Below are positions 1-64,000 of a stretch of 64,000 nucleotides of DNA, one piece after another (position 1 is the stretch's first letter; the number at the start of each line of letters is the position of its first letter). Origin of the DNA: Rhodospirillales bacterium BBD 1991-14 (GTDB lineage Bacteria; Pseudomonadota; Alphaproteobacteria; Kiloniellales; Kiloniellaceae); the NCBI GenBank assembly GCA_001657395.1, contig LYSY01000002.1, forward strand, positions 434,001 to 498,000. The letters are read 5' to 3'. Both the position numbers and the translations under genes were made by a program. The notes below the pieces were generated by a model. It ran no database searches. It had not been told where the DNA came from and worked only from the letters and a program-made list of their open reading frames with translations.

Positions 1-1277
1 AGGACCGGGTCGGCGAGGTGGTGAACGGAATCGTCAAGCGCAACGAGTTCGGCAACGTGACCATCGACCTCGGCCGCGCCGAGGCGCTGATGCGCCGCGA
101 CGAGACGCTGCCGCGGGAGTCCTTCCGCACCGGCGACCGGGTGCGCGGCTACATCTACGACGTGCGCGAGGAACAGCGCGGCCCGCAGATTTTCGTCTCG
201 CGCAGCCATCCGCAGTTCATGGCCAAGCTCTTCGCCCAGGAAGTTCCTGAAATCTATGACGGAATCATCGAACTGAAGGCCGTCGCCCGCGATCCCGGCA
301 GCCGCGCCAAGATCGCCGTCATTTCCTACGATTCCTCCATCGATCCGGTGGGCGCCTGCGTGGGCATGCGCGGCAGCCGGGTCCAGGCCGTGGTCAGCGA
401 GCTGCAGGGCGAGAAGATCGACATCATTCCCTGGTCGGAAGACACCGCGACCTTCGTTGTCAACGCCCTGGCGCCGGCTGAGGTGAGCAAGGTGGTGCTG
501 GACGAGGACCAGGGTCGGATCGAAGTGGTGGTGCCCGACGATCAGCTCTCGCTGGCCATCGGCCGGCGCGGTCAGAATGTGCGCCTCGCGTCCATTCTCA
601 CCGGCTGGGACATCGACATCATGACCGAGGAGACGGAGTCGCGCCGCCGCCAGGACGAGTTCCGCGCCCGCTCCCAGATGTTCATCGACGCCCTTGATGT
701 CGACGACGTGATTGCCCACCTCTTGGTTGCCGAGGGCTTCACGGCCCTGGAGCAGGTGGCCTTCGTGCCGGTCGAGGAGCTGGCGCAGATCGAAGGCTTC
801 GACGAGGAGGTGGCCGAAGAGCTGCGTGCCCGGGCCCGCTCCTACCTCGAGGAAATGGACCGCATCAACGAGGAACGCCGGCGCGAGCTGGGCGTGACCG
901 ACGAGCTGACCGAGCTGGAAGGCCTGTCGCCCTCGCTGCTCGTCACGCTCGGCGAGTTGGGCGTGCTGACCCTGGACGACCTTGCCGATCTCTCGGCCGA
1001 CGAGTTGCGCTTCGCGTCTTCGAGCCTGCGGGGCGAGACCACGCTGGAGGGCATGGCCGGGCTTTCCGAGAAGGAAGTCGAAGAGGTGCTGGCCGGCAGC
1101 CCGATGACCCAGGACCAGGCGAACGGCATCATCATGGCCGCGCGCGCCCACTGGTTCGAGGACGAGGAAGACGCCGCCGAGGCTGCCGCTCCAGAGGCTG
1201 TAGCGCCGGAGGGTGAAGAGGCCGCCCAGCCGGAAAGCCAGCCAGAGGTTCAGGCAGAAAATCAGCCGGAAAGCTAA
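1..1277 (+). CDS. nusA: Transcription termination/antitermination factor NusA (5' partial)
   Basis: NusA binds RNA polymerase and nascent RNA and controls pausing, termination and antitermination. The frame is open from the window edge (codons before the first possible start read DRVGE), so the N-terminal RNA-polymerase-binding domain lies outside. What remains is the S1 domain, two KH domains (GACVGMRGSRVQAV and LAIGRRGQNVRLAS), then helix-hairpin-helix repeats of the alphaproteobacterial C-terminus (for example VEELAQIEGFDEEVAEEL), ending in an acidic Glu/Ala-rich tail. It is followed after 28 bp by the YlxR-type gene, the classical nusA operon order. rimP would be expected just upstream, outside the window. 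The identification is firm. Confidence 0.97.
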   Translation, partial: DRVGEVVNGIVKRNEFGNVTIDLGRAEALMRRDETLPRESFRTGDRVRGYIYDVREEQRGPQIFVSRSHPQFMAKLFAQEVPEIYDGIIELKAVARDPGSRAKIAVISYDSSIDPVGACVGMRGSRVQAVVSELQGEKIDIIPWSEDTATFVVNALAPAEVSKVVLDEDQGRIEVVVPDDQLSLAIGRRGQNVRLASILTGWDIDIMTEETESRRRQDEFRARSQMFIDALDVDDVIAHLLVAEGFTALEQVAFVPVEELAQIEGFDEEVAEELRARARSYLEEMDRINEERRRELGVTDELTELEGLSPSLLVTLGELGVLTLDDLADLSADELRFASSSLRGETTLEGMAGLSEKEVEEVLAGSPMTQDQANGIIMAARAHWFEDEEDAAEAAAPEAVAPEGEEAAQPESQPEVQAENQPES

Positions 1278-1305
1278 GCGGCTGAAGGATTTAAGCGAAG
1301 GAGGC

Positions 1306-2010
1306 ATGTTGGCAACGACCGCCGAAAGCAAGCACAGCCGCCGCCCTGCGGGCGGCGCGGGCGCCACCGCCAAGGCGCCGCGGCAACCGCTGCGGCGCTG
1401 TCTGGCCAGTGGTGCCGTCTTGCCCAAGGCGGACTTGTTGCGGTTCGCCGTCGACCCCGAGGGCCAGGTGGTTCCCGATCTTGGCGAGCGTCTGCCCGGC
1501 AGGGGTTTGTGGTTGCAGCCGCGCCGCGATATGATGGAAAAGGCGTGCAAAAAGAACCTTTTTGCCAGGGCGGCGAAAAGGCAGCTTCGTGTGCCTTCCG
1601 ATCTTGTCGAGCAAGTCGAGCTCTTGGCCTTGCGGCGGTGTCTCGATCAGCTTGGGCTGGCACGGCGGGCGGGTTCCGTTGTCGTCGGCTATGAGAAGGT
1701 CAAGGCGGCGCTGAAGGCGGACCGCATCGGGCTGTTGCTGCAGGCCGAAGACGGCGCCGCGGACGGAACCGACAAGCTGCGGGCCCTGGCGCAGGCGGTA
1801 GGCAAAGGAACGGCCGTCCAGTCGTTCTGCGACGCCGCGGCTTTGGGCGCTGCCTTGGGGCGGCCTGCGGCCGTCCATGTCGGTGTGATGCGGGGCCGCT
1901 TTGCGGCGGCCCTGGAGAGGGATGTGGAGCGCCTTGCGGGTCTGCGGGGCGGTCAGGATCGAGGAAACGGGGTTGGGCGCCCAACCGAAGGTGAGCGCTG
2001 GAGCACATGA
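1306..2010 (+). CDS. ylxR: YlxR-family RNA-binding protein with C-terminal L7Ae-like domain
   Basis: A 234-residue protein made of a DUF448/YlxR domain (about residues 25-100, with [28 protein letters not shown]) followed by an L7Ae/L30e-like RNA-binding part (about 110-205, [22 protein letters not shown]). The start is the ATG behind the strong ribosome-binding site GAAGGAGG; an in-frame extension upstream would overlap the end of nusA. The stop overlaps the infB start as ATGA, indicating translational coupling. YlxR proteins are nucleoid/RNA-binding factors linked to the translation operon. Here the usual RxCxxC-like motif has lost its second cysteine. The exact role is not established. Confidence 0.88.
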
Positions 2011-4595
2011 CGACAAGCAAGGAAAGCGAAGCCAAGAGGCCGTTGAAGCTGAACCGGCCGGGCAAGCTGCAGCTGAAGAAGACGGTTGAGACGGGCCAGG
2101 TGCGCCAGAGCTTCAGCCATGGCCGGAGCAAGGCGGTTACCGTTGAGGTGAAGCGCAGCCGCACCTTTGAGCGCGGCTCTTCCGGCCGCATGAAGGAGGT
2201 CACCGAGTCCGGCAAGGAAGCGGAGAACGTCCTCGCCGAAGCTGCGGACGCCGCCCCCGTCGAGACGGTGGAGGAGAAGCCGAGCAGCAAGCATCACCTC
2301 TCCGCCGAGGAGCGGGCGAGCCGCGCACGGGCCTTGGAGATTGCCAAGGAGGAAGAGGCCAGCCGGCGCGAGCGCGAGGCTGAAGAGGCGGAACGCCGCG
2401 CCGAGCAGGCCAAGCTGGCCGCTGAGGAGCGGGAGCGCCGCGAGGCCGAGGAAGAGGCCGAGCGCGCCAAGGCTGCCGAAGAGGCAAAGCGTCAGGCCGA
2501 ACTCGAAGCCGAACGTGCGGCCCAGCAGGCTGCGGCCGCAGCGCCGGCGGAGCCGGCAGCGGCGCCGGCCGCAACTCCGGCCGCCAAGCCGGCGCCCAAG
2601 GCCAAAACGGGTGAAGGCGACGACGCGGCCGGACGCGTAAAGCGCAAACCCGCGGTGCCTCCCAAGGCGACGCCCGGCCGCCGCGGCGAGCAGCGCCGGC
2701 GCTCCGGCAAACTGACCATCAGCCAGGCCCTGGACGGCCAGGAGACGCGCCAGCGCTCCCTGGCTTCGGTGAAGCGCCAGCGCGAAAAGCAGCTGCGCGC
2801 CAGTGCCGGCCATCAGCCGCACCAGCCGCCGCAGAAGGTTATCCGCGAGGTCGTCGTACCGGAGATCATCACGGTGCAGGAGCTGGCCAACCGCATGGCC
2901 GCGCGCGGCGCCGATGTTGTGAAAGCACTGATGAAGATGGGGGTTATGGCGACCATCACCCAGTCGATCGACGCCGACACGGCAGAGCTTGTGGTCGAGG
3001 AATTCGGCCACAAGATCAAGCGCGTCTCCGCTTCCGACGTGGAAATCGGCATGCGCGGAGCCGACGACGACCCAGAGGCTCTCCAGGTGCGGCCGCCGGT
3101 GGTCACCGTCATGGGCCACGTCGACCACGGCAAGACGTCGTTGCTCGACGCCCTGCGGTCGACCGACGTGGTCTCCGGCGAGGCCGGCGGCATCACCCAG
3201 CATATCGGCGCCTATCAGGTGCGCCTGGCCTCCGGCGAGCGGATTACTTTCGTCGATACGCCGGGCCACGCCGCCTTCACCGAGATGCGTTCGCGTGGTG
3301 CCAACGTCACCGACATCGTGATCCTGGTGGTCGCCGCGGACGACGGCATCAAGGAGCAGACGGTTGAGGCGATCAATCACGCCAAGGCCGCCGAGGTTCC
3401 GATCATCGTGGCGATCAACAAGATCGACAAACCGGGTGCCGATTCCGCGCGGGTGAAGCAGGAACTGCTGCAGCACGAGCTGATCGTCGAAGACATGGGC
3501 GGCGACATTCTGGCCATCGAGGTTTCCGCCACGGAGCGAACCAATCTCGACAAGCTCGAGGAAGCTATCCTGCTGCAGGCCGAGCTTCTGGAACTGAAGG
3601 CCAACCCCGACCGCGTGGCCGAAGGCGTGGTGGTCGAGGCCAAGCTGGAGCGCGGCCGCGGGTCGGTGGCCACCGTCCTGGTGCAGCGCGGTACCCTGCA
3701 GGTCGGCGACATCTTCGTGGCCGGCAGCGAGTGGGGGCGCGTGCGCGCGCTGGTGAACGAGCGCGGCGAGCAGGTCAAGGAAGCCGGCCCGGCGGTTCCG
3801 GTGGAGGTACTCGGTCTGAACGGCACCCCCCTTGCGGGCGACGACTTCACGGTCATGGAGAACGAGAGCCGCGCCCGCGAAATCGCCGAGTACCGTCAGC
3901 GCACCCGGCGTGAGAGCGAGATCACCGCATCCGGCCGCGGCACGCTGGAACAGATGATGAGCCGCATCAAGGAGGGCGAGGCCAGCGAGCTGCCGGTCGT
4001 CGTCAAGTCCGACGTGCATGGCTCGATGGAAGCGATTGTCAGCAGCTTCGAGAAGCTGGGCAACGAAGAGGTCAAGGTGCGCGTGCTGCACAGCGGCGTC
4101 GGCGGCATCAACGAGTCCGACGTCACGCTGGCCGGGGCAACCGGGGCCATCATCGTCGCCTTCAACGTGCGCGCCAATCCGCAGGCCCGCGAACTGGCGC
4201 GCCGCGATTCCGTCGATATCCGCTACTACTCGATCATCTACGACGTGGTGGACGATGTGAAGGCGGCCCTCAGCGGCCTGCTTGCGCCCAAGCAGCAGGA
4301 GCAGTTCCTGGGCTATGCCGAGATCCGCCAGGTGTTCTCCAACTCCAAGGTCGGCAAGGTGGCGGGCTGCATGATCACCGAGGGCCTGGTCAAGCGCGGC
4401 GCCAAGGTGCGCCTGCTGCGCGACAACGTGGTGATCCACGACGGCACGCTGAAGACCCTGCGGCGTTTCAAGGACGAGGTGCGGGAAGTGAAGGAAGGTT
4501 ATGAGTGCGGCATGGCCTTCGAGAACTACACCGACATCCAGGTAAGCGATCAGATCGAGTGCTACGAGATCCAAGAGGTGGCCCGCGCCCTCTAG
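2007..4595 (+). CDS. infB: Translation initiation factor IF-2
   Basis: GTPase that brings initiator fMet-tRNA to the 30S subunit and promotes subunit joining. At 862 residues it has the long alphaproteobacterial form. A charged Ala/Glu/Arg-rich, probably coiled-coil N-terminal segment fills about residues 90-200. An IF2_N-type domain follows around 290-350 ([14 protein letters not shown]). The GTPase core has G1 GHVDHGKT at 370-377, G3 DTPGH from 417 and G4 NKID at 471-474, followed by the beta-barrel and C-terminal tRNA-binding domains. The ATG overlaps the stop of ylxR. Length and motifs are complete. Confidence 0.98.
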
Positions 4596-4665
4596 CGTTT
4601 CCACTGCCTGCTGGCCTTGAGGTCAGGGGCGGCGGCCCGCAGCAGGCGAAGAGCCGGTAAAGGCC

Positions 4666-5214
4666 ATGGCTGCACAGCGACATCAATCCAGGCGCGGCCG
4701 CGCCCCGTCATCGGGCCAGCGTGCGCCCAGTCAACGCGGAGCGGGGCAACGCGCACCCAGCCAACGCCAGCTGCGGGTCGGCGAGGAACTGCGGCATGCT
4801 TTGTCGCGCATCCTCGCGCGGGGCGAGCTGCACGACCCGGCGTTGAGTGATCTCAGTCTGACGGTCACCGAAGTGCGGATCAGCCCCGACCTGAAGAACG
4901 CCACGGCCTTCGTCGTGCCGCTCGGCGGTGGCGACAGCGCCGAGGCCCTGGACGCGCTCGACCGCGCCAGCGCCTTTCTGCGCAGCCAGCTGGGCCGCGA
5001 GGTCCATCTGCGGCACGTGCCGCGGCTGTCCTTTCAGGCCGACGGCAGCTTCGACGAGGCGCAGAAGATCAACGCCCTGCTGCACAAGCCGCGGGTGTCC
5101 CGCGATATCGAGCAGCCGGACACGGGCGAGTCCGATTCTGGTGACCCGGACCATGAGGTCCCCGATCCTGGCATCAGCGGATCGCGCGACGGCGACGAGG
5201 ACGATGGCCGCTAA
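4666..5214 (+). CDS. rbfA: Ribosome-binding factor A
   Basis: RbfA is a 30S maturation factor with a type-II KH fold that acts on the 5' end of 16S rRNA. The core occupies about residues 35-140 (LRVGEELRHALSRIL, LTVTEVRISPDLKNATAFV, LGREVHLRHVPRLSF). It is longer than the usual ~130 residues. The N-terminus is basic with a repeated QRAPSQR motif, and the last ~35 residues are Asp/Glu/Ser-rich. It follows infB after 70 bp, and its end overlaps the truB start by 11 bp, so translation is probably coupled. Confidence 0.95.
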   Translation: MAAQRHQSRRGRAPSSGQRAPSQRGAGQRAPSQRQLRVGEELRHALSRILARGELHDPALSDLSLTVTEVRISPDLKNATAFVVPLGGGDSAEALDALDRASAFLRSQLGREVHLRHVPRLSFQADGSFDEAQKINALLHKPRVSRDIEQPDTGESDSGDPDHEVPDPGISGSRDGDEDDGR

Positions 5215-6130
5215 GGGACAGGCCCAGGCAGTCAACGGCTGGCTGGTGGTCGACAAGCCGCTGGGCATCACCTCGACCCAGGTGGTCGGCCGCGTGCGCC
5301 GCGTTCTGCGGCCGCGCAAGCTGGGCCACGGCGGCACCCTGGATCCGCTCGCCACCGGCCTGCTGCCCATCGCCATGGGCGAGGCGACCAAGACGGTCTC
5401 CTATGTCATGGATGGACGAAAGTCCTATCGCTTCACCCTGCGCTGGGGCCAGGCGACGGAGACCGACGACGCCGAAGGGGCGGTGATCGAAGAGTCGGAC
5501 CAGCGCCCGGAGGCTGCGGCGATCGAGGCCGTCCTGCCCGACTTCACCGGCGAGATCGAGCAGATCCCGCCGCTCTACTCGGCCATCAAGGTGGGGGGGC
5601 GGCGCGCCTATGACCTGGCCCGTGCCCAGGCGGACTTTGAGCTGAAGGCCCGCACGGTGACGGTGTACAAGCTGACCCTGACGGAAGTGCCGGATCGCGA
5701 CCACGCCGTTTTCGAGGTGGTCTGCGGCAAGGGCACCTATATGCGTTCGCTCGCCCGCGACCTGGGGCGCGCCACCGGCACCGTCGCCCATATCACCGAG
5801 CTCCGGCGATTAACCGTAGGTCCGTTTACCGAAGACGACGCGATTTCGCTGGAATCTTTGGAATCCATGGGGCATAGTCCCGCCGCCTTGGAGCAGGTGC
5901 TCCCGGTTGAGACCGCGCTGGACGACATCCCGGCGCTGGCCTTGTCCGAAACCGAGGCGAACCGCCTGCGTTGCGGGCAGGCCGTGTCCATGGTGGCACG
6001 TGCCCACCGCGACCGCATTCGTGACCTCCGGAACGGAGCCATCGTCTTCGCCACCTCTGGCGGCAAGCCGGTGGCCCTGGCCCGTTACGAAGCCGGCGGC
6101 ATTCACCCGGTTCGGGTTTTGAATCTTTAG
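5204..6130 (+). CDS. truB: tRNA pseudouridine(55) synthase TruB
   Basis: Converts U55 in the T-loop of tRNAs to pseudouridine. The 308-residue product has the TruB signature [15 protein letters not shown] with the catalytic Asp at residue 47, the entry motif [13 protein letters not shown], the KxY-type segment [20 protein letters not shown] and [14 protein letters not shown]. The ATG at the 3' end of rbfA gives a normal family length; the frame stays open further upstream, but only inside rbfA. It is followed 17 bp later by rpsO, the usual gene order. Confidence 0.96.
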
Positions 6131-6147
6131 AATTACGGAGACAGACG

Positions 6148-6417
6148 ATGTCGATCACTGCCGAGCGCAAGACTGCGCTGATCGAAGAGTATGGGACCCA
6201 CACGGGCGACACCGGGTCGCCGGAAGTTCAGGTTGCGATCCTCACCGAGCGCATTGTGAACCTGACCGACCACCTGAAGACCCACAAAAAGGACTTCCAC
6301 TCGCGTCGCGGCCTGCTGGTCATGGTTGGCCAGCGCCGGCGCCTGCTGGACTACGTTAAGGCCAAGGACAAGGCACGCTACGAGGGCCTGATCCAACGCC
6401 TGGGCCTGCGCCGCTAA
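6148..6417 (+). CDS. rpsO: 30S ribosomal protein S15
   Basis: S15 binds the central domain of 16S rRNA early in 30S assembly and contacts 23S rRNA in an intersubunit bridge. The 89-residue length is standard, with typical segments [33 protein letters not shown] and [11 protein letters not shown]. An AGACAGACG stretch sits just before the ATG. It lies between truB and pnp as in many proteobacteria. S15 autoregulation through its leader is known in other species but no specific leader structure was verified here. Confidence 0.98.
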
Positions 6418-6576
6418 GGCGGGCCGATCATGACCGCGCTGCGCGCCGCCGGGTTTCCGCCGTCTTTCGAGGATTGCGGAGGTCTGCGGCGCAGGCGCGG
6501 ACGAAGAGTACGAATGACTGCATGTGACATCGTGACAACGCCGGCACGATGGCTCTTTGGAGGGCCGGGCCGACGT

Positions 6577-6647
6577 AAGGGGCGTCAGGATTCTGGGACA
6601 CCAGAGTCCCGGGCGCCCCTTGCGCGGGTCCGGCGCTTTGCTTTTTT
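6577..6647 (+). terminator. Hairpin and T-run between rpsO and pnp (terminator or RNase-processed leader)
   Basis: An 8-bp stem (6577-6584 with 6614-6621, AAGGGGCG/CGCCCCTT) encloses a second possible stem, with alternatives GGGAC/GTCCC or TCTGG/CCAGA. A short GCGC/GCGC hairpin at 6622-6636 runs into TTTGCTTTTTT (6637-6647). This is what a factor-independent terminator looks like, but pnp starts only 43 bp later. In Escherichia coli the rpsO-pnp gap holds both a terminator and an RNase III-cut stem used in PNPase autoregulation, so partial readthrough with processing is plausible. Confidence 0.55.
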
Positions 6648-6690
6648 GGCAAATGACCAACCGGCGTAAGGTTGGAAGGACCTGATTTGA

Positions 6691-8799
6691 ATGTTTGATA
6701 TCCATAAGCAGGAAATCCAGTGGGGCGGCCGCACGCTGACCCTGGAAACCGGAAAGATCGCACGCCAGGCCAATGGCGCCGTCATGGCAACCTATGGTGA
6801 GACGGTGGTGCTCTGCACCGCGGTCGGCGAGGCTGCGCCGCGTCCGGGCATGGATTTCTTTCCGCTCACCGTGAACTACCAGGAAAAGACCTTCGCCGCC
6901 GGCAAGATTCCCGGCGGTTTTTTCAAGCGCGAAGGGCGCCCCTCTGAAAAGGAGACGCTGGTCTCCCGCCTGATCGACCGGCCGATCCGGCCGCTTTTCG
7001 CCAAGGGCTACAAGAACGAGACCCAGGTGATCTGCACCGTCCTCAGCCACGATCTGGAGAACGATCCCGATATCGTGGCCATGGTCGGCGCCTCGGCCGC
7101 CCTCACCATCTCCGGTCTGCCGTTCCTCGGCCCCATCGGCGGTGCAAGGGTCGGCTACAAGGACGGCGAGTACGTGCTGAACCCGCTGATGGACGAGATG
7201 GAGGACGCGGCTCTTGATCTGGTCCTCGCCGGCACCCGCGAAGGCGTGCTGATGGTCGAGTCCGAGGCGCATGAGCTTTCCGAAGAGATCATGCTGGGCG
7301 CGGTGAACTTCGGTCACGAGCAGATGCAGCCGGTCATCGACGGCATCATCGCCCTCGCCGAGCGTTGCGCCAAGGAGCCGCGCGAAGTGCCTCCGCCGGC
7401 CCCCGAGATCGAAGAGGTCAAGGAGAAGCTGCTGGCCGGTGGCATCATGGACAAGCTCGCCGAGGCCTATACCGAGGTCGACAAGATGGAGCGCCAGTCC
7501 AAGCTGGCGGCGGTGCGCGAAGCGGCGCTGGAGCCGCTGAGCGACGAGGAGAAGGAGTTCGCCTCCGGCCTCTTCAAGTCGCTGGAAAGCGACGTCGTGC
7601 GCGGCAACATCCTGAAGGGGACCAAGCGCATCGACGGCCGCACCACCACGGACATCCGCCCGATCGTGTCGGAGGTCGGCGTGCTGCCTCTGACCCACGG
7701 TTCTGCGCTCTTCACCCGCGGCGAGACCCAGGCCCTGGCGACCACCACGCTGGGCACCGGCCAGGACGAGCAGCTGATCGACTCCCTGGAGGGCAGCTAC
7801 CGCGAACACTTCATGCTGCACTACAACTTCCCGCCTTACTCGGTGGGTGAGTGCAGCTTCCGCCTGGCCCCGGGCCGCCGCGAAATCGGCCACGGCAAGC
7901 TGGCCTGGCGCGCCCTGCGTCCGCTGCTGCCGAGCAAGGAGGACTTCCCCTACACCATTCGCGTGGTCTCGGAGATCACCGAGTCCAACGGGTCTTCCTC
8001 CATGGCCACGGTCTGCGGTTCCTCGCTGTCGATGATGGACGCCGGCGTGCCCCTGGCGCGCCCGGTGGCCGGCATCGCCATGGGCCTGATCAAGGAGGGC
8101 GACGACTTCGCCGTGCTCTCCGACATCCTGGGCGACGAGGATCACCTCGGCGACATGGACTTCAAGGTGGCCGGCACCGAGCAGGGCATCACCTCGCTGC
8201 AGATGGACATCAAGATCACCTCGATCACCAAGGAGATCATGGCCGTCGCCCTGAACCAGGCCAAGGACGGGCGCATGCACATCCTGGGCGAGATGAACAA
8301 GGCCCTGACCACCGCGCGCGAAGGCGTCTCCGAAAACGCCCCGCGGATTACGGTCATCACGGTGCCCAAGGACAAGATCCGCGACATCATCGGCACCGGC
8401 GGCAAGGTGATCCGCGAGATCACCGAGGAAACCGGCGCCAAGATCGACATCGAGGACGACGGCACGGTGAAGGTGGCGGCCGTCGACCAGGATCAGGCCC
8501 AGGCGGCGCTCGACTGGATCAAGTCCATCGTCGCCGAGCCCGAGGTCGGTGTGATCTACGACGGCAAGGTCGTGAAGGTCGTCGACTTCGGCGCCTTCGT
8601 GAACTTCCTCGGCCCCCGCGACGGTCTCGTGCACATCAGTGAGCTGGCGCCGCAGCGCGTCGCCACCGTCGGCGACGTCGTGAACGAGGGCGACACCGTC
8701 AAGGTGAAGTGCATCGGCATGGACCGCGGCAAGGTGAAGCTCTCCATGAAGCGGGTGAACCAGGAGACCGGCGAGGACCTGGAGGCCGAGGCCAGCTAA
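6691..8799 (+). CDS. pnp: Polyribonucleotide nucleotidyltransferase (PNPase)
   Basis: 3'-5' phosphorolytic exoribonuclease of mRNA decay and part of the degradosome. The 702 residues contain two RNase PH-like domains separated by a helical linker: the first with [21 protein letters not shown], the second with [21 protein letters not shown] and the core [24 protein letters not shown] domain follows near residue 560 ([17 protein letters not shown]), then a C-terminal S1 domain ([21 protein letters not shown]). Length and order of domains are complete. It is the last gene of the nusA-pnp block. Confidence 0.98.
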
Positions 8800-8849
8800 G
8801 GCCCGCACCCCGAAGACAGCGAACGGGCCGGCAGGGAGGACGTCTTTTC

Positions 8850-9650
8850 ATGGCTTCCCCGCCGGCCTTTTCTGTGCCGTCGCTGCGCCTGCCGCGGGTC
8901 ATGGGCCATCGCGGTGCCCTGGCGCTGGCGCCGGAGAACACCCTCGCCTCCATCGGGGCTGCCGCCGCCGCCGGGGTCACCTGGGTGGAGTTCGACGTCA
9001 TGCTGACCGGCGACCGCCAGCCGGTCCTGATGCACGACAAGACCCTGAAGCGCACGACGGGCATGCCCGGCGCCATGGCCGAGACGCCGCTTTCGGCGAT
9101 CAGCGGGCTGGATGCCAGCGCGGGTTTCGCCCGCAAGCGGGGCGCCGGCGCCGCGGCGGCATTCCGTGGCCGCGACGACTGCCGTGTCCCCACCCTGGAA
9201 GAGACCGTCGCATGCCTGCTGGCGCTCGACCTGACGCCCAACGTGGAAATCAAACCGACCCCCGGCCTGGCAGAGGAAACCGCCGCCGTCGCCCTGGAAC
9301 GGCTGCTGCCGCTCTGGCCGGAAGACCGCCTGCCCCCGCTGATCAGCGCCTTTGAGTGGGATGCATTGACGGTCGCCAGAGAGATGGCGCCGCTCTGGCC
9401 GCGCGGGCTGCTGTCGCACAAGTTCCCCAAGGACTGGCAGGCCGCCATGACCCGCTACGACTGCGCCTCCCTGCACGTGAACTGGCGGCATCTCGGCACG
9501 GCCAAGGTGCAGGCGGTGAAGGCGGCCGGCTATGCCGTCGCCAGCTATACGGTGAACCAGCTCACCGTGGCCCGCCGCCTGGTGAAGATGGGGGTCGACT
9601 GCCTCATCACCGACCGTCCCGACCGCCTGCTGGCCGGCCTGGCCGACTAG
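8850..9650 (+). CDS. ugpQ: Cytoplasmic glycerophosphodiester phosphodiesterase
   Basis: Hydrolyses deacylated phospholipids to sn-glycerol-3-phosphate plus an alcohol. The 266-residue product has the GDPD hallmarks: GHRGALALAPENT near the N-terminus with the catalytic His, WVEFDVMLTGDRQPVLMHD with metal-binding Glu/Asp and the second catalytic His, NVEIKPTPG, and a C-terminal VASYTVNQ...GVDCLITDRPD. There is no signal peptide, so it is the UgpQ rather than the periplasmic GlpQ type. The ATG follows AGGGAGGA; the frame is open further upstream only inside pnp. The ugpBAEC importer is 40 kb away in this window and would supply or share the same pool. Assignment to UgpQ is by domain and location only. 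Confidence 0.85.
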   Translation: MASPPAFSVPSLRLPRVMGHRGALALAPENTLASIGAAAAAGVTWVEFDVMLTGDRQPVLMHDKTLKRTTGMPGAMAETPLSAISGLDASAGFARKRGAGAAAAFRGRDDCRVPTLEETVACLLALDLTPNVEIKPTPGLAEETAAVALERLLPLWPEDRLPPLISAFEWDALTVAREMAPLWPRGLLSHKFPKDWQAAMTRYDCASLHVNWRHLGTAKVQAVKAAGYAVASYTVNQLTVARRLVKMGVDCLITDRPDRLLAGLAD

Positions 9651-9680
9651 AGCCAACCATTTTTGGCTTGTGGTGTTGCG

Positions 9681-12600
9681 TCAGGGCCGCGCGATGGCGG
9701 CAACCTCCTTTAAAATGCGTGCCGCCTGGCGGTACTCGACGCTGTCTTCGCCCCGGCGATAGTCGTTCCGCCGGCCGGTCCCGGTCGGTGCCTCGAACCA
9801 TGCGTGATGCGGCTCCAGGACGTGGCGCGCTGCCGCCGCGTCGCCATGGTCCAGATGCAATTGCGCAAGGCTGACGGCGGCCCGCAGACCCCAGAGCCGG
9901 GCGTCCTGGGCGCCGGCCAGTTCCAGCGCGCGCCGGAACTCGGACTCGGCCCTGGCCGGCTCGGGCTGTGCCGCGGCAAGCAGCAGCTGCCCGCGGATAC
10001 GATGAAGCTCCGCCTCGTACCAGCGTTCCCCGGTCTGCCCGACCATCTCCAGCGCCTCGTCGATCTGGGCGAGGCCCGCTTCCGGCGCCCCGTCGGCCCC
10101 CAGAAGTTCGGCCAGCAGCCCGAGGAAGTAACAGACCTCCAGGACTTCGCCGGTGGCCCGGTGGGCGGCCAGGGCCTGGCGAAAGATCTCGATGCCCGCA
10201 GCGCTGTCGCCGCCACGTGCCCTCATCCAGCCTTGGAACATCTGTCCCAGGGAGCGCCAGTGCGGATAGCCCTTTTCGCCCGCCAGCCCGACCACCCTTT
10301 CGGCGCAGCGCCTGACGCTGGCGTCGTCACGGCAGAACTGGTGCAGGTAGCAGGCGTTGCCGTTGGCGACCACGAGGGCATAGGCCTCATCGTCGGCCTC
10401 CGCGATGGCCAGGGCGCGGCCGGCCTGGGCGAGTGCGGTCTCCGGATAGCCGAGCGCGAAGGACGTCCAGGAGAGATAGCAGAGATCGAGCACCGGGGAC
10501 TCGGGCCGCCCGATCTCGCTGCCGCTGCCCGGGTGCGCCGGGCCGTTCAGGCCGATGGCCTTTTCCAGATTGTCCCGCGCTTCGGCGAAGTCGCCCTGGC
10601 CGAAAGCGGTTCGGCCGATGGCGCTGTGGCCGCGCAGCAGGGCGTTGTCGTCCTTCAGCTCCGCGCCCAGGTCCAGCAGGGAGGTGCCGAAGTTGCGCGC
10701 CTCCTGCAGGTTGGCGTTGCCCTGATGAAAAAGGAAGCTGCCGTAGAGCACCCGGAACAGCAGGGTCTTGTCCGCTTCGTTCTCGCAGAGCCTCAGCGCC
10801 TGCGCCCAGGCGGCGCCGGTCTCCTTGGCGCCGGTTCCCATGGTCGCGCGCAGCGCCGTGGCCTGGGCGACACGCAGGCGCAGCTCGAGCGCCCGGTGGT
10901 CCGCCGTCTCGGCGATTGCCGGCAGGAGAGCGAGGCCGAGATCGATCTCCGCCACCGCTTCCGACATGGCCGAGCGCAGGATCGCCCGTTCCGCCGCTTT
11001 CAGGTGAAAGGCGATAGCACGGTGCGGCAGGCCTGCCTGCGCATAGTGGTGGGCCAGCAACTCGGGTTCGGTGATCGTCAGGTGCGGGCTGCGGTCTTCC
11101 AGAAAGGCGGCGATCTGGGCATGGACGCGCCGGCGCTTTTTCTTCAGCAGGCTGCCGTAAGCCATTTCCTGGACCAGGGCGTGCTTGAAACGGTAGATCG
11201 CCCGCGGTGGCGCGCCGGCCTGGTACAGAAGCTGTGCTTCGACCAGACGGTCCAGTGCGCGCTGCAGATCGTTCTCCGCCAAGTCGGAGATCGCGGCCAG
11301 CATCTTGAAGGAGAACTCACGCCCGATGACGGCTCCCATCTGGGCGACCTCGCGTGCTGCCGGATAGCGGTCGAGCCGCGCCAGAAGCGATCCGCGCAGG
11401 GTCGTGGGAATGCTCGTCGCCGGTGTTTCGGCTGCGACTTCATAGCGGTCGCCCAGGTCGACGACAGCGTTGGATTCCAGGACCGCCTTGGTGAGCTGCT
11501 CGATAAAGAGGGCGACCCCGTCGGTTCGCTCCGCGATGGTGTCCACGAGGTCCTGGGGGAAGTCCTTGTCCTGTGCGAGGTGCCGGATGATGGTCTCGCA
11601 CGCCGGCCGCTGGAGGCGGTCGAGGGACAGCCCGGTGCCCGGAAAGAGGGGGCGCATCCGCGCCTCGGCCTCCGGACGCAGGGTGAGGATCAGCATGATC
11701 CTCTGGCTGTTGATCCGCTGTGCGAGGCGCTGCAGGAACTCCAAGGAGGTCGGGTCGATCCAGTGAAGGTCCTCGACGATCATCAGCAGCGGTCGGTGTG
11801 CGGCCATCGCTTCGGTCTCGGCGAGCATGACATCGAGCAGGCGCTCCATGTCCAACTGCTGCTCCGTGCTTTCCCCGTCCTCCTCGGCCAGCTTCACCGA
11901 CAGGAGGGGCGCAAAGAGGCGCACGGCCTCCTCCGCATCCAGGGCGGAGTTCTTGAACTGCTCATGGATCTTCGCCAGGGCGACCATCGGCGGGTCGTCG
12001 TCCGAGAGCCCGGCCCGCCGCTGCATCCGCTCGATCAGCGGGTGCAGCGCCTTGTTCTGGTGAAAGGCCGTGCAGTGATAGGTGAGCGTAATCGGTTTCT
12101 CCGCGCTCAGCCGATCGATGAAGGCGCGGACCAGGCGCGATTTGCCGATGCCCGGTTCGCCGGCCAGCAGCACGACCTGGCCCTGGCCGCCGCGCGCCGC
12201 CTGCCAGCGGTCGGTCAGCAGGTTCATCTCCCCGCTGCGGTTGACGAAGGGCACCAGTTCGTCGGCGCGCTGCGCTTCGCGCTGCCGGTCCAGATCGCGG
12301 GGGCCTGTCACCTGCCAGGCCGAGACCGGCAGGGTAATGCCCTTGAGGCTCTTGGGCCCCAGGCTCTCCAGCTCAAAGGCGTCGCGGGCGAGGTCGCAGG
12401 TCACCCTGTCGACCACGACGCTGTCCGGTTCCGCCAGGGCCTGCAGGCGCGCAGCCACATTGGGGGTCTCGCCGACGGCAGCGATCTCCTGTGCCGGGCC
12501 GACACCGACGAGGTCGCCCACCACCACCGAGCCGGTGCCGATGCCGACGCGTGTCTGCAGGCGCAAATCGGGCTGCGGGCGCAGCCGTGCGACCGTCTTG

Positions 12601-13082
12601 ACGATCTCGAGCCCGGCGCGGATCGCCCGTTCCGCATCGTCCTCGTGGGCGCGTGGAAAGCCGAAGTAAACGAGGACGCCGTCGCCCATGTAGCGCGCGA
12701 CGAAACCCTCCATGCGCGCGACGACCCCGGCGCAGGCGTCCTGATAGGCGCGCACGATGGTGCGCAGATCGTCGGGATCGTAGCGGATCGAAAGCTCCGT
12801 CGATCCGACGAGGTCGCAGAACATCACCGTCAGGTGGCGTTGCTCGGCGCCGGAGCGCGAAACCGGATCGTTCGATCCGGCGGCTGGCGCATCGCCATCG
12901 TCTTCCGACAGCCGTTCGATGGCGCGCCGCAACTTCTTGCGCTCACCGAACGACAGGCCCAGTTCAATGAGGTCGCGCTCCGTCAGATCGGCCAGAATGT
13001 CGAAGTCGATATCCTGTTCGGCGAAGGCGGCGGCATGGCGATCCAGACCCAGACTCTGCAGCCAGTCGTAAAGAGTGGTCAT
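9681..13082 (-). CDS. SAM domain - class III nucleotidyl cyclase - AAA-type ATPase - TPR protein
   Basis: A very large (1133-residue) multidomain signalling protein. Residues 1-60 form a SAM domain (WLQSLGLDRHAAAF...LTERDLIELGLSFGERKKL). Residues 82-260 form a class III cyclase catalytic domain, with metal-binding Asp90 in FCDLVGST and Asp134 in RYMGDGVLVYFG. A P-loop ATPase follows with Walker A GEPGIGKS at about 308-315 and Walker B-like LLMIVEDLHWID. The C-terminal half is helical and TPR-like, Ala/Leu-rich. Such proteins are annotated as adenylate/guanylate cyclases with an AAA_16/MalT-like ATPase. Substrate and stimulus cannot be read from sequence. It is convergent with ugpQ and divergent from the ATP-grasp gene. 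Confidence 0.88.
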   Translation of the reverse strand: MTTLYDWLQSLGLDRHAAAFAEQDIDFDILADLTERDLIELGLSFGERKKLRRAIERLSEDDGDAPAAGSNDPVSRSGAEQRHLTVMFCDLVGSTELSIRYDPDDLRTIVRAYQDACAGVVARMEGFVARYMGDGVLVYFGFPRAHEDDAERAIRAGLEIVKTVARLRPQPDLRLQTRVGIGTGSVVVGDLVGVGPAQEIAAVGETPNVAARLQALAEPDSVVVDRVTCDLARDAFELESLGPKSLKGITLPVSAWQVTGPRDLDRQREAQRADELVPFVNRSGEMNLLTDRWQAARGGQGQVVLLAGEPGIGKSRLVRAFIDRLSAEKPITLTYHCTAFHQNKALHPLIERMQRRAGLSDDDPPMVALAKIHEQFKNSALDAEEAVRLFAPLLSVKLAEEDGESTEQQLDMERLLDVMLAETEAMAAHRPLLMIVEDLHWIDPTSLEFLQRLAQRINSQRIMLILTLRPEAEARMRPLFPGTGLSLDRLQRPACETIIRHLAQDKDFPQDLVDTIAERTDGVALFIEQLTKAVLESNAVVDLGDRYEVAAETPATSIPTTLRGSLLARLDRYPAAREVAQMGAVIGREFSFKMLAAISDLAENDLQRALDRLVEAQLLYQAGAPPRAIYRFKHALVQEMAYGSLLKKKRRRVHAQIAAFLEDRSPHLTITEPELLAHHYAQAGLPHRAIAFHLKAAERAILRSAMSEAVAEIDLGLALLPAIAETADHRALELRLRVAQATALRATMGTGAKETGAAWAQALRLCENEADKTLLFRVLYGSFLFHQGNANLQEARNFGTSLLDLGAELKDDNALLRGHSAIGRTAFGQGDFAEARDNLEKAIGLNGPAHPGSGSEIGRPESPVLDLCYLSWTSFALGYPETALAQAGRALAIAEADDEAYALVVANGNACYLHQFCRDDASVRRCAERVVGLAGEKGYPHWRSLGQMFQGWMRARGGDSAAGIEIFRQALAAHRATGEVLEVCYFLGLLAELLGADGAPEAGLAQIDEALEMVGQTGERWYEAELHRIRGQLLLAAAQPEPARAESEFRRALELAGAQDARLWGLRAAVSLAQLHLDHGDAAAARHVLEPHHAWFEAPTGTGRRNDYRRGEDSVEYRQAARILKEVAAIARP

Positions 13083-13308
13083 GTCTCCCTGCAGTCTCCC
13101 TGACGGTGGCTGGCCGTCCTTGAGGGCTTTGCGCCCTTCTTTCCGCCCTTGCCGCGCATAAGTCTAGTCACCCATTTGCTCGCCGTTACAGGGACTCTTA
13201 TGTGGTAGTCATCTTGCTCTGGCGCCGCCGACGCCAGGGGCCGAAATCACTTCAAGCATTTGATTTTGCAGGTCTTTATGGCGGCGTTTTCGGGGTCAGG
13301 GGGGCACG

Positions 13309-14577
13309 ATGAACCAGTCCGAGACGGCGATTGCCGGCACGCCGCGAAGAATGCTTGGCACTGTGGCGGGGGCGCTCTCTTTCCGGCTTAGAACCATGAC
13401 GCGCAACCGCGCGTCAATTGCGCCTATAGGGTTGTCGGCGCCCTGGCGCAACGCCCTTGCCCGCCTGTACCGCCGCGGCACGGAGGTAGCGCTTGCCGGC
13501 ATGCCGCCGCGGCGCATCCGCACCACGATCTCCCTGGCCGGGCGCTGTCCCGCCGTGCTGTTCTATCTTCCGGTCCTGCTCCACTGCCTGCGTCTTGCCT
13601 GGCGCCACCGGGGCTTCACCTTGCCATCGGTTGCGAACCCCAACATCGAGTGCGGCGGCTTTCGCGGCGAGTCGAAGATGTCCTACCTGGACCAGATCCC
13701 CGGCGACCTGCAGAGCTGGGTGGCGCCGTCGCTGCGCTTTGTCCTGCGCGCCGACGCGAGCCGCCGTAACAACCTCCGCGCGCTGCAAGAAGACCTGAAA
13801 CGGGCCGGGCTTCGCTTTCCGCTGGTGGCGAAGCCTGACATCGGATCCCAGGGCTACGGCGTGCGGCTGGTCGCCACGCCGGGCGACCTCCGCGTCTACC
13901 TGGAGCGTTTTCCCCGTGGTGAGGCGGTGATGCTGCAACGCTACATCGACTGGCAGGGAGAGGCTGGTATCCTCTACGTCAGGCAGCCGGACGAGCCGCG
14001 GGGGCGGATCTTCTCGCTGGGGTTCCGCTGCTTTCCCCACGTGATCGGCGACGGCAAATCCACCCTGGGCGCGCTGATCGACACCGACCCGCGCACCCGG
14101 CGCATGGCGCGCCGGCACCGCAAGGCCGTCCTGCCTCATCTCGCAAAGGTGCCGCCGTCCGGTGAGATGGTGCGCCTCTCCCTCCTCGGCAGTGTCCGGG
14201 CCGGTGCGTTTTACTATGACGGTCAGGACTATGTGACGCCGGCCCTGACGGCGCGCATCGACGAGATCGCCCGGCGGATGCCGGACTTCCATTTCGGCCG
14301 CTTCGACGTCCGCTTTGAATCGGTGGAGGCCCTCAGGCGCGGCGAGGGCTTTCAGATCATGGAGGTGAACGGCGCCAGTGCCGAGGCGCTGCACATCTGG
14401 GACCCGGACCAGAGCCTGACCGAGACCTACAGGGTGCTCTTCGATCAGTTCCGCCTGCTCTACGAGATCGGCGCCTGCAATCGCGACCGCGGCCACCGGC
14501 CGATCGGCCTGGCCGCCTTTCTGGCGCTTCAGTGGCGGGAGTCGTCTTTGCTGCGGCGCTATCCGGCGTCGGGTTGA
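13309..14577 (+). CDS. ATP-grasp domain protein (carboxylate-amine ligase-like), substrate unknown
   Basis: A 422-residue protein whose central and C-terminal parts look like an ATP-grasp fold: FPLVAKPDIGSQGYGVRLV with the ATP-binding lysine, VMLQRYIDWQGEAGILYVR, and the metal-binding end GRFDVRF...FQIMEVNGASAEA. Residues 80-100 (AVLFYLPVLLHCLRLAW) are hydrophobic and may associate with membrane, followed by a family-like block PSVANPNIECGGFRGESK. The start ATG has a purine-rich AGGGGGG upstream; an internal Met (MTRNRAS) is an alternative. It is convergent with fabI, with only 25 bp between stops. The ligated substrates cannot be told from the sequence. Confidence 0.75.
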   Translation: MNQSETAIAGTPRRMLGTVAGALSFRLRTMTRNRASIAPIGLSAPWRNALARLYRRGTEVALAGMPPRRIRTTISLAGRCPAVLFYLPVLLHCLRLAWRHRGFTLPSVANPNIECGGFRGESKMSYLDQIPGDLQSWVAPSLRFVLRADASRRNNLRALQEDLKRAGLRFPLVAKPDIGSQGYGVRLVATPGDLRVYLERFPRGEAVMLQRYIDWQGEAGILYVRQPDEPRGRIFSLGFRCFPHVIGDGKSTLGALIDTDPRTRRMARRHRKAVLPHLAKVPPSGEMVRLSLLGSVRAGAFYYDGQDYVTPALTARIDEIARRMPDFHFGRFDVRFESVEALRRGEGFQIMEVNGASAEALHIWDPDQSLTETYRVLFDQFRLLYEIGACNRDRGHRPIGLAAFLALQWRESSLLRRYPASG

Positions 14578-14602
14578 CGCAGTTCGCCGCTAAGGGCGTC
14601 AG

Positions 14603-15397
14603 TTAGCTGCCCATGCGGCCGGGCGAGGGAATGCCGACGATGTTGTAACCGCCGTCGACGTAGTGCACCTCGCCGGTCACCCCCTGCGAAAGGTCGGAGG
14701 CGAAATAGAGGCCGGCCGAGCCGACCTCTTCCAGCAGCACGTTGCGCTTCAGCGGCGCATGATCGCGGTTCCAGCCGAACACGAAGCGGGCATCGCCGAT
14801 CGCCGAGCCGGCCAGGGTGCGCATCGGGCCGGCGGAGATGGCGTTGACGCGGATTCCGCTTTCGCCCAGATCCACCGCCAGGTAACGGACGCTGGCCTCC
14901 AGCGCCGCCTTGGCGACCCCCATGACGTTGTAGTTCGGGGTCACCCGCTCGGCGCCCAGATAGGTCAGGGTGATCAGGCTGCCGCCCGGTCCCATGATGG
15001 CGGATGCCTGGCGGGCCACGGCGGTGAAGGAGTAGCAGGAGATCGCCAGAGTGCGGCGGAAGTTGGCGCGGCTGGTGTTGAGGTAGCGGCCCTTCAGCTC
15101 TTCCTTGTCGGAATAGGCGATGGCGTGGACCACAACGTCGACACTGCCCCAGCGGTCCTTCAGGCTGTCGAAGGTTCCGGCGACGTCGCTCTCTTGCTCG
15201 ACGTCGCAAGGCAGCACGATGTCGGAGCCGAGCGATTCCGCCAGCGGCCGCACGCGGCGCTCAAAGGCACTGCCCTGAAAGGTGAAAGCCAGTTCCGCGC
15301 CCTGCGCATGCAGCGCCTTTGCGATACCCCAAGCGATCGAGTGGTCGTTGGCCACCCCCATGATCAGGCCGCGCTTGCCGGCCATCAGCCCCGCCAT
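14603..15397 (-). CDS. fabI: Enoyl-[acyl-carrier-protein] reductase (NADH) FabI
   Basis: Catalyses the last reduction of each fatty-acid elongation cycle. The 264-residue SDR-fold protein has the FabI cofactor motif GVANDHSIAWGIAKAL and the catalytic Tyr156-x6-Lys163 (YNVMGVAK), at the same numbers as in Escherichia coli FabI. INAISAGPMRTLAGSAI and HYVDGGYNIVGIP are also typical. It starts 15 bp after the fabB stop, so fabA-fabB-fabI form one minus-strand operon. FabI is the known target of triclosan and diazaborines in other bacteria. Confidence 0.97.
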   Translation of the reverse strand: MAGLMAGKRGLIMGVANDHSIAWGIAKALHAQGAELAFTFQGSAFERRVRPLAESLGSDIVLPCDVEQESDVAGTFDSLKDRWGSVDVVVHAIAYSDKEELKGRYLNTSRANFRRTLAISCYSFTAVARQASAIMGPGGSLITLTYLGAERVTPNYNVMGVAKAALEASVRYLAVDLGESGIRVNAISAGPMRTLAGSAIGDARFVFGWNRDHAPLKRNVLLEEVGSAGLYFASDLSQGVTGEVHYVDGGYNIVGIPSPGRMGS

Positions 15398-15412
15398 CGA
15401 ATTCCCCCGACC

Positions 15413-16642
15413 TTATCCCTCGAAACGCTTGAACGCGAGGCTCGCGTTGGTTCCGCCAAAACCAAAGCTGTTGGACATCACACAGTTCAACGACACGCCG
15501 TCTTCCATCTCGCGGACGATGGGCATGCCCTCAGCTTCCGGGTCGAGGTTGTCGATGTTGGCCGAAGCGGCCAGGAAGTTGTTGTCCATCATCAGCAGGG
15601 AATAGATCGCCTCATGCACTCCGGTCGCCCCCTGCGAATGACCGGTCAGCGATTTGGTCGAAGAGATCCGCGGCATGTCGGCGCCGAAGGCGTCGCGGAT
15701 GGCTGTGAGCTCGGGAATGTCGCCGGCCTGGGTGGAGGTGCCGTGGGCGTTGATGTAGTCCACCGGGGTGTTGCCCAGGCTTTGCATTGCCAGGCGCATG
15801 CAGCGCAGCGCCCCCTCGCCCGAGGGCGCAACCATGTCGGCGCCGTCCGAGGTGGCGGCATAGGCGGCGACCTCGCCGTAGATCTTGGCGCCGCGGGCTT
15901 TCGCGCGCTCCAGATCCTCCAGCACCACGACGCCGCCGCCGCCGGAAATCACAAAGCCGTCGCGGTCGCGGTCGTAGGCGCGCGAGGCGCGGGCCGGTTC
16001 GTCGTTGAAGCCGCTGGAAAGCGCGCCCATGGCGTCGAAGAGGACCGTCAGGGTCCAATGCAGCTCCTCGCCGCCGCCGGCGAAGACGATGTCCTGCTTG
16101 CCGAGCTGGATCAGCTCCGAGGCGTTGCCGATGCAGTGGGCCGAGGTCGAACAGGCCGAGGAGATGGAGTAGCTGAGCCCTTTGATCTTGAAGGCCGTGG
16201 AGAGGTTGGCGGAGTTGGTCGAGGACATGCAGCGCGGCACCATGTAGGGCCCGACCCGCTTGGGGCCCTTGTCGCGCGCAAGGTCTGCCGCCGCCACCTG
16301 GTTCGAGGTGGAGGGGCCGCCGGACCCCATGACCAGGCCGCTGCGCTCGTTGGAGACCTCGGCCTCGCTCAGACCGGCGTCGGCGATGGCTTCCTGCATG
16401 GCGATGTAGTTGTAGGCCGCGCCGTCGCCCATGAAGCGGCGCAGCTTGCGGTCGACATGCTCGGCGATGTCGATGTTGAGGGAGCCGTGGACATGGCTCC
16501 GGAAGCCCATCTCAGCATAGGTGTCGCAGAACTCGACGCCGGAGCGGCCCTGGCGCAGTGACTCGACGACCTCGGCCTTGTTGTTGCCGATACTGGAGAC
16601 GATGCCTAATCCGGTGACAGCGACTCGGCGCATTTCCTTCAT
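15413..16642 (-). CDS. fabB: 3-oxoacyl-ACP synthase I FabB
   Basis: Condensing enzyme needed to elongate unsaturated acyl chains made by FabA. The 409 residues carry the active-site cysteine in [14 protein letters not shown] (Cys164), the two histidine motifs [11 protein letters not shown] and [12 protein letters not shown], and the C-terminal [17 protein letters not shown]. Its placement directly after fabA and before fabI matches the conserved alphaproteobacterial arrangement and favours FabB over FabF. Upstream gap to fabA is 145 bp. Confidence 0.97.
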
Positions 16643-16787
16643 CCGTTCTCCGGCCGAAAGGCCCTCCGCGGGCCGCTTCGGCGCTCTGCTTTAGGGTCGC
16701 CTAGCTTAGGGTTGACTGTCGGTTCTCTCAATGTCCGAAGCCTGTCGCAGTCTGAAGCCTTCCGTGCTGAAGCCTTCCGGGCCCGCC

Positions 16788-17318
16788 CTAAGCGGTTTGC
16801 GGCTCGCGCTGAAACAGGCCGACCTTGAGGTCCTTGGCCTCGTAGATGGGCTTGCCGTCGACCTTCATGATGCCGTCGGCGATGCCCAGAACCAGCTTGC
16901 CCATGCGCACGCGCTTCAGATCCAGGTGATAGCTCACCAGCTTCGCCGTCGGCACCACCATGTCGGTGAACTTCACCTCACCGACGCCCAGCGCACGGCC
17001 GCGGCCGGGAGCGCCCAGCCAGCCGAGGAAAAAGCCAACCAGCTGCCAAAGCGAATCAAGCCCGAGGCAGCCGGGCATCACGGGATCGCCCTCGAAGTGG
17101 CACTCGAAAAACCACAGCTTCGGATCAATGTCGAACTCGGCGACGATATGTCCTTTCCCGTGCTCGCCGCCCTCTTCCGAGATCTCGGTGATACGGTGGA
17201 ACATCAACATCGGCGGAAGGGGCAGCTGCGCGTTGCCAGGACCGAAGAGCTTGCCGTGCGCGCAACGCAGCAGCTCTTCGTAACGAAAACTGTTTTGTCT
17301 CTTGCTCAAGCGATCCAC
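16788..17318 (-). CDS. fabA: 3-hydroxydecanoyl-ACP dehydratase/isomerase FabA
   Basis: Dehydrates 3-hydroxydecanoyl-ACP and isomerises the trans-2 to the cis-3 double bond, the branch point for unsaturated fatty acids. Catalytic residues are in [21 protein letters not shown]-type sequence (His in CHF, Asp in GLDS), followed by [10 protein letters not shown] and [12 protein letters not shown]. The frame is open to 17570, but the extra ~80 residues look non-coding and a promoter sits at 17581-17607, leaving no leader for that start. I chose the GTG at 17318 (176 residues, product starting before [16 protein letters not shown]), matching the usual ~172. GTG at 17330 is equally possible; neither has a clear ribosome-binding site. 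Confidence 0.93.
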
Positions 17319-17580
17319 CCAGTCCAGCACTTTCAATTCTCGGCCAACCCTCGGCCAACTCTGGGCGCGGCGCGCCGCGCCTTTGTCACTCCAGGCCCCG
17401 CGCGCCCTCTGTCCGTCCGCGCCCCCTCTGCCCGTCCGCGCTGCGGTCTGCGTTTCCGAGAGGCTGCCGCTGCGGCACCGAAGCTCAAAGACCGTCTCTA
17501 CATAGGCCGATTGGCATCTGCATGCCACGACAAAAAGCGTTGCCACGTGACCCCTTACCGGCGCAGACAACGCTGAGGCG

Positions 17581-17607
17581 ACTATAGCACAGGCCGGTCG
17601 CTGTCAA
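17581..17607 (-). promoter_or_regulatory. Candidate sigma-70-type promoter for fabA-fabB-fabI
   Basis: Read on the minus strand, TTGACA (17607-17602) is separated by 15 bp from TATAGT (17586-17581). Both hexamers are close to consensus although the spacer is short. It points at fabA and would start transcription near 17573, which argues against any fabA start codon around 17570. Confidence 0.5.
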
Positions 17608-17783
17608 ACAGCTTCGCTTGGCCCCGCCGCGCCGCCGCCCGCCGGCTTGCGGCCGCCCCCTGGGCATCCTTGCGGCTTCCCCCTGGGCTTCCTCTGGGCG
17701 GTCCCGTACAGCCTGTCATTTCATGGTTAACGGCGGTTTAACGGTCCCGCCATTCCGCAAAGTTTATAGGGGTTCCAAAGAAA

Positions 17784-17813
17784 TTGACAATCGCCTGTTT
17801 TGAACACTTTAAT
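17784..17813 (+). promoter_or_regulatory. Candidate sigma-70-type promoter for irr
   Basis: TTGACA at 17784-17789, an 18-bp spacer, and TTTAAT at 17808-17813 lie 33 bp upstream of the irr start. The match to the housekeeping consensus is good and the surrounding sequence is locally AT-rich. Confidence 0.6.
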
Positions 17814-17845
17814 TCCAGCGGTGGTGACCTATATCTGGAAGTGCA

Positions 17846-18286
17846 ATGAGCAAAGACCGTCCCTATAGCGCCCTTGTGCAGCGCCTGAAGACCGCCGGGC
17901 TTCGTCCGACGCGTCAGCGGCTTGCACTCGCCAAGCTGCTTTTCGAGCCTGCTGCCGGTGGCGACCGTCACATCACGGCCGAGCAGCTTCATGCCGAGGC
18001 GGTGTCGGACTCCGTCAGGGTTTCCCTGGCGACGGTCTACAACAGCCTGCACCAGTTCACCGAGGCGGGCCTGCTCCGCGAGGTGGTGGTCGAACCCGGC
18101 CGCTCCTACTTCGACACCAATGTGTCGGACCATCACCACTTCTATCTCGAGGGCCGCGGACAGCTGCAGGACATCCCCGGCGAGCAGGTCCAGATGGACA
18201 GCCTGCCGACGCCGCCGGAGGGCACCCGCGTCGCCCGCGTCGACGTCATCATCCGCCTGTCGGAAGACGAGGAATCGGCGCAGTAA
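17846..18286 (+). CDS. irr: Iron response regulator Irr (Fur family)
   Basis: A 146-residue Fur-superfamily regulator: N-terminal winged helix (LKTAGLRPTRQRLALAKLLF, VSLATVYNSLHQFTEAGLLREV) and a C-terminal domain with DHHHFYLEGRG, the consecutive histidines falling at 96-98. This His-rich motif and the association with fabA mark it as Irr rather than Fur, PerR or Zur. In Bradyrhizobium and relatives Irr senses heme status and controls heme synthesis, iron storage and iron-dependent genes. An Irr-box-like palindrome lies 33 bp behind its stop, in front of the rubrerythrin gene. Confidence 0.93.
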   Translation: MSKDRPYSALVQRLKTAGLRPTRQRLALAKLLFEPAAGGDRHITAEQLHAEAVSDSVRVSLATVYNSLHQFTEAGLLREVVVEPGRSYFDTNVSDHHHFYLEGRGQLQDIPGEQVQMDSLPTPPEGTRVARVDVIIRLSEDEESAQ

Positions 18287-18318
18287 AGTCGCTTCTCTCT
18301 CCTTGATTTAAATCACAA

Positions 18319-18335
18319 ATTAGAACTGTTCTAAT
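18319..18335. promoter_or_regulatory. Irr-box (ICE motif)-like operator
   Basis: A perfect 17-bp palindrome, ATTAGAACTGTTCTAAT, containing TTAGAA-N3-TTCTAA. This matches the published alphaproteobacterial Irr-binding motif as I recall it. It sits 3 bp upstream of the -35 of the rubrerythrin promoter and next to the irr gene itself. Binding has not been tested; the palindrome is directly visible and its assignment to Irr is inference from motif and neighbourhood. Confidence 0.75.
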
Positions 18336-18338
18336 CTG

Positions 18339-18367
18339 TTGACAGTCAACTTTGCGCGAGCTATGTA
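18339..18367 (+). promoter_or_regulatory. Candidate promoter of the rubrerythrin operon
   Basis: TTGACA at 18339-18344 followed after 17 bp by TATGTA at 18362-18367. The -35 is perfect and the -10 weak, as expected for a promoter that depends on or is tuned by a regulator bound at the adjacent palindrome. Confidence 0.5.
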
Positions 18368-18445
18368 GAGCCTATGACGGGCGGCTTGCCGGCCATGCGG
18401 GGCGGCGAGCGGACAAGCCCGCAGGTTTACAGGAGAGTGAGATCA

Positions 18446-18862
18446 ATGTCGCTTAAGGACTCGAAGACGGAACAGAACCTCAAGGACGCGTTTGCCGGGG
18501 AAAGCCAGGCCAATCGCCGCTATCTCTACTTCGCACAGAAGGCCGACATCGAGGGCTACAACGACGTTGCGGCGGTCTTCCGCTCCACGGCGGAAGGCGA
18601 GACCGGGCACGCCCATGGCCACCTGCAGTACCTTGAGGAGGTCGGCGATCCCGCCACCGGCGAGCCGATCGGCGATACCACAGCCAACCTGAAGTCCGCC
18701 ATCGCCGGCGAGACCCACGAATACACCGACATGTATCCGGGCATGGCGCGCACGGCGCGCGAAGAGGGCTTCGACGAGATCGCCGACTGGTTCGAGACTC
18801 TCGCCAAAGCCGAAAAGAGCCACGCCGGGCGCTTTCAGAAAGCCCTGGACACGATGGCTTGA
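18446..18862 (+). CDS. Rubrerythrin-type diiron protein without rubredoxin domain
   Basis: A 138-residue ferritin-like diiron protein. Ligand motifs are present in both halves: E19 (AGES), E52 and H55 (EGETGH), E89 and E92 (AGETHEY), E123 and H126 (EKSH). The C-terminal rubredoxin domain of classical rubrerythrin is absent, so electrons must come from a partner; the Fe-S protein encoded next is an obvious candidate. The start is the ATG after AGGAG at 18431. Rubrerythrins reduce peroxide in many anaerobes and some aerobes. Confidence 0.92.
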
Positions 18863-19138
18863 GCCTCTGCGCTGAGGCCCAGGGGTAAGCACAGAGATAA
18901 GCCCAGAGGTAAACCCGGGGTAATCTCGGGAACAGTCTCGGGGGCTGATGCCCTTGGAGCCGGAAGCCCAGGCTCTAATTTCGGTATTGTCAGGACCGTA
19001 AGACACCTGAATCCGGGCAGGACCGCAGGGCCGTTCCGCAGGAGCGGCCCGCGCGGCCGCTGCCGTTGTCATGCCTTCGCGCGCGGCGCAGTCTTTGCGC
19101 CGGGTGCGGAGAGGGGATCTTGAAGGCGGGGACGAAGT

Positions 19139-20485
19139 ATGAGCGAAGGTGGTCTGAATGCGCCGGTGCGCCATCCCATAGACTGGAACGACCCGGACTT
19201 CTACGACTGGGACAAGCTGAACGCGGAGATGGAGCGCGTCTTCGACGTCTGTCACGGCTGCCGGCGCTGCTTCAATCTCTGTGACTCCTTCCCCCGGCTT
19301 TTCGATCTGATCGACGAGTCGGAAACCGGAGAGCTCGACAGCGTGGACAAGGCCGACTACAAGCCGGTGGTCGATGCCTGCACGCTCTGCGACATGTGCT
19401 TCATGGTGAGCTGCCCCTACGTGCCGCCCCACGAGTTCAACATCGACTTCCCCCACCTGATGCTGCGCTACCGCGCCGCCGAGCGCAAAAGCGGCAGGAT
19501 CGACGACAATCTCGACCAGCTCACCCGGACCGACCGCAACGGCAAGCTGGCCGGCCTGGCCGCGCCGCTCTGCAACTGGGCCAGTTCCACCACCAACAAG
19601 GTGACCCGCCCGGTGCTGGAAAAGACCGCCGGCATCCACCGTGAGGCCGCGCTGCCGGAGTTCCACGGCAAGACCTTTGCCCTGCGCGCCATGGAAGGGC
19701 CGCTGGAGGCCAATGCCGAAGCCCCGGCCAAGGGCCGCAAGGTGGCGCTCTATGCCACCTGCTTCGTCAACTACAACAACCCGCGCATCGGCGAGGCGGC
19801 CCGTGCCGTGCTGGCCAAGAACGGCGTCGAGACCGAGGTGGTCTATCCCTCCTGCTGCGGTATGCCGCAGTTGGAACAGGGCAACATCGAAAAGGTGGCC
19901 GAAGCCGCAAAGCGCGTCTCCGCAGAGCTTGGCCGCTGGATCGACGAGGGCTACGACATCGTCGCCCTGACGCCCTCCTGCGCCCTGATGCTGAAGTTCG
20001 AATGGCCGTTGATCCTGCCTGAGGACGCGGCGGTGAAGCGGCTCTCGGAAGCGACCTTCGACATCACGGAATACGTCGTCGACATCGCCAAGAAGGAAGG
20101 TCTGGCCGAGGGCCTGGCGCCGCTGGAAGGCGGCGTCGCCCTGCACATGGCCTGCCACGCCCGTGCCCAGAACGTCGGGGCCAAGGCGGCGGAGATGCTG
20201 CGCCTCGTCCCGGACTCGGACGTCAAGGTGGTGGAGCGCTGCTCCGGCCACGGCGGCTCCTGGGGCGTGATGAAGGAGAACTTCGACACCGCCATCAAGG
20301 TCGGCCGCACCGCCGCGCGCCAGACCGCCCAGGCGGGCAAGACCTATGTCGCTTCCGAATGCCCGCTGGCCGGACAGCATATCCTGCAGGGCATCGAACG
20401 GCTGAGGATGGACGACAAGCCCAGCTTCGACCGCAGCTATCACCCCATCGAACTCTTCGCCAGGGCCTACGGCTTCGGCGCCTGA
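19139..20485 (+). CDS. Heterodisulfide-reductase-related Fe-S oxidoreductase
   Basis: A 448-residue protein with two N-terminal [4Fe-4S] motifs (CHGCRRCFNLC and CTLCDMCFMVSCP) and two cysteine-rich CCG-type repeats (ATCFVNYNNPRI...YPSCCGMPQLEQGN, and HMACHARAQ...ERCSGHGGSWG). This is the GlpC/HdrB-type architecture that passes electrons between a donor and a thiol or quinone-like acceptor. It lies 276 bp behind the rubrerythrin gene and 76 bp ahead of the DUF3501 gene, all on the same strand. The trio recurs in proteobacteria as far as I recall. Electron donor and acceptor are unknown. Confidence 0.88.
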   Translation: MSEGGLNAPVRHPIDWNDPDFYDWDKLNAEMERVFDVCHGCRRCFNLCDSFPRLFDLIDESETGELDSVDKADYKPVVDACTLCDMCFMVSCPYVPPHEFNIDFPHLMLRYRAAERKSGRIDDNLDQLTRTDRNGKLAGLAAPLCNWASSTTNKVTRPVLEKTAGIHREAALPEFHGKTFALRAMEGPLEANAEAPAKGRKVALYATCFVNYNNPRIGEAARAVLAKNGVETEVVYPSCCGMPQLEQGNIEKVAEAAKRVSAELGRWIDEGYDIVALTPSCALMLKFEWPLILPEDAAVKRLSEATFDITEYVVDIAKKEGLAEGLAPLEGGVALHMACHARAQNVGAKAAEMLRLVPDSDVKVVERCSGHGGSWGVMKENFDTAIKVGRTAARQTAQAGKTYVASECPLAGQHILQGIERLRMDDKPSFDRSYHPIELFARAYGFGA

Positions 20486-20561
20486 GCGCCGCCCGCCCAG
20501 AGCCCGGGCCAGCCGACGGCGTAGACCAACCCACGGCATAGATCAGAAGGACCCCCCGACC

Positions 20562-21164
20562 ATGAACGCCGGACTAGCGATGAAACGAGAGATCACCCGC
20601 GACGACATCCTGCCGATGAAGGCCTATGCCGAGGAACGCCGCGAGCTGCGCCGCGACCTGGTGGAGAAGAAGAAGTTCCGCCGCCAGGAGATCGGGCCCG
20701 TCTGCACCTTCTACTTCGAGAACTACGAGACCATGTGGGCCCAGGTCCACGAGATGCTCTACATCGAAAAGGGCGGCGAGGAGCAGATCGCCGACGAGCT
20801 CAGCGCCTACAATCCGCTGATCCCCCAGGGCCGCGAACTGGTGGCGACGGTGATGTTCGAGATCGACGAACCGCTGCGGCGTAAGGACTTTCTGTCGAAG
20901 CTCGGCGGCATCGAGGAGACGGCCTTCTTCGAGGTCGACGGCGAACGCGTTGTTGGCAAGCCGGAAGAGGATGTCGACCGCACCACCGCCGACGGCAAGG
21001 CCTCCTCCGTGCAGTTCATCCATTTCCATTTCACCGAGGCCCAGATCGCCAAGTTCAGCACGCCGGGCACCCGGGTGGTGCTGGGCTTCACCCATCCGGA
21101 ATACGGTCACATGACCATCCTGCCGGAGGACGTGCGCAGCGCCCTGGCGCAGGACTTCGCCTGA
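20562..21164 (+). CDS. DUF3501 family protein
   Basis: A 200-residue protein of unknown function, recognised as DUF3501 from KREITRDDILPMKAYAEERR, the block FRRQEIGPVCTFYFENYE and QVHEMLYIEKG. It has no cysteines, signal peptide or membrane segment, so it is probably cytoplasmic and not itself an Fe-S protein. The ATG at 20562 has AAGGA about 10 bp upstream; a second Met lies 6 codons in. Its coupling to a rubrerythrin and an Fe-S oxidoreductase suggests an accessory or assembly role, which is inference. Confidence 0.85.
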   Translation: MNAGLAMKREITRDDILPMKAYAEERRELRRDLVEKKKFRRQEIGPVCTFYFENYETMWAQVHEMLYIEKGGEEQIADELSAYNPLIPQGRELVATVMFEIDEPLRRKDFLSKLGGIEETAFFEVDGERVVGKPEEDVDRTTADGKASSVQFIHFHFTEAQIAKFSTPGTRVVLGFTHPEYGHMTILPEDVRSALAQDFA

Positions 21165-21202
21165 GGTAGCGCGACAGCGGCGTCTCGAAGGATGGCCGCT
21201 GC

Positions 21203-21826
21203 CTACCGGGGCTCCTCGTCCGGGTAGAGCCCGTAGAAGCTGTCGCGCGGCAGCCAGCCGCTGTAGCCGCCGGCCGAGACCTCGCACCAGCCGTCGCGGC
21301 AGCGCTCCAAGCCGGCGATCACGCCGGCATCGAGCATGGCCACGCCGGGGGCCGCGGCCTCCGGGCGTCGTTTCAGGGTGCGGCGCTGGCCGGTGATCAG
21401 CACGCTGCGCCGGCCCTGGACCATGGACTGGTGGACCCAGCCCTCGGTGCCCTGCCAGTCGCGGATGCGCCGCCAGGTGTCGAATTCGTCGATGATCTCC
21501 ACCGGCATGCCGCTGCGGCGGTAGACCCAGTCGATGGGATAGCGGGTGCCGGGGCCGCTGCGCAGGTTGACCTCCGAGGCGCGCAGGCTGACGAAGCGCG
21601 GCAGAGGCAGGCCGGTGCGCCCGGGCGGGCTGGGGCGCGCGGCCTCCGTCTGTGACGCCGTGGCCGCCGTGGTGTCCTCAGCGGCCGCAGGGGCGGCAAG
21701 GGACGGCGCCAGGGCCACAAGGCCGGCCAGCGCCAGCGCCGCCGCCAGACGGCGGGCCCTGAACGCGCAGGTCATGGACACGCGGGACAGGGGGGCATCG
21801 CAGGGTCGCAGGGCCGGAATCCGCAT
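21203..21826 (-). CDS. Exported SH3b-domain protein
   Basis: A 207-residue protein with a hydrophobic export signal (RRLAAALALAGLVALAPSLAAPAAAE) after an unusually long basic N-terminus, then two bacterial SH3-like repeats (ASEVNLRSGPGTRYPIDWVY...GTEGWVHQSMV, and GVIAGLERCRDGWCEVSAGG). Such domains often bind cell-wall peptides. The start at 21826 is supported by AGGAAGGA 5 bp upstream; an internal Met 17 codons in lacks a ribosome-binding site. It is convergent with the DUF3501 gene. Confidence 0.85.
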   Translation of the reverse strand: MRIPALRPCDAPLSRVSMTCAFRARRLAAALALAGLVALAPSLAAPAAAEDTTAATASQTEAARPSPPGRTGLPLPRFVSLRASEVNLRSGPGTRYPIDWVYRRSGMPVEIIDEFDTWRRIRDWQGTEGWVHQSMVQGRRSVLITGQRRTLKRRPEAAAPGVAMLDAGVIAGLERCRDGWCEVSAGGYSGWLPRDSFYGLYPDEEPR

Positions 21827-22145
21827 GGCTTCCTTCCTATCGCCCGGCTTCGCGTCCGGTCAAGACGGCCTGAGGGAGTAAGGCCGGCCCGCACCCCCCT
21901 GTGCGGGAAGCCAGTCCTCTGGAGTGGCGCGCTGATCGGCCGCAGGGCGGAACCTGCCGGCTGGTGTTAGGGCCGGTGCCGGGGATGGCCGCGCGCCCTG
22001 GACAAGCCCGCGTTCCGCCTGCTATGGCAAGGCCAGGACCCGGGCCCTGCCCGCCGCCCGCCAAGGGTGGCGGCAGCCCCTCCTCTGCGCCGTTCCAGCC
22101 CGGTCGGTCCAGCCCAGTCGATTTAGTCAGGTCGAGTGAGAAGCC
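21827..22145. other. Intergenic region before the dehydrogenase gene
   Basis: About 320 bp of GC-rich sequence between divergent genes. Only the ribosome-binding site of the SH3b gene at the left edge is recognisable. No promoter hexamers, RNA or coding frame convinced me. Confidence 0.5.
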
Positions 22146-23132
22146 ATGCCCCATAAGAAGGTCCGCGTCATCGTCACCCGCCGCCTGCCGGATGCCATCG
22201 AAACGCGGATGATGGAGCTCTTCGACTGCCAGCTCAATCTGGAGGACAAGCCGCTTTCCCAGGCCCAGCTCATCGAGGCGGTGAAAGAGGCCGAGATCCT
22301 GGTCCCCACGGTCACCGACCGCATCGACGCCGCCGTGCTTTCCCAGGCCGGTCCGCAGCTTCGGCTCATCGCCTCCTTCGGCACCGGCGTCGACCACATC
22401 GACCTGAAGACCGCCCGCCAGCGCGGCATCACCGTCACCAACACGCCCGGGGTCCTCACCGAAGACACCGCCGACATGACCATGGCGCTGATCCTCTCCG
22501 TGCCGCGCCGCCTGGCGGAGGGCGAGCGCCTGGTACGCTCCGGCGACTGGCAGGGCTGGGCGCCGACCGGCATGCTGGGCCACCGCATCAACGGCAAGCG
22601 TCTGGGCATCATCGGCATGGGCCGCATCGGCAGCGCCGTGGCACGGCGCGCCCGCGGCTTCGGCATGTCGATCCACTATCACAACCGGCGCCGCGTGCAT
22701 CCCTCCCTGGAGGAGGAACTGGAGGCGACCTACTGGGAAAGCCTCGACCAGATGCTCTCGCGCATGGACATCATCTCGGTGAACTGTCCGCACACCCCGG
22801 CGACCTTTCACCTGCTCTCCGCCCGGCGCCTGAAGCTGCTGCGCGAGGAAGCCTATATCGTCAACACCTCGCGCGGCGAGGTGGTGGACGAGAACGCCCT
22901 CACCCGAGCCCTGGAGGCCGGGGAGATCGCCGGCGCCGGCCTCGACGTCTTCGAGCACGAGCCGGCCGTCAATCCCAAGCTGCTGCGCCTCGACAACGTG
23001 GTGCTGCTGCCCCACATGGGCTCGGCCACCATCGAGGGGCGCCTGGCCATGGGCGAGAAGGTGATCATTTCCATCAAGACCTTCGTCGACGGCCACACCC
23101 CGCCCGACCGCGTGCTGGAGACGATGTTCTAG
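22146..23132 (+). CDS. D-2-hydroxyacid dehydrogenase (glyoxylate/hydroxypyruvate reductase-like)
   Basis: A 328-residue NAD(P)-dependent dehydrogenase. The nucleotide-binding motif is LGIIGMGRIGSAVARRARGFG; substrate-side ATP-free catalytic residues are the Arg in NTSRGEVVDENAL, the Glu in AGLDVFEHEP and the His in LLPHMGSAT. The N-terminal LIASFGTGVDHIDLKTARQRG is the usual lobe. The family interconverts 2-oxo and D-2-hydroxy acids such as glyoxylate/glycolate and hydroxypyruvate/D-glycerate. Exact substrate is not determinable. Confidence 0.92.
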   Translation: MPHKKVRVIVTRRLPDAIETRMMELFDCQLNLEDKPLSQAQLIEAVKEAEILVPTVTDRIDAAVLSQAGPQLRLIASFGTGVDHIDLKTARQRGITVTNTPGVLTEDTADMTMALILSVPRRLAEGERLVRSGDWQGWAPTGMLGHRINGKRLGIIGMGRIGSAVARRARGFGMSIHYHNRRRVHPSLEEELEATYWESLDQMLSRMDIISVNCPHTPATFHLLSARRLKLLREEAYIVNTSRGEVVDENALTRALEAGEIAGAGLDVFEHEPAVNPKLLRLDNVVLLPHMGSATIEGRLAMGEKVIISIKTFVDGHTPPDRVLETMF

Positions 23133-23177
23133 GGTTTCTCGTCTAAGGTCTCTCTGGCGACACTCTTAGCTGCCGTT

Positions 23178-23350
23178 CCCCCTCACCCAGCTTTGTCTAG
23201 GCGCGATCTGCGATCACGCCAAGACTTCGCAACCCTCTCCCACCGAGGGGAGAGGGAAACAAAGGCGCCGGGGAACTGATGACCCTCTCCCCTCGTGGGA
23301 GAGGGAGGGGCCCGCCCCCGAAATGGAAACTGGGCGGGAGGGTGAGGGGG
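23178..23350. repeat. Nested inverted-repeat element (CCCTCTCCC family)
   Basis: An outer perfect 11-bp inverted repeat (23178-23188 with 23340-23350, CCCCCTCACCC/GGGTGAGGGGG) encloses two hairpins with identical arms CCCTCTCCC/GGGAGAGGG (23233-23241 with 23248-23256; 23283-23291 with 23297-23305). No coding sequence is inside. It lies between the ends of two convergent genes, so it could act in termination, but the nested, duplicated arms look like a dispersed palindromic repeat of the kind scattered through GC-rich proteobacterial genomes. Confidence 0.85.
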
Positions 23351-23368
23351 ATATCTCCCGCCTTTCAA

Positions 23369-24400
23369 TCACTGCACCGGGCAGGGGCCCTCGGTGGAGG
23401 CGTCGTGGACCTTGACGGCGCCGCTGACGATGGCCGCCTGCGCCGCCTCGGCGGCGGCTTCCATCTCCGCGGTGATGAGCTTGCGGTTGTTGTCATCGAT
23501 CACCCAGTCGAGGCCGCCCTCGGCCAGGCCCAGCACCTGAACGCCCGGTGCCCAGCGCCCCTCGCGCGCGGCCTGGAAGCTCTCGTAGACTGCCACGTCG
23601 ACGCGCTTGCGCATGGAGGTCAGCACCTTGCCGGGATGCAGGGCGTTCTGGTTGGAGTCCGTGCCGATGCCCAGCGCCCCACCGTCGGCGGCGGCCTGCA
23701 GCACGCCGATGCCGGTGCCGCCCGCGGCCTGGATGATGACGTCGGCGCCCTGTTCGATCTGGGATCGCGTGAGTTCCGCGCCGCGCGCCGGGTCGGTCCA
23801 GGCCGCCGGCGTGTTGCCGGTCATGCTCACCAGCACCTTCGCCTCAGGGTCGGCGCTGCGCGCGCCCTGGATGTAGCCGCAGGCGAACTTGCGGATGATC
23901 GGGATGTCCATGCCGCCGACGAAGCCTACGGTCCCGGTTTGGGAGGCCATGGCCGCCAACAGGCCGACGACGTAGGAGCCCTCCTGCTCGCGGAACACCA
24001 CCGAGCGCACGTTGGGCGCCTCGACCACCATGTCGATGATCGTAAAGTCGGTCTCCGGATAATCAGGCGCCACCTGGGCGAGCGCGCCGGCATGGGTGAA
24101 GCCGATGGCGAGAATGGGCGAGTAGCCGCGCTGGGCGAAGGTCCTGAGCGCCTGCAGGCTCTGGGCCGGGGAGTTGATCTCGAACTCGGCGTAGGCCGCG
24201 CCGGTGTCGGCCTTGAAGCGCTCGGCCCCGCGGAAGGCTGCTTCGTTGAAGGAGCCGTCGAACTTGCCGCCCACCGAGTAGACCACGGCGGGCCCGGCGT
24301 CGTTGGCGGCAAAGGCCGGGTTGGTGAAAGCTGCGGCGCTGACGATGAAAAGACACCCCGTTAGGGCGGTGGCGAGGCGGCGGCGGAAAACACGGATCAA
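23369..24400 (-). CDS. BMP family ABC transporter substrate-binding lipoprotein-like protein
   Basis: A periplasmic binding protein of the basic membrane protein (BMP/Med) family, which usually binds nucleosides or purines. Signature segments are YSVGGKFDGSFNEAAFRGAERF, SPILAIGFTHAGALAQVA, FVGGMDIPIIRKFACGYIQG and GADVIIQAAGGTGIGVLQAA. I chose the TTG start at 24400, giving MIRVFRRRLATALTGCLFIV as a clean export signal, because AAGGAG lies 7 bp ahead; a longer frame to 24439 has no such site. No permease or ATPase genes are adjacent, so it is an orphan component here. Confidence 0.88.
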   Translation of the reverse strand: MIRVFRRRLATALTGCLFIVSAAAFTNPAFAANDAGPAVVYSVGGKFDGSFNEAAFRGAERFKADTGAAYAEFEINSPAQSLQALRTFAQRGYSPILAIGFTHAGALAQVAPDYPETDFTIIDMVVEAPNVRSVVFREQEGSYVVGLLAAMASQTGTVGFVGGMDIPIIRKFACGYIQGARSADPEAKVLVSMTGNTPAAWTDPARGAELTRSQIEQGADVIIQAAGGTGIGVLQAAADGGALGIGTDSNQNALHPGKVLTSMRKRVDVAVYESFQAAREGRWAPGVQVLGLAEGGLDWVIDDNNRKLITAEMEAAAEAAQAAIVSGAVKVHDASTEGPCPVQ

Positions 24401-24617
24401 AGGGCGGCTCCTTGGCTCGGCGCCCCGGCTTGTCGCCAAAGAGCGCTGCGAAGGCGGTCAGGCTATGCTATTTCTGCGCCCGCCGGAACCGCTGCCGTTC
24501 GCCCCGTATGCTGCATATCGTCCGCCGCGCATACGGGCCACTGCACACCGCCCACTGGCTTCCGAACGAGACGCCCGGCCGCAAACTGTGCATTGGTCAT
24601 TCTGAAGAGGACATCCC

Positions 24618-25133
24618 ATGGCCGAAACCCCCGCGCCCCCCGCGGCCAAGCCCCTGCTCACCGCCGCCGAGATCGCCGAGATGCCGGAGGTTCACATCCG
24701 CCATCCCTTCAATCCGAAGTCGGACATCTACCTGAAGAGCCTGGCCTCCGCCGCAGGGCTGACGCGCGTCTCCCTCACCCTCGGCCGCGTGCCGCCGGGG
24801 CAGGAAAGCTTCATCTACCACAGCCACGAACGCGACGAGGAGTTCCTCTACATCCTCTCCGGCCGCGGCCGGGCGGAGATCGGTGAGGAGGTTTTCGAGG
24901 TCGGCCCCGGCGACTTCATGGGTTTCCCCGCGCCCGGCGGCCCGCCGCACCACCTCGCCAACCCCTCCGACGAGGACCTCGTCTACCTCATGGGCGGGGA
25001 GCGCAGCGGCTTCGACGTTGGCCACTTCCCACGCCTGGGCAAGCGCATCCTCTTCGGCCCCGGTGGCATCCAGGCCTACGACGACAAGGACGCCCAGCAG
25101 CTCAGCTTCGCCGATTTTCTGGCGAAGGAGTGA
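24618..25133 (+). CDS. Cupin domain protein
   Basis: A 171-residue single-domain cupin. Motif 1 reads PPGQESFIYHSHERDEEFLYILSG-like with two His and a Glu as metal ligands, and motif 2 is GPGDFMGFPAPGGPPHH. The C-terminal GKRILFGPGG is common to a conserved proteobacterial group often called cupin-2 proteins. Substrate and enzyme activity cannot be read. It is divergent from the BMP gene and convergent with the moeB-like gene. Confidence 0.82.
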   Translation: MAETPAPPAAKPLLTAAEIAEMPEVHIRHPFNPKSDIYLKSLASAAGLTRVSLTLGRVPPGQESFIYHSHERDEEFLYILSGRGRAEIGEEVFEVGPGDFMGFPAPGGPPHHLANPSDEDLVYLMGGERSGFDVGHFPRLGKRILFGPGGIQAYDDKDAQQLSFADFLAKE

Positions 25134-25164
25134 GGCGGGGCCAAGGGCTTATGGCGCCCGACCT

Positions 25165-25983
25165 CTAGACCGCGCAGAGGGCTTCGCCGGTGCGGTAGTC
25201 CAGGGTCTTGAGGTCGCGGATGGTGGCCTGGGACCCGCAGAGGGCACAGCCGGGGTCGCGGGGCACTGTGACCTTGCGGAAGGTGGTCTCCAGGGAGTCG
25301 AAGAGCAGCAGTTCGCCGGCGAGGCTCCTGCCGATGCCCAGCACCTCCTTCACCACCTCGTTGGCCTGCAGGGCGCCCAGGGTGCCGGCCAGCGCCCCGA
25401 GCACGCCGACGTCGGCGCAGCTTTCCTTGGGGTCGCCTGGCTGCGGGCCGAAGAGGCAGCGGTAGCAGGGTTTGTCGCCCGTTTCGTGGGCCTTGTAGGT
25501 CGAAAGCTGGCCGTCGAAGCGCATGATGGCGGCGGAGACCAGGGTCTTCTTCGCCAGATAGCAGGCGTCGTTGGCGAGATAGCGGGTCGGGAAGTTGTCG
25601 GAGCCGTCGGCCACCAGGTCGTAGCGCGCGATGAGGTCCAGCGCGTTGTCGGGAGTCAGGCGCATGGAGTGCGCCTCGACCTTCACCTCGGGATTGATCT
25701 CGGCGATGCGCCGCCGTGCCGACTCGACCTTCGCCATGCCGATGTTGGCGGTGTCGTGGAGCACCTGGCGCTGCAGGTTGGAGAGATCGACCGCGTCGTC
25801 GTCGACGATGCCCAGGGTGCCGATGCCGGCAGCCGCCAGGTAGAGCAGCAGCGGCGAGCCGAGCCCGCCGGCGCCGATCACGAGCACGCGGGCGTTCAGC
25901 AGCCTAGCCTGCCCCTCCTCGCCGATCTCCGGCAGCACGAGGTGGCGCGCGTAGCGGTCGATCTGATCATCTGAGAAGTCCAT
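25165..25983 (-). CDS. moeB: HesA/MoeB/ThiF family adenylyltransferase
   Basis: E1-like enzyme that adenylates the C-terminal glycine of a ubiquitin-like sulfur carrier (MoaD or ThiS). The 272 residues contain the nucleotide motif VIGAGGLGSPLLLYLAAAG followed by GIVDDDAVDLSNLQRQVLH, the Arg finger region, and two CxxC zinc motifs (CYRC and CALC). The end lacks a rhodanese domain. With only one such gene in view, molybdopterin and thiamine roles cannot be separated; MoeB is the more conventional label. Confidence 0.87.
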   Translation of the reverse strand: MDFSDDQIDRYARHLVLPEIGEEGQARLLNARVLVIGAGGLGSPLLLYLAAAGIGTLGIVDDDAVDLSNLQRQVLHDTANIGMAKVESARRRIAEINPEVKVEAHSMRLTPDNALDLIARYDLVADGSDNFPTRYLANDACYLAKKTLVSAAIMRFDGQLSTYKAHETGDKPCYRCLFGPQPGDPKESCADVGVLGALAGTLGALQANEVVKEVLGIGRSLAGELLLFDSLETTFRKVTVPRDPGCALCGSQATIRDLKTLDYRTGEALCAV

Positions 25984-26054
25984 AGGGGCAATGGTAGCGC
26001 GTTGAGCAGAAAGGAGAAAGCCGCCATCACCGGGTACTGCCTTGACCCAATTCC

Positions 26055-26084
26055 GTCACCCTCGGACTTGTTCCGAGGGTCCAT
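26055..26084 (+). repeat. 30-bp palindromic repeat, copy 1
   Basis: Unit running from GTCACC to TCCAT, with a perfect 9-bp stem (26058-26066 with 26072-26080) and loop CTTGT. Identical to copy 3. It lies 3 bp from the 3' end of the GIY-YIG gene. Confidence 0.9.
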
Positions 26085-26087
26085 TCT

Positions 26088-26375
26088 TCAACCGCAAAGA
26101 CTTTGGAAGAGGTCTTGCCAATGTGGGTTTTCGCGCTCGATCTGGTTGACTTTCCAGTCCCGAGGCCAACGCTTCAGGGTCTTCTCGCGCTGAATTGCGT
26201 CTTCTGCGCGCTCGAGAGTCTCGAAATAGACGAGTGACTTCACGCCATGGCGCCTTGTGAATCCCTCAACCTGCCCTTCCCGATGTTCATAGATCCGCCG
26301 GATCAGGTCGTTGGTTATGCCGACGTAGAGTGTGCCGTTCTTTTGACTGGCCAAGATGTAAACATAGTAAGCCAA
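26088..26375 (-). CDS. Small GIY-YIG domain endonuclease
   Basis: A 95-residue stand-alone GIY-YIG nuclease domain: YYVYILASQKNGTLYVGITND provides the two Tyr-containing strands, then LIRRIYEHREG with the catalytic Arg, LVYFETLERAEDAIQREK with the metal-binding Glu, and RWPRDWKVNQIERENPHW. The frame extends upstream to 26570 but only through palindromic repeats, so I use the TTG at 26375. That start has no strong ribosome-binding site and is uncertain. The cellular role of these widespread small proteins is not known. It is boxed in by copies 1 and 2 of the repeat, which are in opposite orientation. Confidence 0.85.
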   Translation of the reverse strand: MAYYVYILASQKNGTLYVGITNDLIRRIYEHREGQVEGFTRRHGVKSLVYFETLERAEDAIQREKTLKRWPRDWKVNQIERENPHWQDLFQSLCG

Positions 26376-26395
26376 GGTTCGCGCTTGCCCGTGCC

Positions 26396-26425
26396 ATGGA
26401 TACTCGGCACAAGCCCGAGTATGAC
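26396..26425 (-). repeat. 30-bp palindromic repeat, copy 2 (inverted)
   Basis: Variant unit in opposite orientation to copy 1, with an 8-bp stem (26400-26407 with 26415-26422, ATACTCGG/CCGAGTAT). Both arms changed together relative to copy 1, so pairing is kept. It lies 20 bp upstream of the GIY-YIG start. Confidence 0.85.
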
Positions 26426-26463
26426 GAACTTTGACCGTCTTGTTGGACTTAGCAGGTGATCTC

Positions 26464-26493
26464 GTCACCCTCGGACTTGTTCCGAGGGTCCAT
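26464..26493 (+). repeat. 30-bp palindromic repeat, copy 3
   Basis: Identical over all 30 bp to copy 1, same orientation. It forms an inverted pair with copy 2 on one side and with copy 4 on the other. Confidence 0.9.
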
Positions 26494-26543
26494 GGTGCCG
26501 CCTGCTGGAGCCGTTGCGGGCACAGTTGCGGTCTTTTCCGCCC

Positions 26544-26573
26544 ATGGATGCTCGGAACAAGTCCGAGCATGAC
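26544..26573 (-). repeat. 30-bp palindromic repeat, copy 4 (inverted)
   Basis: Inverted unit with arms TGCTCGGA/TCCGAGCA around loop ACAAG. As in copy 2, both arm bases are changed compensatingly. It lies just beyond the 3' end of cysK. Confidence 0.88.
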
Positions 26574-26598
26574 AGTCAGTTTGAGACCGCTACGGCCC

Positions 26599-27627
26599 TC
26601 ACATCCCTTCGAAGAGGTCGGTCGAGAGATAGCGTTCGGCGAAGGAGGGGAGGATGGCGACGATGAGCTTGCCTTTCATCTCCGGGCGGGCGCCGACTTC
26701 CAGGGCGGCGGCCAGCGCCGCGCCGGAGGAGATGCCCACCGGCAGGCCTTCCAGGGCCGCGGCCTCCCGCGCCAGGCGGAAGGCGGTGTCGTTGCCGATG
26801 CGGATCACCTCGTCGATCAGGTCGGTCTTCAGGTTGCCGGGGATGAAGCCGGCGCCGATGCCCTGGATCTTGTGGGGGCCGGGGGCGCCGCCGGAGAGCA
26901 CCGGGCTGTCTTCCGGCTCGACGGCGACGATCTGCAGGCTCTCCTTGCGCGCCTTCAGGGCGGCGCCGACACCGGTCAGGGTGCCGCCGGTGCCGACGGC
27001 GGAGACCACCACGTCGACTTGGCCCCCGGTGTCGCGCCAGATCTCCTCCGCCGTGGTGCGGTAGTGGGCGTCGGGGTTGGCCGGGTTGTTGAACTGCTGG
27101 GGCATCACCGCTCCCGGGTTCTTGGCCAGGATCTCCTCGGCCTTGGCGACGGCGCCGTTCATGCCCAGGCTGCCGTCGGTCAGCACCAGTTCCGCCCCCA
27201 GCAGGCGCAGCATCTTGCGCCGCTCCACCGACATGGTCTCCGGCATGGTGAGGATCAGGCGGTAGCCCTTGGCGGCGCAGACGAAGGCGAGCGCGATGCC
27301 GGTGTTGCCGCTGGTCGGCTCCACGATGACCCCTTCGGGGCCCCCCTCAGCGTTGAGGCGGCCGTCGGCTTCCAGCGCTTCCACCATGGAAAGGCCGATG
27401 CGGTCCTTCACCGAGTTCAGCGGATTGAAGAACTCGCACTTGCCCGACACCTCGGCCACGGCGCCGTGGGCCTCGGCCAGCTTGGCGACGCGGATCAGCG
27501 GCGTGGCGCCGATGGTCTCCAGGATCGAATCGTAGATGCGCCCGCGGAACTCGCAGCCTTCCCCGGCCAGCGGTTCGGCGGGACTTTGCGCGCCGGCCTG
27601 CGGCGTCATGCGCTTGCGTGCTTCCAT
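26599..27627 (-). CDS. cysK: Cysteine synthase A
   Basis: PLP enzyme that makes L-cysteine from O-acetylserine and sulfide. The 342 residues contain the PLP lysine in [16 protein letters not shown], the substrate loop [20 protein letters not shown], the phosphate-binding [10 protein letters not shown] and the C-terminal [13 protein letters not shown]. It is slightly long at the N-terminus (starts at MEARKRM). An Rrf2-family regulator gene ends 37 bp upstream on the same strand, suggesting co-transcription and control of sulfur metabolism. Confidence 0.96.
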
Positions 27628-27664
27628 GGCTGTCTCTCAGCGGCGCCGGTTGGGGGGAGGGAGA

Positions 27665-28120
27665 TCAAATGCTGAAGTCGGGCACGTTCTTGGCTTCGCT
27701 CACGATGCCGCGGTCGCGCGCCCTTTCGCAGAGCTGTTCGATGCTGATGTTGTCCAGGCGCTCCATCATCTGCAGCTGCATCTCGATCCAGATCGGCCGG
27801 ACGATCTTGACTCCGATTTCCGAACCGTCGGGTTCGCTGGCCGGATCGATGGTGCCTTCCAGCTTGCGTACGATGCGGATGATCTCGCCGACCGAGATGC
27901 GCCGCCGCTCCCGGGCCAGGCGGTAGCCGCCCTTGGGGCCGCGCTGGCCGGCGAGGATGCCGTGATGGACGAGCTGCTGCAGCACCTGCTCCAGGTAGCG
28001 GCGCGGAATGCCCTGGCGGCGCGAGATATCGGTGGAGCGCACCGGGCCGGAGCCGGCGTGATAGGCGATGTCGACCACCGCCTCGATGGCGAAAAGCAGC
28101 TTCTTCGACAGCCTCAGCAT
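27665..28120 (-). CDS. Rrf2 family regulator lacking the Fe-S cysteine cluster
   Basis: A 151-residue winged-helix regulator: MLRLSKKLLFAIEAVVDIAY, the recognition helix region ISRRQGIPRRYLEQVLQQLV, and wing GQRGPKGGYRLARE. IscR, RirA and NsrR carry three clustered cysteines after this region; here that loop (about 90-110) has none, and the only Cys is near the C-terminus (EQLCERA). Position just ahead of cysK recalls CymR of Bacillus subtilis, a cluster-free Rrf2 protein that works with CysK. That parallel is inference. Confidence 0.88.
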   Translation of the reverse strand: MLRLSKKLLFAIEAVVDIAYHAGSGPVRSTDISRRQGIPRRYLEQVLQQLVHHGILAGQRGPKGGYRLARERRRISVGEIIRIVRKLEGTIDPASEPDGSEIGVKIVRPIWIEMQLQMMERLDNISIEQLCERARDRGIVSEAKNVPDFSI

Positions 28121-28135
28121 CGGTGCCCCCGTTTC

Positions 28136-28663
28136 TTAAGGGGCCTTGGCGGCCGCTTGACCGCCGGCAAGGCCCGTGGAGCCGAAGCCGCCGCTGCCGC
28201 GGGCGCTGTCCTCCAGATCGGCCACCGGGCGCCAGGCGACGCGGGCGTAGCGTGCCACCACCATCTGGGCAATGCGGCTGCCGCGGGTGATGGTGAAGGG
28301 CTCCTGCCCCAGGTTGATCAGCACCACGCCCACCTCGCCGCGGTAGTCCGCATCGACGGTGCCCGGTGCGTTCAGCACCGTGAGCCCGTGCTTGAGCGCG
28401 AGGCCGGAGCGCGGGCGCACCTGCGCCTCGCTGCCCGGCGGCAGGGCGATGGCAAGGCCGGTGGGGATCAGGCGGCGCTCGCCGGGGGCCAGCACCACGT
28501 CCTCGGCGACGGCAGCCAGCAGGTCCATGCCGGCGGAATCGACGGTGGCATAGGCCGGCAGCGGCAGATCGGCGGCATGGTCCAGTTGTCTGACGGAGAC
28601 CGCGAGGGCGGCATTTTCGGCGAGAGTGTCGGCAGGAGCCGGTGTCGGAGCAGTGGCAGTCAT
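28136..28663 (-). CDS. dut: dUTP diphosphatase
   Basis: Trimeric dUTPase that hydrolyses dUTP to dUMP and PPi, keeping uracil out of DNA. All five motifs are present: [34 protein letters not shown] with the catalytic Asp, RGSRIAQMV, and the C-terminal P-loop-like [10 protein letters not shown]. At 175 residues it has about 20 extra at the N-terminus (Ala/Pro/Thr-rich). It sits 33 bp behind coaBC, a common pairing. Confidence 0.96.
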
Positions 28664-28696
28664 GCGGGTCTTCGAGAGGTCCTAACGGTCAAGGGT

Positions 28697-29926
28697 TTAT
28701 GTGCGTCCGAGGGTCGAGGCGATTTCGCGGCAGAGGCGGGTCGCCACCTCCGCCTTGGTCATCTGCGGCCAGGTTTCCACGCCCTCGGCGCGGATCAGAT
28801 GGATCTGGTTGTGGTCGCCGCCGAAGGTGCCGCTTTCCGGCGCCACGTCGTTGGCGAGGATCCAGTCGCAGCCCTTGCGGGCCAACTTCTCCTGCGCCTG
28901 GGCGACGATGTTCTCGGTCTCCGCGGCGAAGCCGATGACCAGGCTCGGGCGGGTGCTGCCGGCCTGGGAAAGCGCGGCCAGGATGTCCGGATTGGCGGTC
29001 AGTTCCAGCTTTGCCGGCGCCCCGTTCTTCTTGATCTTCTGCTGGGCCGGGACGGCGGCGCGCCAGTCGGCCACGGCGGCGGCGCAGACGGCGATCTCCG
29101 CCGGCAGGGCGCTCTGGCAGGCGGCCAGCATTTCTGAAGCGGTTTCCACGTGCAGGGTCTGCAGCCCCGGCGGGTCCGGCAGCCGGCTGGGCCCGGAGAC
29201 CAGGGTTGTCTCTGCCCCCTGTGCGGCCAGGGCGGCGGCAATGGCATGGCCCTGGCGACCGGAGGAGCGATTGGCGATATAGCGCACCGGGTCGATGGGC
29301 TCATGGGTCGGCCCGCTGGTGACCAGGGCGCGCAGGCCCTCCAGCGGTCCTTTGCCGGTCTGCGCCTGCAATGCCGCTTCGATGGCGGCCAGGATCTCCA
29401 TCGGCTCGGCCATGCGCCCGTAGCCATACTCGCCGCAGGCCATGTCGCCCTCGTTGGGGCCGACGCTCAGCACCTCGCGCTCCTTCAGGAGGGCCAGGTT
29501 GGTCTGGGTCGCCGGGTGTTCCCACATGCGCACGTTCATCGCCGGGGCGACGAGCACCGCCTTGTCTGTGGCCAGCAGCGCGGTGGAGGCGAGGTCGTCG
29601 GCGCGGCCCTGGGCCATCTTGGCCAGCAGGTCGGCGGAGGCCGGCGCCACCACCAGCAGGTCGGCGTCCCGCGAGAGCTGGATGTGCCCCATCTCCGCCT
29701 CGTCGGTCAGCGAAAAGAGCTCGCCGTAGACCTTGTCCTCGGTGAGCGCCGAGAGCGACAGTGGCGTGACGAATTCTGCACCGGCCTTGGTGAGAATACA
29801 GCGCACAGCGGCCCCGCGCTCCCGCAGGCGGCGGATCAGCTCAAGGGATTTGTAGGCGGCAATCCCGCCGGAAACGATGAGAAGGATCCGTTTTCCGGTC
29901 AACACGTCGGTTTTCCCAGATTTCAC
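28697..29926 (-). CDS. coaBC: Bifunctional phosphopantothenoylcysteine decarboxylase/synthase
   Basis: Carries out two coenzyme A biosynthesis steps. The CoaC flavoprotein half (about 1-190) has GGIAAYKSLELIRRL, the PAMNVRMW motif and the ACGEYGYGRM loop with the catalytic Cys. The CoaB half (about 190-409) has LVTSGPTHEPIDPVRYIANRS-type nucleotide binding, AVADWR and the KIKK motif. Length is normal. It lies between ubiB and dut on the same strand. Confidence 0.96.
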   Translation of the reverse strand: MKSGKTDVLTGKRILLIVSGGIAAYKSLELIRRLRERGAAVRCILTKAGAEFVTPLSLSALTEDKVYGELFSLTDEAEMGHIQLSRDADLLVVAPASADLLAKMAQGRADDLASTALLATDKAVLVAPAMNVRMWEHPATQTNLALLKEREVLSVGPNEGDMACGEYGYGRMAEPMEILAAIEAALQAQTGKGPLEGLRALVTSGPTHEPIDPVRYIANRSSGRQGHAIAAALAAQGAETTLVSGPSRLPDPPGLQTLHVETASEMLAACQSALPAEIAVCAAAVADWRAAVPAQQKIKKNGAPAKLELTANPDILAALSQAGSTRPSLVIGFAAETENIVAQAQEKLARKGCDWILANDVAPESGTFGGDHNQIHLIRAEGVETWPQMTKAEVATRLCREIASTLGRT

Positions 29927-30028
29927 GGTTTCAAGTCGTAGATAAGGTAAGGCCTCGGCGCCCCGCTGGCAAGCGGGCCTCCTTCTGCGCCCGCTGCCGC
30001 CCCTGCGGGGCAGCCTCCGTAAAGGCGG

Positions 30029-31630
30029 CTAAAACGCCGCCACGGCAGCCAAAACCAGCGCTGCTACGGCGGCGGCGAGGGCCCAGCGGGCCAGGCCGCT
30101 GGCCTGGCGCTGCGAGATCCGCTGCAGGGTGTCGGGGTGCAGGCCGATTCGCCCGGCCGCCAGCTCCTCGGTCGCCCGGTCCAGGTTGTCGGCCAGGGCC
30201 GGGAGGCGCTGCAGGGTGTGGAGGACGTCGTCGACGGTCTCGCGCAGGCGCGCCTCCGGCCCGCGGTTTTCCCGCATCCAGGCGTCGATCAGCGGCTGCG
30301 CCAGGGTCCAGATGTTGAGCGAGGGGTCGAGGCTGCGGCTGACCCCCTCGGCCATCAGCATGTTCTTCTGCAGCAGCAGCAATTGAGGTTGCACCGGCAG
30401 ATCGAAGGACTCGGTCAGCCGCAGCAACTGGGCCAGCAGACGGGCGAAAGAGATTTCGTTCAGCGGCCGGCCGGCGATCGGCTCGCAGACGGAGCGCAGT
30501 GCCTGGGCGAAGATGTCGAGGGCGTGGCGCTGGGGCAGGTAGCCGGCCTCCATGTAGACCTCGGCCAGCCGTTGGTAGTCGCCCTCCAGCGTGGCGATCA
30601 GCATGTCGGCCAGATGGCGGCGGGTGCGCCAGTCCAGCCGGCCCATGATGCCGAAGTCGACCGCCAGGATGTTCCCCTCGGAGTCGACGAACATGTTGCC
30701 GGGGTGCTGGTCGCCGTGAAAGAAGCCATCGCGGAAGACCTGGTTGAAGAACACCGCCGCCGCCTTGGTCAGAACCTCCTGCAGGTCGTGGCCGGCGGCC
30801 AGCAGCGCGTCGCGGTCGTCCATTGGAATGCCGCTGACCCGCGACATGGTGAGCACCCGGCGGGAGGAGCGCTGCCAGTCGATGGCCGGGACTTTGTAGG
30901 TGGGGTCGTCGCCGAAGTTCTCCGCCAGTTCCGAGGCGGCGGCGCCCTCCATGCGCAGATCCATCTCCAGCCGCACCGTGGTCTCGAAAACCTGGACCAC
31001 GTCGATCGGCTTGAAGCGTTGCAGCTTGGGTTGCGCGCGCAGGGCCCATTCCGCCACCCAGTAGAGGAACTCCAGATCGCGTTCGAAGGCCTTTTCGATG
31101 CCCGGACGCAGGATCTTCACGGCGACCGGCCGTTCCACCATGCGCTCTGCCGCGCTGCCCTCCCCGCCGTTGTCGCCGTCAGCGGCTGCATCGGCAGCGG
31201 GTTCGCGCACCGTTGCGAGGTGGACCTGGGCGATGGAGGCGGCGGAGACCGGGACGTCGTCGAACTTGGCGAAGAGCGCCTCGGGCGGCTTGTCGAACTC
31301 TTCCTCGATGGCCTGGCGGGCCAGGGTTGCATCGAAGGGTGCCAGGCGGTCCTGCAGGTCGGCCAGGTCCTGCGCCACCTGGTCGCCGACCAGATCGGCG
31401 CGGGTCGACAGCATCTGCCCCAGCTTGATGAAGCTGGGGCCCAGTTCCACCAGCGCCCGTGCGAGCTTCTGGCCCGGCCGTCCCTCCGCCGCGCGGCGCG
31501 ACAGGCGCCGCGCCACCCAGACCGCGCCGGGGGCGATGCCGGTCTCCTCCAGCGGCGCCAGGGCGTCATGACGCGCCAGCGTGCGGACGATGCGCTGAAA
31601 GCGCAGAAGGGACCGGATGGTTCGCAGCAT
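30029..31630 (-). CDS. ubiB: Ubiquinone biosynthesis kinase-like protein UbiB
   Basis: Atypical ABC1/UbiB-family protein kinase-like ATPase needed for ubiquinone synthesis. It has the family KxGQ motif (IKLGQMLSTRADL), the Ala-rich nucleotide loop region ASIAQVHLA, the catalytic HGDQHPGNMF and metal-binding DFGIMG. The 533-residue protein ends in a hydrophobic helix ([21 protein letters not shown]) that anchors it in the inner membrane. It starts 4 bp after the ubiE stop. Confidence 0.95.
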   Translation of the reverse strand: MLRTIRSLLRFQRIVRTLARHDALAPLEETGIAPGAVWVARRLSRRAAEGRPGQKLARALVELGPSFIKLGQMLSTRADLVGDQVAQDLADLQDRLAPFDATLARQAIEEEFDKPPEALFAKFDDVPVSAASIAQVHLATVREPAADAAADGDNGGEGSAAERMVERPVAVKILRPGIEKAFERDLEFLYWVAEWALRAQPKLQRFKPIDVVQVFETTVRLEMDLRMEGAAASELAENFGDDPTYKVPAIDWQRSSRRVLTMSRVSGIPMDDRDALLAAGHDLQEVLTKAAAVFFNQVFRDGFFHGDQHPGNMFVDSEGNILAVDFGIMGRLDWRTRRHLADMLIATLEGDYQRLAEVYMEAGYLPQRHALDIFAQALRSVCEPIAGRPLNEISFARLLAQLLRLTESFDLPVQPQLLLLQKNMLMAEGVSRSLDPSLNIWTLAQPLIDAWMRENRGPEARLRETVDDVLHTLQRLPALADNLDRATEELAAGRIGLHPDTLQRISQRQASGLARWALAAAVAALVLAAVAAF

Positions 31631-31634
31631 CGCG

Positions 31635-32483
31635 CTAGATTCGCCAGCCGGAGTGCAGCGCGGCGATGCCGCCCGAAAGGTTTCGGAAACGAACCTGGCG
31701 CAGGCCGGCCTCCGCCATCATGGCGGCGAGGTCTTCCTGCGGCGGAAAGCGGCGGATCGACTCGGCCAGATAAACATAAGCGTCGCGGTCGCCGGCGACC
31801 GCCGCCCCCATGGCCGGCAGGACTTTGAAGGAATAGCGGTCGTAGAGGTCGCCGAAGAGCGGCACGACGACACGGCTGAACTCCAGACAGAGAAAGCGCC
31901 CGCCCGGTTTCAGAACCCGCCGCGCCTCGCGCAGGGCCTTATCGATATGGGTGACGTTCCGCAGGCCGAAAGCGATGGTGTAGGCATTGACGGAGGAGTC
32001 CGGCAGCGGCAGGCACTCGGCATCGCCGCAGACCCAGGCGATACCGCCCAGGATGCCGCGGTCCAGGGCGCGGTCGCGTCCCACCGCCAGCATGTCCGGT
32101 GTCAGATCGCAGACCGTGATGCGGCTGCCGGCCTGTGCTGATGCCCCCTTCTCTCCTGCATGAGCGCCCAGGCGCTCCCAGGCGCGCAGGGCGATGTCGC
32201 CAGTTCCCCCGGCCGTGTCCAGCAGGCGCAGGCCGGGCCGCGGATCGAGCCAGTCGATCATCGTCGACTTCCAGAGCCGGTGGATACCGCCGGACATCAG
32301 GTCGTTCATCAGGTCGTAGCGTCCGGCCACGGACTGGAAGAGGCCTTGCACCAGAGGAGCCTTTTCCGCCGCCGCGACGTCGCGATAGCCGAAATGCGCG
32401 CGCTCCCCCTCGGGGTCGGAAGCGGCGTTGTCGTCCCTGCCTGTCTTGTCTGCGGTGGTGCCTGGGTTCATTGCGCGGACCAT
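31635..32483 (-). CDS. ubiE: Ubiquinone/menaquinone methyltransferase UbiE
   Basis: SAM-dependent C-methyltransferase of quinone synthesis. Motifs are GRYDLMNDLMSGGIHRLWK, the SAM site LLDTAGGTGDIAL, and AFGLRNVTHIDKALREARRVLKPGG. The 282-residue length includes about 30 extra N-terminal residues. It is divergent from mutM, with 125 bp between starts for both promoters. Confidence 0.95.
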   Translation of the reverse strand: MVRAMNPGTTADKTGRDDNAASDPEGERAHFGYRDVAAAEKAPLVQGLFQSVAGRYDLMNDLMSGGIHRLWKSTMIDWLDPRPGLRLLDTAGGTGDIALRAWERLGAHAGEKGASAQAGSRITVCDLTPDMLAVGRDRALDRGILGGIAWVCGDAECLPLPDSSVNAYTIAFGLRNVTHIDKALREARRVLKPGGRFLCLEFSRVVVPLFGDLYDRYSFKVLPAMGAAVAGDRDAYVYLAESIRRFPPQEDLAAMMAEAGLRQVRFRNLSGGIAALHSGWRI

Positions 32484-32608
32484 AGCGCGCGCGATCCGAT
32501 CACGCTACTCTGGGCGCCGGCCCGCACAAGGGTCACTTCGTCACAGCTCTCGTTACCGCCCTTTGTTACAGCCATTGCAAGCGATACCCCTTCTGGACCC
32601 TTACGTTC

Positions 32609-33442
32609 ATGCCTGAACTGCCGGAAGTCGAAACCGTGGTGCGCGGCCTGCGCCCGCGCCTGGAGGGGCGCCTGCTGGCGCGGGTCGACCAGCGGCGCGC
32701 GGACCTGCGGTTTCCCTTCCCCGCGGGCTTTGCGAAACGGCTGACCGGACGCCGGGTCGACCATATCCTGCGGCGCGCGAAGTACATGCTGATGCATCTC
32801 GACGACGGCCAGGTGCTGCTCTGCCATCTCGGCATGTCCGGGCGCATGACGATCCATGAAAGCGGCGATGCCCCGGCCCCGGCGCTCGACCGGCACGATC
32901 ACGTGGTCTTCGTCACTGACGAGGGCACGGAGGTCCGTTTCAACGACGCCCGGCGTTTCGGCATCATGGATCTTTTCGATGCCGAGGCTGCGGACAGCCA
33001 TCCCCTGCTGAAGGCGCTGGGCCCCGAACCCCTGGGCAACGATTTCAACGGTCCGGCGCTGGCGGCCGCCCTCCGGGGCAAGCGCAGCCCCATCAAGGCA
33101 GCCCTGCTGGACCAGAGCGTGGTGGCCGGGCTCGGCAATATATATGTCTGCGAGGCGCTGTTCTTCGCCGGCCTGTCGCCGCGCCGCCAGGCCTACACGG
33201 TGCAGGGCGGACGCGCGGAGCGGCTGGCAGCGGCGGTCCGTCAGGTTCTGCAGCGCGCGATCGATGCCGGCGGCTCCTCGCTGCGCGACTACGTGCAGGC
33301 CGACGGCGAACTCGGCTACTTTCAGCATGAGTGGGCGGTCTACGGGCGCGAGGGGGAAGCCTGTCTCCAATGCAAAGGCAAGGTCCGGCGCATGGTCCAG
33401 AGCGGCCGCTCGACCTTCTATTGTTCGCGCTGCCAGCGCTAG
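32609..33442 (+). CDS. mutM: Formamidopyrimidine-DNA glycosylase
   Basis: Bifunctional DNA glycosylase/AP lyase that removes 8-oxoguanine and formamidopyrimidines. The N-terminus [13 protein letters not shown] gives the catalytic Pro after Met removal and Glu3; [16 protein letters not shown] is the helix-two-turn-helix segment; the C-terminal zinc finger has CLQCKGK...TFYCSRC. Length 277 is normal. Confidence 0.97.
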
Positions 33443-33536
33443 GGCTGTTGCCCGCGCCGCCGCCGCGGGGGGCCTGCGCGTGACGATCCGCTCCGGCGCT
33501 ATTGCGCCCCTTGCCGGCGCTAAGGTAGACAGGCGC

Positions 33537-33908
33537 ATGCCTTCGCTGCTCCCGGTTCTTGTCTCCGCTTTTCTGATTGCCGCCACGGCGCTTCCGCCGT
33601 TGCCGGCTTTCGCGCAGTCACCGGCGCGCTATGTCGCCGGCGTGGCCGACCTGCCGCTGATGCCCGGGCTGACCGAGCGCCCTGAAGACGGGCTGGTGTT
33701 CGACAAGCCGGGCGGGCGCATCGTCGAGGCTTTCGCAACGGGTCCGCTCACCTGGCAGGAAGTGCGCAGCTTCTATGAGTCCACCCTGCCCGAACTGGGT
33801 TGGAAGCCGGACCGCGGCGGGTACCTGCGCGAGGGCGAGCGCCTGCAGCTCTCGGCAACCGAAGCACCGGGTGTTGTAACGGTGAAGTTCCGCCTCTTCC
33901 CGCAGTAG
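33537..33908 (+). CDS. Small exported protein of unknown function
   Basis: A 123-residue product starting with an apparent signal peptide ([23 protein letters not shown], cleavage near AFAQ). The mature part is a compact ~95-residue domain with [38 protein letters not shown] and [14 protein letters not shown]. It resembles small periplasmic proteins that often sit beside mutM/enoyl-CoA hydratase genes in this class, but I do not recognise a named family. The ATG gives a clean signal peptide; the upstream open frame overlaps mutM in another frame. Confidence 0.72.
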
Positions 33909-34026
33909 TCTGTTTTCCGCAATTGCCTGGTTTCCGAAGCAGTATGGTCCGCCGCCGTCCGTTTGCCGAAGTTTCCCTGTCCTGAAGAAATCTGCGTCGC
34001 AACCCTTCCAGAAAGGAACCCGGTCG

Positions 34027-34803
34027 ATGACCTATGAGAACATCATCCTGGAAAAGCACGATGGCGTCGGGGTGATCACCCTCAATCGGCCGAAGGCTCT
34101 CAACGCGCTTTGCGCCGCCCTGATCGACGATCTCGGCGCTGCGCTGGACGATCTGGAAAGCGACGATGCGATCGGCTGCATCCTGGTCACCGGTTCGGAA
34201 AAGGCCTTCGCCGCCGGCGCCGACATCAAGGAGATGAAGGACAAGTCGTTTCAGGAGGCCTTCGCGGAGGACTTCATCACCGAGGGGTGGGAACGGCTCT
34301 CCCAGACGCGCAAGCCGGTGATTGCCGCCGTTGCGGGCTATGCCCTGGGCGGCGGTTGCGAGATCGCCATGATGTGCGACTTCATCATCGCCGCCGACAG
34401 CGCGATGTTCGGCCAGCCGGAGATCACCATCGGCACCATTCCCGGCTCCGGCGGTACCCAGCGCCTGACGCGCTTCGTCGGCAAGTCGAAGGCCATGGAG
34501 CTCTGCCTGACCGGACGCATGATGGATGCGGAGGAAGCCGAGCGGGCCGGCCTCGTGGCGCGGGTCGTTCCGGCGGCCGAGCTGCAGGAGGAGGCGATGA
34601 AGACCGCACGCAAGATCGCCGGGCTCTCGCGGCCCGTGGTCCTGATGGCCAAGGAGGCGGTGAACCGCGCCTACGAGACCACCCTGGCCGAAGGCGTGAA
34701 GTTCGAGCGCCGGCTGTTCCATGCGACCTTCGCCCTGGAGGACCAGAAGGAGGGCATGGCCGCCTTCGCCGAGAAGCGCAAGCCGGACTGGAAGAACCGG
34801 TAA
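34027..34803 (+). CDS. Enoyl-CoA hydratase (crotonase family)
   Basis: Hydrates trans-2-enoyl-CoA in beta-oxidation. The 258-residue crotonase-fold protein has the oxyanion-hole segment [12 protein letters not shown], the two catalytic glutamates in [12 protein letters not shown] and [12 protein letters not shown], and the [10 protein letters not shown] loop. It resembles mitochondrial-type short-chain enoyl-CoA hydratase. The preceding 118 bp carry a GAAAGGAAC ribosome-binding region. CoA substrate range is not resolvable. Confidence 0.92.
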
Positions 34804-34810
34804 GGCCGCT

Positions 34811-34858
34811 GCCGGGGAGGGAGCCGGGGAGCGGGCCGGGGAAGGTGCCGGGGAAAGC
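34811..34858. repeat. 12-bp tandem repeat, four units
   Basis: GCCGGGGA recurs at 34811, 34823, 34835 and 34847, an exact 12-bp period with variable last four bases. It lies in the gap between the enoyl-CoA hydratase gene and rpsT. Confidence 0.8.
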
Positions 34859-34997
34859 ACCGGAAATCCAAGGCCTGGAGAGGCCGGGGGGCCTCTGCCG
34901 GCGCCGCGCCGGCCGGTCGAATCACGCTGCTTGACGCGCCGGAGGGCGGGGGCTATAACCCCGCCTTTCTCGCAGACTGAGCACGAAATTCTAAGCT

Positions 34998-35261
34998 ATG
35001 GCACACCACAAGTCGGCCAAGAAGCGGATCCGCCGCAACGCCCGCCGCACGGAGATCAACCGTCGGCGCGTCAGCCGCATCCGCACCCATGTGAAGGCTG
35101 TCGAAGCGGCAATCTCCAGCGGCGACAAGGACGCGGCGCAGACGGCGTTGCGCGCGGCGCAGCCGGAAATGCAGCGCGGTATTCGCGGCGGCGTTCTGCA
35201 TAAGAACACCGTTGCGCGCAAGCTGTCGCGTCTCTCCGCCAGGGTCAAAGCGATCGGCTGA
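34998..35261 (+). CDS. rpsT: 30S ribosomal protein S20
   Basis: Primary 16S rRNA-binding protein of the 30S body. The 87 residues are Lys/Arg-rich with the family opening [16 protein letters not shown] and [17 protein letters not shown]. Location just before dnaA is common in Rhodospirillales-type genomes. A strong hairpin follows 39 bp after its stop. Confidence 0.97.
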
Positions 35262-35300
35262 TCGCAACGGGTCCGGCACTGCGCCGGCCTTCCGGAACAG

Positions 35301-35330
35301 CACCGCGCCCTCCTGCCGGAGGGCGCGGTG
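35301..35330 (+). terminator. Strong hairpin downstream of rpsT
   Basis: A perfect 13-bp GC-rich stem (35301-35313 with 35318-35330) closed by the 4-nt loop TGCC, 39 bp after the rpsT stop, followed by the moderately T-rich TTCGTCTGT. It is the clearest terminator-like hairpin in the window. Confidence 0.75.
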
Positions 35331-35906
35331 TTCGTCTGTGCGCCATCCTCGTACTGTCGTCGTTCCGCGAAGATCGCTTCGCCGGCGGTGATCCCTTCCG
35401 GCGTGAAGCGTGTGTGGCGGAGTCAACTCACCGCCTCGTTGCAGACCGGCGCAGCGCGTTCGCAGCGCCGGTTTCGCAAGGCGGATTTTACAGTGTTGCA
35501 GATGCGCCCTGGCCGTAAAAAAAGTGTCGTTCTCCATTCGATCCGCTTGTCACCCGAAGTCTTTGCGCGTACATTAACTGCATCGCGCTTGGGGGTTCTG
35601 AGTAAGAAAAAATTGGAAAAAGCAAAATAAAAATCCGCACCTAGTAAGTAATTCCCACAATCAAATATTAAGGAAGCTGCGGGTGCGGCGAGGGGTGGAT
35701 GTCTCTCTAGGACCACATTGTTTTTTTCCGACCCGCCTGGCTCTTGGGGCCGCTTTCAAGCCGATACCTTGAACAACTAAAAGCGAACGAGGTTGCTGAC
35801 CACGTCATGGACGATGCTTGTGCTTTGTCGCCGCAATACCTCTCGGTGCAGCATGGGGGTGGACGTCAGGACGAAGGGGCAGGACGCTTTTTGGGGGGTA
35901 TGCTAA
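35331..35906. other. Long non-coding region upstream of dnaA with AT-rich core
   Basis: About 575 bp without a credible gene. Between roughly 35500 and 35680 the sequence becomes distinctly AT-rich (runs of A, and AAAAAATTGG), in contrast to the rest of the window. A 7-bp inverted repeat CCGCACC/GGTGCGG (35635-35641 with 35682-35688) brackets the most AT-rich part. I looked for DnaA boxes (TTATCCACA and close variants) and saw no convincing cluster, so I call this a dnaA regulatory region rather than the origin. Confidence 0.5.
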
Positions 35907-37364
35907 ATGGGTTCTGGTGACGGCGAGGCGACTGTCATTGAACAATGGGCACGCGTGCGCGGCAAGTTGCGCGCGGAAGTGGGAGAAGCCGCTTACCGAT
36001 CATGGCTCACGCCGTTGACACTCGCGGGTGCGCGAAACGGTAAGCTTCGTCTTGCGGTGCCGACGCGGTTCATGCGCGACTGGGTTGCCAGCAACTACGC
36101 AGCGCGGCTTGATGCGCTGTGGACGGAAGAAGATCCCTCCATCGCAGGAATCGAAATCGTGGTGCAGCCGCCATCACGCCCCTCTCCCAAACCCGGTGCC
36201 GGTGATGCGCTGCTTGGCAGTTGCGAGCAGGAGATCAGGGAGGTTGTTGTGCCCAAGGCGAGCGGCGGCGGTGTGACGAATGGTGCGAAGCGCGCACCTC
36301 AGTCGTCTTCGTCGGAAGGCGGCGGTGGCGGGCGCGAAAGCATCTCCGCTTCGCTCGATCCGCGTCTCACGTTCGAACACTTTGTCGTCGGCAAACCGAA
36401 CGAGCTTGCCTATGCCGCAGCGCGCCGCGTTGCAGAAGCACCGACTGCGCCGTTCAATCCCCTGTTCCTTTATGGCGGTGTCGGGCTCGGCAAGACGCAC
36501 CTGATGCATGCCATCGGACTGCACATCAAGAAGCAGCAACCCGAACGGCGCATCATCTATCTTTCGGCTGAGAAGTTCATGTACCAGTTCGTGCGCGCGC
36601 TGCGCACGAAGGACACCATGGCCTTCAAGGAACAGTTCCGTTCCGTCGACGTTTTGATGATCGACGATGTGCAGTTCATCGGCGGCCGCGAGGCGACGCA
36701 GGAAGAGTTCTTTCATACCTTCAATGCGCTGGTCGATCAGAACCGCCAGGTCATCATCTCTGCCGACAAGAGTCCGAGCGATCTCGAAGGCGTCGAAGAG
36801 CGCATGCGCTCGCGTCTGGGCTGGGGGCTGGTTGCCGACATCCATCCCACCACCTACGAACTGCGCCTCGGTATCCTGCAGGCCAAGGCCGAGCAGAGCA
36901 CGACCGAGATCCCGGTCAAGGTGCTGGAGTTCCTCGCCCACAAGATCACCTCCAACGTCCGCGAACTGGAGGGGGCGCTGAACCGCATCGTTGCCCACGG
37001 TACCCTGGTGGGCCGGCCGATCACCCTGGAGACAACCCAGGAGGTGCTGCACGACCTGCTGCGCGCCAACGACCGCCGGGTCACCATCGAGGAGATCCAG
37101 AAGCGCGTCTCCGCCCACTTCAACGTGCGCGTCGCCGATATGCATTCCGCCCGCCGGGCCCGCGCCGTGGCGCGGCCGCGGCAGGTCGCCATGTACCTCT
37201 CCAAGCAGCTCACCTCCCGCTCGCTGCCGGAAATCGGCCGCAAGTTCGGCGGGCGCGACCACACCACGGTGATGCACGCCGTGCGCAAGGTGGAGGAGCT
37301 GAAAGCAACCGACTCCGGCTTTGCCGAGGACGTCGAGTTGCTGCGCCGCATGCTGGAGGCCTGA
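35907..37364 (+). CDS. dnaA: Chromosomal replication initiator protein DnaA
   Basis: AAA+ ATPase that binds DnaA boxes and opens the origin. Domain I is EQWARVRGKLRAEVGEAAYRSWL; a Gly/Ser-rich linker (domain II) lies around residues 90-150; domain III has Walker A GGVGLGKTHLMHA with Lys196 and Walker B VLMIDDVQFIGG; domain IV ends with the DnaA signature GRDHTTVMHAVRKVEEL. Length 485 is typical. Codon choice in the first half (many CTT, CGT, GCG, GCA) looks less GC-optimised than in the second half. It is followed by dnaN. Confidence 0.98.
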   Translation: MGSGDGEATVIEQWARVRGKLRAEVGEAAYRSWLTPLTLAGARNGKLRLAVPTRFMRDWVASNYAARLDALWTEEDPSIAGIEIVVQPPSRPSPKPGAGDALLGSCEQEIREVVVPKASGGGVTNGAKRAPQSSSSEGGGGGRESISASLDPRLTFEHFVVGKPNELAYAAARRVAEAPTAPFNPLFLYGGVGLGKTHLMHAIGLHIKKQQPERRIIYLSAEKFMYQFVRALRTKDTMAFKEQFRSVDVLMIDDVQFIGGREATQEEFFHTFNALVDQNRQVIISADKSPSDLEGVEERMRSRLGWGLVADIHPTTYELRLGILQAKAEQSTTEIPVKVLEFLAHKITSNVRELEGALNRIVAHGTLVGRPITLETTQEVLHDLLRANDRRVTIEEIQKRVSAHFNVRVADMHSARRARAVARPRQVAMYLSKQLTSRSLPEIGRKFGGRDHTTVMHAVRKVEELKATDSGFAEDVELLRRMLEA

Positions 37365-37781
37365 GGGGCCGCCCCGGCCTCGGGGTGCGGTCAGAGCCGG
37401 GCCGGGGCCGAAGTGGAAAAGCCAGCCAAAAGAGTCGCTTAGCGCCCGCCGCCGCCGGTTCCCCTTGACCGGGCGGGCGAGACCCCCCAACTGCGCTTAA
37501 AGCTTACGTTTTCTGCGGTCCGTGGTATACTTCCCGACCGCATCGCGGGGGTGAATCTCCGGCCCCCGCAGGCGGTGCTGATGGGTTTGAATTCCTCGTG
37601 TTTTCGGAGGCGCCTCAAGCCGGCGCCAGGCGAGGGAAACAGGCCGCGCGGGCCCGGCTCCACCGGCTCCACATCAAAGGCCAGTACAGCAGCTGCAAGA
37701 AGCACCGATACCACGACCACCACCGACGTCTGCCACCAAAACGCCTGCCACAACAACGCCTAAAGGCCTAGCAATCGCACC
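37365..37781. other. dnaA-dnaN intergenic region
   Basis: About 420 bp. A TATACT (37526-37531) could be the -10 of a dnaN promoter, but no good -35 precedes it. A 7-bp stem GCGGGGG/CCCCCGC (37545-37551 with 37563-37569) follows. The rest is a Thr/Ala-rich small open frame that looks accidental. Confidence 0.45.
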
Positions 37782-38900
37782 ATGAAGCTGACCATCGAAC
37801 GCGCCGCGCTCCTGAAGTCGCTGACGCACGTCCAGAGCGTCGTCGAGCGCCGCAATACCATTCCCATCCTCTCAAACGTTCTGATTGAGGCAGAGGGCTC
37901 GGCGCTGTCGCTGACCGCTACCGACATGGATCTGACGGTGGTCGACAAACTGGCGGCGGAGGTATCCCAGCCCGGTGCGACGACGGCGCCGGCGCACACC
38001 CTCTACGATATCGTGCGCAAGCTGCCGGAAGGCTCTCAGGTGTCGATCGAGGCCGGCGGCGACGACGCCCGCCTCACCCTGCAGGCCGGGCGCTCGGTCT
38101 TCACGCTGGCGACCCTGCCGCGGGAAGATTTTCCTGCCACCTCGGCAGACGATCTGCCGCAGAGCTTTACCCTGCAGGCCAGCGAGCTGAAAACGCTGAT
38201 CGACAGGACCCGCTTTGCAATCTCCACGGAGGAGACGCGCTACTACCTGAACGGCATCTATCTCCATGCCACCGCAAGCAACGAGCTCTCGGTGCTGCGC
38301 GCGGTCGCCACGGACGGCCACCGCCTGGCACGGGTCGAGATGCCGCTGCCGGACGCCGCCAAGGGCATGCCCGGCGTGATCGTGCCGCGCAAGACCGTCG
38401 GGGAGTTGCGCCGTCTTGTCGAAGGGGTCGACGACCCGGTGGAACTCGCGCTGTCCGAAACCAAGATCCGCTTCGCCTTCGGCCCCACGATACTGACCTC
38501 GAAGTTGATCGACGGCACCTTCCCGGACTACGAGCGGGTGATTCCCTCGGGCAACGACAAGGTTCTGGAGGTCGACTGCAAGACCTTCGCAGAAGCCGTC
38601 GACCGGGTCTCCACCATCTCCAGCGAGAAAAGCCGCGCGGTCAAGCTGGCGGTGGACAAGGGCGCGCTGACGCTGTCCGCCAATTCGCCGGAGAACGGCA
38701 CTGCGGTGGAGGAACTGGAGATCGACTACGACGGCCTGGGCATCGAGATCGGATTCAATTCCCGTTATCTGCTGGATATCGCCCAACAGATCGAGGGCGA
38801 CGCGGCGCAGTTCACCATGGCGGACCCGGCCTCTCCCACCATCGTGCGCGAGGTGGCCGATCCCAGCGCGCTCTACGTGCTGATGCCGATGAGGGTGTAA
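37782..38900 (+). CDS. dnaN: DNA polymerase III subunit beta (sliding clamp)
   Basis: Dimeric ring clamp that tethers DNA polymerase III. The 372 residues fit the three-domain clamp: start MKLTIERAALLKSLTHVQSV, RNTIPILSNVLIEAEG, central LPREDFPATS, and the C-terminal hydrophobic-cleft end YVLMPMRV. Complete and standard length. recF begins 34 bp downstream. Confidence 0.98.
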   Translation: MKLTIERAALLKSLTHVQSVVERRNTIPILSNVLIEAEGSALSLTATDMDLTVVDKLAAEVSQPGATTAPAHTLYDIVRKLPEGSQVSIEAGGDDARLTLQAGRSVFTLATLPREDFPATSADDLPQSFTLQASELKTLIDRTRFAISTEETRYYLNGIYLHATASNELSVLRAVATDGHRLARVEMPLPDAAKGMPGVIVPRKTVGELRRLVEGVDDPVELALSETKIRFAFGPTILTSKLIDGTFPDYERVIPSGNDKVLEVDCKTFAEAVDRVSTISSEKSRAVKLAVDKGALTLSANSPENGTAVEELEIDYDGLGIEIGFNSRYLLDIAQQIEGDAAQFTMADPASPTIVREVADPSALYVLMPMRV

Positions 38901-38934
38901 TGGCGCGCTTGCTGCCGCCATCTCGTCTGACGCT

Positions 38935-40272
38935 GTGGGGCCACAACGGTTTGGCCCGCCCTTGCTGACACCGGCCACCTATGGTGCTGCGGGGCCGCCC
39001 GCCGTGTCACCGGAGCGATCGGCGGCCGGGACTTGGATCCAGCGGCTGCTGGTGCACCAGTTCCGCAGCTACGCGCGCGCGGAACTGGAGCTTGCGCCGC
39101 CTTCGGCCAGCGCCGCGGCAGGCGCTCCCGCCGCTTTGCCGGTGGTGCTGACCGGGCCCAATGGCGCCGGCAAGACCAATCTGCTCGAGGCCATCTCCTT
39201 TCTGGCGCCCGGGCGCGGCCTGCGCGGCGCCAAGCTGGGCGAGGTGGACCGGGTGAGCCGGCAGCAGGAGGGAACCGATCGAGAGGCTGCGCCCTGGGCG
39301 GTGGCGGCCAGTGTGATGACGCCGGACGGCCCCCGCGATCTCGGCAGCGGGCGCGATCCCGCCAGCGGCGGCGGCAACGGGCGGGAGCGCCGGCTGGTCA
39401 AGGTCGACGGCGTCGCGGTGCGCGGACAGCAGGCCCTGGCCGAAGTCGTCTCGATGGTCTGGCTGACCCCGCAGATGGACGGCCTGTTCCGCGAAGGCGC
39501 CGGCGGCCGGCGGCGGTTTCTCGACCGTCTGGTCTACGGCTACGACCCCGAACACGCGGCGCGCAGCAACGCCTACGAGCACAGCCTGCGGGAGCGTGCG
39601 CGCCTGTTGAAGAGCGGGCGCGGCGACCGTTCCTGGCTCGAGGCTCTGGAAGACTCCATGGCGCGCCACGGCACGGCCATCGCCGATGCGCGCCTGGCCA
39701 TGGTGGAACGCCTGCAGCACGCCTGCGATGCCGGCGAAGGGCCCTTTCCCAAGGCCAGCCTCGCGCTTGACGGCACGGTGGAGCGCTGGCTGGCCGAGGG
39801 CCAGCCGGCTTTGACCGTGGAGGACCGCCTGCGCGCGGGCCTGGCGGAGAGCCGCAACCAGGATGCGGAAGCCGGCGGCGCCGCCATCGGACCGCACCGC
39901 AGCGATCTGGCGGCGGAGCACGCAGACAAGGGCGTGGCCGCGGCGCTCTGCTCGACCGGCGAGCAGAAAGCCCTGCTGATCGCCGTTTTGCTGGCGCACG
40001 CGCGCCTGCTGACCCTGGAACGGGGGGCGCCGCCGCTGCTGCTGCTTGACGAGGTGGCCGCCCACCTCGATGGCGCCCGCCGCACCGCCCTTTATGGCGA
40101 GATCCTGGACCTGGGGGCCCAAGCCTGGCTCACCGGCACGGATGTGGCCGATTTCGAGTCCCTGCAAGGCCGGGCGCAGTTCTTCGCCATCGCGGAGGGG
40201 ACGATCCATCCCGCCGGTGGCCCCCCTGCCAATGAGATGCCGGGCAACGAGATGCCGGCCAACGAGATATAG
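38935..40272 (+). CDS. recF: DNA replication and repair protein RecF
   Basis: SMC-like ATPase that loads RecA at gaps. Walker A is LTGPNGAGKTNLLEA, the ABC signature STGEQKALLIAVLLAHA and Walker B LLLLDEVAAHLD. At 445 residues it exceeds the usual ~370-390: an Ala/Pro-rich N-terminus, a Gly/Ser-rich insertion near residue 130, and a repetitive C-terminus. The start chosen is GTG at 38935; GTG at 39004 would remove the odd first 23 residues and is plausible. Confidence 0.93.
   Translation: MGPQRFGPPLLTPATYGAAGPPAVSPERSAAGTWIQRLLVHQFRSYARAELELAPPSASAAAGAPAALPVVLTGPNGAGKTNLLEAISFLAPGRGLRGAKLGEVDRVSRQQEGTDREAAPWAVAASVMTPDGPRDLGSGRDPASGGGNGRERRLVKVDGVAVRGQQALAEVVSMVWLTPQMDGLFREGAGGRRRFLDRLVYGYDPEHAARSNAYEHSLRERARLLKSGRGDRSWLEALEDSMARHGTAIADARLAMVERLQHACDAGEGPFPKASLALDGTVERWLAEGQPALTVEDRLRAGLAESRNQDAEAGGAAIGPHRSDLAAEHADKGVAAALCSTGEQKALLIAVLLAHARLLTLERGAPPLLLLDEVAAHLDGARRTALYGEILDLGAQAWLTGTDVADFESLQGRAQFFAIAEGTIHPAGGPPANEMPGNEMPANEI
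40231..40272. repeat. 15-bp tandem repeat at the end of recF
   Basis: Two full units and a partial one (40231-40245, 40246-40260, 40261-40272) encode NEMPG-NEMPA-NEI at the RecF C-terminus. The duplication is in frame, extends the protein without touching catalytic parts, and ends 6 bp before gyrB. Confidence 0.75.
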
Positions 40273-42744
<2,472 letters not shown>

Positions 42745-42775
42745 TGTCCGCAGTTGCGGTGCTATGCGTACAAAC

Positions 42776-42812
42776 CCTTGGTTTTGCGGTGTGATTTGCG
42801 GCGAAACCAAGG
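42776..42812 (+). terminator. Candidate hairpin after gyrB
   Basis: A perfect 9-bp inverted repeat CCTTGGTTT/AAACCAAGG (42776-42784 with 42804-42812) with a 19-nt loop, 30 bp after the gyrB stop. No T-run follows, so termination is uncertain. Confidence 0.4.
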
Positions 42813-42892
42813 CAGAGGGGTCGCAACATTGCCCTCAAAGATTTGCACCGCCGCGGTGGTGAAATCCCCGAACTTTCTTTATTGATTACGCC

Positions 42893-45010
42893 ATGGCCGA
42901 AGGGAGTCGCGCTAAGGGAAACCGCGCGGGCGCCAAGCGCCCGGGGCGGAAGCCCGGCACCGCCAAGGGGCAGAGCCGCAAGACCACTGCATCCAGCCCC
43001 AATGGCCGGGGCCGTGGCGGCGGCAAGAAATCGCGCGCCGGGCAGGCCATACAGGCCGCCGGCGTTCTGCGCCGGGTGGTCGTGTGGTCGCTGGTGGCCG
43101 CCATCTGGGTCGGGGTGATCGGCGCCGGCGTGCTGGCCTGGTATGCCTACGATCTGCCGGAGGTCGGCGAAATCGAGCAGTTGACCCGGCGCCCGAACGT
43201 CACCCTGCTGGCCGCCGACGGAACCCAGCTCGCCTCCTTCGGCGACCGCTTCGGCGCCACCCGCGCCCTGCACGAGCTGCCGCCGCACCTGCCGCGCGCG
43301 GTGATCGCGGTGGAGGACCGGCGCTTCTACGACCACGGCGGCGTCGATTTCCGCGGACTCCTGCGGGCGGTCTTCGTGAACATCCGCGACAGGCGAATCT
43401 CCCAGGGCGGCTCCACCATCACCCAGCAGCTCGCCAAGAACCTCTTCCTCACTTCCGCGCGCACCCTGAAGCGCAAGATCCAGGAGGTCATGCTGGCGGT
43501 CTGGCTGGAGCGGCGCTTCACTAAGGACCAGATCCTGACGATCTACCTGAACCGGGTTTATCTGGGTGCCGGGACCTACGGCATGGACGCGGCCGCGCGG
43601 CATTACTTCGGCAAGCCGGCCACGCAGGTCTCGCTTTACGAGGGCGCACTTCTGGCCGGGCTCCTGAAGGCGCCGTCGCGGCTCAACCCGACCCGCGATC
43701 CGGAGGGCGCGGACCAGCGCGCGGCCCTGGTCCTGCAGACCATGGTGGATGCGGAGTTCATCACCCGGGCGGAGGCCGACGGCGCCTTGGCCACCAAGAA
43801 GCCCACGCGGGTGGCCAACGGCAACCAGGCCCCCTACTTCGCCGACTGGATCATGGCCCAGGTGCGGGCCTACCTGGGCGGCGTGGAAAGCGATATCCGG
43901 GTGGTGACCACCATCGATCCGGCCCTGCAGAAGGTCGCCCGCGAAGAGGTGAAGGCGCTGCTGGACGAACAGGGCGGCGAACGCCAGGCCGGCCAGGCCG
44001 CGCTGGTCAGCCTCGCCCCGGACGGTGCCGTGCGCGCGATGGTGGGCGGCCGGGATTACGGGGCGAGCCAGTTCAACCGCGCGACGCAGGCGCTGCGCCA
44101 GCCCGGCTCCGCCTTCAAGACCTTCGTCTATCTGGCGGGGCTGGAGGCCGGGCTCAGTCCCGACAGCCAGGTCAACGACGCGCCGGTGCGCATGGGCGAC
44201 TGGCGGCCGAAGAACTACGCCGGGCGCTACTACGGCAAGGTGACGCTGCGCGAATCCTTCGCCCGCTCCATGAACTCGGTCGCCGTGCGGGTGACCCAGA
44301 AGGTCGGGCCGAAAAAGGTGGTGGAGGCCGCCCGGCGCATGGGAATCACCAGCGACCTCAGGCCCAACGGGGGCATCGCCCTGGGTGCCTCCGAGGTGAC
44401 GCTGCTGGAGCTGACGGGCGCCTACGGCGTGTTCGCCAATCAGGGGCGCCTCGTCGGCCCTTACGGCATCACCGAGATCCGCGACGCCCAGGGCGAACTG
44501 CTGTTCCGCCGGGCGCCGCCGCCGGGGGAGACGGTGATCTCCGCCGCCACGCTGGCCCAGCTCTCCAACATGATGTCGGCCACCGTGGTCTGGGGCACTG
44601 GCAAGGCGGCCCAGCCGGGCCGTGCGGCGGCGGGCAAGACCGGCACCAGCCAGGATTTCCGCGACGCCTGGTTCATCGGCTACACCGCCGAGCTGGTGAC
44701 CGGGGTGTGGTTCGGCAACGACGACGGCCAGCCGATGGACAAGGTGACCGGCGGCAGCCTGCCCGCCCAGCTCTGGGGCCGCACCATGACGCGGGGCCTG
44801 GAGGGGCTGCCCCAGCGCCCGCTGCCGGGCGGTGGCGAACTGCTGGCCCAATCCAGCCAGGACGACAGCATCGGCGGCTTCATCGGCCGGATCCTTAAGG
44901 GGCTGTCGTCAGACCAGCCGGCGGCGCAAGCGCAGCCGGCCGGGCGCAACCCCACGCCCGCGCGCCAGGATCCCGAGCCCTTCTGGAAACGCGAGAGCCA
45001 GCGCGACTAA
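42893..45010 (+). CDS. Penicillin-binding protein 1A (bifunctional transglycosylase/transpeptidase)
   Basis: Class A PBP that polymerises and crosslinks peptidoglycan. A very basic Lys/Arg/Gly-rich cytoplasmic tail (about 1-55) leads into one membrane helix (VVVWSLVAAIWVGVIGAGVLA). The GT51 domain has catalytic Glu141 in VEDRRFYDHGG and GGSTITQQLAKNLFL. The transpeptidase has Ser406 in GSAFK, the SMN motif and KTGTS beginning at Lys582. Length 705 is normal. Its stop overlaps that of the convergent MFS gene by 4 bp. Confidence 0.96.
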   Translation: MAEGSRAKGNRAGAKRPGRKPGTAKGQSRKTTASSPNGRGRGGGKKSRAGQAIQAAGVLRRVVVWSLVAAIWVGVIGAGVLAWYAYDLPEVGEIEQLTRRPNVTLLAADGTQLASFGDRFGATRALHELPPHLPRAVIAVEDRRFYDHGGVDFRGLLRAVFVNIRDRRISQGGSTITQQLAKNLFLTSARTLKRKIQEVMLAVWLERRFTKDQILTIYLNRVYLGAGTYGMDAAARHYFGKPATQVSLYEGALLAGLLKAPSRLNPTRDPEGADQRAALVLQTMVDAEFITRAEADGALATKKPTRVANGNQAPYFADWIMAQVRAYLGGVESDIRVVTTIDPALQKVAREEVKALLDEQGGERQAGQAALVSLAPDGAVRAMVGGRDYGASQFNRATQALRQPGSAFKTFVYLAGLEAGLSPDSQVNDAPVRMGDWRPKNYAGRYYGKVTLRESFARSMNSVAVRVTQKVGPKKVVEAARRMGITSDLRPNGGIALGASEVTLLELTGAYGVFANQGRLVGPYGITEIRDAQGELLFRRAPPPGETVISAATLAQLSNMMSATVVWGTGKAAQPGRAAAGKTGTSQDFRDAWFIGYTAELVTGVWFGNDDGQPMDKVTGGSLPAQLWGRTMTRGLEGLPQRPLPGGGELLAQSSQDDSIGGFIGRILKGLSSDQPAAQAQPAGRNPTPARQDPEPFWKRESQRD

Positions 45011-46212
45011 TCCGCCTCGGCGGAAACGGCCGCCGAGGGGCGGACGATCAGCCAGTAGGACAGCGCCGCCCCCAGGGCGACCAGGGCGATGGCGGCCATC
45101 ATCGGCAGGGCCGAGGTCTCACTGCCGTGGCCCACGGCGATGCCGACCAGGGCGGCCAGGCCCATCTGCACGAAGCCGAGCAGCGCCGAGGCCGACCCTG
45201 CGGTCTTCGGGAAGGGCCCGATGGCCCCGGCCTGGGCGTTGGGCATCACCAGCCCGGTGCCGATCATGAACACCACCATGGGGCCGACGATGGTGACCAC
45301 CGTGACCAGCCCGGCGCCGTAGAAGACGAGACCCAGGAGGCCGCCCAGGCACTGCACGGCGGTCCCCAACTGGATCATCCGTTCCAGGCCGAGGCGCCGG
45401 GTCAGGCGCCCGGACAGAAAGGTGCCGATCATGAAGCCGACGACGATGGCGGCGAAGCAGAAGCCGTAGCGGTCCGGGCTGAGGCCGAGGATGCCGATGA
45501 GCACGAAGGCCGAGCCGGATATGAAGGAAAAGATGCCCGCATAGGAAAAGGACACGATCATCACGTAGCCGCGGTAGGACCGGTGGCGCAGCAGCTCCAG
45601 ATAGGTGGCCACCAGCCGTCCGGGCCGGGTGGCCGCCGGATCCATCCAGCGGTTGGTCTCCGGCAGGGTGGCCTGGATGGCCACGAGGATGACCAGGGCG
45701 AAGACCGCCAGCACCGCGAAGTTCGCCTGCCAGCCGAACCAGACCTCCAGATAACCGCCGATGATGGGCCCGACGGCGGGCGCCAGCGCCATGGCCATGC
45801 CCATGTAGGACAGCACCTGGGCCGCGCGCTCGCGCCCGTAGACATCGCGGACCACGGCACGGCCCAGCACTGGGCCGACGCAGGCCCCCAGCGCCTGGAG
45901 GAAGCGGGCCAGGATCAGCACCTCGATGCTCGGCGCCACCATGCACAGCAGCGTGGCCAGCAGGTAGACGGCGAGCCCGATGAGGATCACCGGGCGGCGC
46001 CCGAAGCGGTCGGACAGCGGCCCGTAGATGAGCTGGCTGCAGGCGAAACCGGCCAGGAAAACCGAGAGGGTGAGCTGTACCTCGGCCGCGCCGACGCCGA
46101 AGTCCCGGCCGATCGACGGCAGTGACGGCAGATAGAGGTCGGTCGAGATCGGGCCCAGGGCGACAAGGGCCGTCAGCAGGACGGCGACAATCAGGCTGTC
46201 GGCACGGGCCAT
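45007..46212 (-). CDS. MFS transporter of the Bcr/CflA drug-resistance type
   Basis: A 401-residue, predicted 12-helix exporter. The family loop motif is LIYGPLSDRFGRRPVILIG between helices 2 and 3, with ALGPISTDLYLPSLPSIGRDF at helix 1 and GPVLGRAVVRDVYGRERAAQV around helix 4, all typical of Bcr/CflA. Start at 46212 has GCAGGAG 6 bp upstream; two in-frame ATGs further up (46227, 46269) lack such a site and would add a charged stretch. Substrate is unknown. Confidence 0.9.
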   Translation of the reverse strand: MARADSLIVAVLLTALVALGPISTDLYLPSLPSIGRDFGVGAAEVQLTLSVFLAGFACSQLIYGPLSDRFGRRPVILIGLAVYLLATLLCMVAPSIEVLILARFLQALGACVGPVLGRAVVRDVYGRERAAQVLSYMGMAMALAPAVGPIIGGYLEVWFGWQANFAVLAVFALVILVAIQATLPETNRWMDPAATRPGRLVATYLELLRHRSYRGYVMIVSFSYAGIFSFISGSAFVLIGILGLSPDRYGFCFAAIVVGFMIGTFLSGRLTRRLGLERMIQLGTAVQCLGGLLGLVFYGAGLVTVVTIVGPMVVFMIGTGLVMPNAQAGAIGPFPKTAGSASALLGFVQMGLAALVGIAVGHGSETSALPMMAAIALVALGAALSYWLIVRPSAAVSAEAD

Positions 46213-46351
46213 CTGGACTCCTGCCATCTGGACTCTTGGAGGGATCGGGAAGTGGATGTTTACCGCCACGGCCCCGGATGAATAGTGTCATCGCTTATAG
46301 GCGCCCGGACCGGGCGGCGGCAAGAACACGGGGATCGGGGGAGATGCAGCG

Positions 46352-46792
46352 ATGGCCGACGAAGGAAAGGGCGGATTTCCCTCGGCGGATGCCTATGGGC
46401 GCTCGCTGAAGGGCTTCGGGGTCAACATCCTGGTGCGCGACGTCGCGCGCTCGGTCGCCTTCCTCAGCGAAATCCTGCAGGTCGAGGCGGTCTATGCGGA
46501 GCGCGACTTCGCCGTCTGCCGCCACAAGGGCCAGGACTGGATGCTGCACTCCGACGCCAGCTATCACAGCAACCCCCTGCTGGCGCTGACCGGCGACGGC
46601 GCGGTCCGCGGAGCCGGCCTGGAACTGCGGCTTTACGGCATCGATCCTGACGCCGCGGCGGCCCGGGCGGAAGCCGCCGGCCACAGCGTGCTCCAGGCCC
46701 CGGCAGACAAGCCCCACGGCCTGCGGGAGGCCTTTCTCGTCGACCCGGACGGCTATGTCTGGGTGCCCTCAGTGGAGAAGGCTGCGGGCTGA
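46352..46792 (+). CDS. VOC (glyoxalase/bleomycin resistance) superfamily protein
   Basis: A 146-residue protein with one VOC-type module pair: GVNILVRDVARSVAFLSEILQVEAVY, and the ending GLREAFLVDPDGYVWVPS. Some expected metal-binding His/Glu positions are not obvious, so catalytic activity is uncertain. The start follows a GGGGGAGATG stretch. Substrate unknown. Confidence 0.78.
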   Translation: MADEGKGGFPSADAYGRSLKGFGVNILVRDVARSVAFLSEILQVEAVYAERDFAVCRHKGQDWMLHSDASYHSNPLLALTGDGAVRGAGLELRLYGIDPDAAAARAEAAGHSVLQAPADKPHGLREAFLVDPDGYVWVPSVEKAAG

Positions 46793-46807
46793 GGGTTTCG
46801 GAGGCCT

Positions 46808-47557
46808 CTAGCCGTAGCGGTGGACCTTGCCGCCTTCGCGGTTCAGCCAGGCCTTGGCCGTTGCCATGTCGCTGCTGAGGCTGTCGGCGAGACGCCAGAA
46901 GCGGCGGCTGTGGTTCAGCTCCACCAGGTGCGCCACCTCGTGGGCGACCACGTAGTCCAGCACCACCTCGGGCGTCAGGATCAGGCGCCAGGAGAAGTTC
47001 ATGTCGCCGTTGCTGGAGCAACTGCCCCAGCGGCTGCGGGTGTCGCGCAGGCTGATGCGGCCGATCCTGCGCTCGACCCTTGCCGCCTTCTCGCGGGCGC
47101 GTTCGGCGATCTCCCGGCGCGCCTCGCGCTTCAGGAAGTCGCCGAGGCGGCGCGGCAGGAACTCCGGCGCGCCGGAAACCCGGATGATGGCCTCTCCCTG
47201 CCGGACTCCGCGCCAGACCCCGCGGCGTGCCGCGGGATCGTGCTCGATGCGGTGGTCGACACCCAGCAGGGGGATGACCGCGCCGGCGGCGAAGGGGACG
47301 CGCGGCGGTGCGGCCTCCAGCCGCGAGAGCACCCAACTGCCATTGTTTTCGGCGAAGTCCAGCGCCTCGCGGATCGGCGTGCGCTGCGGCAGAACGAGGA
47401 CGATGCCATCGCCGTCCTTGCTGATGCGCAGGCTGATGCGCCGGGCCCTGGGGTGGCGGCGCAGCTCGACCGGCACCGCGCGGCGGCGCAGTTCCAGGCT
47501 GCCGGGGGCGAGCGCCTCCAGCTCGATCATGTGCGGTGCGGGGCTTCGCGACGCCAT
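46808..47557 (-). CDS. YgjP-like metallopeptidase family protein
   Basis: A 249-residue M48/SprT-related protein (YgjP/DUF45). The zinc site is VAHEVAHLVELNHSRRFW (HExxH with a downstream His), preceded by TRSRWGSCSSNGDMNFSWRLI, the signature of the family. The N-terminal half carries the RRHPRARRISLRISKDGDG beta-rich part. Function in bacteria is not settled. Confidence 0.9.
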   Translation of the reverse strand: MASRSPAPHMIELEALAPGSLELRRRAVPVELRRHPRARRISLRISKDGDGIVLVLPQRTPIREALDFAENNGSWVLSRLEAAPPRVPFAAGAVIPLLGVDHRIEHDPAARRGVWRGVRQGEAIIRVSGAPEFLPRRLGDFLKREARREIAERAREKAARVERRIGRISLRDTRSRWGSCSSNGDMNFSWRLILTPEVVLDYVVAHEVAHLVELNHSRRFWRLADSLSSDMATAKAWLNREGGKVHRYG

Positions 47558-47657
47558 GCTCCCCTATAGCGCGGGCCCGCCGCGTCGGGCAAGGACGGCC
47601 CGTCGAGAGTCGCCGGCCTGTTGCGATTAGGGGAGAATTCTCAGTAGGTTGGAGATC

Positions 47658-47897
47658 ATGGACAGTCTGACGCGCCGCGAAGGTCTGAAGCTCCCCGACA
47701 TCGGCATCGGCCACAACGCCGGGCCGCCGATGGTGCAGTCCGGCTGGCACCTCTATGCCTGGAAGCGGGCCCGCAAGGCGGCCTGGAAGTCGCCGCCCAT
47801 CGAGGTGGTGCGCCGCCGCGCCAAGCGCGCCCGCGAACTGGGCATGACCTACAAGCAGTATACCCTGGAGATCCTCGAGCGCGGCCGCTACCTGTGA
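47658..47897 (+). CDS. Small conserved protein with IGHNxGP motif
   Basis: A 79-residue basic protein with IGIGHNAGPP near the N-terminus, then GWHLYAWKRARKAAWKSPP and EVVRRRAKRARELGMTYKQYT. The IGHNxGP motif turns up in many uncharacterised alphaproteobacterial and phage proteins. The ATG at 47658 has GGAG close upstream; a TTG three codons earlier is an alternative. No function can be assigned. Its C-terminal helix looks nucleic-acid- or protein-binding but this is impression only. Confidence 0.7.
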   Translation: MDSLTRREGLKLPDIGIGHNAGPPMVQSGWHLYAWKRARKAAWKSPPIEVVRRRAKRARELGMTYKQYTLEILERGRYL

Positions 47898-47919
47898 CCG
47901 CATCCCGATCTGCTCCGGT

Positions 47920-48804
47920 TTACTCCGGCCGGTCCGCCTCGTTCTCCAGCAGGGCGGCCTTGCGCTCCATGCCCCAGCGGTATCCGCCGAGCCCGCCGTC
48001 CTGGCGCAGCGCGCGGTGGCAGGGAATAACCAGGGAGACCGGGTTGGTGGCGCAGGCCCGCCCGACGGCGCGCTGGCCGCGGGGCACGCCCAGGGTCTCG
48101 GCGATCTCCGAATAGGTCCGCGTCTCGCCGCAGGGAATGGCGATCAGCTCCTGCCAGACCCGGCGCTGAAAGGCGGTGGCCTGGACGTCCAGGGGCAGCT
48201 CCGCATGGGGCGTCTTGCCCTCCAGGTAGTCGATCACCACGGCCACCGAATGGGCGATGGAGTGGCGGTCGCGGGCAATGCTCTCTGCCTGTGGGAACTC
48301 ATGCCGCAGTTCCTCGACCAGCGCGTCGTCGTCGCTGCCGAGGCTGAGGAAGCAGAGCCCCTTGGCGGTTGCCGCCACCAGCAGGCGCCCGAGCGGCGAA
48401 TCGACCACGTCGAAGGCGATCTCCGCGCCCTTGCCGCCCTTGGCGTAGGAGGCCGGGGTCATGCCGAGCAGCCGTTCGGCCCGCTCGTAGACCCGGCTGG
48501 AGGAGCCGTAGCCGGCCCCGTAGGTGGCCTGGGCGATGGATTCCCCCTCTTTCAGCTGCTGGCGGAAGGCGGCGCTGCGGCGCGCATCGCTGTAGTCGCG
48601 GGGGCTCACGCCCATCACCCGCTTGAACAGGCGCTGCAGGTGCCAGGGGCTGACGTCCAGAGCGCCGGCGATCTCCGCCAGGGTCAGACGCTCGCCTTCG
48701 CTTTCGTCAATCATGGCGCAGGCCCTGCGGACCAGCGCGATCTGCCGGTCGGCGATCCCCGCCTTTGCCGTCACGGCCTGTTTTGCCATATCCATATCCA
48801 TCAC
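47920..48804 (-). CDS. Ada-type protein: AraC HTH fused to O6-methylguanine-DNA methyltransferase
   Basis: A 294-residue protein: two AraC-type helix-turn-helix units (about 20-120: LTLAEIAGALDVSPWHLQRLFKRV, SIAQATYGAGYGSSSRVYE) joined to an MGMT domain (130-290) with FQRRVWQELIAIPCGETRTYSEIA and the acceptor cysteine in NPVSLVIPCHRALRQDGGLGGYRWG. The N-terminal zinc/phosphotriester-repair domain of Escherichia coli Ada is missing, so methylphosphotriester sensing is not expected. Start Met choice (several ATGs) is uncertain by a few codons. Confidence 0.9.
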   Translation of the reverse strand: MMDMDMAKQAVTAKAGIADRQIALVRRACAMIDESEGERLTLAEIAGALDVSPWHLQRLFKRVMGVSPRDYSDARRSAAFRQQLKEGESIAQATYGAGYGSSSRVYERAERLLGMTPASYAKGGKGAEIAFDVVDSPLGRLLVAATAKGLCFLSLGSDDDALVEELRHEFPQAESIARDRHSIAHSVAVVIDYLEGKTPHAELPLDVQATAFQRRVWQELIAIPCGETRTYSEIAETLGVPRGQRAVGRACATNPVSLVIPCHRALRQDGGLGGYRWGMERKAALLENEADRPE

Positions 48805-48943
48805 CCGATCTCCTGTTCAAAATACCGTGTTGCGGGCGGTTTTATCCAGTTTCGGGGACAGCCTCTATCCGAAGCTTGTGCGAGAATTGGGGGCAGTCTG
48901 ACTAATCGGCTTGCCCAGGGGGCGTCATAGGCACACAATCCCT

Positions 48944-48972
48944 ACGTCATAAAACTGTAATATAAACGTCAA
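48944..48972 (+). promoter_or_regulatory. Pho box (PhoB operator) upstream of ugpB
   Basis: Three 7-bp direct repeats spaced exactly 11 bp apart: ACGTCAT (48944), CTGTAAT (48955), ACGTCAA (48966). The first two with their AAAA spacer match the Escherichia coli PhoB consensus at 15 of 18 positions by my count. It lies 78 bp upstream of ugpB in an otherwise GC-rich gap. This predicts induction of the ugp operon in phosphate starvation. Confidence 0.8.
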
Positions 48973-49049
48973 AAGAGCATCGCGGCTCCGGGATAGGTTT
49001 TGCGCCGAATCTCAGGGAAACAAGCCGCACAAACAGGGAAGGATTCCTC

Positions 49050-50372
49050 ATGCGTCTGAACCGCAAAGTCACGATTCTGGCCGCTGCCGCCGCGTTCGCA
49101 GGCGGCCTGCCGAGCGCGGCCCTGGCCGCCACCGAGGTTGAATGGTGGCACGCCATGGGCGGCAAGCTGGGCGAGAAGGTCAACGAGATCGCCGAGGGCT
49201 TCAACGCCTCCCAGAGCAACTACACGCTGGTTCCGGTTTACAAGGGCAACTACACCGAGACCATGACCGCGGCCATCGCCGCCTTCCGTGCCAACCAGCA
49301 GCCGCACATCGTGCAGGTCTTCGAGGTCGGCACCGCCTCCATGATGGGCGCTAAGGGCGCCATCAAGCCGGTCTATCAGCTCATGGCCGAGGCGGGCGAG
49401 CCCTTCGACCCTGCCGCTTACCTCTCCTCGGTGACCGGCTACTACACCGACACCGACGGCAACATGCTGTCCATGCCGTTCAACAGCTCCACCCCTGTGG
49501 TCTATTACAACAAGGACGCCTTCGCGAAGGCCGGCCTCGATCCCAACGCGCCGCCGGCCACCTGGCCCGAGGTTGAGGATGCCGCGCGCAAGCTGCAGGC
49601 CGCCGGCTACGCCTGCGGCTTCACCACCGGCTGGCAGTCCTGGGTGCAGCTCGAGAACTTCAGCGCCTGGCACAACGTGCCCTTCGCCACCCAGGCCAAC
49701 GGCTTCGGCGGCATCGACACCGAACTGGCCTTCAACAGCCCGCTGCACGTCAAGCACGTCAGCACACTGGCCGGCTGGCAGCAGGAAAAGATCTTCGACT
49801 ACGGCGGCCGCCGCTCCGATTCCGCGCCGAAGTTCTATAACCAGGAATGCGGCATGTACATGAACTCCTCTGCGGCCTATGCGGGCGTGAAGGCCAACGC
49901 CACGAACTTCGAGTTCGGCGTCGGTTCCCTGCCCTACTGGCCCGACGCGGGCGCGCCGCAGAATTCCATCATCGGCGGCGCCACGCTGTGGGTGCTGGGC
50001 GGCCATGACGATGCCGAGTACAAGGGCGTCGCCAGGTTCTTCTCCTACCTTTCCTCGGCTGAAGTTCAGGCCGAGTGGCATCAGGCCACCGGCTACCTGC
50101 CGATCACCCATGCGGCGGCGAAGCTGACCAAGGAGCAGGGCTTCTACGAGGCGAACCCGGGCACCGACGTCGCCATCATGCAGATGACCGGCAACGAGCC
50201 GACGGAGAACTCCAAGGGCCTGCGGCTCGGCAACTTCGTGCAGATCCGCGACGTGATCAACGAAGAGCTCGAAGCCATCTGGGCCGGCGACAAGACGGCG
50301 CAACAGGGCCTGGACGACGCGGTCAACCGGGGCAACGCGCTGCTGCGTCGCTTCGAAAAGACCGTCAACTAG
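49050..50372 (+). CDS. ugpB: sn-Glycerol-3-phosphate-binding periplasmic protein UgpB
   Basis: Periplasmic solute-binding protein of the glycerol-3-phosphate/glycerophosphodiester ABC importer. Signal peptide at residues 1-28 (ILAAAAAFAGGLPSAALAATE). The mature part begins VEWWHAMGGKLGEKVNEIAEGFN, typical for UgpB, and has PFNSSTPVVYYNKDAFAKAGL, FTTGWQSWVQLENFSAWH and IGGATLWVLGG. GGGAAGGA lies 7 bp before the ATG. Followed by ugpA, ugpE, ugpC. Confidence 0.95.
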   Translation: MRLNRKVTILAAAAAFAGGLPSAALAATEVEWWHAMGGKLGEKVNEIAEGFNASQSNYTLVPVYKGNYTETMTAAIAAFRANQQPHIVQVFEVGTASMMGAKGAIKPVYQLMAEAGEPFDPAAYLSSVTGYYTDTDGNMLSMPFNSSTPVVYYNKDAFAKAGLDPNAPPATWPEVEDAARKLQAAGYACGFTTGWQSWVQLENFSAWHNVPFATQANGFGGIDTELAFNSPLHVKHVSTLAGWQQEKIFDYGGRRSDSAPKFYNQECGMYMNSSAAYAGVKANATNFEFGVGSLPYWPDAGAPQNSIIGGATLWVLGGHDDAEYKGVARFFSYLSSAEVQAEWHQATGYLPITHAAAKLTKEQGFYEANPGTDVAIMQMTGNEPTENSKGLRLGNFVQIRDVINEELEAIWAGDKTAQQGLDDAVNRGNALLRRFEKTVN

Positions 50373-50451
50373 GCTCCCTCATCTGCCTTTGCGCAGGCAG
50401 CGGTCCCGCTCCGCGGGCCGCTGCAGCGCGACGGCGGGGCTCTGACTCTCC

Positions 50452-51336
50452 GTGCAGCACAAACGGGTTATCTTTCAGGGGCGTCTCCTGCCCTACATGC
50501 TGGTTCTGCCCCAGCTTGCCATCACCCTTGTCTTCTTCATCTGGCCGGCCTCGCAGGCGCTCTATCAGTCGGTGCTGCTGGAGGACCCCTTCGGCCTGGG
50601 ATCGAACTTCGTCTGGTTCGACAATTTCGAAGACCTCTTTGCCGATCCTTCCTACCTGGCGTCCTTCCAGACCACCATCGTCTTCAGCCTGGGCGTGACC
50701 GCCCTGTCGATGGTGGCCGCCCTGGTGCTGGCCGCCATGGCGGACCGCGTGATCCGCGGCGCCACCGGCTACAAGACGCTGCTGATCTGGCCCTATGCGG
50801 TGGCCCCGGCGGTCGCCGGCATTCTCTGGTGGTTCATGTTCAACCCCTCCATCGGCGTGCTCGCCTATGGCCTGCAGGGGCTCGGGTACGACTGGAACCA
50901 CTACCTGAAGGGCGGCGATGCCATGATCCTGGTGATCATCGCCGCCGCCTGGAAGCAGGTGAGCTACAACTTCCTGTTCTTCCTGGCCGGCATGCAGGCG
51001 ATCCCGAAGTCGCTCATCGAGGCGGCAGCCATCGACGGCGCCGGCCCGGTGAAACGCTTCTGGACCATCATCTTCCCGCTGCTGTCGCCGACCACCTTCT
51101 TCCTGCTGGTGGTCAACGTGGTCTACGCCTTCTTCGACACCTTCGGCATCATCCACGCGACGACGTCAGGCGGGCCGGCCCAGGCGACCACGATCCTGGT
51201 CTTCAAGGTCTACAACGACGGCTTCGTCGGCCTCGATCTCGGCGGCTCCGCCGCCCAGTCAGTGATCCTGATGCTCATCGTCATTGCGCTGACGGTGGTG
51301 CAGTTCCGCTACATCGAGCGCAAGGTCGAGTACTAA
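50452..51336 (+). CDS. ugpA: Glycerol-3-phosphate ABC transporter permease UgpA
   Basis: Inner-membrane permease, 294 residues and six predicted helices, with the ABC coupling loop [22 protein letters not shown]. The GTG start (product [17 protein letters not shown]) follows UgpB by 79 bp; no strong ribosome-binding site is visible. The final stop base is the first base of the inverted-repeat element that separates it from ugpE. Confidence 0.94.
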
Positions 51337-51599
51337 TACCAAGGTGTGGAGATAATGCCCTTCAGAGACTGCACCCGGTGGGTTTTGGCTAGGAGCAGCC
51401 GGCGTGGCGATGCCGGGGCATCGCGAGGCGGTTACGACGCAGTCCAAAACCCACAGGGTGCTGCCGTGCCGGTCCCTTCTGCACCCCTTCGGAGGGCGTC
51501 GAAAGGCCTTGCCGATGTCCCACATCGCCTGCGGCATTTCTCCTACCCGAAAGAGTGCAGAAGGGATCTCTGTGGGGCACTATCTCCACACCTTGGTAT
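51336..51599. mobile_element. 264-bp inverted-repeat element (MITE-like) between ugpA and ugpE
   Basis: Perfect 19-bp terminal inverted repeats (51336-51354 with 51581-51599, beginning ATACCAAGGTG), extended inwards by imperfect pairing. Inside are two large stem-loops: an 18-bp arm with one mismatch (51371-51388 with 51444-51461, containing GTGGGTTTTGG) that itself holds an 8-bp hairpin at 51407-51424, and a 12-bp arm (51473-51484 with 51555-51566). No transposase frame is present. I see no clear target-site duplication. The left end coincides with the ugpA stop codon. Confidence 0.8.
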
Positions 51600-51614
51600 G
51601 GGGGGCGACGCAGC

Positions 51615-52463
51615 ATGATCGAAAACCGCCCCATCTTCACCGCCATCACCCACATCGTGCTCTTCCTGGGCGTGCTGGTGGTGGCCTTTCCGATCTGGCT
51701 GGCCTTCGTCGCCTCGACCTATCCGGTCGAAGGGCTGGTTTCCGGCGTGCTGCCGCTCTGGCCCGGCGATCGGTTCTGGGAGAACTACGGCAGCGCGCTG
51801 ACCGGCGGCGTCGAGGCGGCGGGCAGTCCGCCGGTGCTGCTGATGATGGCGAACAGCATGGTCATGGCGCTGGCCATCGCCACAGGCAAGATCGCCATCT
51901 CCATCATCTCCGCCTTCGCCATCGTCTACTTCAACTTCCCCTTCCGGGTAACCGCCTTCTGGATCATCTTCATCACCCTCATGCTGCCGGTGGAGGTGCG
52001 CATCCTGCCGACCTACGAAGTGGTGGCCGACCTCGGCATGCTGGACAGCTATGCGGGGCTTGCGGTGCCGCTGATCGCCTCGGCGACGGCGACCTTCCTG
52101 TTCCGCCAGTTCTTCCTCACCGTGCCCGACGAACTGCTGGAGGCGGCCCGCATCGACGGTGCCGGCGCGCTGCGGTTCTTCTGGGACATCCTGCTGCCGC
52201 TGTCGCGCACCAACATCGCGGCGCTCTTCGTCATCCTCTTCATCTTCGGCTGGAATCAATATCTCTGGCCGCTTCTGGTGACCACCGACGAGTCCTACTA
52301 CACCATCGTCATGGGCATTCAGCGCATGGTCGCGGTGCCGGATTCAGAGCCGCTCTGGCATCTCATCATGGCCACGGCGATTCTGGCGATGATCCCGCCG
52401 GTCTTCGTCGTCGTGGCCATGCAGCGGCTCTTCGTGAAGGGCCTGGTGGAAACCGAGAAATAA
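51615..52463 (+). CDS. ugpE: Glycerol-3-phosphate ABC transporter permease UgpE
   Basis: Second permease, 282 residues, about six helices, with the coupling loop EAARIDGAGALRFFWDILLPL. The frame runs upstream into the inverted-repeat element, but the ATG at 51615 gives the usual UgpE length and start MIENRPIFTAITH. The only ribosome-binding candidate is the GGGGGG stretch just outside the element, so its expression may depend on sequences changed by the insertion. Confidence 0.94.
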   Translation: MIENRPIFTAITHIVLFLGVLVVAFPIWLAFVASTYPVEGLVSGVLPLWPGDRFWENYGSALTGGVEAAGSPPVLLMMANSMVMALAIATGKIAISIISAFAIVYFNFPFRVTAFWIIFITLMLPVEVRILPTYEVVADLGMLDSYAGLAVPLIASATATFLFRQFFLTVPDELLEAARIDGAGALRFFWDILLPLSRTNIAALFVILFIFGWNQYLWPLLVTTDESYYTIVMGIQRMVAVPDSEPLWHLIMATAILAMIPPVFVVVAMQRLFVKGLVETEK

Positions 52464-52478
52464 TGAACGGACTGCCCC

Positions 52479-53564
52479 ATGGCTGATATCTCCATCCGCG
52501 CCGTCAAGAAAAGCTACGGCGACACCAATGTGATCCACGGCGTCTCCGTGGACATCCACGACGGCGAGTTCATCGTCATCGTCGGCCCTTCCGGCTGCGG
52601 CAAGTCGACCCTGCTGCGCATGATCGCCGGGCTGGAGGTTATCACAGAGGGCGATATCGCCATCGGCGGCCGGGTGGTCAACAATCTGGAGCCCAAGGAC
52701 CGGGACATCGCCATGGTGTTCCAGAACTATGCCCTCTATCCGCACATGACGGTCTACGACAACATGGCCTATGGCCTGAAGATCGCCCGTATGCCCAAGG
52801 CGGAGATCGATCAGCGGGTGGAGGAGGCGGCGGGGATCTTGGAACTGAAGGACCTGCTCGCGCGCAAGCCGCGCCAGCTTTCCGGCGGCCAGCGCCAGCG
52901 GGTCGCCATGGGCCGGGCCATCGTGCGCCAGCCGGCGGCTTTCCTCTTCGACGAGCCGCTGTCGAACCTGGATGCCAAGCTGCGCGTCCAGATGCGCCTG
53001 GAGATCAAGCGCCTGCAGCGCCGCCTCGGCACCACCTCCGTCTACGTTACCCACGACCAGGTGGAGGCCATGACCATGGCCGACCGCCTGATCGTCATGA
53101 ACGGCGGCCATGCCGAGCAGATCGACACGCCGCTGGCGGTTTACGAGCGGCCCGAAAGCCTCTTCGTGGCCGGCTTCATCGGCTCGCCGGCGATGAACTT
53201 CCTGCCGGCGGAGGTGGCCCCGGACGGCGCCAGCCTGACGGTCAGTGAAGGCAATGCCATCAGGCTGTCGAACGGCGGCCTGCAGGGTCAGGCGGGGCGG
53301 CGGATCACCCTGGGGGTCAGGCCGGAACATCTGCACGCTGCAGAGGGCGCCAGCCCGGCGTTCACGCTCCAGGTTCAGATGGTGGAAACCCTGGGCGCCG
53401 ACACCCTGGCTCACGGCGTGCTTTCGGGTCAGGACGAGACCCTGACCCTGCGGGTGCCGGGCACCATGAAAATGGCCGAGGGGGACAGCCTGCCGCTGGT
53501 GGCCGATCCCGGCGCGCTGCACCTCTTCGATCCGGAAAGCGGCCGCCGCGTCGCCGATATCTGA
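52479..53564 (+). CDS. ugpC: Glycerol-3-phosphate ABC transporter ATPase UgpC
   Basis: Cytoplasmic ATPase powering UgpAE. Walker [16 protein letters not shown]-loop [11 protein letters not shown], signature [14 protein letters not shown], Walker [13 protein letters not shown], switch His in [11 protein letters not shown], then a C-terminal TOBE domain. The 361 residues match MalK/UgpC proteins. It begins 15 bp after ugpE. Confidence 0.95.
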
Positions 53565-53580
53565 CGCTTTGCGGAAGCTT

Positions 53581-53602
53581 GATCCCGGCTAAGGCCGGGA
53601 TC
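53581..53602. terminator. Palindrome between ugpC and the sco gene
   Basis: A perfect 9-bp stem GATCCCGGC/GCCGGGATC with loop TAAG, 16 bp after the ugpC stop and 6 bp before the end of the convergent sco gene. Possible bidirectional terminator; no T-run. The motif also resembles a widespread alphaproteobacterial palindromic repeat. Confidence 0.5.
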
Positions 53603-53608
53603 GGCGTC

Positions 53609-54292
53609 TCACGTGCCGGCCGAGGCCCCCGTTGCGGCCCCCGTGGCGAGCGCCGGGTCGACCTGCTTGGAGAGCCCGGCGGCGATCTCCTCCGCCGTCG
53701 TCAGATGGTTGAAGTGGGTCAGATACTTTCCGTCCGGGCCCATCAGATAGACGATGGGCGAGTGATCGACCAGATAGTCGCTGGCGTCGTCCACCTCCAC
53801 CTTCCTGTAGAAGGCGCGGTAGGCCTTGGCGGCCACGGCGACTTCCTCGGGGGTGCCGGTCATGGCGACCATGCTGGGGTGGAAGTGGCTGACGTAGTCG
53901 GCCAGGGCCTGGGTGGTGTCGCGCTCCGGATCGACGGAAACGAAAACCGGGGTCACTGCAGCCGCCTTGGCACCCTCGGTCTCCGCCAGGATGTCCAGGC
54001 CCTGCGTGACGGTCGTCAGGGTGGTCGGGCAGATATCTGGGCAGTAGGTGTAGCCGAAGAAGATCATCATGTAGCGGCCTTGGAAGTCGGCGTCGGTCCG
54101 CCGCTCGCCGCGATGATCGGTCAGCGCGAAGGGGCCGCCGATCAGCGCCTCTCCGCTGACCTGGGTGTCGCTGGAGACGATCTGGCGCGGCGCCTGCGGC
54201 TGCACCGACAGCCATCCCGCGACGCCGGCCACCACGAGGGCCAGGCCGAGACCGGAGATCAACAGCACTTTGGTTCTGGGCGTCATCTGCAA
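53609..54292 (-). CDS. SCO1/SenC-family copper chaperone
   Basis: Membrane-anchored thioredoxin-like protein that delivers copper to the CuA site of cytochrome c oxidase. A single N-terminal helix (VLLISGLGLALVVAGVAGWL) is followed by the copper-binding YTYCPDICPTTL (CxxxC) and, later, the conserved His in DYLVDHSPIVYLM. The 227 residues end in an Ala/Thr-rich tail. SenC/PrrC genes commonly sit beside regB/regA; here these are 4 kb away. Confidence 0.92.
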   Translation of the reverse strand: MQMTPRTKVLLISGLGLALVVAGVAGWLSVQPQAPRQIVSSDTQVSGEALIGGPFALTDHRGERRTDADFQGRYMMIFFGYTYCPDICPTTLTTVTQGLDILAETEGAKAAAVTPVFVSVDPERDTTQALADYVSHFHPSMVAMTGTPEEVAVAAKAYRAFYRKVEVDDASDYLVDHSPIVYLMGPDGKYLTHFNHLTTAEEIAAGLSKQVDPALATGAATGASAGT

Positions 54293-54445
54293 AGGCCTCC
54301 TGGGAGCGGTCCCTCACGCTATGCGATCGAAATTGATAAGCATTCGCCCCCGCGGGCGCAATGCGGCGCTCTGTCGCGCCGTGCATTCCATGGTAAGGGC
54401 GCCCCGACCAGCTTCCCTCACCGGCTACCGCGACCGACCAGCCCG

Positions 54446-55126
54446 TCAGGGCAGCGTTTCGCGCAGCTTGTCGGCCTGGGCGTTGCTGAAGGTACGGTTG
54501 ATGACGATGTCCCGCGCCCCGGCCGGGCCGCCGTAATAGCCGGCCGCCATGTTCTTGCGCTCGAAGATCTTGGCGCCTTCCAGCGCCCCGCCGCCGAACA
54601 GGCCGACGGACTTGGAGAAAGCATAGATGTCGGAGGTGAAGTCCGTCGTCCGCGACGCTTCGACCCCGCGGCCGACCGGGCCGACGGAGATGCTGGCATC
54701 GGCGCCCAGCTTGAACTCGCTGGACAGCATGGCGTCCACCGCCTTGTCGCTCATCAGCACGAAGACCACCTCTTTCACCTCGCCGCCGATCTGCAGACCG
54801 ATGGAGCCGGCGGCCAGGGTGTAGAAGGCCGGTGCCGACCAGCTGCCGTCCGTACCGCGCGCCAGGAAAACCCCCGATCCGCCCTCGGCGCCCAGGATGA
54901 AGCCGCCCTTCACCAACTGCGGGACGATGTAGATGCCCTTGGCCGACTGAATGAACTTGGAAAGCTCGAAAAAGTCCTCGTCCGCCATCAGGCGGTCGAC
55001 GGTCAGGCGCGACTCGGTCACCAGAGCCTCGGCTTCATTGGCGGCGGCGGCGGTGCTGCCCGCGGCCACCATGAACAGGGCAGCGGCGGCGGCTCGCAGG
55101 CCGCGCAGGATTGCTGAAGCCATCAT
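54446..55126 (-). CDS. Exported SYLF (YSC84-like) domain protein
   Basis: A 226-residue protein with an export signal (ILRGLRAAAAALFMVAAGSTAAAA) and a SYLF domain: KFIQSAKGIYIVPQLVKGGFILGAEGGSGVFL, QIGGEVKEVVFVLMSD and SVGPVGRGVEA. SYLF domains bind phosphoinositide-like lipids in eukaryotes; the bacterial role is unclear. The ATG at 55126 is preceded by AGGAAGGTG; the longer frame to 55198 runs through a tandem repeat and is not preferred. Confidence 0.87.
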   Translation of the reverse strand: MMASAILRGLRAAAAALFMVAAGSTAAAANEAEALVTESRLTVDRLMADEDFFELSKFIQSAKGIYIVPQLVKGGFILGAEGGSGVFLARGTDGSWSAPAFYTLAAGSIGLQIGGEVKEVVFVLMSDKAVDAMLSSEFKLGADASISVGPVGRGVEASRTTDFTSDIYAFSKSVGLFGGGALEGAKIFERKNMAAGYYGGPAGARDIVINRTFSNAQADKLRETLP

Positions 55127-55136
55127 GAAATCACCT

Positions 55137-55181
55137 TCCTGAGAATTGACGTCCTGAGAACTCATGTCCTGAGAATTGATG
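55137..55181. repeat. 15-bp tandem repeat, three units, upstream of the SYLF gene
   Basis: TCCTGAGAA-type units at 55137-55151, 55152-55166 and 55167-55181, differing at a few positions. They lie between the SYLF gene's ribosome-binding site and its upstream region. Two copies of a 10-bp unit GCTATCACGA follow at 55191-55210. Confidence 0.8.
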
Positions 55182-55340
55182 CAACACCATGCTATCACGA
55201 GCTATCACGACCCGATCTATCACGGCCCGCTGCTGCGGTGCCCCCTTCGTGGCGGTTCCAGCGTCCAGCCCGACGCCGGACCGTTACCTCAGCCGGACTC
55301 TTATCTTAACTGTCTGACACAACGGCATTTCATTCCGACA

Positions 55341-56030
55341 TTAGGGTCTTTCCGGCATATGGGCTTTCACGTTGACCGCTGCAACGCGCCAGCTGCCGCC
55401 GGGGCCGGTGGTTTCCCCCATTTTGCCCTCTCGTTGGCCCTCTTCCAGGCCTGCCCGCCCGTCTTCCGCGAAGTGATCCAGACGGGTCACGGCACAGTTG
55501 TCGATGGCGAAGCTGAGCGCGCGGTCCGGTGTCAGGCCGAGGGCATGACCCAGGGCGGCGCGAATCGGGCCGCCGTGGCTGACGCAGACCACGTCCCCGC
55601 CGGCAAAGCGTTGGGTCAGGCGGCTGACGGCCGTGCCGACGCGCCGGCAAACCGATGCGAAGCTCTCTCCGCCGGGCGGGACCTCCTCGGCCGGGCCCAG
55701 CCAGAAGCGCCGCCAGTCGGCGCTGCGCTGGGCGTCGAGTTCGGCGTAGGTCATGCTCTGCCAGTGGCCGAAATCCTGTTCCGCCAGGTCGGCCTCCACC
55801 GCGAAGGGCGGCTGGGGCGGAGTGCGCTGCCGATGGATCGCCTCTGCGGTCTTCACGGTTCGGCTGAGGGGCGTGACCACCCAGGCGGCCTCCTGCGGCA
55901 GCAGCCGCGCGAGCCCGCGGAACACCGTTTCGTCGCTGCAGTCGCAGGCCACATCGCGGTTGCCATAGATGCGGCCGTCCTGGCCGACCACGGGGGCATG
56001 GCGGACCCACCACCAGCGCGTCACGGTCAT
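55341..56030 (-). CDS. Histidine phosphatase family protein, probable alpha-ribazole phosphatase
   Basis: A 229-residue phosphoglycerate-mutase-fold phosphatase. The RHG-type motif is WWVRHAPV with the phospho-accepting His, SRTVKTAEAI follows, EQDFGHWQSMTYAEL carries the acid, and VSHGGPIRAALGHALGL the second His. Its place directly beside cobS and cobT argues that it removes the 5'-phosphate in the last steps of the cobalamin lower-ligand pathway (CobC), which is inference. It has an extra Gly/Glu-rich C-terminal tail. Confidence 0.83.
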   Translation of the reverse strand: MTVTRWWWVRHAPVVGQDGRIYGNRDVACDCSDETVFRGLARLLPQEAAWVVTPLSRTVKTAEAIHRQRTPPQPPFAVEADLAEQDFGHWQSMTYAELDAQRSADWRRFWLGPAEEVPPGGESFASVCRRVGTAVSRLTQRFAGGDVVCVSHGGPIRAALGHALGLTPDRALSFAIDNCAVTRLDHFAEDGRAGLEEGQREGKMGETTGPGGSWRVAAVNVKAHMPERP

Positions 56031-56126
56031 GTCGTCTCCTGTTGCGTCGGTCCCCGTCCGTGCAGTGCCGTCGGCGATGGCCCGCCTTCGACGCCGCCCG
56101 GACTCCTGTCTCCGGGAATCCTGTCT

Positions 56127-57020
56127 TTATGCCAGAAGCGCCGCCAGCACCAGCAATACGGCGACCTCCGAGAGCTGCTGGGCGGCGCCCAGGACGTCGC
56201 CGGTATAGCCGCCGATCTGACGCCGGGCCAGGACCGCCATCGCAGCCGAGGCGGCGAATGCGCCGAGCAGCGCCAGGGCTGCGGCATGCCAGGGCAGCAG
56301 CAGTATCGCCGCCAGGACACCGACCGCCGCCGCCGCCAGGGCATCGGCCCCCCGCGGCCGGCCCACCCCGGCGGCGAGACCGTCGGCGCGCGCGCCCGGC
56401 AGGCCGGCCATGATGGCGCCGAGCCCGGCCCGCGACAGGCACTGGGCGGCCAGCAGGGCGATGGCCGCCTGGCCGGCGTCGGCGGCGACGATGGCCGCCA
56501 GGGCGGCGGTGCGCAGCGCCACCGAAAGCACGAGGGCGAGGACCCCGTAGCTGCCGATGCGGCTGTCGCGCATGATGGCGAGCTTGCGCGCGCGGTCGCG
56601 GCCGCCGCCGAAGCCGTCCGCCACGTCCGCCAGGCCGTCCTCATGGAGCGCGCCGGTGGCCAGGATCGTCGCGGCGACCGCCAGAAGGGCAGCGATCAGC
56701 GCCGGCAGCTGAAGCGCGTCGGCCGCCAGCAGAGCCAGGCCGCCCAGGGCGCCGATCAGGGCGCCGATCGCCGGATAGCAGCGGCTTGCGCGGGCCGGGG
56801 GCGCCTGGACCGCTGGGTCCTGGGCCGCTGGGTCCTGGGCCGCCGGCAGCCGCGGTACCGGAAGCCGCGTCAGCAGGGTCAGGGCAACCTTCAGGTCGTG
56901 TCCCCAGGCCGCGGGAGAGGCGGGGGAAGGACCTGGGGCCGGATCTGGGGCCGGATCTGGGACCGGATCTGGGACCGGATCTGGGATCGGACCGGGGCCC
57001 GGATGTGAAGGAGGGGACAT
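56127..57020 (-). CDS. cobS: Adenosylcobinamide-GDP ribazoletransferase CobS
   Basis: Membrane enzyme joining adenosylcobinamide-GDP and alpha-ribazole to make cobalamin. Conserved parts are LTLLTRLPVPR, YPAIGALIGALGG, ATGALHEDGLADVADGFGGG with the metal-binding acidic cluster, and RDSRIGSYGVLAL; several hydrophobic helices follow. The ATG at 57020 adds a ~30-residue Pro/Asp/Ala-rich N-terminus encoded by a 12-bp tandem repeat; the enzyme proper starts at AWGHDLKVALTLL, so the true start could be internal, or the repeat may be an expansion. Confidence 0.9.
   Translation of the reverse strand: MSPPSHPGPGPIPDPVPDPVPDPAPDPAPGPSPASPAAWGHDLKVALTLLTRLPVPRLPAAQDPAAQDPAVQAPPARASRCYPAIGALIGALGGLALLAADALQLPALIAALLAVAATILATGALHEDGLADVADGFGGGRDRARKLAIMRDSRIGSYGVLALVLSVALRTAALAAIVAADAGQAAIALLAAQCLSRAGLGAIMAGLPGARADGLAAGVGRPRGADALAAAAVGVLAAILLLPWHAAALALLGAFAASAAMAVLARRQIGGYTGDVLGAAQQLSEVAVLLVLAALLA
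56810..56839. repeat. 15-bp tandem duplication inside cobS
   Basis: Two exact 15-bp units (56810-56824 and 56825-56839) encode a duplicated AAQDP stretch in a variable loop of CobS. Confidence 0.8.
56929..57000. repeat. 12-bp tandem repeat, six units, in the cobS 5' end
   Basis: Six contiguous 12-bp units of the GGATCTGGGACC type; units 3 and 4 are identical and the others differ at one to four positions. On the minus strand they encode alternating Pro-Asp-Pro-Val/Ala residues in frame. Absence of stop codons and in-frame length suggest a tolerated protein-level repeat. Confidence 0.85.
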
Positions 57021-57184
57021 GGCGGGTGGAGGCTTCGTGCGATGCTTTTCGGTTTGGTCGGCTGGTTCGGGCCGTTTATATGACAGTTCATGGTCAGGGG
57101 CCACGGGCCGGAAGAATGGGCCGGGCCGTGCGTTGGTCAGGCCCCGCTTGAATCGAGAGTCCCGCTTGTTTGGAGGGTAAGGCC

Positions 57185-58219
57185 ATGAAGGCTGCAAAAA
57201 CCATCGTCAGCTTCGATGAGATCCGCGCGCTTGCGAAGGCACTGCCGGCGGCTGACGATGTCGCCGCCGAGGTCGCGCGCGACCGCCAGGCGCAACTGAC
57301 CAAGCCGGCCGGTTCACTCGGCAGACTGGAAGAGGTCGCGGTCTGGCTCGCGGCCTGGCAGGGGCGCAACCCGCCCTCGGTCGAGCGGCCCTACGCGGCG
57401 GTCTTCGCCGGCAACCACGGCATCGCGGAAAAGGGCGTCTCCGCCTATCCGGCCGCGGTGACCGCCCAGATGGTGCGCAACTTCATCGACGGCGGTGCGG
57501 CGGTCAATCAGCTCTGCAGCCTGGCCAACGCCGATCTGCGCGTCTACGAGATGGCCCTGAATGAGCCCACGGCCGACTTCTCCGAGGCCGCAGCGATGGA
57601 TGAGGAGAACTGCGCCAAGGCCATGGCCTACGGCATGATGGCGGTCGAGAGCGGCATCGACGTCCTGGCCCTGGGCGAGATGGGCATTGCCAACACCACC
57701 GCCGCCGCGGCGCTTTGCTGCGGACTCTATGGCGGCCCGGCCGCCGACTGGGTCGGCCCCGGCACCGGGATCGATGCCGAGCGCATGGCGGAAAAGGCGC
57801 GGCTTGTCGACCAGGCCGTGGCGTTGCACCGCGACGCCCTGGGCGACCCGCTGGAGGTCATGCGCCGTCTGGGCGGACGCGAACTGGCCGCCATCGCCGG
57901 TGCCATTCTGGCCGCCCGCATGGCGCGCACGCCGGTGCTGCTGGACGGCTATGCCTGCACAGCGGCGGCGGCGGTGATCCATGCTCTCGTTCCCGGGGCG
58001 ATCGATCACTGCATGGTCTCTCATGTCTCCGCCGAGCCGGGACATAAGCGCCTTCTGCAGCGCATCGGCAAGGAGGCGCTGGTGGACCTGGGCATGCGTC
58101 TGGGCGAAGCCTCCGGCGCGATGGTGGCGGTGCTGCTGCTGAAGGCGGCCGTGGCCTGCCACAACGGCATGGCGACCTTTGCCGAGGCCGGGGTTTCCGG
58201 CCCGGGCGAGGACAGCTGA
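57185..58219 (+). CDS. cobT: Nicotinate-nucleotide-dimethylbenzimidazole phosphoribosyltransferase CobT
   Basis: Makes alpha-ribazole phosphate, the activated lower ligand of cobalamin. Conserved blocks are LTKPAGSLGRLEEVAVWLAAWQ, VFAGNHGIAEKGVSAYP, LGEMGIANTTAAAALCCGL, and the catalytic Glu region SHVSAEPGHKRLL. The ATG at 57185 has GGAGGGTAAGG upstream; 344 residues is the usual length. It is divergent from cobS; together with the phosphatase these genes assemble the nucleotide loop. Confidence 0.95.
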   Translation: MKAAKTIVSFDEIRALAKALPAADDVAAEVARDRQAQLTKPAGSLGRLEEVAVWLAAWQGRNPPSVERPYAAVFAGNHGIAEKGVSAYPAAVTAQMVRNFIDGGAAVNQLCSLANADLRVYEMALNEPTADFSEAAAMDEENCAKAMAYGMMAVESGIDVLALGEMGIANTTAAAALCCGLYGGPAADWVGPGTGIDAERMAEKARLVDQAVALHRDALGDPLEVMRRLGGRELAAIAGAILAARMARTPVLLDGYACTAAAAVIHALVPGAIDHCMVSHVSAEPGHKRLLQRIGKEALVDLGMRLGEASGAMVAVLLLKAAVACHNGMATFAEAGVSGPGEDS

Positions 58220-58288
58220 AGCCGCTGCCGGCAGGGCTTGCCTTTCCGGGTCTGGGGTCCAGACTGGGGCCATGCGAAAGGCCCTGAC

Positions 58289-59647
58289 ATGACGGCGACC
58301 GCTCCCCTGACCCCGGAGGCCGCCCCCGCATCGGGCGGACGCCTGCGTCTGCGCACCCTGGTGGTGATCCGCTGGGTCGCCCTCTTCGGCCAGGCGGTGA
58401 CCCTCTCGGTGGTCTACTTCGGCCTCGGCTATCCCATTGTCTTCATCCCGGCGATGGCGGTGATTGCGATCTCGGGCGTGGTGAACGTGATCCTCTCGGT
58501 CGCGCGGCCCAGCAGCGCCACCTGGCTGACCGACCGCGAAGCGGTTTTGAACCTCTGCTTCGACGTGGTGCAGCTTGCCGTTCTGCTGGGCATGACCGGC
58601 GGCCTGCAGAACCCCTTTGCCATGCTGATCCTGGCACCGGTGGTGATCTCCGGCTGGACGCTGTCGCGCCGCAGCACCTTCACCATCTCCGCCCTGGCGC
58701 TGGTTCTGGTTTCAGTGCTGGCGGTCTGGCACCTGCCGCTGCCCTGGCCGGAGGCCGGCGTGCAGTTGTCGCCCGTCTACATCGGCGGGGTTTGGGCGGC
58801 CCTGGTGATCGCGGTGGTCTTCATCGCGGCCTACGTTTCGTCCGTGGCCCAGGAAAGCCGCCGCATGTCGCAGGCCCTGGAGGCGACGCGCCTGGCGCTG
58901 GCGCGCGAGCAGCAGCTTTCCGCCCTGGGCGGGCTGGCCGCCGCGACCGCGCACGAGCTCGGCACGCCGCTGGCCACCATTGCCGTGGTGGCGCGCGAAC
59001 TGCAGCGTGAACTCGGCGCGGACTCGCCGCTGCGCGAAGATGTCGAACTGCTTCATGCGGAATCGCTGCGCTGCCGCTCGATCCTGGCCGGCCTGGCGGA
59101 GCGGCCCGCCTGGGACGACGGCTCGCCCTACCACCGGCTGCCGGTCACGGCGCTCGTGGAGGCGGCGGCGTCTTCGCACCGCCGCGAGGGCGTTGCGCTG
59201 GAAATCCACGCCGGCCCGGCGATCGACAGCGATGCGGACCAGCCGACGGTCACCCGCAACGCAGAGATCCTGCATGGCCTCGGGACGCTGATCCAGAACG
59301 CGGTCCAGTTCGCGCGACACCGTGTCGACGTGGATCTCACCTGGGACGAGGAATCGGTGATGCTGCGGATTGCCGACGACGGGCCGGGCTTCGACATGAC
59401 TGTGTTGAGCCGCCTGGGCGAACCCTACTACTCCACCGGCCCCCGGGATCGCCGCCGCGGCGAGAGCCAGCACATGGGCCTGGGCATCTTCATCGCCCGC
59501 ACGCTGCTGGCCCATTTCGGCGCCAGCATCGAGTTTTCCAACGAGATTTCCGGCGGCGCGGTGGTGGAGATTCGCTGGCCGCGACATACATTAGAAGTTA
59601 AAGAGGAGGCCGTTCTGGGGCCAGAACGTCGCCGCCGTGCAAGCTAG
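58289..59647 (+). CDS. regB: Redox-sensing histidine kinase RegB/PrrB/ActS
   Basis: Membrane sensor kinase controlling respiration, photosynthesis or fixation genes by redox state. Six or so N-terminal helices precede the quinone-binding-type motif GGLQNPF (104-110). The H-box is ATAHELGTPLATIA with His222, and the redox-switch cysteine Cys262 (LRCRSIL) lies exactly 40 residues on, the same spacing as His225/Cys265 in Rhodobacter capsulatus RegB. The ATPase domain has IADDGPGFD and GLGIFIARTLL. Start at 58289 chosen by length and GAAAGG upstream. Confidence 0.94.
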   Translation: MTATAPLTPEAAPASGGRLRLRTLVVIRWVALFGQAVTLSVVYFGLGYPIVFIPAMAVIAISGVVNVILSVARPSSATWLTDREAVLNLCFDVVQLAVLLGMTGGLQNPFAMLILAPVVISGWTLSRRSTFTISALALVLVSVLAVWHLPLPWPEAGVQLSPVYIGGVWAALVIAVVFIAAYVSSVAQESRRMSQALEATRLALAREQQLSALGGLAAATAHELGTPLATIAVVARELQRELGADSPLREDVELLHAESLRCRSILAGLAERPAWDDGSPYHRLPVTALVEAAASSHRREGVALEIHAGPAIDSDADQPTVTRNAEILHGLGTLIQNAVQFARHRVDVDLTWDEESVMLRIADDGPGFDMTVLSRLGEPYYSTGPRDRRRGESQHMGLGIFIARTLLAHFGASIEFSNEISGGAVVEIRWPRHTLEVKEEAVLGPERRRRAS

Positions 59648-59656
59648 GAGTTAACC

Positions 59657-60211
59657 ATGCTCAACGAAGCCGAAGCGCAGCCCGCGCCGCGCGATCTGCT
59701 GATCGTTGATGACGATCAACGCTTCTGCGACCGCCTGGCGCGGGCCATGGAGCGCCGCGATTTTGCTGTCCAGACCGCCTATTCGGTGGCCGACGGTCTC
59801 GCCTTGGCGCAGCGCGCCGCCCCCGGCTATGCCGTGGTCGACCTGCGTCTGGAAGACGGTTCCGGCCTGGAGGTCGTGCAGGCCCTGCGCGAGGCGCGCG
59901 AAGATGCGCGGATCATCGTGCTGACCGGCTATGGCAACATTGCCACCGCGGTTGCGGCGGTAAAGGTCGGCGCCACCGACTATCTGCCCAAGCCCGCCGA
60001 TGCGGATCAGGTCGAGGCGGCGCTGCTGGAACAGGAAGAGGTGTTGCCGCCGCCGCCCTGTCATCCCATGAGCGCGGACCGCGTACGCTGGGAACACATC
60101 CAGCGTGTCTACGAGCAGTGCGACCGCAACGTCTCCGAAACCGCCCGGCGGCTGCGCATGCACCGGCGCACGCTGCAGCGTATTCTGGCGAAGTACGCGC
60201 CCCGCAACTGA
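59657..60211 (+). CDS. regA: Response regulator RegA/PrrA/ActR
   Basis: Cognate regulator of RegB. The receiver domain has LIVDDDQRFC, phospho-acceptor Asp62 in AVVDLRLEDGSG, and the KP motif DYLPKPADADQ. A short Pro-rich linker (VLPPPPCHP) joins a Fis-type DNA-binding domain with NVSETARRLRMHRRTLQRIL, nearly the same as in Rhodobacter RegA. TAGGAG lies just before the ATG, 9 bp after regB. Confidence 0.95.
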   Translation: MLNEAEAQPAPRDLLIVDDDQRFCDRLARAMERRDFAVQTAYSVADGLALAQRAAPGYAVVDLRLEDGSGLEVVQALREAREDARIIVLTGYGNIATAVAAVKVGATDYLPKPADADQVEAALLEQEEVLPPPPCHPMSADRVRWEHIQRVYEQCDRNVSETARRLRMHRRTLQRILAKYAPRN

Positions 60212-60236
60212 TCTGACAAAAGTCGTTCTCTGGGGA

Positions 60237-60258
60237 CGGCCGGCTTAAGTGCCGGCCG
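60237..60258. terminator. GC-rich hairpin between regA and the EAL gene
   Basis: A perfect 8-bp stem CGGCCGGC/GCCGGCCG with loop TTAAGT overlaps the end of the convergent EAL gene, 25 bp after regA. It may terminate both genes; no T-run. Confidence 0.4.
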
Positions 60259-61525
60259 CTGCCGCCGCAGGCGCCGTCATCTGGCGGTGGCGGGAAAGAG
60301 CGGCGCCGAGACGCTCCGCTGCCTCCTCGCGGGTGATCTTCTCTTTCAGGAGATGGTCGAGGAAGAAACCCTGGAACAGGCAGATCCCCAGGTCGTGGCC
60401 CAGTTCGATGGCATCGTCGCTCTCGCAGCGCGTGAAGATGATGCGCGGGGCGCTGATCCGCTCAATCGCGGCCCTGATGGGGGCGCCCTGCTTGCCTTCG
60501 ATCTGGCGGCGCAGAGTGGGGGACCATTGCAGCTTTACGAGTTCGGCGCCCAGGTCCGTGCGGTGCACGTAGGGCAGGGAGAGTTCGTTCACGCCGTCCA
60601 GACAGATGCGGTATCCGCGGTCGAGCAGGAACTCTCGCGCGAAGAGATAACGTGTCACGTCGGCGAAGACGTCGTGGATCTGCAGCTCGAGGATGATGGT
60701 GTTGCGGCGCTTCTGGTCGAGCTGACCGTCGAACTCCAGGAAGCGCGGCGACAGCAGGGACGCGATGTTGATGTTCAGGCTGAAGGTGTGCTTCAGGGTC
60801 GCATCGTCGTTTTTGCCAAGCCAGGCCAGCATGCGCTGGTCAAGCTGGGCGGTGAGATACTGAAACAGCCAGCGGTCAGCGAAGACGTTTTCGTCCGGCA
60901 GCAGCGTGTCGGTCAGTGCCGAGATCGAGGTGAAGAGTTCGTGGAACAGAACCTGCGGACGTCCGTCCGCACCGATTTCGCAGACCGGCTGCCGGCTGGT
61001 CATGGTGGAGAGATCGGCCTGGGTGATCGCCTTCTCGACTGCGGCCAGTCCGGCGAGGCTGAGCGGCCGCTTCTCGGCACGTCGGCCGCCCTTGTGCCGC
61101 AGGGCGGATTCGGCCTTCGTCTTTTCCTCCAGCAGGGTTTCGGCACACTCAACCAGCGCCTGGTAGCCACCGGCGAAGTCGAAGTGGCTGCAGAAGTCCT
61201 GCTCGGCCACCGGCCCGTCGCTGAAGAAGGGATCTTCCTTGAGCACCCGGCAGAGGCTGTTCAGGCACTGATCGATCTGGCTGACGGCGTCGCGGTCGTA
61301 GACCAGAAAGATGTCGGTGTTATCGAGCTGGAACAGACTCGCATCGTGAGCCTTGGCAACCCGCTTCATCATGGTGATTGCCACGTTCACGCATTCCGGC
61401 AGGGTGTTGAAGGCAATCAGCCTGGAAAGGTGCACCTGGACGGCCAAGTGTTGGTCGCCGCTGCGCTCCAGCCTTTTGATGTGGTTCAACAGGGCCTGTT
61501 CCTGCATGGTAGGCTGCTGAGACAT
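60245..61525 (-). CDS. Degenerate EAL-domain-like protein
   Basis: A 426-residue soluble protein. Residues ~200-400 look like an EAL fold by order of elements (LFHELFTS, TFSLNINIASLLSPRF, NTIILELQIHDVF, YRICLDGV, LVKLQWSP, FTRCESDDAIELGHDLGI, LFQGFFLD). The EAL triplet has become ELF, the expected Lys-Ile-Asp is KLQ, and the catalytic lysine/glutamate partners are not evident, so c-di-GMP hydrolysis is unlikely. The N-terminal ~150 residues match nothing I recognise. It may act by binding RNA, protein or nucleotide. The ATG at 61525 was taken as start. Confidence 0.7.
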   Translation of the reverse strand: MSQQPTMQEQALLNHIKRLERSGDQHLAVQVHLSRLIAFNTLPECVNVAITMMKRVAKAHDASLFQLDNTDIFLVYDRDAVSQIDQCLNSLCRVLKEDPFFSDGPVAEQDFCSHFDFAGGYQALVECAETLLEEKTKAESALRHKGGRRAEKRPLSLAGLAAVEKAITQADLSTMTSRQPVCEIGADGRPQVLFHELFTSISALTDTLLPDENVFADRWLFQYLTAQLDQRMLAWLGKNDDATLKHTFSLNINIASLLSPRFLEFDGQLDQKRRNTIILELQIHDVFADVTRYLFAREFLLDRGYRICLDGVNELSLPYVHRTDLGAELVKLQWSPTLRRQIEGKQGAPIRAAIERISAPRIIFTRCESDDAIELGHDLGICLFQGFFLDHLLKEKITREEAAERLGAALSRHRQMTAPAAAAAGT

Positions 61526-61841
61526 TGGGGTCGGCGGCTCCCTCTAAGCTCACACGGAAATGTGCCGTCGACCTTGTTTATCGCTTTCACCTTGCGTTTT
61601 GGTTAAACAATCAACAAAGAGTCCGAAAGGCATCGCGTAATGGTTTATCCTGTCCGCTGTCGATGGGACGGAATTCCCGCAGTTTTCGGTGGCTTTGGGA
61701 TCTGCGTAGCCTTGCTTGAGAACAGCCGCGATTAGCGTGACGCGCGAGTTTCAACGCGAAGACTCGAGACTCGGATAACCCCTTCGATAACCCCATAGCT
61801 CCGGTAGCCCCACAGCTTCAGTAACCGTACAGACTATTTCG
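61526..61841. other. Intergenic region upstream of hldE
   Basis: About 315 bp between divergent genes. An AT-rich stretch (61590-61650) could hold promoters but no clear hexamer pair stood out. Near 61775-61825 a degenerate ATAACCCC / TAGCCCCA sequence is repeated several times. Confidence 0.5.
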
Positions 61842-63323
61842 ATGCGCGAAGACACCGATGTAACGGCCTTGCTGGGCCGCTTGAAGTCCGTCCCCGTTCT
61901 GGTCCTTGGCGATATCATGCTCGACCGCTTTGTCTATGGCAGCGTCGAACGCATCTCGCCCGAGGCGCCGATCCCGATCATGCGGATCGCCCGCGAGACC
62001 GCCATGCTGGGGGGCGCTGGCAACGTTCTGCGGAATCTGGCGGCTTTGGGTGCGCGGCCTTTGGGCGTCGCCGTGGTTGGCGAGGATGCCGCCGGCTGGG
62101 AGGTGCGCGACCTGGCGGACAAATGCCTGGGGCCGGTGGAGGGCAAGGCGGATCTCGTGAGCGACGCAGGCCGGCCGACCACCATCAAGGAGCGCTTCAT
62201 CGCCGGCGGCCAGCAACTGCTGCGGGCTGACCGCGAGGAGGCCGGCGGCCTCGCCAGCGAGATGACGGCTGCGGTCACCGAGGCGGCGCTTGCAGCGGTG
62301 GAACAGGCGTCGGCGGTGATTCTCTCCGACTACGGCAAGGGCGTGCTCAGCCCCGCCGTCATCGAGGCCGTCGTGGCTGCTGCGGCCAAGCGCGGCTGTC
62401 CGGTGGTCGTGGACCCCAAGGGCCGGGACTTCCGCCGGTACAAGGGGGCCGGCTGGGTGACGCCGAACCGGCGCGAGCTTCAGGAGGCCTCCGGCCAGCC
62501 GGTGGAGGATGACGAGGCGGTCGTGGCGGCCTGCCGCACGGTCATTGCCGAGGCCGGCATCGGTGCGGTTCTGGCCACCCGGAGCGAGCATGGCATGACT
62601 CTGGTGCAGGCTGGGCCGGGCGGCGGTGTTCATCACCTGAAGGCCCGGGCGCAGGAGGTCTACGATGTCTCCGGCGCCGGCGACACCGTCGTTGCGGCCT
62701 TTGCCCTCGCCCTGGGCGCGGGGCTTCTGCCGGCCGAAGCGGCGAGCCTTGCCAACGCCGCTGCGGCGATTGTGGTGGGCAAGCTCGGGACGGCCGTCGC
62801 ACAACCCGGCGAGATCGCACAGACTCTCCATGCCGATGAACTGCTGGCGGCGGAGACCAAGGTGGTCGATCTGGAAAGCCTCCTCGAGCAGGCCGCCCGC
62901 TGGCGTCGGCGCGGCCTCAGGATCGGCTTCACGAACGGCTGCTTCGACCTCCTGCATCCCGGCCATGTCTCTTTGCTGCAGCAGGCCGGGGCGGCCTGCG
63001 ACCGCCTCGTTGTCGGGCTCAACAGCGATGCCTCGGTGCGGCGCCTGAAGGGCGATGGCCGGCCGGTGCAAAGCGAAGCGGCGAGAGGCGCCGTGCTGGC
63101 TTCGCTGGCCAGCGTGAGCCGCGTGGTGGTGTTCTCCGAAGACACGCCGCTCGCGCTCATCGAAGCCCTGAAGCCGGAGGTACTGGTCAAGGGAGCCGAC
63201 TACCGTCTCGACCAGGTGGTTGGCGCCGAGGTTGTTCAGAGCTATGGCGGCCGCGTCTTGCTGGCGCAGCTCACGCCCGGCCAGTCGACCACCGCCACCA
63301 TTGAGCGTCTGGCGCGCGGCTAG
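61842..63323 (+). CDS. hldE: Bifunctional heptose kinase/adenylyltransferase HldE
   Basis: Makes ADP-D-glycero-beta-D-manno-heptose for the LPS inner core. The N-terminal ribokinase-like domain (about 1-335) has VLVLGDIMLDRFVYGSVERISPEAPIP, LGGAGNVLRNLAALG and the catalytic GAGDTVVAAFALALG. The C-terminal nucleotidyltransferase (about 350-493) starts GFTNGCFDLLHPGHVSLLQQA and has GLNSDASVRRLKG and LKPEVLVKGADY. Length 493 is normal. A palindromic repeat begins at its stop codon. Confidence 0.96.
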   Translation: MREDTDVTALLGRLKSVPVLVLGDIMLDRFVYGSVERISPEAPIPIMRIARETAMLGGAGNVLRNLAALGARPLGVAVVGEDAAGWEVRDLADKCLGPVEGKADLVSDAGRPTTIKERFIAGGQQLLRADREEAGGLASEMTAAVTEAALAAVEQASAVILSDYGKGVLSPAVIEAVVAAAAKRGCPVVVDPKGRDFRRYKGAGWVTPNRRELQEASGQPVEDDEAVVAACRTVIAEAGIGAVLATRSEHGMTLVQAGPGGGVHHLKARAQEVYDVSGAGDTVVAAFALALGAGLLPAEAASLANAAAAIVVGKLGTAVAQPGEIAQTLHADELLAAETKVVDLESLLEQAARWRRRGLRIGFTNGCFDLLHPGHVSLLQQAGAACDRLVVGLNSDASVRRLKGDGRPVQSEAARGAVLASLASVSRVVVFSEDTPLALIEALKPEVLVKGADYRLDQVVGAEVVQSYGGRVLLAQLTPGQSTTATIERLARG

Positions 63324-63478
63324 AGCAGATCCGCGTTTGATGGAATCGGCCCCATCGTCATTGGGGGGGCGATCCATCAAGCCGGTGAATCCGTTCTAAC
63401 ACTTTGAAATAGAGCGGATTCACATGTTTAGGCGGAAACCCAAAGTGTTTCCGTCTAAACATGATCCGCTCTAGAGCA
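63320..63478. repeat. Composite palindromic repeat flanked by CTAGAGCA
   Basis: CTAGAGCA occurs at 63320-63327 (overlapping the hldE stop) and 63471-63478. Between them lies a near-perfect long hairpin (63411-63472): arms AGAGCGGAT/ATCCGCTCT, CATGTTTA/TAAACATG and CGGAAAC/GTTTCCG in register, with only a few mismatched positions. A smaller inverted repeat (TTGATGGA/TCCATCAA) lies ahead. CTAGAGCA is also the last 8 bases of the window. No gene is inside. Confidence 0.85.
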
Positions 63479-63495
63479 TCCCGGCCGGCCTGGTC

Positions 63496-63981
63496 TCAGC
63501 CCGCGGGTGCGAAGGCATCCGGATCGATACAGAGGGTCAGGCGCCGCGCAGCGAGCTGGGCGAATCGCAGCGTGATGGCCCGCCGGCGCGCGGCATTCAG
63601 CGGCGCCGGCGCGGCTTCGCGAACGACGGTCGCGCCATAGGCATCGGCCACCATCAGGCCCTGGTCGCCGGGTATCAGTTCGCGCGGGAAGTCTTCCGCA
63701 ACGGCGAAGTAGAAGCGGTCGCAGTAGTCCCGGTATTCCGGCCACTTGTGGTCGCTGCGAAAGTCCTCGACGCTGGACTTGATTTCAATGATCGTCAGGC
63801 CGCCCTTGGGGTCCAGACACATGAGGTCGGCACGGCGGCCGCTGCGCAGGGTGAACTCCGAAAGGCAGACAAGACCCAGTTCCGCGTGGTAGCGCACCAG
63901 CCCGCGCGACAGCAGCGATGCCGTGTCGCGGCGGGCTGTTTCGGGAAGACCCTGGGGCTCGAAGGGCGGTGCCGGTGTCAT
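63496..63981 (-). CDS. MmcB family DNA repair protein
   Basis: A 161-residue protein of the MmcB family, recognised from GLVCLSEFTLRSGRRADLM, GGLTIIEIKSSVEDFRSDHKWPEYRDYCDRFYFAV. The Asp / Glu-Ile-Lys arrangement (RADLM...IIEIKSS) fits a PD-(D/E)xK nuclease-like core. Caulobacter MmcB is DNA-damage inducible and linked to repair. The role is known only in outline. It is convergent with hldE, with the palindromic repeat between the two stops. Confidence 0.85.
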   Translation of the reverse strand: MTPAPPFEPQGLPETARRDTASLLSRGLVRYHAELGLVCLSEFTLRSGRRADLMCLDPKGGLTIIEIKSSVEDFRSDHKWPEYRDYCDRFYFAVAEDFPRELIPGDQGLMVADAYGATVVREAAPAPLNAARRRAITLRFAQLAARRLTLCIDPDAFAPAG

Positions 63982-64000
63982 CGCCCCCGAGACTAGAGCA

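Follow-up and report, generated by a model that had tools for sequence, protein, structure and literature searches.

Several described repeats come close to the element analysed here. The Chunjie MITE of Geobacter uraniireducens is about 235 bp long, has terminal inverted repeats and direct repeats and, like our element, has a copy in a phosphate-uptake operon, with dozens elsewhere; the passages of the review that describe it mention no conserved inverted pair of arm heads, and on that description we set it apart (PMC10969869). Correia and ERIC repeats are also MITE-like and are transcribed: mRNA that contains a Correia element is cleaved by RNase III at the terminal repeats, and ERIC copies at the 3' ends of genes alter transcript levels (PMC10969869). 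They belong to other lineages, and the same passages, on which this comparison by description is based, mention no cross built from two homologous heads (PMC10969869). REPINs and REPs resemble our family as inverted pairs of palindromic modules with compensatory changes, and the REPs tagged CGTC are, in the sections of the two papers used here, mainly alphaproteobacterial and without a known transposase; REPINs are shorter than our element, the REPs measuring 20-40 bp (PMC3116915, PMC3733652). Unlike REPINs, our family has long terminal repeats with TNA or TA flanks. The RIME, AB and C repeats of rhizobia, again compared by description, share with it an alphaproteobacterial intergenic setting and a conserved secondary structure (PMC2573895).

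Here we analyse an element in the ugp operon of a member of the Kiloniellaceae, contained in a 64,000-nucleotide stretch of DNA (the window, by which we mean that whole stretch). The original prediction knew of no named family with these ends, and none has come to light: Rfam gave 0 matches in the window (the one hit at E <= 1 was snoTBR2, with 21.5 bits against a gathering threshold of 62), and a search of the open literature, with subscription papers and preprints mostly outside its reach, returned no description of the family. As far as open papers show, a constant core with changing ends, a near-constant two-fold order and a strand bias are undescribed. We read the window copy as a MITE-like, non-autonomous element that inserted in the stop codon of ugpA and is moved in trans by a DDE transposase, perhaps of the IS5 type, a reading to which we give a probability of about 0.75.

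The element between ugpA and ugpE

The genes around the element are arranged as ugpB, ugpA, element, ugpE and ugpC, and all four score above their NCBIfam cut-offs. The upstream neighbour ugpA (50452-51336, + strand; PRK10561.1, 419.5 bits against a cut-off of 335) ends in a TAA stop codon whose last base is 51336, and the downstream cistron ugpE (51615-52463, + strand; PRK10973.1, 392 bits against 297) starts with an ATG at 51615, 15 bases past 51599. These are the junctions at which the original prediction had placed a 264-bp, transposase-free element, with its left end on the last base of the ugpA stop and its right end 15 bp before ugpE. The perfect 19-bp inverted ends that it reported are the outer, mismatch-free part of longer terminal inverted repeats of 33 nt at 51336-51368 and 51567-51599 (both annotated on the + strand), which are 91% complementary; both are drawn from the inverted-repeat search and from covariation, the left one also from the fold. 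The 264-bp stretch is real, but because other members read TACC...GGTA, the element proper is the 262 bp at 51337-51598 and the outer A and T are target bases. This boundary was set from the TNA triplets beside 47 elements of end class 1, whose ends begin TACCA. No transposase gene lies inside, as had been predicted: in an ORF listing limited to at least 80 aa, every ORF that overlaps the element crosses one of its ends. Between 51200 and 51750, no promoter- or terminator-like site was found. Elsewhere in the window, 56929-57004 holds a tandem repeat with a 12-bp unit (6.3 copies, 87% matches).

Folded as RNA, positions 51330-51605 have an energy of -160.9 kcal/mol, while 200 dinucleotide shuffles average -108.5 (sd 5.5). 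The fold is thus far beyond chance, with z = -9.5 and none of the 200 shuffles as low. A multi-branched, tri-partite cloverleaf had been proposed; the branching is there, but the shape is a four-way cross, in which a terminal stem, arm A, a mini-hairpin of about 9-10 nt and arm B follow one another (terminal stem ~33 nt, arm ~94, mini-hairpin ~9, arm ~94, terminal stem ~33).

Arm A (51369-51462) carries its head on the + strand and is matched by our covariance model of one arm, R1 (see below), at G000:C15:485369-485463 (+ strand, 79.7 bits). Its parts are an outer stem, the letters TAGGAG (51390-51395), an inner stem, a GCGATG...CATCGC hairpin (51407-51424) and CGACGC (51435-51440). The mini-hairpin at the centre of the four-way junction, placed by the RNA fold, occupies 51463-51472 (+ strand). 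Arm B (51473-51566, - strand; R1 match at G000:C15:485473-485566, - strand, 91.3 bits) is homologous to arm A in inverted order, and its parts, read on the + strand, are GCGTCG (51496-51501), CGATG...CATCG (51513-51527) and CTCCTA (51540-51545). An ungapped search places the stem of arm A at 51371-51388 and 51444-51461 (18 nt, 94% complementary), in agreement with a predicted 18-bp arm, and that of arm B at 51473-51492 and 51547-51566 (20 nt, 90% complementary), longer than the 12-bp arm predicted there.

Insertion at the ugpA stop codon

The search for UgpA covered 23 family genomes, and the junctions were read at the 8 of 20 loci (own genome plus seven congeners) where the end of ugpA was matched by pattern, the other 12 loci being unused. 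In all seven same-genus relatives (G016-G022) the ugpA-ugpE junction is short and the element absent; the UgpA of the nearest congener is 99% identical. This comparison of spacing bears out the proposal that an insertion splits the ugp operon. In G017 and G022 the ugpA stop overlaps the ugpE start (TGATG), and in G020 and G021 the empty junction reads TGA, 13 nt, ATG. The window reads TAA, TACC...GGTA, TGG, 13 nt, ATG, with a spacer after the triplet equal in length to that of G020 and G021. Its spacing is therefore that of the G020/G021 empty site plus one triplet, as a 3-bp duplication predicts. A mobile insertion at ugpA-ugpE is close to certain; among the dispersed copies, the window copy is the one for which an empty site was demonstrated. 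A strong, conserved fold in an inter-cistronic position could also mark a fixed, non-mobile cis-regulatory RNA of the ugp operon, which we consider extremely improbable with the junction empty in 7/7 congeners and relatives of the element present at other loci in many genomes.

The original prediction saw, by eye, no target-site duplication. One of 3 bp can in fact be read, in degraded form: the left triplet is TAA (51334-51336, the ugpA stop, TGA in the seven congeners) and the right one is now TGG (51599-51601), which we read as a decayed TGA, so that TAA and TGG may be two copies of TGA with one base changed in each. The two triplets of the window copy differ (TAA/TGG); the duplication is found for its end class: the triplets beside TACC...GGTA are identical in 28 of the 47 end-class-1 elements, against a mean of 14.5 and a maximum of 25 when triplets were shuffled (0/2000 shuffles reach 28). 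These triplets are mostly T-N-A, that is TAA, TTA or TGA. Other end classes mostly read YTA-G...C-TAR (hyphens at the element boundaries), which we take to be a TA duplication, the TA being invariant and several elements departing from the pattern.

Gene frames were assigned from codon-position GC for 103 elements with both flanks assigned and for 107 gene-facing flanks. Neighbouring genes are co-directional at 69 elements, divergent at 18 and convergent at 16; this resembles ordinary intergenic space and gives no evidence of a preference for operons. An in-frame stop stands at the element boundary, TA(A/G), in 45 of the 53 reading frames that reach it, where random phase would give one in three. 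In the window, the relatives show that the stop codon predated the insertion; at other stop boundaries a truncated gene is possible. The simplest reading of the excess is survivorship: some T-N-A and YTAR targets are stop codons, where an insertion leaves both neighbouring genes undamaged. In another genus, a separate, other-ended element (G004:C8:326080-326277, in L282) lies about 108 bp beyond a ugpA match and is apparently an independent insertion near the ugp operon.

A family with constant arms and changing ends

BLAST with the window copy and a search with the 19-bp end each find a single copy in the own genome, which suggested a single-copy, immobile palindrome. That idea was ruled out by relatives in other genomes and by the arm model. 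For R1 we used 21 of the 24 elements delimited by hand, omitting L004, L010 and L026, and 35 of their 42 arms, omitting seven whose head was divergent or whose fold was untidy. In the own genome it gives seven arm matches, which correspond to the window element and three more with other ends (CTA-GAGCACTTTCC, CCCCCACTATCAGG and GTA-GCCAGTTAGG). The search for genome copies proposed in the original prediction thus yields one copy by BLAST or by the end and four elements by the arm model. The family has many end classes, so a 19-bp end search alone misses relatives, and the absence of any other copy, named in the prediction as an argument against mobility, would have misled if judged by BLAST or the end search. 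Two of the own-genome elements, L341 (G000:C10:270373-270629) and L342 (G000:C19:469502-469761), lie a few bases past a stop codon; the next co-directional genes directly after them are putatively UbiD-like and MotB-like, respectively.

Of the 23 family genomes, 11, the own one included, hold relatives that BLAST detects from the window copy. R1 finds arms in 17 of the 23, in 39 of 61 genomes of the order and in 29 of 289 sampled genomes of the class (overlapping sets; for the class sample, E <= 1e-6 with 14 candidates scored per genome), and its per-genome arm counts are to be read as minima. Carriers found by a scan with the exact head pattern (42 stretches) include Pelagibius, Hwanghaeella and genomes of the Kiloniellaceae and Rhodospirillaceae. 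In G039 the class-1 end pattern occurs 66 + 70 times with up to 3 mismatches, and these numbers suggest recent amplification there. In the plasmid and phage sets, BLAST with the window copy gave no match, and the exact head pattern was absent from the viral_contigs set. Plasmid punanmed2 of Agrobacterium sp. MA01 carries a full TACC-class element at 265230-265490 (L343:451-711) with TGA on both sides; this plasmid is mobilizable and is a possible vehicle for the element between orders. In G164 there are short same-ended elements of 139-145 bp, L243 (G164:C16:137948-138092), a single arm carrying the head, and L264 (G164:C3:103589-103727); solo ends stand beside ordinary genes at L242, L256, L263 and L265.

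Extraction by inverted ends, from loci of up to 3500 bases, gave 130 rows, or 124 after six were set aside as chance pairs (the second rows of L009, L010, L101, L124 and L210, and L212); one of the 124, L063 (G051:C306), is wrongly delimited. Two large arms, mostly of 94-101 nt, appear between terminal stems of about 33 bp in 123 of the 124 folds. The presence of arms is partly by construction because the loci came from BLAST or R1; R1 describes one arm, and terminal stem, mini-hairpin and arm order lie outside that model. A sequence profile of the head, which replaced a cruder first call (81 +-, 1 ++, 42 uncalled), gives the head order as +- in 94 of the 124, -+ in 0, -- in 0 and ++ in 3, with one head uncalled in 27. 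The ++ elements are L031, L115 and the wrongly delimited L063, and same-direction pairs outside the 124 are G004:C8:326080-326277 and G038:C253:7781-7977. Nearly all elements are thus two-fold pseudo-palindromes, with exceptions. By R1, L063 holds three successive arms (110-215 +, 225-318 +, 328-433 -) and may be a composite or nested element. The heads point one way in L031:1349-1612 (G001:C15) and in L115 (G164:C22:153276-153470); arm B of L031 has its head reversed within an outer stem common to other copies, possibly by inversion between the stem arms.

Pairing has been kept while stem sequences vary. Among 14 class-1 elements, both partners have changed in 60 of 100 pairs, against 27.6 when shuffled, and 93% of pair cells are standard, against 36-44% with the partner slid by 1-3 columns; the structure was itself drawn from this alignment, which tilts the comparison with slid versions in its favour. 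The 35 arms, which span end classes, have a covariation score of 0.625; shuffling lowers it to 0.208 and sliding to 0.13-0.23. Conserved in the head are its hairpin, GCGATG...CATCG, and the unpaired letters TAGGAG and CGACGC, which face each other across an internal loop. We know of no kink-turn or ribozyme that it matches.

Wobble pairs were counted in those arms that measure exactly 94 nt and contain the head motif, which are 85, or 91 with a looser motif, of the 246 arms in 123 elements. On the head strand (TAGGAG...CGACGC), G.T outnumbers A.C by 146:24 in the 85 arms, which suggests selection on a single strand; in the inner stem the ratio is 93:6 (91 arms), and in the terminal repeats, which have no such orientation, it is 91:96. 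By sequence cluster, G.T leads in 19 of 23, A.C in 1 and 3 are tied; in the consensus of the seven clusters with at least 3 members the count is G.T 11 to A.C 0, and among private changes it is 31 to 14. R1 tolerates wobble pairs and could favour arms that have them, so the count was repeated on arms found by BLAST: in MAFFT columns these give 57:42 overall and 22:3 in the inner stem, and 17 ungapped ones give 15:4 in the outer and 12:1 in the inner stem. Close to the head, then, the bias is solid, but it is weak in the more distant part of the arm. Its presence suggests maintenance of each arm as a single strand in its own direction; the carrier is probably RNA, the simplest candidate, and single-stranded DNA is also possible.

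Pairing of this kind could have another origin. If the two arms corrected each other as quasi-palindromes during replication, the elements would be MITE debris, with heads under no selection for a function as RNA or DNA. Stems that pair almost perfectly while differing greatly in sequence fit this, as do the heads that run in one direction in L031 and L115. Template correction, however, leaves unexplained why the unpaired letters of the head are conserved across end classes, why the +- order is nearly constant and why the seven arm-cluster consensus sequences hold G.T 11 and A.C 0, and we regard this origin as unlikely.

Candidate transposases and proposed workings

The element is short and has no transposase gene, has terminal inverted repeats, and has dispersed copies and an empty site; in the DNA searched, no autonomous IS with the same ends was found. 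In the working sense it is a MITE, as had been proposed from its architecture, in all but a known autonomous partner, and for known MITEs such a partner is often missing. The proposed check for a transposase with matching ends came out negative: no autonomous copy was found in 316 loci (1.0 Mb, partly overlapping), around four of the solo ends of G164 (ORF lists inspected by eye), or through the 19-bp end in the own genome. L021 was rejected as the autonomous partner: it has the only spaced end pair found, and we read the enclosed gene as not a transposase. There, at L021:1338-2399 (G001:C3), a putative hydrolase of metallo-beta-lactamase fold has a full element on one side and a solo end of that element's class on the other, over about 1064 bp.

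Of 14 genomes searched for a DUF4096 (IS5-type) transposase, 9 have insertion sequences that carry one; the own genome gave no match. At 4 of 23 DUF4096 loci (L318, L322, L324 and L330) the ends read YTA-G...C-TAR, as in the TA-flanked element classes, examples being TTA-GGTCGTGTGG and CTA-GGGTCAG. L317 reads TCA-GAGCC...GGCTC-TAA, and the remaining loci gave no pair, a chance-like pair or a repeat of a counted place. Unlike the elements, these insertion sequences measure about 847-1386 bp and have a transposase match, and their ends match those of the elements in the first bases only, with no full terminal match. Target rules of the IS5 family are TNA and YTAR (IS1031 and IS427 groups); the targets of our elements fit them, and the elements resemble the two groups in their TNA and YTA-G...C-TAR flanks. 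By target rule, an IS630-type enzyme could presumably also serve the TA-flanked end classes. Among the DUF4096 loci fetched, no source transposon for the TACC class was found. Recognition of three nucleotides is given, in the relevant section of one paper, as a feature of the IS1031 group (PMC2516522).

A RAYT, a tyrosine transposase of the HUH kind, was considered because the head recalls REPs, which are defined by GTAG and CGTC tags in the section of the source used here (PMC3733652). The heads, in which [G/C]TAGGAG precedes a hairpin and the other strand has CGTC, would then be large REP modules, paired as in REPINs and moved as single-stranded DNA. Two inverted heads and strand-specific pairing agree with this, and Y1_Tnp genes occur in 25 of the 39 genomes of the order that bear elements and in 4 of the 22 that lack them, a count that ignores kinship between genomes. 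As a partner, though, the RAYT is a genome-level correlation that was rejected by a flank test at Y1_Tnp loci: in 30 loci (of 61 Y1_Tnp places) R1 found no arm, with one partial match (E 0.11, L288), and both the own genome and G039, which has at least 69 arm matches, are without Y1_Tnp. The same source gives REPs a length of 20-40 bp and a terminal tag that stays unpaired (PMC3733652), whereas the unit here is a 94-nt arm with the tag-like letters in an internal loop. A 3-bp duplication and long terminal repeats also fit DDE transposition better, and we hold the REPIN-like reading to be very doubtful.

Under the preferred reading, that of a MITE-like element moved in trans, a DDE transposase encoded elsewhere would recognise the terminal repeats and direct the element into T-N-A or (Y)TA(R) sites. 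Stop codons qualify as targets of this kind, and in end class 1 the duplicated triplet would restore the stop; such insertions would survive because both genes stay whole. The heads would be kept as single-strand, most likely RNA, hairpins, as the wobble bias suggests, and since they are inverted, one head would be in sense for either direction of transcription. In the ugp mRNA, the cross would part ugpBA from ugpEC and end the close stop-start spacing of the congeners; it would probably be cut by RNase III or act as a 3' block, changing the ugpBA:ugpEC ratio. The transposase, the RNA function and the effect on ugpEC are all proposed here from sequence comparison.

We also put forward, tentatively and as something we would not bet on, that the heads are a conserved RNA module, long carried within a transposon superfamily that swaps its terminal repeats and transposase (TNA and TA users) while nearly always keeping the two-fold cross, so that transcripts of either strand show one head in sense. 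If this is true, each landing in a stop codon would equip an operon, in genomes across the Alphaproteobacteria, with a ready-made RNA device at the 3' end or between cistrons. The family is partly hidden from BLAST (11/23 family genomes, against 17/23 with the structure model), and end-based MITE finders would split it into many families. It is now possible to test what recognises the head and which transposases act on each end class. With stop codons as harmless landing sites, these elements would offer a concrete route by which operons gain inter-cistronic structures.
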